Shown one piece after another: positions 1 through 35,642 of a stretch of 35,642 nt of DNA. The notes beneath the pieces are model-generated. The model was given only the letters and a program-made list of their open reading frames with translations. It was not told the origin of the DNA and made no database searches. The translations under genes were made by a program, and so were the position numbers. This stretch comes from Deltaproteobacteria bacterium. GTDB lineage: Bacteria; Myxococcota; XYA12-FULL-58-9. The stretch is from contig JACRCV010000049.1 in assembly GCA_016218825.1 (NCBI GenBank), positions 1 to 35,642 on the forward strand. Direction: 5' to 3'. How positions within the stretch are numbered: the stretch's first letter is position 1; every line of letters starts with the position of its first letter.

Positions 1-141
1 CTACCTGACGTACCTCCAGGTGCGAAACAACGCCGCCGTCGTCGCGGGCGCGGGCAGCCAGGTGCGCCTGTTCGTCGCGGGCGACGTGGTGATGGAGAAC
101 AACTCGGACGTCAACTTCCCACCGGCGATGGGCGCCAGCGT
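1..141. repeat. Left copy of 141-bp exact inverted terminal repeat
   Basis: Bases 1-141 are identical to the reverse complement of bases 35502-35642; the first mismatch is at base 142 (c against t). Beyond that the two copies remain similar but not identical through the stop codon. An exact shared stretch that begins at the very first and very last base of the window is what a de Bruijn assembler leaves at a repeat junction. 141 is the largest default k-mer of MEGAHIT (established knowledge), so an assembly origin is likely (inference). Confidence 0.9.
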
Positions 142-379
142 CGCGATCTATGCGACCGGGGGCAGCCGGACGGGCGGCGCCCTGACCGTGGAGAACAACA
201 ACGAGTCGGCGCTGACGATCTACGCGCCCGCGGCCGACATCGTGGTCCGCAACAACGGCAAGATCTACGGCACGATCACCGGCCGGAACGTGACCGTCCA
301 GAACAACGGCAACCTCTACCGCATCGGCGCCGAGCAACCGGACCCGTCGCCGCGCTGCCCGGGGTTTGGGCGGCCGTAG
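2..379 (+). CDS. C-terminal fragment of DUF7305-like secreted/pilus-type protein, copy A (5' end outside window)
   Basis: The frame is open from base 2 and ends at a TAG; the start lies outside the window, so about 125 C-terminal residues are seen. The chain is made of short beta-prone stretches spaced by Asn pairs (RNNAAV, MENNSD, ENNNES, VRNNGKIYG, VQNNGNLY), which suggests a parallel beta-helix or beta-solenoid. The segment ALTIYAPAADIVVRNNGKIYG resembles the YAPnA...GngxiyG pattern of DUF7305 domains found at the C-terminus of PilX-type pilus-associated proteins; this is a resemblance from memory, not a search result. A charged PDPSPRCPGFGRP tail follows. A near-identical paralogue ends at the other edge of the window. 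Function is not known; exported surface or pilus-linked protein is the best guess. Confidence 0.6.
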   Translation, partial: YLTYLQVRNNAAVVAGAGSQVRLFVAGDVVMENNSDVNFPPAMGASVAIYATGGSRTGGALTVENNNESALTIYAPAADIVVRNNGKIYGTITGRNVTVQNNGNLYRIGAEQPDPSPRCPGFGRP

Positions 380-396
380 GGGAAAAAATCCAAGAC

Positions 397-422
397 GGGG
401 TCAGACCCTGACACTTGACATA
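397..422 (+). repeat. Left terminal inverted repeat of the RAYT element
   Basis: Reads ggggtcagaccctgacac followed by ttgacata. It pairs with 1398-1423 with two mismatches. The subsequence gggtcagaccc is itself a perfect palindrome around one central base, so this end can fold on its own as single-stranded DNA. Confidence 0.85.
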
Positions 423-448
423 AACACTACCCCAAGCGACAAAGGCCC

Positions 449-1384
449 GTGCCCCGCAGGCTTCGTCACGACTACCCCGGTGCTTTTCATCACGTGATGA
501 ACCGCGCCGCACGGCGTGAGCCGATCTTCGGCGACGACGAGCACGCCGGTGGCTTCCTCGACGCCCTCGCGTGGGTCGTGAAACACCGTGAGGTCGAGGT
601 GCACGCCTACACGCTGATGCCCAACCACTACCACCTGCTCGTCCGCTCCGTTCGTGGCAACCTGTCCGCTGCAATGAAGGACCTCGGCGGTCGGTTCACC
701 CAGGAAGTCAATCGCCTGCGTCGCTGGGACGGGCCGGTGTTTCGCGGACGCTATCGCAGCGAGCTCATCGAGGATGACCCGCACCTCCTCACCGTCGCCG
801 CGTACATCCATCTGAACCCCATCCGCGCCCGTCTGGCGCGACGCCTCGACCAGCGTTGCTCAACCAGCCATCGCGGCTACCTCGGCCTCGATGTGCCGCC
901 GGAATGGCTGAGTTGGGAGCTCGTCACCGAGATCGCGGGTGGGCGCGAGGCCTTCTGCGAATTCGTGGCGCGTCTCCGAACCGGCGGGCAGCCCTGGCCG
1001 GAAGGCTTCGATCTCGACACCGGCATGACCACGCCCGTCCATGACGACGAACGCCAGGCTCGCGCCCGGCCACTCATTCGCGACCGCAAGGGACGGCCCG
1101 CACGCCCGCACGAAGAAGTGCTGTCGGAGGTGCTGCAGATCACTGGGTCAGACCCGCGCACCCTAACGCGCTCGGCTCGCGGCCGCCGCGGCAACCCCGC
1201 GCGCCGCTTCGCGCTGTGGGCCTTGCGGCAGGAGACGGACCTCACCCACGTGCAGATAGGCAGGCTGCTGGAACTGAGCGAAAGCCACGCCTCGCACCTC
1301 CTGCGTCGTATCCGCTCCCGGCCACCCGAGCCGCTCGCCCAATGGATATCGGAATGGGAAAGGCGTCGCGTCACGACTGCGTGA
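449..1384 (+). CDS. REP-associated tyrosine transposase (RAYT, Y1_Tnp family)
   Basis: Single-strand-specific transposase of the Y1 HUH endonuclease family, 311 residues. The HUH metal site is NHYH (His60, His62). By comparison with the E. coli RAYT, the nucleophilic tyrosine should be Tyr119 in AAYIHLNP, which is present, so the enzyme looks intact. The N-terminus (MPRRLRHDYPGAFHHVMNRA) and the GPVFRGRYRS segment are typical of the family. Residues about 185-300 form a C-terminal extension with a helix-turn-helix (LTHVQIGRLLELSESHASHLLRR) resembling the DnaA C-terminal type domain seen in many longer RAYTs. Start is GTG at 449. An extra gggtcagaccc palindrome lies inside the gene at 1145-1155. 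Confidence 0.88.
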   Translation: MPRRLRHDYPGAFHHVMNRAARREPIFGDDEHAGGFLDALAWVVKHREVEVHAYTLMPNHYHLLVRSVRGNLSAAMKDLGGRFTQEVNRLRRWDGPVFRGRYRSELIEDDPHLLTVAAYIHLNPIRARLARRLDQRCSTSHRGYLGLDVPPEWLSWELVTEIAGGREAFCEFVARLRTGGQPWPEGFDLDTGMTTPVHDDERQARARPLIRDRKGRPARPHEEVLSEVLQITGSDPRTLTRSARGRRGNPARRFALWALRQETDLTHVQIGRLLELSESHASHLLRRIRSRPPEPLAQWISEWERRRVTTA

Positions 1385-1388
1385 TGGC

Positions 1389-1408
1389 GAGGAGGTATAT
1401 GTCAAGTG
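1389..1408 (+). promoter_or_regulatory. Ribosome binding site and start codon formed by the transposon right end
   Basis: An aggagg-type Shine-Dalgarno sequence (about 1389-1395) precedes GTG at 1406 by about ten bases. Both lie within or next to the element's right inverted repeat. A closer ATG at 1399 is out of frame and reaches a stop after six codons. The GTG frame runs straight into the aminotransferase, so translation of that gene in its present form starts in transposon DNA. Confidence 0.55.
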
Positions 1409-1423
1409 TCCGGGTCTGACTCC
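1398..1423 (-). repeat. Right terminal inverted repeat of the RAYT element
   Basis: Reads tatgtcaagtgtccgggtct followed by gactcc. It is the reverse complement of 397-422 apart from two substitutions. It overlaps the first codons of the aminotransferase gene. Confidence 0.85.
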
Positions 1424-3130
1424 CATCTTGAGCACATCCGCAGCGCCGTCATCGGCGACGACGAAGTGATGCAAGGGCCCTACGGTCCGCGCCGCGTCAC
1501 CTACGCCGACTACACCGCGTCGGGCCGGGCGCTGGCGTTCATCGAGGACTTCATCCGCGCCGAGGTGCTGCCGCGCTACGCCAACACCCACACCGAGTCG
1601 AGCGGCACCGGGCTGCAGACCACGCGCCTGCGCGAAGACGCGCGCCGCATCATCCGCGACTCTTTGGGCGGCGACGATACGACGATCGTCTTGTTCTGCG
1701 GCTCGGGCGCGACCGCGGCCATCGACAAGGTGGTCCGCATCCTCGGTCTGCGGCTGCCGTGCCAGCTCGAGGACGCTTACGCCCTCTCCGCCAAGATCCC
1801 GGCCGACGCCCGGCCGGTGGTGTTCATCGGCCCCTTCGAGCACCACTCCAACGAGCTGCCCTGGCGCGAGTCGGTCGCCGAGGTGGTGACCATCGCCGAA
1901 GACGCCGACGGTCACATCGACCTCGACCACCTGGAGCGCGAGCTCGAGCGGTTTGCCGGCCGGGCGCTGAAGATCGGCTCGTTCTCGGCGGCGTCCAACG
2001 TCACCGGGATCGTGTCCGACACCGACGCGGTCTCGACGCTGCTGCACCGCCACGGCGCGCTCGCCTTCTGGGACTACGCCGCCGCCGGGCCCTACGCCAA
2101 GATCGAGATGCAGCCGCGCGGCCCGGGTCGCGAGGCGGCCTACAAAGATGCGATCTTCTTGTCGCCCCACAAGTTCATCGGCGGCCCGGGGACGCCCGGG
2201 GTGCTGGCGATCCGCCGCGCGCTCGTGGTGAACCGCGTCCCCACGGTCCCGGGCGGCGGCACCGTGGCCTACGTCAACCCGGTCGAGCACCGCTACCTCG
2301 CCGACGTGATCTTGCGCGAGGAGGGCGGGACGCCGGCGATCGTCGAGTCGATCCGCGCCGGCCTGGTGTTCCAGCTCAAAGAGGCGGTGGGCACCGAGGT
2401 CATCCGCGCCGCCGAGGAGAAGTTCCTGCGGCGGGCGCTGACCAAATGGAGCCAACACCCGGCGATCGCGGTCCTGGGCAACGTCGACGCCGAGCGCCTG
2501 TCGATCGTCTCCTTTGTCGTGCGCCGCCCCGCCGACCGCTACCTGCACCACAACTTCGTGGTCGCGCTGTTGAACGACCTGTTCGGCATCCAGAGCCGCG
2601 GCGGCTGCTCGTGCGCCGGCCCCTACGGGCATCGCTTGCTCAAGATCGGCCTCGAGCGCTCGCACCGCTTCGAGCGCGAGATCGGCCGCGGCCACGAGGG
2701 CGTCAAACCGGGCTGGGTGCGGGTGGGCTTCAACTACTTCCTCTCCGAGGCGGTGTTCCAGTACATCGTCGACGCCGTGAGCTTCGTCGCCGAGCACGGC
2801 TGGCGGTTCCTGCCCGACTACCGCTTCGACCTCGAGACCGGCCTCTGGCGCCATCGCCTCGGTCCGGTCGAGCCGCTGCTCCGCCTCGCCGACCTGAAGT
2901 ACGACGCCGCCAGCGGCGCGCTCCACTACCCCCGGCGCCACGAGACCCAACCGGAGACCGCGCTCCTCGGGTTCGTCGACGAAGCGAAGCGGCTGGCCGC
3001 GGCCCTGCCCGAGTGGTCGGACTCGCCGCACCCCGAGCTCGGCCGCGACTTCGAGGCCCTGCGCTGGTTCGAGCTGCCCGCGGTGTGCGTCACGCCGGAC
3101 GCGGGGCGGACGCCCGCCGCCCCGATCTGA
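1406..3130 (+). CDS. Class V aminotransferase, cysteine desulfurase / selenocysteine lyase-like
   Basis: PLP enzyme of the NifS/SufS fold group, 574 residues in this frame. The Schiff-base lysine is Lys256 in LSPHKFIGGPG, preceded by the usual His255; Asp223 (AFWDYAAAGPY) should hold the pyridine nitrogen. GSGATAAID (99-107) fits the phosphate-binding turn. Cys401 and Cys403 in SRGGCSCAGPYG sit where cysteine desulfurases carry the catalytic cysteine loop. The protein is longer than SufS/IscS (about 400 residues), with an extra C-terminal part of about 130 residues rich in Arg, Leu and His. The first nine residues are encoded by the end of the upstream transposon; family-like sequence begins around IRSAVIGDDEVMQGPYGPRR, so little of the native N-terminus is lost. 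Substrate is unknown; sulfur transfer from cysteine is an inference. Confidence 0.8.
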   Translation: MSGSDSHLEHIRSAVIGDDEVMQGPYGPRRVTYADYTASGRALAFIEDFIRAEVLPRYANTHTESSGTGLQTTRLREDARRIIRDSLGGDDTTIVLFCGSGATAAIDKVVRILGLRLPCQLEDAYALSAKIPADARPVVFIGPFEHHSNELPWRESVAEVVTIAEDADGHIDLDHLERELERFAGRALKIGSFSAASNVTGIVSDTDAVSTLLHRHGALAFWDYAAAGPYAKIEMQPRGPGREAAYKDAIFLSPHKFIGGPGTPGVLAIRRALVVNRVPTVPGGGTVAYVNPVEHRYLADVILREEGGTPAIVESIRAGLVFQLKEAVGTEVIRAAEEKFLRRALTKWSQHPAIAVLGNVDAERLSIVSFVVRRPADRYLHHNFVVALLNDLFGIQSRGGCSCAGPYGHRLLKIGLERSHRFEREIGRGHEGVKPGWVRVGFNYFLSEAVFQYIVDAVSFVAEHGWRFLPDYRFDLETGLWRHRLGPVEPLLRLADLKYDAASGALHYPRRHETQPETALLGFVDEAKRLAAALPEWSDSPHPELGRDFEALRWFELPAVCVTPDAGRTPAAPI

Positions 3131-3171
3131 GCCGGAGCCGCAATGCCTCGTGCGCCCGACTGATCGTCGCC

Positions 3172-3225
3172 GACGCCGCCCGCGCCGCCCGCGCCGCCCG
3201 CGCCGCCCGCGCCGCCCGCGCCGCG
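3172..3225. repeat. 9-bp tandem repeat (cgcgccgcc), about 6 units
   Basis: Four perfect and two imperfect head-to-tail units of cgcgccgcc lie in the 114-base gap between two convergent genes. The array is flanked on the right by further short CCG-rich runs. It carries no credible gene. Its length should vary between strains by slippage. Confidence 0.85.
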
Positions 3226-3244
3226 CTGACCGCCCTGACCCGCC

Positions 3245-5383
3245 CTACCGCCGCCGCCGCCACCGCGCGACCGCCATCGGCAACCACAACAGCGCCGCCA
3301 GCAGCACGTCCCCGGGGCGCAGGCGCGTGGCGTTGCAGCAGCCGCCGCCGTCGTCGATCGCGGTGTTGGCCGGCGGTGCTACCGGCCCGTCGATCGGCCA
3401 ACAGCGGCCTTCGTTGGCGATCAGCAGACAACGGAAGCCACCGTCGTTGAGGCCGTCGGCGTTGACGTCGATGTTGCCGGGGCAGCCGCCGCCGGTCACC
3501 GCGTTGCAGGACCGACTGCAGGCCTTGGCGTTGTCGTAGGTCTGACACAGGCCGCTGTCACACTCGGCGCTCTCGGTGCAGGCGACGCCGACGTCGTAAT
3601 ACTGGATCAAGTCGGTAGGTTTGCAGGTGGTGTTGCCGTTGGCCTCGTAGTCTTCGGTGTCGCAGCACAACGGGAACTGGTTCTGGCAATCGTCGGACCA
3701 GGTGACGCAGGTCTCGACGTCGGTGTTGCACGCCGAGTCGCCCGCCTGACACATGTGGTAACACTTCGAGGTCGACAGGTCGCCGAAGTTGAAGCAGCCG
3801 CTGCCGTCGCCGCAGATCGACTGCTCGGCGGTGACGCACGACTCGCCGGGACGGCGAAGGTCGAAGCAGCCGCCGTGCACCCGGTCGGCCGACGGCCCGA
3901 GGCAGCCGCCGTTGACGTCGACGCCGTAGCAGCAGGTGAGGCCGCTCTCGGTCGGGCAGGGCTTGTCGGTGGCGTTGCAGTAGGTGACGCAAGCGCCCTC
4001 GCGGCCGCCGCAGCGCTCCTTGAACACGAAGCACACCAGCTCGGGGCCGCAGCTCTTGAACCAGTCGTCGGCGTTGCTGCTCGGATCGCCCTCGTAGTAA
4101 CAGCTGTCGTTGAGCTTGGCGCGGCTGTACTGCGCGGCGCACGCCACCGGGTCGTCGGGCCAGCAGACGCTCCAGCCCTGGTCGGTGCCGACGCACGTCA
4201 GGCCGGCCGGGCAGCCGCTGCCCTCGGTGGTGCTGTCCGGCAGCGTGCCGCCGACGCAGGTCTGGGTGCAGATGCCGTCGGTGGTGCCGCCGCTGTTGAT
4301 GCAGACGCCGCTGGCGCACTGGCTGCCGGCGGTGCACTTCTGGCACAGGTCGAGCGAGCTCCCGGTGCCGGGATCGGCGCCGACCGCGCCGCCGGTGTCG
4401 TTCGGGCCCGGGCGACAGAACTTCTGCGTGCCGCCGTCCTGCTGCACGCAGATGAAGCCGGTGTCACAGTTGCTGGTGGTGGCGCAGGTCTTGGCGCACC
4501 AACCCCAGGGGTCGTCGGCGGCGGAGCCGTAGATCTTGATGCAGACGTGACTCGCCGGACACTCGGAGGTCTGGGTGCACTGCTCGCCGGTGTAGCGGCT
4601 GCCGGTGAAGCCGGTGGGCCGCGGCGGATAGATGGTGCAGATCGCGGTGATCTCGTGGGTCGTCAGGGCGTGGTTGACCACGGTGCCGCTCCCTTGCGGG
4701 AACATCACCGCGTCGGTGCACATCACGTGGTTGAAGCCGAGGAAGTGGCCGGCCTCGTGCAACGCCACGGTCTCGACGTCGAAGCAGGTCGACTGCCCCG
4801 ACGGGCAGCCGCTGCCGTTGGCGCGCCACTGATAGTTCACCGCGTTGAACTCCATGTCGGCGGTGACGATATAGCCGGTGTCCGGAATATAAAGGTTGGT
4901 GGTCAGCGCCACGGTGCCGGCGTCGGCGATCGCGTCCCAGCCCGAGATCACGAAGTAGACGATGTTCTCGACCGCCGTCAGGCCGCAGGTGTCGACGTCG
5001 CAGTTGGCGCTCGAGCAGTCCGTGCCGTCCGGGCACACCCAGACGTCACCGCGATCCCGGGTCGGATAGTCGGGGATCTGGCCCTCGATGCCGTCGACGA
5101 TGTAGACGTTGGCGAACTGCCCGGAGCACTGCACGTTCGTCCAGGTGGCGAACGCCGCTTGCACCGCGTTGAAGCTCTCGTAGTTGCCGATGCCCGGCGC
5201 CCCGTCCTGCTGCTGGCTGTAGATCACCGGGTTGGTGTCCACCGGCGGCACCCCCGGCCAATGATCGCCGCGCGGAAAGTACGTGGCGGTGGTCGAGCCA
5301 CATTCGAGCGCCGAGTTGTCGGTGGCCGCGACCGCGAGCGTCGGCTGCAGGCACACCCAGACCGCGAGCAGCCCCCGCTTCAT
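3245..5383 (-). CDS. Secreted Cys-rich matrixin-like zinc metalloprotease with MYXO-CTERM-like tail
   Basis: Exported protease of 712 residues. Residues 1-20 (MKRGLLAVWVCLQPTLAVAA) are a signal peptide. The catalytic domain (about 30-260) ends in the metzincin zinc site HEAGHFLGFNH (His209, Glu210, His213, His219), with a Met-turn candidate at DAVMFPQG and the ADMEFN segment typical of matrixins. From about 265 to 670 the chain is a series of Cys-rich modules (CTQTSECPASHVC, CQKCTAGSQCASGVC and others). The end is GGGCC, a hydrophobic stretch (VLLAALLWLPMAV) and a WRRRR tail, the layout of MYXO-CTERM surface-sorting signals. The ATG overlaps the stop of the preceding gene by four bases, so the two are probably translationally coupled. 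The frame stays open far upstream to about 8863, but only this part is a gene. Confidence 0.88.
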   Translation of the reverse strand: MKRGLLAVWVCLQPTLAVAATDNSALECGSTTATYFPRGDHWPGVPPVDTNPVIYSQQQDGAPGIGNYESFNAVQAAFATWTNVQCSGQFANVYIVDGIEGQIPDYPTRDRGDVWVCPDGTDCSSANCDVDTCGLTAVENIVYFVISGWDAIADAGTVALTTNLYIPDTGYIVTADMEFNAVNYQWRANGSGCPSGQSTCFDVETVALHEAGHFLGFNHVMCTDAVMFPQGSGTVVNHALTTHEITAICTIYPPRPTGFTGSRYTGEQCTQTSECPASHVCIKIYGSAADDPWGWCAKTCATTSNCDTGFICVQQDGGTQKFCRPGPNDTGGAVGADPGTGSSLDLCQKCTAGSQCASGVCINSGGTTDGICTQTCVGGTLPDSTTEGSGCPAGLTCVGTDQGWSVCWPDDPVACAAQYSRAKLNDSCYYEGDPSSNADDWFKSCGPELVCFVFKERCGGREGACVTYCNATDKPCPTESGLTCCYGVDVNGGCLGPSADRVHGGCFDLRRPGESCVTAEQSICGDGSGCFNFGDLSTSKCYHMCQAGDSACNTDVETCVTWSDDCQNQFPLCCDTEDYEANGNTTCKPTDLIQYYDVGVACTESAECDSGLCQTYDNAKACSRSCNAVTGGGCPGNIDVNADGLNDGGFRCLLIANEGRCWPIDGPVAPPANTAIDDGGGCCNATRLRPGDVLLAALLWLPMAVARWRRRR

Positions 5384-5961
5384 GGCCGCACCTCGTGAGC
5401 GCCCGGGAGGCTCAGCTCCAGCAGGCGGCGCCTGACCCGATCCGCCAGCACCGCGAGCGGCACGTCTTCGAGACGCGTCAGAGCGGCGTCGACCGGGGCG
5501 CCGCTTTGGTCCCAATAGATGAGATCGCTGGCGTCGCGGCGCAACACCCAGCTGCCGCGATCCGGGCGGGCCCGGAGCACGCCGTACGCCAAGCCGTAAG
5601 GGCGCCGCACGCCGCCGGCGGTCGTCAGAAAGACGAACACCATCTCGCCCGGCGTGAACGTCGGTGCGCCGGCGCTGTTGGCCACGAGCCCGCTCGAAAG
5701 CCTCCCGCCCGGCACCTCGAGGGTCAGGACCTCGCCGTCTCGTGCGCCCCGCAGCCCCTGGTACACCTGGAGCACGACCTCGGTCGCGACCGCCCCGCGC
5801 GGCGCCTTGACGACCGCCCGGGTGTGCAGGACCTCGCCGAAGACGATGGTGTCGGCGACCGCGATGAGCTCGGGCTCCAAGAGCGCGACGACGATCGACG
5901 CCCGGGCGACGAGCGGCACGAAGGCTAGCGCCAGGCTGAGCAGGCAGGTCCGCATGGTCAT
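5380..5961 (-). CDS. Small secreted protein, operon partner of the matrixin protease
   Basis: About 193 residues with a signal peptide (MTMRTCLLSLALAFVPLVARAS). The mature chain has beta-rich segments (ELIAVADTIVFGEVLHTRAVV, LQVYQGLRGARDGEVLTLEVPGG, FTPGEMVFVFL). This pattern, a role as an uptake of exported small beta domains next to matrixin genes, is one I recall from other myxobacterial genomes but cannot verify here. ATG at 5961 is chosen because gaggga lies four bases upstream; ATG at 5955 and TTG at 5979 are alternatives. It ends inside the protease start codon (ATGA overlap). A protease chaperone, inhibitor or substrate-binding role is possible but not shown. Confidence 0.75.
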   Translation of the reverse strand: MTMRTCLLSLALAFVPLVARASIVVALLEPELIAVADTIVFGEVLHTRAVVKAPRGAVATEVVLQVYQGLRGARDGEVLTLEVPGGRLSSGLVANSAGAPTFTPGEMVFVFLTTAGGVRRPYGLAYGVLRARPDRGSWVLRRDASDLIYWDQSGAPVDAALTRLEDVPLAVLADRVRRRLLELSLPGAHEVRP

Positions 5962-5990
5962 CAGGTCCCTCGCTGACAAGTGGCGGGGAA

Positions 5991-6019
5991 AGTATCCGAG
6001 ATGCGGGGGGAATGTTCAA
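5991..6019 (-). promoter_or_regulatory. Sigma70-like promoter of the protease operon
   Basis: On the minus strand TTGAAC and GATACT are separated by 17 bases. Transcription would start near 5984 and give a leader of about 23 bases with a gaggga ribosome site. Matches are 4/6 to each consensus hexamer. Confidence 0.5.
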
Positions 6020-6088
6020 GTCGGTCCCCCGAGGGGCCGCGAGCCGCCGCCCGGCAAAAGAAGGGGCTGTATCGGACCCGGAGTCTGT

Positions 6089-6094
6089 TATGAT
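6089..6094 (+). promoter_or_regulatory. Putative -10 element of the adenylate cyclase gene (leaderless start)
   Basis: TATGAT matches TATAAT at five of six positions and ends nine bases before the GTG start at 6104. A start site six or seven bases downstream would leave at most a few leader bases. No convincing Shine-Dalgarno sequence and no clear -35 box is seen. Confidence 0.4.
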
Positions 6095-6103
6095 GCCGCG
6101 GCC

Positions 6104-7741
6104 GTGAGGATCGCCCGCAAGTACCCGATGTTTCTTCTGGTCACGACGCTGTTCACCGCGATCGGCGTGTTCGGCGGCATGCTGTCGGTGTTGCGCAGCT
6201 CGATCCAACGCGAGATCTACAAGCGCGGCGAAGCGACCGTCGATGCGTTCGCGATGGCGAACGCGCCGCTGATGCTGACCTACCCGTCCGAGCCCGAGCG
6301 CGCCAAGGCGCGGCTGCAGTTCAACCTGCTGGCGGTGGGCCGCAACCCCGACGTCCTGAACGCCCGGCTCGCCGACAAGGCCGGGGTCATCATCGCCTCG
6401 CTGAACGAGGCCGAGGTCAACACGCCGCTGGCCTCGGCGCCGCCGGAGCCCGAGGCCAAGCCCTACCGCTTTCAGTCGACGGTCCGCTACGGCCACGACG
6501 TGCTCGGGACCTTCTGGCTGACGCTGTCGCGGACGCCGCTCGAGGTCGCCTTGAAGCGCGCCACCACCCGGGCGCTGGTGTTCGCCTGCGGCATCGCCGC
6601 GGTGATGAGCATCTTCGCGCTGATCTTCGTCCGCCGCGAGGTCCGGCCGCTCAAGGTGATGCAGCTGACCTTGGCGGCGATCTCCAAGGGCGACTTCTCG
6701 CAGCGGGTCCCCGAAGATCGCAACGACGAGATCGGCGAGCTCTCGAGCGCCTTCAACCGCATGCTGCGGCGCTCCGAGATCTTCTTCCACTACGTCGACA
6801 AGATGGTGGTCGAGCGGCTGATCAACGACGACAAGCTCACCAAGCCCGGCGGCCGCGAGCAGGAGCTCGCGGTCACCTTCGGCGACATGCGCGGCTACAC
6901 CGCGATGTCGAACCGCCGCACCGCCGACGAGGTGGTCCACATCGTCAACACCTACTTCCACCTCTTCATCGAATGCGTCGCCCACTGGGGCGGGGTCGTC
7001 GACAAGACCATGGGTGACGCCATCATGGCGGTGTTCGAGCGCGGCGAGCAGGAGCACCCGGACACCCACAAGCGCCGGGGAGCCTTGGCGATCGCGTACA
7101 TGCAGGCGGCGTCCCGGATCCTGAACCGGTTCTTGCGCCAGCGGCTCGCCGCCCACGACAAGCTGCCGATCGAGCCGCGCGAGTTCGGCTTCGCGATGGC
7201 GACCGGGCGCGCCATCGTCGGCAACATGGGCTCGAAGCGGCGCATGGACTACACGGTCTGCGGCCGCATCGTGAACCTGGCGTCGCGCCTCGAGGGGCTG
7301 ACGAAGAACGGCGAGGTGATCATCGACAACTTCACCTGCCTCGGCGCGGTGGACATCCTGAAGACCGAGCCGTTGCCACCGGTGCAGCCGAAGGGCTTCA
7401 CCGAGAAAGAGAAGGTGGTGCCGCACCGCCTGATCGGGCTCGCCGAGGAAGAGGCGCACAAGATGCGGATCTTCCTCAAGCGCCTGTTCGTGTTCTCGTT
7501 CCTCCAAGAGATGGTGATGCCGCGCGACCTGCCGGTCGGCGAGCAGCAACCATGGTGCCAGGAGGCGGAGCTGGCGCTGATCAAGCTCGTCGCCGAGACG
7601 CCGGTGGCCGACTTGTACTCCCGCGTCGAGGTCGAGACCGGCCAGCTGATGCCCGACAACGTGCTGCGACCGTTGCCGCCGGAGCAGCGACCGCAGGCGC
7701 CGTCGCCGCCCGCGGCGCCGCCGATCGCCGAGCGCGTCTAG
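6104..7741 (+). CDS. Membrane-bound class III adenylate cyclase (sensor-HAMP-cyclase)
   Basis: Makes cAMP from ATP at the inner membrane; 545 residues. Transmembrane helix 1 spans about 8-30, a periplasmic sensor about 31-150, helix 2 about 156-176, a HAMP linker about 177-230 (RREVRPLKVM... DRNDEIGELSSAFNRM), then the cyclase domain from about 250. All catalytic positions are present: metal ligands Asp261 (FGDMRGYT) and Asp305 (KTMGDAIM), adenine-selecting Lys301 and Asp382 (MDYTV), and transition-state Asn391/Arg395 (GRIVNLASR). These residues point to ATP over GTP. A C-terminal region of about 130 residues ends in a Pro-rich tail. GTG at 6104 is chosen because the hydrophobic helix follows directly; the frame is open upstream but without credible protein. 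Its stop overlaps that of the convergent gene. Confidence 0.9.
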   Translation: MRIARKYPMFLLVTTLFTAIGVFGGMLSVLRSSIQREIYKRGEATVDAFAMANAPLMLTYPSEPERAKARLQFNLLAVGRNPDVLNARLADKAGVIIASLNEAEVNTPLASAPPEPEAKPYRFQSTVRYGHDVLGTFWLTLSRTPLEVALKRATTRALVFACGIAAVMSIFALIFVRREVRPLKVMQLTLAAISKGDFSQRVPEDRNDEIGELSSAFNRMLRRSEIFFHYVDKMVVERLINDDKLTKPGGREQELAVTFGDMRGYTAMSNRRTADEVVHIVNTYFHLFIECVAHWGGVVDKTMGDAIMAVFERGEQEHPDTHKRRGALAIAYMQAASRILNRFLRQRLAAHDKLPIEPREFGFAMATGRAIVGNMGSKRRMDYTVCGRIVNLASRLEGLTKNGEVIIDNFTCLGAVDILKTEPLPPVQPKGFTEKEKVVPHRLIGLAEEEAHKMRIFLKRLFVFSFLQEMVMPRDLPVGEQQPWCQEAELALIKLVAETPVADLYSRVEVETGQLMPDNVLRPLPPEQRPQAPSPPAAPPIAERV

Positions 7742-8784
7742 ACGCCGACCACGCCCTTCTGCACCAGCTGCACGATCAGGCGTAGCGCCTCGAGGCGGTC
7801 CATCCCCGACAGCTCGATCAGATCCTCGTAGGTCGACTGGCCGTCCACCTGCGCCAACAGGAAACCGGAGCGGTGGTCGAGATCGAGCCAGATCACCTGG
7901 TCCGGCGGGATGAGCACCTTCGGCGTCCTGCCGAGGGCGCCGAGCTTGGAGCTGTAGATCTGCGCCAATCGGATCCGGCAGCGCTTGCGCGCCGCGCTCG
8001 CCAACGGGTGATCGGGGTCGCCGGCGAGGATCCCGTTCGCCACCTCGAGCGCCCCGGTGAAGTCGTCCAGGCCCAACAGCTCGCGCAGCCGCGCCTCGCT
8101 CTGCGCCAGCGCCCCGCGCGGCACCGCGATCGGCTCCGCCACCGGCTCTTTGGCGGCGACCAGCGCCAGGCCACCGCCGCCCCCGTCCACCGACAGCGGC
8201 GGCCCGAGCGTCGTCTGTCCCTCCCACGGCCCGGCCGCGGTTTGCGGCTCGACCGCGACGCTCGTTGCCGCGACCGGCACTACCGCGGCCGGCTCGACCG
8301 CCGACGGCACGGACGGCGGCGCGGGCGGCGCGATCGCCTCGATGGTCGGCAGCACCGGCGGCGGCGGCACCGCCAGAGACGGCGCCGCAGCGGCCCCCCG
8401 ATCGCGAGCCAAGACCGGTGCCGGCACGATGGTCACCGCCGACGGCACGGTGAGCGCCGCGGCCTCGCGACCGGGCGCCTTGGCCATCGCCGGGGGCGTC
8501 ACCGTCAACACCGCCGCGGTCATCGGCGACGGTTCGATCGGCGGCAAGATCGAGTCGGGAGGAGACTCGAGCCCGACTGACGCCTTCGGCGCGCGCTGCG
8601 AGAACTCGGCCTCGATCGCCACCACCAGGTCGGGCGCCACCGCGCGCACGTGCTCGAACATCGCGTCGAGCTGCAGGCTGTGGCCACCCTTGGCGCGCGC
8701 CTCGCACCAGACCCGAATCGCGGCCGCGAGATCGCCCTCGGCGAAGAGCTCGAGTCCTCGGTTGATGAGCTCGTCCGCCGCCAA
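7738..8784 (-). CDS. Hypothetical protein with half-TPR start, Pro/Ala linker and C-terminal FLL-IDG-like module
   Basis: Not recognised as a named family. The start (ELINRGLELFAEGDLAAAIRVWCEA) looks like one TPR helix pair. A long Ala/Pro-rich linker follows (about 75-215). Residues about 225-280 form another helical hairpin, and the last 60 contain SGFLLAQVDGQSTYEDLIEL then GMDRLEALRLIVQLVQKGVV. This module matches the N-terminus of the J-domain protein in the same operon (EGFLLSQIDGVTPADVL...LENLGAIV). TTG at 8784 is inferred: it follows a G-rich ribosome site and lies 12 bases after the dnaK stop. The stop shares a CTAG with the convergent cyclase gene. Role as an adaptor of the chaperone pair is inference. 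Confidence 0.75.
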   Translation of the reverse strand: MAADELINRGLELFAEGDLAAAIRVWCEARAKGGHSLQLDAMFEHVRAVAPDLVVAIEAEFSQRAPKASVGLESPPDSILPPIEPSPMTAAVLTVTPPAMAKAPGREAAALTVPSAVTIVPAPVLARDRGAAAAPSLAVPPPPVLPTIEAIAPPAPPSVPSAVEPAAVVPVAATSVAVEPQTAAGPWEGQTTLGPPLSVDGGGGGLALVAAKEPVAEPIAVPRGALAQSEARLRELLGLDDFTGALEVANGILAGDPDHPLASAARKRCRIRLAQIYSSKLGALGRTPKVLIPPDQVIWLDLDHRSGFLLAQVDGQSTYEDLIELSGMDRLEALRLIVQLVQKGVVGV

Positions 8785-8796
8785 GGCCGCCCCCGC

Positions 8797-10623
<1,827 letters not shown>

Positions 10624-10677
10624 GCTCAGTTATCGCCTCGGCGTCGCCATCGTCCCCTCGCGGCGATGCCGGACCCC

Positions 10678-11967
10678 TCATGAGGACAAGCGTTTCAGGA
10701 CTCTCTTAGCACGGGGGTCATCCTTGTCCAAGCTCGTCGCCGCCCTCGCGTGCACCAGCGCACCGGCGCGGTCACCGACCTTCTCCATCACCGTGGCCGC
10801 GGTCAGCCGGGCTTCCATGCGATTCGGCGCCACCTCGACCGCTTGGGTGGCGTACCTTAGGGCGGCGTCGGTGTTGCCGACGGCGAGGAACTGCTCCGCG
10901 GCGCGGATCGCGAGGTCGACCCGATGCGGCGTCAGCTCGAACGCCTTCGCGAACTCGGCCGCGGCGCCGGCGGCGTTGCCGGCCGCGACCGCCGCCTCGC
11001 CGGCCTCTGCCAGCTGCCGGGCACGCTCGAGCTGCGAGTGGCTGGTGGCGTCGCGGAACATCGCCGCGTACTGGGAGTTCTTGGGATCGTAGGCCATCGC
11101 CAGCTTCAGGCTCGCGGCCGCGGCGAACACCTGCCCGGCTTTGAGCTGGCTCAAACCGTGGTGGTACATCTCCTCGGCGCGCCGGCTCTTGGCGTCGATG
11201 TCGGCGGCCTTGGGCTTGAAGTGCTGTTCCAGCCGCTTGCTGCGCCGCTCGGTGATGATCTCCTGGCGGCGCTTCTCGAGGCGCGCGGCCTTCTCTTCGG
11301 CGGTCTCCGGCCGGGCTGCCGCCGCCTCGGGCTTCTGGCCCTCGATCTTGAACCCGAGATCCACCACCAGCGGCTTCATCGGCGGTGGGTTCTTCGACCG
11401 ATAGGCGGCGCGCTGTTTCTCGTCGAGGAGGACGTCGTAGGCCACCTTCAGGCGCCGGAAGATGCGGTCGAGCCGCTCGCGAAACGAGCCGAGATCGCGA
11501 CCGAAGTAGCGGTCGGGGTGATACGCCTTCGAGGCCGCGAAATAGGCCCGCTTGACGTCCACCGTCTGCGGCGCGCCCGACAGCCCCAAGACCTCCCAGT
11601 GGCTGAGGGTCGGGAAGGTCCGATCGGCCTTGAGGATGCGTGCCCGCTCGTCCGGCGACAGGTCGCAGACCTCGCTGAGGGCGGGATCCGCGGCGGCGCC
11701 GTCGGTCGCCGCCCCCGGGCCCGCCGCCGCCAGCGCCCGCGCTCCGGCCCAAACGATCGCCCCGAGGTTCTCGAGGCGGGTGAGCGCCGCCACCAGGGCC
11801 TGCTCCTCCATCGCGACCACGTCGCCGAGCACGTCGGCCGGGGTGACACCGTCGATCTGCGACAGCAGAAAGCCTTCGTGGGGGGAGAGCCCCAGCGTCC
11901 GAATATCGACGTCGTCCTTCAGGCGCGGCGCTATTCCCAACAGCGCCCGTGCTTCGCTCGATGCCAT
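10678..11967 (-). CDS. J-domain co-chaperone with N-terminal FLL-IDG module and C-terminal TPRs
   Basis: 429 residues in three parts. Residues 15-75 hold the module EGFLLSQIDGVTPADVL...LTRLENLGAIVW, also found in the third gene of the operon. Residues about 120-192 are a J domain with the essential HPD at 150-152 (KAYHPDRYF) and the closing YDVLLDEKQRAAYR. A charged linker (EEKAARLEKRRQEIITERRSKR) leads to TPR-like helix pairs from about 265 to the end (FAAAASLKLAMAYDPKN, ALRYATQAVEVAPNRMEAR). It should stimulate the ATPase of the DnaK encoded next to it. It lacks the zinc-finger and peptide domains of housekeeping DnaJ. ATG start at 11967 is followed at once by the conserved module. Confidence 0.9.
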   Translation of the reverse strand: MASSEARALLGIAPRLKDDVDIRTLGLSPHEGFLLSQIDGVTPADVLGDVVAMEEQALVAALTRLENLGAIVWAGARALAAAGPGAATDGAAADPALSEVCDLSPDERARILKADRTFPTLSHWEVLGLSGAPQTVDVKRAYFAASKAYHPDRYFGRDLGSFRERLDRIFRRLKVAYDVLLDEKQRAAYRSKNPPPMKPLVVDLGFKIEGQKPEAAAARPETAEEKAARLEKRRQEIITERRSKRLEQHFKPKAADIDAKSRRAEEMYHHGLSQLKAGQVFAAAASLKLAMAYDPKNSQYAAMFRDATSHSQLERARQLAEAGEAAVAAGNAAGAAAEFAKAFELTPHRVDLAIRAAEQFLAVGNTDAALRYATQAVEVAPNRMEARLTAATVMEKVGDRAGALVHARAATSLDKDDPRAKRVLKRLSS

Positions 11968-11992
11968 CGTCGTGCGCGTCTCCGCCCGCCAG

Positions 11993-12022
11993 TTGTTACC
12001 TTCGAGGTCCGGCCGTGGTCAA
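11993..12022 (-). promoter_or_regulatory. Sigma70-like promoter of the chaperone operon
   Basis: Minus-strand TTGACC (5/6) and TAACAA (3/6) with an 18-base spacer, giving a start near 11986 and a leader of about 19 bases. No CIRCE inverted repeat and no sigma32-type box is visible, so classical heat-shock control is not suggested. Confidence 0.4.
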
Positions 12023-12052
12023 GGCGCGATCGCCGAACCCGGAGGCAATCCC

Positions 12053-12080
12053 TTGGGTTTCCGGTCGCCCTTGTGATAGT
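12053..12080 (+). promoter_or_regulatory. Candidate promoter of folB-queD (leaderless)
   Basis: TTGGGT and GATAGT are separated by 16 bases. Transcription would begin at about 12087, two bases before the folB ATG, and no Shine-Dalgarno sequence is present in the gap. Confidence 0.35.
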
Positions 12081-12088
12081 CGGGCGGC

Positions 12089-12448
12089 ATGCCGCGCTAC
12101 GGATGGATCAAGCTGCAGAACCTGCACGCCGACGGGGTGCGGCTCGGCATCTACCCCCATGAGAAGCGCTCGCGGCAGTCGATCGTCATCGACGTCAGCC
12201 TCTACACCAACCTCTCGCGGGCGCTCGACAGCGAGAAGATCGCCGACACCGTGGACTACGACCGGGTCGCCGCGGTCGCGCGCGAGCTCAGCCGGGCGCG
12301 CCACTACCCGCTCATCGAGTCGTTGGCCGAGGCCCTGGCGACGACGCTCCTCGACCGCTTCAAGCCCAGGCGCGTCGTGGTGGCGGTGACCAAGCCGGGG
12401 GCGCTGGCGCCGGGCTCGGTGTCGGTGTCGGTGGAGCGCGGCCGATGA
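12089..12448 (+). CDS. folB: Dihydroneopterin aldolase
   Basis: Cleaves 7,8-dihydroneopterin to 6-hydroxymethyl-dihydropterin and glycolaldehyde in folate synthesis; cytoplasmic homo-oligomer. At 119 residues it has the family's normal length. Key positions are present: Glu25 in GIYPHEK, Tyr57 in VDYDRV, Glu77 in LIESLAEALA (pterin anchor) and Lys102 in VTKPGAL. The stop overlaps the queD start by four bases (ATGA), so the two pterin enzymes are coupled. FolB and FolX (epimerase) are close relatives; position and residues favour FolB. Confidence 0.88.
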   Translation: MPRYGWIKLQNLHADGVRLGIYPHEKRSRQSIVIDVSLYTNLSRALDSEKIADTVDYDRVAAVARELSRARHYPLIESLAEALATTLLDRFKPRRVVVAVTKPGALAPGSVSVSVERGR

Positions 12449-12807
12449 GCATGACGATCATCAAGGAGCTGCGCTTCGAAGCGGCGCACCATCTGCCGCG
12501 GACCCCGGAGGGCCACAAGTGCCGCCGCGTCCACGGGCACAGCTACGTGGTCGAGATCCACGTGCAAGGACCGGTCGACCCGGTGCAAGGCTGGGTCGAG
12601 GACTTCGACCTGCTGCGGCGGGCGTTCGCGCCGCTTTACGAAGCCCTCGATCACCGGCTGCTGAACGAGGTCGCCGGCCTCGAGAACCCGACCAGCGAGA
12701 ACCTCGCGGTCTGGCTCTGGGCTCGGCTCAAGTCGGCGCTGCCGGGCTTGGTCGCGGTCGCGGTTCATGAAACCTGCACTTCACGCTGCGTCTACACGGG
12801 GCCATGA
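12445..12807 (+). CDS. queD: 6-carboxytetrahydropterin synthase (QueD/PTPS family)
   Basis: Converts dihydroneopterin triphosphate to 6-carboxy-tetrahydropterin in the preQ0/queuosine route; 120 residues. Zinc ligands are His15 (or 16) in FEAAHHL and His30/His32 in RRVHGHSY; Cys26 in HKCRRVHGH is the catalytic cysteine with QueD spacing. LDHRLLNE and NPTSENLAVWLW are further family signatures, and ETCTSRCVYTG ends the fold. The pair with folB places two enzymes using neopterin-type substrates under one translational unit. The other queuosine genes are not in the window, and a PTPS-III type bypass in folate synthesis is an alternative. Confidence 0.9.
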   Translation: MSMTIIKELRFEAAHHLPRTPEGHKCRRVHGHSYVVEIHVQGPVDPVQGWVEDFDLLRRAFAPLYEALDHRLLNEVAGLENPTSENLAVWLWARLKSALPGLVAVAVHETCTSRCVYTGP

Positions 12808-12808
12808 C

Positions 12809-14485
12809 ATGCTGAGTGCACTCCTGTTCGTCGCCTTGCTCCAGCCCGCGCCCGCCGCCGGCTACACCCTCACCCCCAGCCTGACGCCGCTCGCCCTCAC
12901 CGGCGACGACGCGCCGGCCGACGCTCTGTGGCTGGCGCCGAAGAAGAAGGTCACGGTGGTGCTGTCGGGCCCGACCAAGCTCACCCTCACCTTCGTCGGC
13001 CTCGCGGACAAGAAGAGCAAGAAGCCGGTCACGACCGGCGGCGTCACCGTGAAGGTCGATCGCGAGGCCGCGACCCAGATCGTGTTCGCCAAGGCGGTGC
13101 CTGGACTCGAGGTGACCACGAAGGCCACCGGCGCGGTGGCGGCCGCGGTGGTCGAGAAGCGCGACCTGGCGCTCGGGGTTGGGCCGCACCTGCTGCAGAT
13201 CTCCCCCGGCCCCGGCGCCAAGCACGGCGTGGGCCTCGTCATCACGACCACCCCGGAGGCGGTCGCGCCGCCGCCCTCGCCGCCTACCGCCGAGGTGACT
13301 CCGGACACCAGCCCGGCGCCCGAGGTGGTCGCCGCACCGCCGCCGCCGCCACTGCCCGCCGGGCCGGCCCCGGTCGAGAGCACGACCGGTGCCGCCGCCG
13401 AGCCGGACATCATGGCCGGACCCGCCGCGACGCCGGCGTCGGCGGTGGACGCCGCGGGCTACACCTTCATCGGCCCGCCGCCGCCGTTGGCGACGATCGT
13501 CGGGCCGCGCGGCAACGACAAGCTCCTGAAGGTCTCGCTCGCCGAGGGTCTGGAGCTGCAGGCGGTGGGGCCGGGCACCATGGTGTTCACGATCCACGCG
13601 CATCGCGATCCGGCGGTGCAAGAGAGCATGCAGCCGGTGATCGTGGGCGTGCTGGTCGACGAGATCCTGATTCAGACGCTGTCGGTCGACCAACCACCGA
13701 GCAACGAGCTCCGCTTCGAAGGCGAGACCTACACCCCGGCGGTGCGCGTCACGCTGCGCGTTCCAGTCGAGCCCGGCCTGCACCGCGTGCGCCTGACGTT
13801 GTCGGACTCCGCAGTGCTCGGGGCGTCGATCCGCCCGGAGCTCCAGCCCCTCGCCCCGAGCGAAGAGCCGAGCGTGGTCTCGGCAGAGATGGCGCGCGCC
13901 CGCGACCTGCGCGCCCAGGCCCCGGCGGTCGAGACCCACGGCAACACCGGGGTCGGGTTGCTCGTCGGTGGCCAACTACCGGCGAGCCTCGGTGCCGCCG
14001 GCTTCGCGGCCCAGCTCGACGCCAGCTTCCCGATCCCGGTCGTCGGCCGCCTGGCCGCCGGGCTGTCGGTCGCCTTCGCCCAGGTCTCGGACTCCATCCG
14101 CTACGCGGACCCGCGCAGCCGGAGCGGCGCCTCGACCGCCGACATCCGCCTGCGCACGGTGCCGATCCTCGTCGAAGCCCGCTTCGCGGCGCCGGTCTCC
14201 GACCCGTTCGGCGTCGAGGTCGGCGCGGGCGGCGGGGTCATGTTGGCATCTGCCGCGGTCGAGTCCGGCGACGCCAGCGCGAACGGCGGCCTGAAGGCCC
14301 TCGGCACCGCGGTGCTGCAGACGACCGTCCTCTTTGGCATCGGCCCGGGCGCGGTGCTGGCGAAGGTGCAGGGCATGGTCAGCCAGCCGCTGAACGCCGG
14401 CGTGGTGCGCAACTTCAGCCCCGCCGGGGTCAGCGTAACGCTGGGCTATCGCTTGACCTTCGGCGGTCGAAGCGGCGGCGCGTAG
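12809..14485 (+). CDS. Exported protein with Pro-rich linker and C-terminal beta-barrel-like domain
   Basis: 558 residues; ATG lies two bases after the queD stop. Residues 1-22 (MLSALLFVALLQPAPAAG) are a signal peptide. Residues about 40-155 form a beta-rich domain (KKVTVVLSGPTKLTLTFVGL). A Pro/Ala linker (about 160-215) precedes a second beta domain (TIVGPRGNDKLLKVSLAEGL...). The last 180 residues show alternating hydrophobic strands with Gly turns (GVGLLVGGQLPASLG, LAAGLSVAFAQVS, FGVEVGAGGGVML) and end GVSVTLGYRLTFGG, as in an outer-membrane barrel. Family is not recognised. Its tight link with pterin genes is probably positional only. Confidence 0.8.
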   Translation: MLSALLFVALLQPAPAAGYTLTPSLTPLALTGDDAPADALWLAPKKKVTVVLSGPTKLTLTFVGLADKKSKKPVTTGGVTVKVDREAATQIVFAKAVPGLEVTTKATGAVAAAVVEKRDLALGVGPHLLQISPGPGAKHGVGLVITTTPEAVAPPPSPPTAEVTPDTSPAPEVVAAPPPPPLPAGPAPVESTTGAAAEPDIMAGPAATPASAVDAAGYTFIGPPPPLATIVGPRGNDKLLKVSLAEGLELQAVGPGTMVFTIHAHRDPAVQESMQPVIVGVLVDEILIQTLSVDQPPSNELRFEGETYTPAVRVTLRVPVEPGLHRVRLTLSDSAVLGASIRPELQPLAPSEEPSVVSAEMARARDLRAQAPAVETHGNTGVGLLVGGQLPASLGAAGFAAQLDASFPIPVVGRLAAGLSVAFAQVSDSIRYADPRSRSGASTADIRLRTVPILVEARFAAPVSDPFGVEVGAGGGVMLASAAVESGDASANGGLKALGTAVLQTTVLFGIGPGAVLAKVQGMVSQPLNAGVVRNFSPAGVSVTLGYRLTFGGRSGGA

Positions 14486-16363
14486 CTACTTGCCGCTGCG
14501 GCGGTTGTAGTCGGCGATGATCTGTTGCACCTTCGCCGCGTCGCGGTGCCCCGGTGAGACCGCGATGAACTTCTCGTAGGCCTCGATGGCGCTCTTCTCC
14601 CGCCCGAGGAGCATGTACGCCACCCCCAGGGATCGATAGGCGACGCCGTAGCTCGGATCGGCCGCGAGGCACTTCTTGAACTCTTCAATCGCGAGCGCCA
14701 CCTTCTTCTCTTTCAGGTACAGATTGCCCTGCTGGTAGTAGAGATCGGCGGCGCTGCCGGACGGTGACGCCTTGGGCGCCGCGACCGCCGGGCCCGGCGG
14801 GGCCGGTGCCAAAGGAGACGGTTGCGGCACCACGACGGCCGCGGCGGCGACCGGCGCCACCGCTTTGGCGGCCGGCGGCGGCCCGGCGGGCGCCGGACTC
14901 GGCTTCGCCGATCCCTTGGCCGCCTTTGGCTTGCGGAGATCGGGGCGCTTGCCGATCGCGTCGCGCCCGGCGTCGGGCTCGACCGCGGCAGCGGTCTCGG
15001 CTCCGCCCACCGTGTCCTCGACGTCGAGCTGCGCGGCTGCCGCCGCCACCGCAGCGGCCGAATCCGGGGACGGCGATGGGCTCGGCGCCACGGCAGCGAT
15101 CGGCCGCGCCGTCGCTTCCGGGGGCTCGCGGCGCTCGGCGCGCGACGGCGGCAGAGTGCCACCGACCGCCTTCCAGGGCGGCAACGGCAAGCCCGGCAGG
15201 CGCACCCCGGCGGCCCACAGCACACCGCCGGTGAGCACCACCACTGACGCCGCCAGCACCGGCAACCGCCGGCCGCGACGCGCCTCGCGGGCAAACGCCT
15301 TCTCGTCCAGCCGCGTCGTGCCGGCCCGGCCCCCGTCGGGGATCTGGCCGCGGTCGTGCCGGCCCACACCCTGCAACGCATCCGCGCCCGAGCCCACCGT
15401 CCAAGGCTCGGCGCCGGCAGCTGCCGGCGGCGGCGTCGCGGCCGCTGGCGGGTCTTGCAGCCGCGCCGCGTTCTTCTCGATGACCTCAAAGGGCGCGACG
15501 TAGGCGGGCCGCCCCCTCGCACGCGGGGGCTGGGGTTCCAGCTGGGCGACCTCCGCCCGAAGCACCGGCGGCCGTGACGGCAGCGGCGGCGCGAGTGGCG
15601 GCGGGGCGATGGGTCGTGGCGGCGGCAGCGCGGCGCGCGCCGGGCCGACGTCGAACGGGGTCTCGATCACCCCAACCGCGGAAGCCGGAGCCCCCGCGGC
15701 GGCCGGTGTCGCGCCCGCGTCCCCGCTCGCGATCAGAGGGACGGGCGCCGGCGGCGCCGCGACCACCGAAGGCGTGGAGGGCTCTGCCGGGGGCAGCGTG
15801 AAACCAGGCGCGGTGCGCTCGTCGCCCGACGGCGGCGGCAGCTCGGCGGGCAACGTCCAGCCGGGCGCGGTGCGCTCTTCGACCGACGCCGGCGGCTCGG
15901 CCGGCAACGTGAAGCCGGGCGCGGTGCGCTCGTCGCCTGACGGTGGTGGCGGCGGCTGGGGCGGGGCAGCAGACGCCGTTTCCTCGGTGGCGCGCTCCTC
16001 GACGGGCAACGGCGGCGGGGAGACCGCGGTCGTGCGCCGTGCCGGGGCCGCGGGTGACCAGGCGCCGTGTCCACCGGTGAAGCTCTCCGGCTTGCCGCCG
16101 GAGCCCTGACCCATCCGCGGGGGGCGGATCTCGACGGCCGGCGCCTGTACCGCGGGTTCGACCGGCACCGCCTCGTCGGCCGGGGGCGGCGGCGGGCTCG
16201 CGGCGGCGCTCTCTTCGACGGCGGCCGCGAGCCGCACCGAGCCGCTCGCCGCGATCATCAACGCCGCGCCGCAGGCATTGCACGGGATCGCGGCCTCGCC
16301 AGCGGCGACCACCGAGGAGCTCACGAAGACCGGTTTCTTACATTTGAGGCAGGTCACCAGCAT
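14486..16363 (-). CDS. MJ0042-type zinc-ribbon membrane protein with ERTAPG repeats and C-terminal TPRs
   Basis: About 625 residues. A zinc ribbon at the N-terminus has Cys5, Cys8, Cys28 and Cys31, exactly the spacing in the GltJ-like protein of this window; this is why ATG at 16363 is preferred over the in-frame ATG at 16405. A long Pro/Ala region contains three near-copies of a roughly 19-residue unit (ERTAPGFTLPAEPP, ERTAPGWTLPAELPP, ERTAPGFTLPPAEP). One transmembrane helix lies at about 366-385 (VLAASVVVLTGGVLWAAG), so the ribbon should be cytoplasmic. The last 85 residues are two TPRs (YYQQGNLYLKEKKVALAIEEF, YRSLGVAYMLLGREKSAIEAY) on the far side. It probably links cytoplasmic and periplasmic partners; function unknown. 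Confidence 0.82.
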   Translation of the reverse strand: MLVTCLKCKKPVFVSSSVVAAGEAAIPCNACGAALMIAASGSVRLAAAVEESAAASPPPPPADEAVPVEPAVQAPAVEIRPPRMGQGSGGKPESFTGGHGAWSPAAPARRTTAVSPPPLPVEERATEETASAAPPQPPPPPSGDERTAPGFTLPAEPPASVEERTAPGWTLPAELPPPSGDERTAPGFTLPPAEPSTPSVVAAPPAPVPLIASGDAGATPAAAGAPASAVGVIETPFDVGPARAALPPPRPIAPPPLAPPLPSRPPVLRAEVAQLEPQPPRARGRPAYVAPFEVIEKNAARLQDPPAAATPPPAAAGAEPWTVGSGADALQGVGRHDRGQIPDGGRAGTTRLDEKAFAREARRGRRLPVLAASVVVLTGGVLWAAGVRLPGLPLPPWKAVGGTLPPSRAERREPPEATARPIAAVAPSPSPSPDSAAAVAAAAAQLDVEDTVGGAETAAAVEPDAGRDAIGKRPDLRKPKAAKGSAKPSPAPAGPPPAAKAVAPVAAAAVVVPQPSPLAPAPPGPAVAAPKASPSGSAADLYYQQGNLYLKEKKVALAIEEFKKCLAADPSYGVAYRSLGVAYMLLGREKSAIEAYEKFIAVSPGHRDAAKVQQIIADYNRRSGK

Positions 16364-16481
16364 GGTTTGGTCAGTGCCGCAGTGCGTCGCGACGGTTTCG
16401 ATCATAGCACCGCTCTCGTCAAGGTCCCAAGTTCGTGCGACGCCGGTCTGGCAACCGCCCTCCCATCGGCGGCGAGCCTCT

Positions 16482-16489
16482 GATAGGTT
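16482..16489 (+). promoter_or_regulatory. Weak -10-like element before the NtrC-type gene
   Basis: gataggtt lies seven bases before the ATG at 16497 in the 133-base divergent gap. No Shine-Dalgarno sequence is seen. The same tgatag string occurs at a similar distance before folB. Confidence 0.25.
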
Positions 16490-16496
16490 GCCGCAC

Positions 16497-17921
16497 ATGG
16501 TGCGTGTGCTGATCGCCGATGACGAGGCCAACCTGCGCAAGGTCTTGTGCACCCTGTTGGAGCGCGAGGGGCACGAGACCGTGGCGGTGGAGGACGGCGA
16601 GGCGGCCCTCGCGGCCATCGGCAAGGGCGACGTCGACATCCTGATCACCGACCTGCGGATGCCGGGGATGAGCGGCCTCGACCTGCTGCGGGCGGCGTTG
16701 AAGATCGACGCCAACCTGCCGGTGATCGTGATCACCGCCCACGGCTCGGTCGACACCGCGGTCAGCGCCCTCAAGGACGGCGCCTTCGACTACATCACCA
16801 AGCCCTTCGACAAGGACGAGCTCCGCATCGCGGTGCGCAAGGCGATCTCGGTGCGGCGCGCGCCGGCGGTGACCTTGTCGCACCCGTCCCAGGCCCAGGG
16901 GCGCTTCCAGATGCTCGGCCAGTCGCAGCGAATGCGCGACATCTTCGCGATCATCGAGAAGATCGCCGCCACCCCATCGACCGTGCTCGTCACCGGGGAG
17001 TCGGGCACCGGCAAGGAGCTCGTCGCCTCGGCGCTGCACGCCAACAGCCCGCGCAAGGACAAGCCCTTCATCAAGGTGAACTGCGCCGCGATCCCCAAGG
17101 ACCTGATGGAGAGCGAGTTCTTCGGCTACGAGCAGGGCGCCTTCACCGGCGCGGTGAGCTCGAAGCCGGGTCGCTTCGAGCTCGCCGACGGTGGCACGTT
17201 GTTCTTGGACGAGATCGCCGAGATCCCCAAGGCGATGCAGGTGAAGCTGCTGCGCGCCCTGCAAGAAGGCGAGTTCGAGCGCGTCGGCGGCGTCCGCACC
17301 ATGCACGTCGACGTCCGCGTGATCGCCGCGACCAACCGCGACCTCGCCAAGGAGATCGAAGCCGGCCGCTTCCGCGAAGATCTCTTCTATCGCCTGAACG
17401 TCGTCCCGGTGGCCTTGCCGTCGTTGCGCGAGCGCAGCGACGACATCCCGCTGCTCGCCAACGCCTTCATCGAGAAGAACAACAAGCGCCTCAACAAGGC
17501 CATCAAGGGCATCTCCGAGGCCGCGGTCCAGAAGCTCGTCGCCCACGCCTGGCCCGGCAACATCCGCGAGCTCGAGAACGTCATCGAGCGCACGGTGCTG
17601 TTCACCGAGCACGACGTCATCGAGGCCGCCGATCTCCCCGAGAGCCTGGCGACGCAAGGGGCCCCGGCGCCGGCGCCGATGCCGGTCACGACCACGAGCC
17701 CGCTGGTCCGCGCCCCGATCGAGCCCGGCTCGATGAAAGAGATCGTCAAGAAGGCCACCGTCGAGCTCGAGCGCGACCTCATCGTCAAAGCGCTCGACGA
17801 GACCGCCGGCAACGTCACCCGCGCCGCGACCCTGCTCGGCATCAGCCGCAAGGGCCTGCAGAACAAGATGAAGGAGTACGGCCTGCGCGGCGGCGACGAC
17901 GAGCCCGAGGCCAAGCCGTAG
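16497..17921 (+). CDS. NtrC-family sigma54-dependent response regulator
   Basis: Transcription activator of 474 residues that remodels sigma54 RNA polymerase. Receiver domain 1-120: acidic pocket Asp8/Asp9, phospho-acceptor Asp52 (LITDLRMPG), Thr80 and Lys102 (ITKPF). AAA+ domain about 140-375: Walker A GESGTGKE (167-174), sigma54-contact loop GAFTGA (214-219), Walker [10 protein letters not shown], and the arginine region [13 protein letters not shown]. The C-terminal Fis-type helix-turn-helix is [21 protein letters not shown] Pro/Thr linker joins the last two. No sensor kinase gene adjoins it, so it is an orphan here. The divergent zinc-ribbon/TPR gene is a possible target. Confidence 0.93.
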
Positions 17922-18040
17922 GGTCCGCCTCCCGGGGATGGTTCCGACCCGCGGAAGACTACGGAGCTTCTGGGCGTGCCCCCCACGCCGATGCGGCGCG
18001 GGGGTCGGCCTCCCTGCAGGCTCGGCCTCCGGCCTCGGCC

Positions 18041-18082
18041 GCGGCGCTCGTGCGCCGCGTCTTCGCCCCGCTCGCGCGGGGC
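18041..18082. repeat. Two adjacent perfect 7-bp GC hairpins with tcgn tetraloops
   Basis: gcggcgc-tcgt-gcgccgc (18041-18058) is followed six bases later by gccccgc-tcgc-gcggggc (18065-18082). Both are perfect stems with four-base loops starting tcg. They lie about 120-160 bases after the NtrC-type gene and could act in transcript end formation or be a REP-like unit. Confidence 0.6.
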
Positions 18083-18186
18083 TCACCTTTCGGTCCGCCT
18101 CACGCAACACCTGACGAACTGGGCCCGGGTGTCATCTCGCCCGGCACGGCAACCGCGGTCCAACGGCGGAGGTGACGGGCCGCGGG

Positions 18187-18221
18187 CCCCCGCCTCGCCC
18201 CACTCGGGGGCGAGGCGGGGG
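18187..18221. repeat. Perfect 15-bp GC hairpin
   Basis: Left arm cccccgcctcgcccc, five-base loop actcg, right arm its exact reverse complement. There is no T-run on either side, so it is not a standard intrinsic terminator. Confidence 0.75.
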
Positions 18222-18358
18222 TGCGGGGGTGGAGTGGGGGTGGGGAGCGCCGCGGCGGCCGCGGCGCGGGAATCAAAGGCGGCCGCAGAGACAGAGGTGT
18301 CGGTGCGTGGGGCACGCGCAAAGAACCCGGGCCGATATTTCCCAGCGCAAACAACCGC

Positions 18359-18387
18359 TTGATTTTGCATCGTCCGCCGTCTAGCCT
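18359..18387 (+). promoter_or_regulatory. Sigma70-like promoter of the outer-membrane protein gene
   Basis: TTGATT and TAGCCT with a 17-base spacer, in a local AT-richer patch. Start would be near 18394 and leave a leader of about 78 bases. Confidence 0.45.
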
Positions 18388-18406
18388 ACGCCCGGCCCCG
18401 ATCCTG

Positions 18407-18443
18407 AGTGTTCACCCCGGGTTGGGTGCGCGGAGTGGACACT
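18407..18443 (+). promoter_or_regulatory. Inverted repeat in the leader of the outer-membrane protein gene
   Basis: agtgttcac (18407-18415) and gtggacact (18435-18443) are inverted copies with one mismatch, 19 bases apart and about 28 bases before the start codon. It may be an operator or an mRNA hairpin. Confidence 0.35.
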
Positions 18444-18471
18444 TCTGAGGTTTCGGCGCGGTGAGGTCTCG

Positions 18472-19884
18472 ATGCGAAACTCTGGTCATGCCCTTCTTTG
18501 GCTGAGCTCGAGCGCGATCTCGCTCTCGGCCGGGCCGGCGGTCGCCGCCGAGATCACCGACATCGCCGACGCCGCGGACACCGTGACCATCGGAGAGCTG
18601 GAGAAGGACGATCCGTTCGACTTCTACTTCAACTCCAACTTCACGATGATCCTGCAAAACGGCAAGATCACGCGCGAAGCGATGAACCGCCCCGGGGTGC
18701 AGAACGCCAACTGCGCCAACGCCGCGAGCTCGCGCGACTGCCTGCCGGTCGACGAGCTGCGCTACAGTCGCGCCACCAACATCTTCGACTTCGGGGGCGA
18801 GGCCGGCCTGTTCCACGATCTGTCGCTGACCTTCGGCTTCCACTACGTGATGTCCGACCTCCAGAAGCTGCGCTTCGCCAAAGACGTCAGTGAAGACACG
18901 AGCACGATCGATCCGGCGACCGGCACCGCGCTGTTCCCGGTCCGCGACGGTTATCAGGCCAAGCACGTCGGCTTCGGCCCGGTCGACCTCGGCCTGAAGC
19001 TCGGCCCGCTCTCCGATGAGCGCGACGACTCCAAGCCCGCCTGGGTGGTCTACGTCAACTGGGCGAACCCGTGGATGAGCAAGCGCTTCGAAGCCGCGAC
19101 CCGCGCCACGCCCAGCACGCCCGGCCCGGTCGGCGACGGCGTGCACCGCATCACCTTCGGGACCGCGTTCTCCAAGCGCGTCGGCAACTTCGGCTTGATC
19201 GGCATCGACCCGGAGGTGAACCGGCGCGGCTTCCTCGACCCGTACATGGACTTCAACTACACCCTGCCGGTGCCGCAGCGCGGCCGCGCCGACGCCGCCA
19301 ACATCACCGCCGAGTCGTTCGGCAAGCGACCGGCGCACCAGGCGCACTTCGCGGCCGGCGCCGAGATCGTCGGCCTCGAAGACCTGAAGAACGGTCGCCG
19401 GGTCGCGATCGACCTCGGGCTGTGCAGCGCCTTCATCAGCGAGGGCCGCAACCCGACGATGGCGTTCGGGCCCCCGGGCTACGGCGGCTGCACCGGCCAA
19501 GGCCACCAGTTCTCGCAGCTCGTCGACGCCCTCGGCGAGCTCACCTACACCGAGCAGTACTTCCACGTCGGCGGCATCCTCGGGATCTACATCCAGGCCG
19601 CCGAGTTCATCCGCTTCAAGGCCGGCCTCGGCCTCGGCTACGACACCGAGCACTTCCTCACCTACGAGGACCCAGGCACCGACAACAACCAGGACGGCCT
19701 GATCCAAGATCCGACGACCGACACCAAGAACCCCAAGGACGCGTACAACCCGTACTACTGCGGCCACGACGCAAACGACCACTGCCCGGCCGGCACGCCG
19801 TCCTACGACGCCCCGGGCTTCCGCTTCAAGGCCGAAGAGGCCGTGACCTTCAACTGGTTCGCGACCCTGATGTTCACGTTCTAG
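18472..19884 (+). CDS. Outer-membrane beta-barrel protein, unknown family
   Basis: 470 residues with a signal peptide ending near GPAVAA (residues 1-26). The mature chain has alternating strands (FDFYFNSNFTMILQNG, GGEAGLFHDLSLTFGFHYVM, HVGFGPVDLGLKLGPL, WVVYVNWANPW, FHVGGILGIYIQAAEFIRFKAGLGLGYDTEHFLTYED) and ends VTFNWFATLMFTF, the terminal-Phe signature recognised by the BAM complex. Long acidic loops (GTDNNQDGLIQDPTTDTKNP) and four Cys in pairs (NANC...RDC; YYCGH...HC) would face outward. gaggt lies four bases before the ATG. Similar proteins of this length are common in myxobacteria without known function; porin or assembly role is open. Confidence 0.82.
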   Translation: MRNSGHALLWLSSSAISLSAGPAVAAEITDIADAADTVTIGELEKDDPFDFYFNSNFTMILQNGKITREAMNRPGVQNANCANAASSRDCLPVDELRYSRATNIFDFGGEAGLFHDLSLTFGFHYVMSDLQKLRFAKDVSEDTSTIDPATGTALFPVRDGYQAKHVGFGPVDLGLKLGPLSDERDDSKPAWVVYVNWANPWMSKRFEAATRATPSTPGPVGDGVHRITFGTAFSKRVGNFGLIGIDPEVNRRGFLDPYMDFNYTLPVPQRGRADAANITAESFGKRPAHQAHFAAGAEIVGLEDLKNGRRVAIDLGLCSAFISEGRNPTMAFGPPGYGGCTGQGHQFSQLVDALGELTYTEQYFHVGGILGIYIQAAEFIRFKAGLGLGYDTEHFLTYEDPGTDNNQDGLIQDPTTDTKNPKDAYNPYYCGHDANDHCPAGTPSYDAPGFRFKAEEAVTFNWFATLMFTF

Positions 19885-19886
19885 CC

Positions 19887-20063
19887 ATGCACCTCAGATC
19901 ATTCGTCAGCGGGGTCGTGGTCGGCGCGGTCTTGGGCGTCGGGGCGATGGTTCTGTTCGGGGACCGCGTCAGAGGCGAAATGGCGAGCACGACCCGCAAG
20001 GTGGGCCAAACCGTCGAGAAGGCCGGCGAGACCCTCAAGGAACAGGGCGACAAGCTCCGCTGA
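19887..20063 (+). CDS. Small single-pass membrane protein (58 residues)
   Basis: Starts two bases after the stop of the outer-membrane protein gene, so probably co-transcribed. An N-terminal transmembrane helix (SFVSGVVVGAVLGVGAMVLFG) is followed by an amphipathic charged helix (STTRKVGQTVEKAGETLKEQGDKLR) with 11-residue-like periodicity, as in YtxH-type small proteins. No enzymatic motif. A membrane stress or envelope-scaffold role is a guess. Confidence 0.65.
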   Translation: MHLRSFVSGVVVGAVLGVGAMVLFGDRVRGEMASTTRKVGQTVEKAGETLKEQGDKLR

Positions 20064-20071
20064 GGTTCTCT

Positions 20072-20929
20072 GTGACTATGATCGGCATCATCGGCGGGAC
20101 CGGGGTCTACGCCCTCGAGGGCCTGCACGACGTGCACGCGCTCGAGGTCGACACCCCGTTCGGCGCGCCCTCCGACGCCCTCAGCATCGGCAGCCTCGGC
20201 CGGGCGAAGCTCGTCTTCATCCCCCGCCACGGTCGCGGCCACCGCTTGCTGCCGAGCGAGATCCCCTACCGCGCCAACATCTTCGCGCTCAAGCAGCTCG
20301 GCGTCGAATGGCTGATCTCGGTGTCCGCGGTCGGCTCGATGCGGGAGGAAATCCACCCGGGCGAGATGGTCATCCCGACCCAGTACATCGACCGCACGGT
20401 AGGCCGCGCCGGCACCTTCTTCGGCGACGGCATCGCGGCGCACGCGCCGATGGGCGATCCCACCTGCGTGCCGCTCGGCGAGCACCTGCATGCGAGCGCC
20501 GAGGCTTGCGGCGTCACCGTCCACATGGGCGGCACCTACCTCTGCATCGAGGGGCCGGCGTTCTCCACCCGCGCCGAGTCCAACCTCTACCGGCAGTGGG
20601 GCGTCGACGTCATCGGGATGACCGCGATGCCCGAGGCGCGTCTGGCGCGCGAGGCCGAGATCCACTACGCGACCCTCGCGCTGGTCACCGACTACGACTG
20701 CTGGCACCAGACCGAAGAAGACGTCAACGTCGCCGGCGTCGTCGCCATCCTGCAGCAGAACGCCGCGAACGTTCGCCGCCTGCTCGCGCACGCGGCGCCC
20801 AGCCTACCGACGACCACGCCGCCTTGCAGCTGCGCGCGGGCGATGGCGCACGCCTTCATCAGCGACAAGGCCGCGATCCCCAAAGAGCGGGCCCAGGCGC
20901 TCTCTGCGATCATCGGCAAGTACGTCTGA
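20072..20929 (+). CDS. mtnP: S-methyl-5'-thioadenosine phosphorylase
   Basis: Splits methylthioadenosine with phosphate into adenine and methylthioribose-1-phosphate, feeding methionine salvage and removing the by-product of polyamine synthesis; 285 residues, normal length. Motifs: IGIIGGTGVY at the start, FIPRHGRGHRLLPSEIPYRAN (phosphate and base site), VSAVGSM, TYLCIEGPAFSTRAESNLYR, VIGMTAMPEARLAREAE, and TDYDCWH, whose Asp residues read the 6-amino group of adenine and separate it from purine-nucleoside phosphorylases. GTG at 20072 has gaggt five bases upstream; ATG at 20078 is an alternative. It lies 8 bases after the small membrane gene, so probably in the same transcript. Confidence 0.93.
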   Translation: MTMIGIIGGTGVYALEGLHDVHALEVDTPFGAPSDALSIGSLGRAKLVFIPRHGRGHRLLPSEIPYRANIFALKQLGVEWLISVSAVGSMREEIHPGEMVIPTQYIDRTVGRAGTFFGDGIAAHAPMGDPTCVPLGEHLHASAEACGVTVHMGGTYLCIEGPAFSTRAESNLYRQWGVDVIGMTAMPEARLAREAEIHYATLALVTDYDCWHQTEEDVNVAGVVAILQQNAANVRRLLAHAAPSLPTTTPPCSCARAMAHAFISDKAAIPKERAQALSAIIGKYV

Positions 20930-20971
20930 GGACGGTTACCGTTCACGGGGGACCGCCCGCCGCGACGCGCG

Positions 20972-22801
20972 CTACTTCATCGAGAACGGCAACGGGAAGT
21001 TCTTGACCGGCGCACCGGCCTTCGAGGCCGCGAACTGCCAGCCGCGCATCTTCTGCGCGAAGCAGCCCGGCAGCGACGTGCCCATGACGTACGCCGGCCC
21101 TTTGAGGGCGCCGTCCTTGACGCTGCCGTTCGGTTGGATCATGAAGTCGAGCACCAGAGTGTGCTGGCCGGGCGCGAGCTCGCTCTTGGCCTTCGCCGCC
21201 GACAGGCACGGCCCCAGGCTGGCGGCGTTCTTCTTCACGCCCCCCATGACGTCGTCCTTGGTGAGGTTGGGCTTCACGTCCGGCGCCGCGGCCGCGGCCT
21301 TCGGCGACGGGGTGTCGAACAGGTCGTCGAGACCGGCGCCCGCCTTGCCCTTGCCCTTCGCGGGGGTCTTGTCTTCGGCGTCGGCCCTGGGCTTGGGTCG
21401 TCCCGATCCCTCATGATCCTTGGCCTTGGCCGCCTTCGGCTTCGCCGCGGTCTCGGCGGCGCTCGCCTTCTCGGTCGCCGCGGGCTCGGCCGGCGCAGCG
21501 GCCGCCTCGACCGGGCGCCTGGCACCGCCGGCGTCCGCCACCACCGGCGCGGCCGGCGCGACCACCACGGGCTGGCGCAGCAAGATCACGACCACGACCC
21601 CGACCAGCCCGATGACGATGACGCCCATCAGCGCCAACACCACGGTCAGCGATTTGTTCCCCGAGCTGGTCTTCGGCTTGGGCACCGACCAGCTCTGGCC
21701 ACCGCCGAAGGGATCGCCACCTGGGCCTGCGAACGGTGTGGCCGGGGCCGGGACCGCCGGGGCGCCGGTGCCCCCGTTGCCGCCTTTGCCGAACAGGTCG
21801 GAGGCGCCGAACGACGGCATCCCCATGTCGTGCGGGGTGGGCGCCTTCGCCGGCTCCTCGGCCGGCTTCGTCGACGCCACCAGCTCCTCTTGAACCAACG
21901 ACGACAACGCGCTGGCCGCCGACGGCTTCCACGACACGCCCGAGATCTCGTCACCACCACCGGCAAACGCCATCGGCCCGACCGACTGCGGCAGCGGGCT
22001 CGATGCCGGCGCCGATCCCGACGCCGGCGCGGCGTAGCTTGCCGCCGCCTGCGGTTTCTTCTGCGGCCGCTCGGTCACGAGGTAGGCGAGCTCGGCGATC
22101 TCGGCGAGCGGCTGCCAATCGGCCATCCCGGCGCGCCACGCCAGGCTGTCCTCGGACAGCTCGTGTGCATCCCAACGCTCCTCGATCTCGCGGACGTCCA
22201 CCGGCCCGATCTGGGCGTCGTCGATGGCGACGTACCACTCCTTCTCGCCCGCCGGCCGTCCGGACGGCGCCGGCGCCGCCGCGGGCGCGGACCCGAACGC
22301 CGAGTCGAGGTTGAACTCCCCGGTGTTGCGCCGCTCGCCTTGCGGCAGCGAGAAACCCGCGGCGCCCGCGGCCGGGCTCTCACTCGGTGCCGGCATTTGC
22401 GGCTCGGGCGTCGACACCGGCGGCAAGGTCGCGCGAACAGTGTCGGGCTGGGTCGTGTGCACCGCGAACGGGTTGCCGAAGGGCGACGGGCTGACGGTAG
22501 CTTCTGGAGGGGGCGGCGAGACCACGGTCTGGTCGCCGCCCATCGACTGCGCTTTCAGGCTCGCGAGCTGGGCGGTCGAGATCGCCTGGGTCGGCTCGTT
22601 GAAGGTGCTCTGATCGAAAGGATTGCCGCCGCTTCCGGCGGTGTCGCGCCTCTCGGTCGGCTCGGGCGCCGCCGCGGCGGCCGCCGGCTTCACGACGATG
22701 ACGTGCCCGCACTTCTTGCACTTGACCTTGACACCGCGTGCGCCGACCTTTTCGTCGGCGATCATGTACTGGGCGTTGCACTGGTCACAAGAAAACTTCA
22801 T
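20972..22801 (-). CDS. gltJ: GltJ/AgmX-like zinc-ribbon, GYF and TonB-like C-terminal protein
   Basis: Inner-membrane protein of 609 residues with the domain order of Myxococcus GltJ (AgmX). MJ0042 zinc ribbon with Cys5, Cys8, Cys28, Cys31; a GYF-type domain at about 187-242 (EWYVAIDDAQIGPVDVREIEE, LAWRAGMADWQPLAEI); Pro/Ala linkers; one transmembrane helix at about 385-408; a second, charged linker; then an AgmX/PglI TonB-like C-terminal domain at about 515-609 (VMGGVKKNAASLGPCLSAAK...PNGSVKDGALKG...MRGWQFAASKAG). The N-terminal half should be cytoplasmic and the end periplasmic. In M. xanthus this protein couples MglA-driven motors to the envelope. The giant TPR gene lies directly upstream, the arrangement of gltI-gltJ. 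Whether this organism glides is not shown; only one TonB-like domain is visible. Confidence 0.82.
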   Translation of the reverse strand: MKFSCDQCNAQYMIADEKVGARGVKVKCKKCGHVIVVKPAAAAAAPEPTERRDTAGSGGNPFDQSTFNEPTQAISTAQLASLKAQSMGGDQTVVSPPPPEATVSPSPFGNPFAVHTTQPDTVRATLPPVSTPEPQMPAPSESPAAGAAGFSLPQGERRNTGEFNLDSAFGSAPAAAPAPSGRPAGEKEWYVAIDDAQIGPVDVREIEERWDAHELSEDSLAWRAGMADWQPLAEIAELAYLVTERPQKKPQAAASYAAPASGSAPASSPLPQSVGPMAFAGGGDEISGVSWKPSAASALSSLVQEELVASTKPAEEPAKAPTPHDMGMPSFGASDLFGKGGNGGTGAPAVPAPATPFAGPGGDPFGGGQSWSVPKPKTSSGNKSLTVVLALMGVIVIGLVGVVVVILLRQPVVVAPAAPVVADAGGARRPVEAAAAPAEPAATEKASAAETAAKPKAAKAKDHEGSGRPKPRADAEDKTPAKGKGKAGAGLDDLFDTPSPKAAAAAPDVKPNLTKDDVMGGVKKNAASLGPCLSAAKAKSELAPGQHTLVLDFMIQPNGSVKDGALKGPAYVMGTSLPGCFAQKMRGWQFAASKAGAPVKNFPLPFSMK

Positions 22802-22824
22802 AGGGGGCTTTCGCGTCTCGCTTG

Positions 22825-22841
22825 GTGTGCGCAATGCACAC
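22825..22841 (-). promoter_or_regulatory. Hairpin at the 5' end of the gltJ-like leader
   Basis: gtgtgc and gcacac form a perfect 6-bp stem around a five-base loop, with outer tttcgcg/cgcgaaa arms that could extend it across a bulge. It sits just downstream of the predicted transcription start and 24 bases before the ATG. It could be an operator palindrome or a stabilising mRNA hairpin. Confidence 0.35.
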
Positions 22842-22849
22842 GCGAAACG

Positions 22850-22879
22850 AGGTTAGCGCACACAACTCGGGCACGTCAA
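22850..22879 (-). promoter_or_regulatory. Sigma70-like promoter between the gltI-like and gltJ-like genes
   Basis: Minus-strand TTGACG (5/6) and TAACCT (3/6) with an 18-base spacer lie in the 107-base gap, giving a start near 22843 and a 42-base leader. It suggests the second gene can be expressed on its own. Confidence 0.4.
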
Positions 22880-22908
22880 ATTTGCCGCGACTCCTCGCGT
22901 CACCGGGG

Positions 22909-25900
22909 CTAGCCGGGCTGACGCTGGCCCTCGACCAGCGCCGCGCCGACCAGGAGGCGGAGCTGCATGTATTCCCTGCTGGTGGCAAACAGGACCAGCT
23001 CCTTGACCCGCATCCGCACCGGCATGTTGGAAGCCCCGAGACCGCCGTCGGTGACGCCGCGCACCGCCGCCGCCAGGTCCCCCGAGGCGAGCAACCCGGC
23101 GCGCATCGCGGTCAGCTCCACCGCCGCGGTGTAGAGCTCCAAGCCCCGGCCCTTGACGAGCTCGGGGTAGGCGGCCTTCGCCGGGCCCTGCAGCCGCTTC
23201 AGCACCTGCGGCTGCAACGCGGCGAGCGCTTGCGCCCACTGGGCGACGTCGCGCGGATCGCCGTTGTGCTGCAGCGACGGGTTGAAGAGCACACAGGCGC
23301 CGAGGAGGACGTCGCGGAGCACGTCGGCGGGATAGATCGCCGGCAAGAACAGCTCCGGCCGGCCGTAGGTCGACGTGCGCCCGACGTGGAACAGCACCAC
23401 GCGCTGCGCGGCGTCGCGGAAGATCTCGTTGTTCTCGCCGCCGACCAGGGCCGGGGGCTGCGCCGGCTCCAGGTGCAGCGCCTCCATCGAACCCGCCTTC
23501 CGGTACAGGTCGAGCTGCGGCAGGCTCAAGAGCTTGAGGATGTAGCGCATCATGTTGGCGAAGTAGAGATCCGACGTGCGCACGTCGATCTGGTCCTTCT
23601 TCTTCAGGTTGCGCTTCGCCGCCGGCTCGGTGAAGACGTCCGGGGCGCTGCGATACAACCACGCCGACAAGACGCCCACCGGCCCCGCCAGATCTGGATG
23701 CAAGAGCAGCGGCCACTGCTCCTCGAGCAGCCGCTGCGTGGCTTTCTGCGGCACCCCCTGCGCCAAGTACTCGAAAATCTTCATCTCTTCGGCGTCCGCC
23801 GCCTTCAGGAACGCCAGCGCCGAGCACAGCACGTACACCGCGTCGAAGTTGCGATCGGCGTGGTACAGCTTGCGGAGCTTCTTCAGCGCCTCCACCGGGT
23901 TCTCCGCGCTGCGGACGACCTCGTGCAGCATGTCGATGGCGCGCTTGCGGTGCTCGGGCTTCTCGGCGTACAGCTCCGCCATCACCGCGACGTCGATCGG
24001 CTTGCCGGGATCGAGCTTCTGAATGACCTCGTACGCCATGATCGCGGCGTCGACGTTCTTCAGCACCCGCCGGTAGAGCTCGGCGAGGTTGCGCCACAGC
24101 ACCAGTCGAATCTGCGCCGACAGGTCCTTGGCGCGCGCGATCATCGAGCGGTAGTTCTGCTCCAACAGCGCCCACTCGCGACGCGTGGTGAGGATGCGCT
24201 CGATCACCTCGAACGCCTTGATGTTGGTGGGGTTGGCGTCCAAGGCCTCGTTGTACTTCTGCACCGCGAGCGGCTCGTGCTTGATCTCGGTCTCGTAGAT
24301 CTGACCGAGGCGGAAACAGAGCGCCGAGAGCTTCTCGCGATCGCTCTTCGACAAGGCGATCGCCTGCTCCAGGACCTCGACCGCCTTCGGCGCCTGGTGG
24401 GCGTCGAGGTACGCCTGCGCGAGCTCTTCGAGCACCACCACCGGCGGCTCGCCCATGCGCCGCGAGCGCTCCAACGCCTCGATCGACCGCCCCATGTCGG
24501 CGAGCTTGGTCCTGGCGATCTCCGAGAGCTTGAGCAGCACCTGGCCGCGGTCGGCGCCGGCCACCGCCTCGGCGAGCACCGAGAGCCGCTCGTACGCGCC
24601 CTCCCAGTTCTCCATCTTCTCGTCCAGCTCCGCGAGCGCCTTCAACGACGGCGCGTGATCCGGATCGATCTCGAGGGCGCGCTCGAACTGCTTGTAGGCC
24701 CGATCCGGCTGGTTCTGCTTCAACCCCAGCTCGCCCAGCTGCCACTGGGCATCGACGATCTCGGACTCGGTCAGCGACTCCTTGTGGTGCACGAGGATCG
24801 TCTGCACCACCTTCTGTGCCTCTTCCCACTCGCCGGCGGCGATCAACGCCTGCCCCAAGCCTTCGAGCGCCGGCAGGTAGGTGGCGTCGGCCTCGAAGGC
24901 CTCGCGGTAGAAGGCCAGGGCCTCGTCCTTCTTGCCGATCTTCTCGCTGATGTAGCCCAGGCGGTAGTTCTTCTGGCAGTAGTCCTTCGGATCGGTGTTC
25001 TTGTCGATCTTCGAGACCACGATCTCGTAGAGCGCGCCGGCCTCGGCCCACTCTTCGTTGCGGAAGTGGATCTCCGCCATCGCTCGGGCGCTGTCGAGGT
25101 GCGCCGGCGAGATCTCGAGGGCCCGGCCGTAGTAGCGCTTGGCGCTCTCCTCGTCCTCGCGCACCTCGCTGTAGAACTTCGCGGCCTCGAAGAACAGCTC
25201 GGTCTTCTCGTCGTTGTCGTCCGAGGAGTCCGCCTCCGCGATCAGGTGCTCGGCGTAGGCGTCCCAGTCCTCGGCGGCCCTAGCGATCTCCTTCATCGCC
25301 TGCAACGCCGGGGTGTAGCTGGCGTCGATCTCGATGGCCTTCTGGTAGGCGGTGCGCGCCGCGGCCATGTCGCCGAGCATCTCTTCGTTGATCCGGCCGA
25401 TGCGCAACAGCGTCGGCAACACCGCCGGATCGGCGCCCAGGATCTCCGCTTCCTTCTGCAACATCTCCAGAGACTGGAACCAGTTGCCGCTGCGCTCGTA
25501 GAGCTGGCCGAGGGCGTGCAGCGCCGCGGCCGAGTTCGGATTGAAGTCGCGGGCGGCGTTGTAGATCTGCTCGGCTTTGTCGACCTGCGACAGCTCGCGA
25601 TAGTAGATCTCGCCGATCTGCAGATAGAGGTCGGTGATCTCCTCCGGCTGCTGCGCCAACGTGATGTGGTGGCTCAAGACCTCGATCAAGCGGTGCCACT
25701 CGGAGAGGCCGCGCAGCACCCGCTCCAGGTTCTTCAGGCTCGGGAGGTGGGTGGCGTCGACCTTGAAGATGCGCTCGAAGCACGCCGCCGCGTCCTTGAT
25801 GCTCTCGAACTGCTCCTCGTAGATCGAGGCCTCTTTGGCGAGGATGCGGATCTTCTCCTCGTTTTCCGCGGCGTTGTTGAGCTGCATCTCGAAGACCTGG

Positions 25901-28900
25901 ATCAGCTCGCTCCACCGCTCCAAGCCGGTGAACAAACGCTCGAGCGCCGCGAGCGCCCCGGCGTGGCCGGCTTGGATCTCGAGGACGCCGCGGTACCACT
26001 GGATCGCGGCCTCCGGATCCTTGAGCTCGCCCTCGCACAGCGACGCCACCTTGAGCCGCAGCGGGATGCTCGCCGCCGGCTCGGTCGCCAGCTCGACCTT
26101 GCGGGTGAGGGTGTGCGACAGATCGGCCCAGCGGTTCTCGCGCTCGTAGAGCCGCGCGAGGTTGTCGAGCGCCACCTGGTCGGAGCCGTCGATCTCCAGC
26201 ACCCGCTGCAGCGCCCCCAACGCCTCGTCGATCTCGCTGACCTTGTCCTCGTAGATCCGGGCGATCTCGAACAGGATCGCCTTGCGCGCCGTGTCCTCGG
26301 CGACGTGCGACAGCTTGCGCTGCAGCGCGGCGATCTGCTTGTCGTAGCGTTCTTCGCGCGCCCCGAGCGCGGCCAACGCGTCGAGGGCCTCGAGATCGCC
26401 GGGCTCGATCGCCAGGATCTTCTCGAGGCTCGCTTCCGCCGACGCGACGTCCGAGATCTTGTCGGCGTAGATCCGCGCCGCCCGGCGGAAGACGCTGATC
26501 TTCGCCGCGGTGTCGACGATGTGCTCGACCTCGTCCTCGAGCACCGCGACCAGCTCCTCGGCGCCGTTGGTCTCGACCCCGAGCCGCTCCAGCGCCTCGG
26601 CGGCGTGCGGATCCGCCGGGCTCTCCTTGAAGACGCGGCAGGCGGCGATGAAGGCGAGCTCTTTTTCGCCGAGCTTCTCGTCCTGCACGTTCCGGATCTC
26701 GACCAGGATCGGCAGGCGGGCGCCGGCCTCGGCGGCGTCGATGAACTCCTCGTGCAACGCCACGAGCTTTCGCCACTCGTTGGTGTTGCGGTAGACCTCG
26801 GCGAGCGCGGTGTGCGCCGCGGCGTCGGCAGGTGCTGCGACGCGAATCGCCTCGTAGGCGTTCTTGGCGTCGTTCGGCTTGTTCAGCCGGTCGCGATAGA
26901 TCTCGGCGGCCTCGTAATACAAGGCCACCTTGATGCTGACGTCGGCCTCGAGCCCCGCGGCCTTCTCCAGCGCCAGCACCGCCTCGTCGAACGCCTGGAT
27001 GTTCTTCAACATCTCGGCGAGCCGGGTCATCTGATCGGCGGTGTGCGGCTCGGTGGCCCGCACCTCGCGGGCGAGCTTGATGGCCTCGTCGCGCTGCCCG
27101 AGGTTCTCGCCGAGCGCCTTGGCGAGCAGCAGCCGGACCTCTTTGGCCTCGGCCGGGTCGGTCAGCGGGATGATGCGGCGGGCGGCGTCGACGAACTCCT
27201 TCCACATCGCCCGTTCGGAGTAGAGCCCCAACAGCGCCCGCAGCGCGTCGAGGTTCTTGGCGTCGCCGTTCAACACCTCGAGCCAGCTGCCGAGCGCGTC
27301 CTCGCTGCGACCGAGCTTCTCGCCGAGGATCACGCCCAGGCGGCGATTGATCTCCGACTTCTCGGCCGGATCCTGAGTGTGCGCCAGGCGGCGGCGGTAG
27401 TGCTCGGCGAGCTCTTCCCAGCGCTCCTCGGCGGTCAACAGCACCTCGAGGGCGTCGCTGGCGTCCTGGTGGGTCGGGTCGAGCGCCGCCACCTTCTGCC
27501 AGTGGTCGATCGCTTGGCTGTTGTCGTTGAGCTCCTCGGTGAACACCTGGCCGGCCGCGGCGTGGATGCGGATCTGATCCTCTTTGCCGGTGAGCACCTC
27601 GGACTGCCGCTGCAGGTTCTTCGCCAACGAGTCCCAGTCCTGGACCTCGGCGTAGAGCTTCTGCATCGACTTGAGCGAGATCGGATGATCGGGGTCGATC
27701 TCGAGGATCTGCTTGTGGCATCTGAGCGCCGCCTCGGCGTCCATCATCTTCTCGGCCAACACCGACGCCAGGCGCTCGAGCAGCTTGCTCTTGGTCCCCG
27801 GCTCCGCCGCCAGCTCGATGCGCCGCTCCAACAGCTCGGTCAGCGCCGCCCAGAGCTGGTTCTTCTCCAAGAGCGCGTCCAGGCCGGCGAGCGCCTGATC
27901 GTCGCCGGGCTCGTACTGCAGCGCCTGTTGCAGGAACGCGGTCGCCCGCTGGATGTCGTTGAGCTTGTCGCCCGCGATCGCGCCCAGCCGCCGCAGCGTG
28001 TGCTGGCGCACCTCCGGGTCGGCGATCGCGCCGACGTCGACGCCGGCGAGCTCGACCAACTCCACCCAGTTGTTGTTCTTCTGGGCGAGCTCCTCCATCT
28101 TCGCGAACAGCTCGAGGTCGGCGCGGTTCTCGTTGTAGGCGCGCGTCAGGGACATGAAGGCCATGTCCCCGACCCGGAGCTCGGCGTCGTAGGTCGACGC
28201 CAGGCTGAGATAGATCGTCCGGCGGCGCTCGGTCTCCGGGGTGTACTTGAGCTTGGTCTCGAGCAGCTCGACGTACTTCTGCCACGCCTTCTGCGACCCG
28301 TAGACCTTCTCGAGGATCAAGATCGCTTCGAGCAGGCCCTGCTGGGCGCGCTGCTCGAGGTAGACGATGGTCGAGCCGTGTGTCGGGTTCTCGGCGAGCA
28401 CGCTCTCGAACACCACCGCCGCCGCCTCGCGCTCGCCAAACTGCTCGTCGAGGATCCGCCCGCGGCGGTAGAGGTACTCCAGACGCCGCAGGACGACGTC
28501 GCGGCCGCGCTTCTCGGCGAGCCGGGTGGTCTCGGCCTCGTAGAGCTTGCCGAGGTCTTCCCACATCCCGAGCTGCGCCAAGAGCTGCTCGATCTGCCCG
28601 AAGGCGTTGACGTCCTCGGGGGTGAGCACGAGGATCTCGCGGTAGGTCGCGATCGCGGCCTGCGGATCGGTCATCTCCTTGGCCTGCAGCCCGGCGATCT
28701 CCGCCAGATACTCGCGCTTGCGCTCGAGCACCGCGGTCATCCCGAGCCGGTTGCGCAACAGCTCGACGAGATCGGCGTAGCTCTTCTCGGCGCGGAGGAT
28801 GGTCTCCAGGCCGTTCAGCGCCTTCTCGTCCTTGGCCTCGAGCGCCAGGATCGCGCGATACTCGGCGACCGCGCCGGCGGTGTCGGCGAGCTTCTCGTGC

Positions 28901-31900
28901 AGGATCGCCGCGGCCCGGCGATGAAACTGCAGCGCCAGCGGCGCCTCGGCCCGGCCGGCTTCGTCGACATAGGCGGCCGCCAAGTCGCCGAGCGCCCCGG
29001 TCTCGCCGGCGAGCTTCTCGATCCACATCCGAACCCCCATGTCGGTGGGGTCCTCGTGCAGCGAGCGCCGCGCCATCGCGAACGCGATGTCCTTCTTCTG
29101 CAGCCGGTTCTCGTAGATGTCGCCGATGCGCCGCAACAGGCCCTTGCGCTGCGTCGCGTCCTGGGTCCCCTCGAGTCGGGCCTCGAGCACCAGCGCCAGC
29201 TTCTGGTGGTCCTGCTTCGCGGTGTAGATCGGCTCCAGGATCTGGGCGACCTCGGCCTTGTTCGGGGCGTCGGTGAGCAGCGCCTCCAACCCCTCCATCG
29301 CCGCCGGGTGCTCGCGTTTCTTCAGCAACACCGCGCGGTAGTGCTTGACCGCCTCCTCCGGCTGCCCGAGCGCCACCCGCACCGCGCCGAGCTTCACGAG
29401 GTCGTCGACCAGCTGGGTGTTGGCGCTGCCCTTGGCGACCAAGGCCTCGAGCGCGTCGGCGCGTTCCTTCGGCTGCGACAGCTCCTCGAGCAGGCGGTCC
29501 AGCGCCCGCAGCGCCTTCTCGTCCTTCGGATCGATCGCGATCAGCGCCTTGTAGTTGTCGACCGCGCGCCCTTTGTCGGCGAGCACGGTCTCGCACAGCT
29601 GCGCCAGATCGGCGTGCAGCGCCTGTTTCCGCTGTCCCTGATCCGCGGGGAGCCGCACCGCGATCGCCTGCAGCACCTCGGCGAGCTCGGGGCTGCGGTT
29701 CTGTTGCCGCAGCAGCCGCTCCATGGCCTCGAGCGACGCCAGGTCGTCGGGGAGCTGGCCGCCGGTCGTGGCGCGGTAGTGCTCGATGGCCTCTTGGCCG
29801 CGGCCGAGGCGCTTGTCCAACACCTCGGCGAGCTTGCGGCGCACGCTGGCGGCGGTGTTGGCGTCCTGAATGACGCCGAGCGCCGCGGTGTAGGCGTCGG
29901 CGAGCTTCTGCCAGGCGCCCGCCGCCTCGGCGAGCCGCTCGAGCGCGTAGCGGATCTCGGCGTCGCCCGGCGCCTCGCGGAACGCCCGCTCCAGGTCGGC
30001 GTAGGCCGCGACCGGGTCGTTGAGCTTCTCGGCACGAATGGCCGCGAGCTCTTTCAACGTCGCCAACCGCTCTGCCGGATCACTGATCAGATCGACGCGG
30101 CCGGCGAGCAACACCGCCGCCTGCTGCCACTTCTGGCCGCTGCGATAGCTCGGCAGCAACACGTCGGCGAGCTGCGCCGCGACCTGTGGATCGGTCGCGG
30201 TCGCGCGCAGATCCTCCAACAGCTTCAAGGCCCCGGCGTGGGTCGGCTGCTGGGTCAACAACCCCTTGAGCGCCTGCAGCGCGGTCGCGGCGTCGCCCAT
30301 GTGTTTGCCGACGAGCTCGGCATAGACCACCAGACGCTCGTAGCGGTCCTCGCCGTCCGGCAACAGCCCGAGCTCGGAGTACAGCGCCTGCGCCGCCTCG
30401 TGCGGCCGCCCGGCCTTGAGCTGCAACGCCGCGAGACGCTGCCACACCAGCCGTTGCCCGGGGGCGAGCTCGGCGACGTGGGTGAGCTCGAGGATTGCGG
30501 CCGCGGTGTCGTTGAGCTTGGTGTCGAGGACCTCGGCGATTTGGCCGCCGAGCGCGGCGCGGCTGGTGTCGTCGACCGCGGCGGCGAGCTTGGCGCGCAG
30601 GTGGGCGACGAGCTCGGCCGGCTCGCCGGCGGTGGCGTAGAGTCGATCGAGCTCGGCCACCGCCTCGGGATCATTCTGATGTTGGGCGAGTACGGTCTTC
30701 CAGGCTTGGATTGCGTCCACAGTGCTGTTCATGTCGTGCTCGTAGTAACGTGCCAGCTTTCGCCAGTAGTTGCTGAGTTCTTGCCCTTCCAAACCAGTCG
30801 CGACGCTCGCCGCCGCCTCGAGGACGGTCTTGCGCTCCAGGCCGGCCTTCACCAGACGCGAGAGCGTCGCGAGCGCCGCCTTCTCGCCTTCATCGCCGAA
30901 GCCCACCACCCGCAGACAGTCGAGGGTCGCGCCCGCGAGGTCGCCGCCCTTCTCCGCCATGCCGGCGGCGCGGTTGAGCAAGCGCGAGCGCGCCTCGCCC
31001 TCGACGGTGACCGCTGCGGCGCGATAGGCGCGGGTCAGCCCGGCGAAGTCCGCGAGCTTCACCGCCAGGCGCTCCAGATCCACCTGCAGGCCGCTGTCCG
31101 CCGGATCGAGCTGGAAGGCGCGCAGCAGCGCCCCGAGGGCTTGCGGCGCCTGGTTCAGCCGTGACTCGTAGAGGGTCGCGGCGTGGCGCAGGTGCTCGAC
31201 CCGCTGGGCGTTGTCGTTGCTGCCGCGGATGCGGATCTCCAACATCGCCACCGCGCGGTCGAAGCGCTCGCGCCCGAGGTAGAACGGCTGCAGGGTCTCG
31301 GCGATCAGCGACACCCTCTTGGCGCGAGCGAGCAGGCGCTCGAGGCCGGCTATCGCCAATTCATTCCCCGGCGAGCTCTTCAGCACCGTCACGTACCAAT
31401 CGACGGCGCGGTCGACCTCGCCCAAGCGCTGCTCCATGATCTGCGCCAGCTCGAGCTCGATCGGCAGCCGCCCGGCCGCGTCCGCGACCCGCTCGCGCTT
31501 GTGGAGCAGGATGTCGGCGACCTCGGCCCAGCGGTTGTCGCGCCGATAGAGGCCAACCAGCGCCTCGAGGGCCGCGGCGTCCTCGGGCTGCAGCTTGAGG
31601 ATCTCGCGATAGACGTCGATGGCGCGGACGTAGTCTTTGGCGGTGTCGACGAGCTCGACCGCCAGCTTCTTGAGGATCGTGACCCGCTCGGTGCCTGAGC
31701 CGGCGGCGTCGGCCTGCTCGCGGTAGAACGAGATCTTGTCGCCGGTCGCGGCCGCTGCCTGCAGCAGGCGCTCGAACGCCTCTTTGGCGGCGGCGTCGGC
31801 GGGCGCCAGCGCCAGGATGCGGCGATGGATGCGCAGGGCGTCGAGCGGCGCCTCGCGCGCCCCCTCGTACAGGGCCGCGAGCGAGTGCAGGGCCTGGATC

Positions 31901-33570
31901 CGATCGGCGTCGACGACGATGTGCTCCAGGCCGTCCTCGAGGATCTTCACCAGCACCGCGAAGGCGTTGGCCTGCGCCGCGAGCTCCTCGAGCCGCTCTC
32001 TGAGCTTCGGGGTCGGCGTCGCGACGTAGAGCTCGCCCAGCGCCTCGAGGGCGTCGGCGGGTTGTTTGAGCGGCCCGGCGAACAAGTCGCCGAGCTCGTT
32101 CAGGATCGTGGTGCGGTCGTCGCCGCCGGCGCCGGCGAGCTTCGCCTTCAGCGTCCGGGCCAGCGCCTGGTGATCGCCGGCCTTGCGGTACACCGCCTCG
32201 AGCGCCCGCGCCGCCGCCTGGTTGGTCGGATCGAGGCCGAGGATCGCCTCGTAGTCCGGTCGGGCGCGCACCACGTCGCCGAGCTCCTCCTCCAAGATCC
32301 GGCAGCAGGCGTAGTGGGCCGCGACCTTGTCCGCGGCCTGCGTCGCCCGCTCGGCCCAGGCGTGCAGCACCTGCAGCGCCGCCTCCCACTCCTTGCGCTC
32401 GCGGTGGTACTCGGCGAGCGCGTTCGACGACATCTTGTTGCCGGGATCGAGCTCGAGCACCCGCCGGTGCACGCCGGCCGCGGCCTCGGGGTTGTCGAGG
32501 CGGACCGCGTGGTGCATCGCCGCCTTCAAGTAGAGCTCGACCGCGACCGCCGGCTCGCGGGCGTAGGCCGCCATCATCTCGAGCTTCAACGCCAGGTCCT
32601 CGTAGCGATCCTGGGCGCCGTAGACCTCTTCCATCAGCCGCAGCGCGCCCGGATGCCCGGGCCTGAGCGCCACGGCCTTGTCGAGAGAGGAGAGCGCGGC
32701 GTCCGGCTGGCCGCCGTAGACCTGTTGGATCTCGGCCACCGTCAGCCAGTACTCGGCGGTCTGGTTCGGATCGGAGCGGCCCGACGCCGCCGCCTGCTGC
32801 GACAGCTCGACGACCTTCGACGACCACGCCGACTTGTAGGCGTCGAGCTCGGCGAGCACCGCGCGCGCCTGGGAGTCCTTGGGCCGCGCCTTCAAAAGCT
32901 GCTCGATGGCGTTGCGCGCCGCCTCGTGCAGCTTCGGACGCTCCAGCATCCGGCTCGCGAGATAGGTGAGCCGGCTGACGATGTCGTCGGTGACGCCGCC
33001 GTTCTCGATCTCGGTGAGCAACGCGGTCAACGCTTGATCGAGGCGTCCTTGCTGCAGGTAGATCGCGGCGGTGGCCCGGTAGATCGCGGGGTTCGACTTG
33101 TCGGCCCGTTGCGCCTGGCGCAGCAGGGAGAGCGCCCGATCGTCGCGCTTCAGCTGCTCGCGGCAGATCTCGGCGGCCTCGACGAAGCCCTGGGCCCGGC
33201 CCTTGGCGTCGGTGGCGCGCGACAGCTCGCGCTCGTAGGTGTCGACGGCGCGCTCGTAGTCGCCGCGTGCCAGGTACAAGGTGCGCAGCATCCGCAACGA
33301 CTCGATGTCGGTGGGCGTCGCCTCGACGCCGCGGGCCAGGTAGGCCTCGGCGCGCTGCGCGCTCGCGAGCTCGCCCAGGCAGAGCGACGCCGCCTTGCGC
33401 CACATCTGGGTCGCGAGGCCCTTGTCGCCGCGCTGGGCGTTGTCCTCGTAGATCCGCAGCAGCTCTTCCCAGCGGCCTTCGCGCCGCAGCTCACCCTCGA
33501 CGGCCGAGAGGGCCGCGGGATCGCCGGGCTGTTCGGCCAGGGCTTTCAGGTGGGCCTGTAGGTCTGTCAT
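22909..33570 (-). CDS. gltI: Giant TPR-repeat protein, GltI/AgmK-like (3553 residues)
   Basis: Almost the whole chain is TPR-type helix pairs of about 35-40 residues with recurring A-x-Y/H-W/R-x-x-L-x-x-L-D/P signatures (for example KKDIAFAMARRSLHEDP, AIDHWQKVAALDPTHQDA, AEQIYNAARDFNPNSAAAL). No signal peptide, membrane helix or enzyme domain is seen, so it should be cytoplasmic. The last 350 residues (from about PHRKRAIDMLHEVV) are less regular and contain a conserved-looking block with LSLPQLDLYRKAG and GRTSTYGRPELFLPAIYP. Position before a GltJ-like gene, same strand, and size match agmK/gltI of the Myxococcus gliding cluster, where it is a cytoplasmic scaffold of the focal-adhesion machine. 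ATG at 33570 starts the helical pattern (MTDLQAHLKALAEQPGD). At 10.7 kb it fills 30% of the window. Exact orthology needs a tree. Confidence 0.85.
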   Translation of the reverse strand: MTDLQAHLKALAEQPGDPAALSAVEGELRREGRWEELLRIYEDNAQRGDKGLATQMWRKAASLCLGELASAQRAEAYLARGVEATPTDIESLRMLRTLYLARGDYERAVDTYERELSRATDAKGRAQGFVEAAEICREQLKRDDRALSLLRQAQRADKSNPAIYRATAAIYLQQGRLDQALTALLTEIENGGVTDDIVSRLTYLASRMLERPKLHEAARNAIEQLLKARPKDSQARAVLAELDAYKSAWSSKVVELSQQAAASGRSDPNQTAEYWLTVAEIQQVYGGQPDAALSSLDKAVALRPGHPGALRLMEEVYGAQDRYEDLALKLEMMAAYAREPAVAVELYLKAAMHHAVRLDNPEAAAGVHRRVLELDPGNKMSSNALAEYHRERKEWEAALQVLHAWAERATQAADKVAAHYACCRILEEELGDVVRARPDYEAILGLDPTNQAAARALEAVYRKAGDHQALARTLKAKLAGAGGDDRTTILNELGDLFAGPLKQPADALEALGELYVATPTPKLRERLEELAAQANAFAVLVKILEDGLEHIVVDADRIQALHSLAALYEGAREAPLDALRIHRRILALAPADAAAKEAFERLLQAAAATGDKISFYREQADAAGSGTERVTILKKLAVELVDTAKDYVRAIDVYREILKLQPEDAAALEALVGLYRRDNRWAEVADILLHKRERVADAAGRLPIELELAQIMEQRLGEVDRAVDWYVTVLKSSPGNELAIAGLERLLARAKRVSLIAETLQPFYLGRERFDRAVAMLEIRIRGSNDNAQRVEHLRHAATLYESRLNQAPQALGALLRAFQLDPADSGLQVDLERLAVKLADFAGLTRAYRAAAVTVEGEARSRLLNRAAGMAEKGGDLAGATLDCLRVVGFGDEGEKAALATLSRLVKAGLERKTVLEAAASVATGLEGQELSNYWRKLARYYEHDMNSTVDAIQAWKTVLAQHQNDPEAVAELDRLYATAGEPAELVAHLRAKLAAAVDDTSRAALGGQIAEVLDTKLNDTAAAILELTHVAELAPGQRLVWQRLAALQLKAGRPHEAAQALYSELGLLPDGEDRYERLVVYAELVGKHMGDAATALQALKGLLTQQPTHAGALKLLEDLRATATDPQVAAQLADVLLPSYRSGQKWQQAAVLLAGRVDLISDPAERLATLKELAAIRAEKLNDPVAAYADLERAFREAPGDAEIRYALERLAEAAGAWQKLADAYTAALGVIQDANTAASVRRKLAEVLDKRLGRGQEAIEHYRATTGGQLPDDLASLEAMERLLRQQNRSPELAEVLQAIAVRLPADQGQRKQALHADLAQLCETVLADKGRAVDNYKALIAIDPKDEKALRALDRLLEELSQPKERADALEALVAKGSANTQLVDDLVKLGAVRVALGQPEEAVKHYRAVLLKKREHPAAMEGLEALLTDAPNKAEVAQILEPIYTAKQDHQKLALVLEARLEGTQDATQRKGLLRRIGDIYENRLQKKDIAFAMARRSLHEDPTDMGVRMWIEKLAGETGALGDLAAAYVDEAGRAEAPLALQFHRRAAAILHEKLADTAGAVAEYRAILALEAKDEKALNGLETILRAEKSYADLVELLRNRLGMTAVLERKREYLAEIAGLQAKEMTDPQAAIATYREILVLTPEDVNAFGQIEQLLAQLGMWEDLGKLYEAETTRLAEKRGRDVVLRRLEYLYRRGRILDEQFGEREAAAVVFESVLAENPTHGSTIVYLEQRAQQGLLEAILILEKVYGSQKAWQKYVELLETKLKYTPETERRRTIYLSLASTYDAELRVGDMAFMSLTRAYNENRADLELFAKMEELAQKNNNWVELVELAGVDVGAIADPEVRQHTLRRLGAIAGDKLNDIQRATAFLQQALQYEPGDDQALAGLDALLEKNQLWAALTELLERRIELAAEPGTKSKLLERLASVLAEKMMDAEAALRCHKQILEIDPDHPISLKSMQKLYAEVQDWDSLAKNLQRQSEVLTGKEDQIRIHAAAGQVFTEELNDNSQAIDHWQKVAALDPTHQDASDALEVLLTAEERWEELAEHYRRRLAHTQDPAEKSEINRRLGVILGEKLGRSEDALGSWLEVLNGDAKNLDALRALLGLYSERAMWKEFVDAARRIIPLTDPAEAKEVRLLLAKALGENLGQRDEAIKLAREVRATEPHTADQMTRLAEMLKNIQAFDEAVLALEKAAGLEADVSIKVALYYEAAEIYRDRLNKPNDAKNAYEAIRVAAPADAAAHTALAEVYRNTNEWRKLVALHEEFIDAAEAGARLPILVEIRNVQDEKLGEKELAFIAACRVFKESPADPHAAEALERLGVETNGAEELVAVLEDEVEHIVDTAAKISVFRRAARIYADKISDVASAEASLEKILAIEPGDLEALDALAALGAREERYDKQIAALQRKLSHVAEDTARKAILFEIARIYEDKVSEIDEALGALQRVLEIDGSDQVALDNLARLYERENRWADLSHTLTRKVELATEPAASIPLRLKVASLCEGELKDPEAAIQWYRGVLEIQAGHAGALAALERLFTGLERWSELIQVFEMQLNNAAENEEKIRILAKEASIYEEQFESIKDAAACFERIFKVDATHLPSLKNLERVLRGLSEWHRLIEVLSHHITLAQQPEEITDLYLQIGEIYYRELSQVDKAEQIYNAARDFNPNSAAALHALGQLYERSGNWFQSLEMLQKEAEILGADPAVLPTLLRIGRINEEMLGDMAAARTAYQKAIEIDASYTPALQAMKEIARAAEDWDAYAEHLIAEADSSDDNDEKTELFFEAAKFYSEVREDEESAKRYYGRALEISPAHLDSARAMAEIHFRNEEWAEAGALYEIVVSKIDKNTDPKDYCQKNYRLGYISEKIGKKDEALAFYREAFEADATYLPALEGLGQALIAAGEWEEAQKVVQTILVHHKESLTESEIVDAQWQLGELGLKQNQPDRAYKQFERALEIDPDHAPSLKALAELDEKMENWEGAYERLSVLAEAVAGADRGQVLLKLSEIARTKLADMGRSIEALERSRRMGEPPVVVLEELAQAYLDAHQAPKAVEVLEQAIALSKSDREKLSALCFRLGQIYETEIKHEPLAVQKYNEALDANPTNIKAFEVIERILTTRREWALLEQNYRSMIARAKDLSAQIRLVLWRNLAELYRRVLKNVDAAIMAYEVIQKLDPGKPIDVAVMAELYAEKPEHRKRAIDMLHEVVRSAENPVEALKKLRKLYHADRNFDAVYVLCSALAFLKAADAEEMKIFEYLAQGVPQKATQRLLEEQWPLLLHPDLAGPVGVLSAWLYRSAPDVFTEPAAKRNLKKKDQIDVRTSDLYFANMMRYILKLLSLPQLDLYRKAGSMEALHLEPAQPPALVGGENNEIFRDAAQRVVLFHVGRTSTYGRPELFLPAIYPADVLRDVLLGACVLFNPSLQHNGDPRDVAQWAQALAALQPQVLKRLQGPAKAAYPELVKGRGLELYTAAVELTAMRAGLLASGDLAAAVRGVTDGGLGASNMPVRMRVKELVLFATSREYMQLRLLVGAALVEGQRQPG

Positions 33571-33630
33571 GGCAAAGCTCGTCCTCGCCCCTCGGCCTCC
33601 TCTCGCCGCAGGGCACGAACCGGCGTTGCC

Positions 33631-33661
33631 ATGATAGCTGTGATCACCACACTCCCGCCAA
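33631..33661 (-). promoter_or_regulatory. Candidate promoter of the giant TPR gene
   Basis: Minus-strand TATCAT (5/6 to the -10 box) lies about 61 bases before the ATG; TTGGCG lies 19 bases further upstream, a long spacer. A gtgatcac palindrome (33640-33647) sits in the spacer and could be an operator. Confidence 0.3.
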
Positions 33662-33819
33662 AAACCGGCCATTTTGAGGCCGCCGCGGCAGCTCGCTGCT
33701 CGTGCGAGATCCGGCGGCAGCATACGTCGGCTCGGAGGGCGAAACCAGTGGGGTTACGACGATTTGCCCCCGGCGCGGGCGCGCGGCCGACCTGGCGCCG
33801 CCGGGCCGCAGAAAAGATC

Positions 33820-33847
33820 TTTACAAAATCACAGAGACAACTAATCT
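33820..33847 (+). promoter_or_regulatory. Promoter-like element before the hairpin pair
   Basis: TTTACA (5/6) and TAATCT (3/6) separated by 16 bases, in the most AT-rich stretch of the region. Transcription would start near 33854, at or inside the first hairpin. No protein gene follows on this strand. Confidence 0.45.
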
Positions 33848-33853
33848 AGGCAT

Positions 33854-33925
33854 GACGCCGTTCCCCCCCGGCGTCATGCGTGGCGGTAGGCGTCGGCCCC
33901 CCTTGACGCCTACCGCCCTTTTTTT
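33854..33925 (+). ncRNA. Candidate small RNA with two poly-C-loop hairpins
   Basis: Predicted transcript of about 72 bases between a promoter-like element and an intrinsic terminator. Hairpin 1 has arms gcatgacgcc/ggcgtcatgc (33850-33859, 33870-33879) and loop gttccccccc. Hairpin 2 has 13-bp arms ggcggtaggcgtc/gacgcctaccgcc and loop ggcccccctt. Both hairpins use the same gacgcc/ggcgtc core, so the arms can also pair across hairpins. C-rich loops are a known way for bacterial small RNAs to bind G-rich ribosome sites (as in staphylococcal RNAs). Flanking genes are on the opposite strand, so this is not a leader or tail of a known plus-strand gene. Existence as an RNA is inferred. Confidence 0.45.
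33882..33925 (+). terminator. Strong intrinsic terminator (13-bp stem, seven T)
   Basis: A perfect 13-bp GC-rich stem with a ten-base loop, one C, then seven T on the plus strand. It has the best terminator shape in the window. A competing small stem (cgccc/gggcg) surrounds the T-run. Confidence 0.75.
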
Positions 33926-33979
33926 GGGCGGATTTGGACGGCCTCCGGGCGTCCGCGCACGGCAACATGCTCGGGGTAG

Positions 33980-35239
33980 TCAGGGCATAACGCATGCCGC
34001 ATCGCAGGTGGGGGGACTCGTTGTAGAGCCGCAGGAGTCACTCACGCACTCATAGTCTCGGGCACATGGCTCACCGTCGGCTTTCAGTACCTCGCAGGTC
34101 GGGGCCATGGACCTCTCCTCGCAATAGAGGCCGGCCTCGCAACCATAGCTCGCTCCGCACGCCTCGCCAGCGGCGGCGCGCGGCTCGCACGTCGGCGGGA
34201 CGAATTGGCAGACCAGCGGTTCGGCGCACTGCATCGGGTCGTCACACGGCTGGGATGCGTCGAGACGAGGGACGCAGGTGGGCGGGGTTCCCGCACAGAA
34301 CGCGGTCGCGACGCATGCGTTATCGAACCGACACACCTCACCGATGCCCGCTTCGCAAAGCTTGGCTGGCGTGCATTGTCCAACCGTCGTGTCGCAATAG
34401 AAGTCCCACATGCACTCGTTGTCCGTGGTGCAGGTAGCCCCTTCGCCGCCGCGGTCCGTGCAGATGTCGGAGATGCAGACGAGGGCCCCGGCGCAGCGGT
34501 CGCCTGAGACGCAAGCCGCGTCACGCGGCAGCCGGGTCGCGCAGTGGCTGGTCGCATCGCACCAGCCCGATAGGCATTCGAAAGAACTGGCGCACGGCGC
34601 ACCGGCCGCAGCGCGCTGACGGCAGAGCTGGTCAGCCGGGCCGCAATACAACCCGCTGGCGCAGCCGGTGCCGATCGGACCCGGTCGATCACAGAGGGAG
34701 CCTTCGGAGATCCTTTCGGCGCAGACCCGACAGGTGCGCGTCACTCCCGTTGAGGCGGGCCGCTTGCAGTAGTCCCCCGGCTGGCACTTCGCGTGCTCGC
34801 AACTCGCTCCCCGGCCGACCACCGGCAAGACGCCAGAGCCGAGGGGTCGAAGTCGCATACAGCTTGCCGGTTTGGCAAACGGCGTCGACAGCAGCGGGAG
34901 AAAGAAGGCAGCGTCGCCAAGATCGTACATGTCCCTGCACGTCATCGCTCTGATGTCGGCGACGCAGGCGTCGACCTCGGCTTGAGAGTTGGCAAAGACC
35001 AACGGCTCGCAGCCTTCCATCCACGTAAACGCAACACCCTCGAGGCAGCGGTTGGGGTCCATCACCAGCCGACCCCAGCCGTCGGCGCACCAGTCGATGC
35101 GACCGCAGAGTGCGACAACGACTTCGTCTCCGGCTATCCCGCCCTGGCTGGCTGCTCCCCCGCCGCTTCCGTCCGCGTGGCACGCAGCTGCACCTGCGAC
35201 GATCACGCCAAGGACGGCCTGCATTCTCGCGTTGCACAT
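33980..35239 (-). CDS. Cys-rich lipoprotein with Dickkopf-like disulfide modules
   Basis: 419 residues. The N-terminus MCNARMQAVLGVIVAGAAAC is a lipoprotein signal with Cys20 as the lipid-modified residue. ATG at 35239 is chosen because a gggga ribosome site lies just before it. After a domain of about 110 residues (VVVALCGRIDWCADGWGRL...) come at least six Cys-rich units of the pattern G-x2-C-x6-C-x-x-G-L-x-C (GTGCASGLYCGPADQLC, ECLSGWCDATSHC, YGCEAGLYCEERS, YECVSDSCGS), like those in the protease of this window and in many myxobacterial surface proteins. No catalytic motif. It lies 24 bases after DUF7305-like copy B, so the two probably share a transcript. Likely outer-membrane-anchored binding protein. 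Confidence 0.85.
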   Translation of the reverse strand: MCNARMQAVLGVIVAGAAACHADGSGGGAASQGGIAGDEVVVALCGRIDWCADGWGRLVMDPNRCLEGVAFTWMEGCEPLVFANSQAEVDACVADIRAMTCRDMYDLGDAAFFLPLLSTPFAKPASCMRLRPLGSGVLPVVGRGASCEHAKCQPGDYCKRPASTGVTRTCRVCAERISEGSLCDRPGPIGTGCASGLYCGPADQLCRQRAAAGAPCASSFECLSGWCDATSHCATRLPRDAACVSGDRCAGALVCISDICTDRGGEGATCTTDNECMWDFYCDTTVGQCTPAKLCEAGIGEVCRFDNACVATAFCAGTPPTCVPRLDASQPCDDPMQCAEPLVCQFVPPTCEPRAAAGEACGASYGCEAGLYCEERSMAPTCEVLKADGEPCARDYECVSDSCGSTTSPPTCDAACVMP

Positions 35240-35263
35240 GGCTCCCCTCGGTTGCGGCACCGA

Positions 35264-35641
35264 CTACGGCCGCCCAAACCCCTGGCAGCGCGGCGACGGG
35301 TCCGGTTGCTCGGCGCCGATGCGGTGGAGGTTGCCGTTGTTCTGGACGCTCACGTTCCGGCCGGTGATCGTGCCGTAGATCTTGCCGTTGTTGCGGACCA
35401 CGATATCCGCCGCGGGCGCGTAGATCGTCAGCGCCGACTCGTTATTGTTCTGCACCGTCAGGATGCCACCCGCCGTGGCGCTCACGCTGGCATAGATCGC
35501 AACGCTGGCGCCCATCGCCGGTGGGAAGTTGACGTCCGAGTTGTTCTCCATCACCACGTCGCCCGCGACGAACAGGCGCACCTGGCTGCCCGCGCCCGCG
35601 ACGACGGCGGCGTTGTTTCGCACCTGGAGGTACGTCAGGTA
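35264..35641 (-). CDS. C-terminal fragment of DUF7305-like protein, copy B (5' end outside window)
   Basis: Same fragment as at the left edge, on the other strand and again running off the window. Differences from copy A cluster in about 12 residues after AIYA (SVSATAGGILTVQ against TGGSRTGGALTVE); elsewhere there are only single changes (N-V-S for N-V-T, LHRI for LYRI, RCQ for RCP). Copy B is followed by a Cys-rich lipoprotein gene, while copy A is followed by a transposon. Function unknown; exported beta-helical or pilus-linked protein is the best guess. Confidence 0.6.
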   Translation of the reverse strand, partial: YLTYLQVRNNAAVVAGAGSQVRLFVAGDVVMENNSDVNFPPAMGASVAIYASVSATAGGILTVQNNNESALTIYAPAADIVVRNNGKIYGTITGRNVSVQNNGNLHRIGAEQPDPSPRCQGFGRP

Positions 35642-35642
35642 G
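35502..35642. repeat. Right copy of 141-bp exact inverted terminal repeat
   Basis: Reverse complement of bases 1-141 without a mismatch. See the left copy for the assembly interpretation. Confidence 0.9.

Follow-up and report, generated by a model that had tools for sequence, protein, structure and literature searches.

A gap between two minus-strand genes in a Myxococcota genome carries, on the plus strand, a compact element of two C-loop hairpins (33850-33925) that is probably a gene in its own right. It would encode a trans-acting small RNA of some 70 nt, whose loops would repress translation by pairing with G-tracts without the help of Hfq. Positions refer to the window, the whole stretch of 35,642 nucleotides that was analysed (contig JACRCV010000049.1, assembly GCA_016218825.1). 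The reading as a small RNA gene, first put forward in a sequence-only reading of the same DNA, is supported by conservation far above background, by a promoter and a terminator whose arrangement is conserved, and by the inversion of the element in place in a relative.

Structure of the locus

The sequence-only reading had placed a promoter-like element, two perfect hairpins and a T7 tract at coordinates that proved correct. Hairpin 1 (33850-33879, plus strand) has 11 bp as folded, and since G33860 pairs with C33869 its loop proper is UUCCCCCC. Hairpin 2 (33882-33917, plus strand) has 15 bp closed by the loop CCCCCC and forms the stem of an intrinsic terminator; its tail of C plus T7 (33918-33925, plus strand) is evident in the sequence, and a terminator scan detects the hairpin together with the T-tract. 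The 76 bases from 33850 to 33925 have a minimum free energy of -51.3 kcal/mol (z = -11.2; dinucleotide shuffles give -22.7 +/- 2.6), and the C-loop bases are predicted to be unpaired with a probability of 0.87-1.0, the stem-closing C excepted. When the whole window was shuffled 100 times and both strands were counted, single hairpins of at least 10 bp with a C-run in the loop turned up nine times. Side-by-side C-loop hairpins of 11 and 15 bp followed by T7 are well beyond chance, and the layout C6..C6..T5 occurs only once in the genome from which the window comes.

The -35-like hexamer TTTACA (33820-33825, plus strand) is separated by 16 bases from the -10-like hexamer TAATCT (33842-33847, plus strand). 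A strict sigma-70 scan does not list this candidate promoter; its hexamers and their 16-base spacing recur in two relatives. Judging by promoter spacing, transcription is expected to start at about 33852-33856, which with the terminator would give a mature RNA of about 70 nt (33854-33924, plus strand).

Both flanking genes lie on the minus strand, as had been noted before. On one side is a TPR-type repeat gene (22909-33570, minus strand, start near 33570), a single open frame of about 3,560-3,600 aa that several families of the order keep as one long gene. On the other is a gene for a 426-aa Cys-rich protein (33980-35260, minus strand). This downstream neighbour, earlier taken to be gltI-like, has a Dickkopf_N-type match (PF04706) and is not gltI. 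In relatives its place is taken by an outer-membrane beta-barrel gene.

Conservation and inversion in place

In a genome of the same genus (G001; JAKLEG010000352.1, a Myxococcota MAG), 69 of the 72 bases from 33854 to 33925 are identical (about 95-96%), against 68% for the adjacent coding DNA of the repeat gene, while the flanking non-coding DNA can barely be aligned; identity thus falls off on either side of the element. Both C-loops are identical letter for letter between these two copies, so the loops are conserved as well as the stems. Inspection of other genomes, in the DNA that precedes their orthologue of the repeat gene, revealed a third copy. It belongs to a second genus of the same family (G002; a single contig of a single genome) and occupies the same gap, but in the opposite orientation: in both relatives the outer-membrane-protein gene and, after it, the repeat gene are on the plus strand, and the element between them is on the minus strand in G001 and on the plus strand in G002.

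The motif TTTACA-N16-TANNNT-N6-GACGCCG, the C-loops and the T-tract of G002 are all on one strand, having been inverted together. The geometry of the promoter hexamers, including a spacer of 16 bases and a further 6-7 bases before GACGCCG, is alike in the window, G001 and G002; TTTACA is the same in all three, and the -10-like hexamer reads TAACTT or TACATT in the relatives, with T1, A2 and T6 kept throughout. The C-runs of the two loops are C7 and C6 in the window and in G001, and C8 and C4 in G002. All six substitutions in hairpin 2 between the window and G002 preserve pairing (6/6), and one pair appears as U-A, U-G and C-G across the three genomes. In hairpin 1 the inner 7-bp core GACGCCG/CGGCGTC is kept (its last pair is G-U in G002) and the outer four pairs are not conserved, which fits a start near 33854 that would leave the outer bases upstream of the RNA. 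The formal covariation analysis did not exceed its shuffle controls, which three sequences cannot take to significance.

Because promoter, C-loops and T-tract have flipped together, the element serves neither neighbour in cis. The inversion fixes the functional strand and is incompatible with a role as the private leader or terminator of either neighbour; both a leader of the TPR gene and a minus-strand function of the complementary G-loops are excluded by it. With a promoter and a terminator of its own, and the ability to flip in place, the element is a probable autonomous gene.

Could it instead be nothing more than a strong tandem or bidirectional intergenic terminator, its poly-C loops incidental? 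Hairpin 2 with its T7 is a textbook terminator, and the phylum does have C-loop terminators behind genes. In G002 the outer-membrane-protein gene even has the element on its 3' side, in the same orientation, and this copy could additionally act as that gene's terminator. However, no plus-strand gene (in the orientation of the window) runs into the element in the window or in G001, termination does not need hairpin 1, the element has its own conserved promoter hexamers, and the letters of the loops are conserved like those of the stems between the window and G001. We therefore regard a plain terminator as unlikely, and a small RNA gene as the better account.

The known carriers are three genomes of one family (f1), at least one of them metagenome-derived, and the element was not found in the same gap of other genomes of the order. 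A DNA search of 97 genomes returned G001 as the sole homologue, weak matches elsewhere being short and devoid of the two-hairpin layout. A search of 39 genomes with a model of the element (R1) was strong only for the three f1 copies, with weak matches of 24.5-29.8 bits that have no C-loop layout; in GC-rich genomes this search scores only a fraction of candidates, and absence elsewhere is thus not established. The arm pattern of hairpin 2, GGCGGTAG..CTACCGCC, has matches outside f1 among 195 genomes, all without C-loops, and the palindrome of G000 and G004 (see below) falls in a coding stretch. In the same number of genomes the counts of the C6..C6..T5 pattern were not clearly above a reversed-pattern control, and the C-loop candidates among its matches were inspected. 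Viral contigs held no match to the element, and a plasmid search gave a single 31-base match (E 0.1). The latter, GCATGACGCCCCTTCCCCCCGGCGTCATGC, is near-identical to hairpin 1 and lies in an unannotated stretch of a Streptomyces plasmid (NZ_CP108713.1:16419-16449; L160:1501-1531), where no terminator follows it; at this E value it is possibly a chance match.

Relation to the 6C RNA

Two adjacent hairpins with C-loops are a layout best known from the actinobacterial 6C RNA. According to the sequence-only reading, no named myxobacterial RNA of this layout was known, which holds for the literature searched; the arrangement as such, though, is the one that defines Rfam 6C (RF01066). In a sensitive scan of 161 bases, and only there, the window copy matches RF01066 over its full length (model positions 1-75 of 75) and scores 55.6 bits, where the curated gathering cut-off is 47 bits. 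Two adjacent stem-loops with at least six C per loop, as in 6C, are present in the window and in G001 and partly in G002; the host is a member of the Myxococcota, whereas 6C belongs to Actinomycetales and other actinobacteria.

The full-length match could mean that the element truly belongs to RF01066 and shares an ancestor with the actinobacterial RNA, whether through vertical descent or through transfer. Its orthologues argue against this: the G001 copy scores 43.0 bits, under the cut-off, and the G002 copy gives no match at E<=10. Default Rfam scans do not report the window copy as RF01066 either, and its stems show little letter-for-letter agreement with the 6C consensus. Searches of whole genomes with RF01066 are uninformative where GC content is high: out of thousands of candidates they scored no more than 23-150, and they missed the known copy.

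The score can be calibrated on structures of other kinds. In the genus g70, tandem C-loop hairpins just after a stop codon reach 41-43 bits against RF01066, and because the C-runs of their loops are missing in some members of the genus, these are ordinary terminators. One of them, in G128, had surfaced as a C6..C6..T5 candidate and was set aside as a terminator just behind a g70 gene whose C-loops are not kept; this locus (L111, G128:C75:98757-98816) and its relatives (L121-L125, L128) now provide a useful false-positive control for 6C scores. G003, from the same order but a different family, has an intergenic structure with two C6 loops and unrelated stems that reaches a similar 42.4 bits. 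The layout alone would therefore be worth about 43 bits, and the RF01066 score would largely reflect layout; the window copy stands 12 bits over the g70 terminators and the G001 copy is equal to them. True membership of RF01066 is rather improbable. By analogy the element would function like 6C.

The third alternative starts from the core gacgcc/ggcgtc that the arms of both hairpins have in common, which the sequence-only reading had seen as the basis of two mutually exclusive folds and a possible switch; this riboswitch-like reading is almost certainly wrong on fold energy and on the G002 sequence, since left-left and right-right pairing reach only -21.3 and -19.1 kcal/mol (30-32 kcal/mol worse than the -51.3 of the hairpins, with an ensemble probability <1e-20), hairpin 1 is intact and favoured at each partial transcript length tested, and the left-left pairing is weakened in G002 by one mismatch and one wobble.

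Proposed mechanism and comparison with known RNAs

Transcription of the small RNA would begin at the base of hairpin 1, driven by a sigma-70-type promoter, and stop at hairpin 2 with its T-tract. Two rigid stems would keep the C-runs open as seed loops, whose most likely partners are G-tracts that overlap or lie close to the ribosome-binding sites of several mRNAs. Such pairing would repress translation with no need for Hfq, as it does in 6C/B11 and sX13. That the poly-C loops bind G-rich ribosome sites, as already suggested from the sequence, is plausible by analogy (PMC12395582, PMC10470900, PMC3771888). In mycobacterial 6C/B11, G-tracts next to ribosome-binding sites are the pairing partners of the C-rich loops, that of the terminator included (PMC12395582, PMC10470900), and in Xanthomonas sX13 such pairing of C-loops with G-tracts takes place without Hfq (PMC3771888).

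A search for Hfq in seven genomes of the phylum found none at E<=0.01, with five control genomes positive, and the absence of Hfq in myxobacteria has been stated before (PMC5684412). As in the class of Hfq-independent small RNAs with C-rich loops, the C-runs of the element are predicted to be exposed on stable stems, in a phylum without detectable Hfq. Given these two features and the precedent of 6C/B11 and sX13, we infer that repression of translation through loop-to-G-tract pairing is the most likely action. A scan for CAAGGGGG-N3-10-ATG yields candidate target starts in each genome, in that of the window hflC-like and trmB-like genes (named from their translations); it gave no orthologous target common to two genomes.

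Among known systems, 6C/B11 and the element have in common two neighbouring C-loop hairpins of which the second is the terminator, a length of about 70-100 nt, and hosts without Hfq (PMC4046766, PMC12395582). They differ in phylum, few stem letters are shared, the orthologues fall below the cut-off, and common descent is unsupported. The C-rich loops of sX13 are likewise Hfq-independent and target G-rich motifs near start codons (PMC3771888), but sX13 is built of three stem-loops plus an unstructured 5' region, whereas the element has two hairpins and hardly any single-stranded part. Pxr (RF01812) is a regulatory small RNA of the same phylum and also Hfq-independent, but the element scores 15.1 bits against its model (cut-off 80) and is unrelated. 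Streptomyces Scr3202 (RF02833) carries C-rich loops on two stems, as the element does; the score here is 32.0 bits, against a cut-off of 52.

Other C-loop structures and implications

Further C-loop structures occur in the collection of genomes. The double hairpin of G003 (G003:C173:11077-11157, L113:3077-3157, minus strand; z -8.9) lies in the gap between divergent xerC-like and small lipoprotein-like genes, and is a probable separate C-loop small RNA. In family f28 (L107, G094:C1:100151-100245, minus strand; L108, G193:C109:86-169, plus strand), the hairpin AGCGGGCTCGGCA..TGCCGAGCCCGCT, of terminator type and closed by a C6-C8 loop, is near-identical in two genera and has another long C-run ahead of it. 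Family f21 (L109, G040:C90:2882-2946, plus strand; L110, G043:C8:124873-124953, minus strand) shows a strong C7-loop hairpin followed by a T-tract, with a further C-run in or near an upstream hairpin. A 13-bp palindrome, GGCGGTAGGGACC..GGTCCCTACCGCC, lies inside the apparent start of a murF-type gene in two genomes (G000:C100:101698-101730 and G004:C8:223334-223366); its letters encode a conserved-looking motif, and it is therefore probably coding only.

It is conceivable, if doubtful, that 6C-type riboregulators with two C-loops recur, perhaps through repeated invention, in GC-rich phyla that lack Hfq, with the structures of f1, G003, f21 and f28 forming one functional class in the Myxococcota. 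The element also exposes a blind spot, in that default Rfam scans and prefiltered genome searches overlook the window copy despite a full score above the cut-off. The literature searched links C-loop RNAs of the 6C type to actinobacteria only. If another Hfq-less phylum has a conserved, free-standing counterpart, exposed C-loops carried by rigid stems would seem to be a general means of regulating translation without a chaperone, for which this element is a compact test case.
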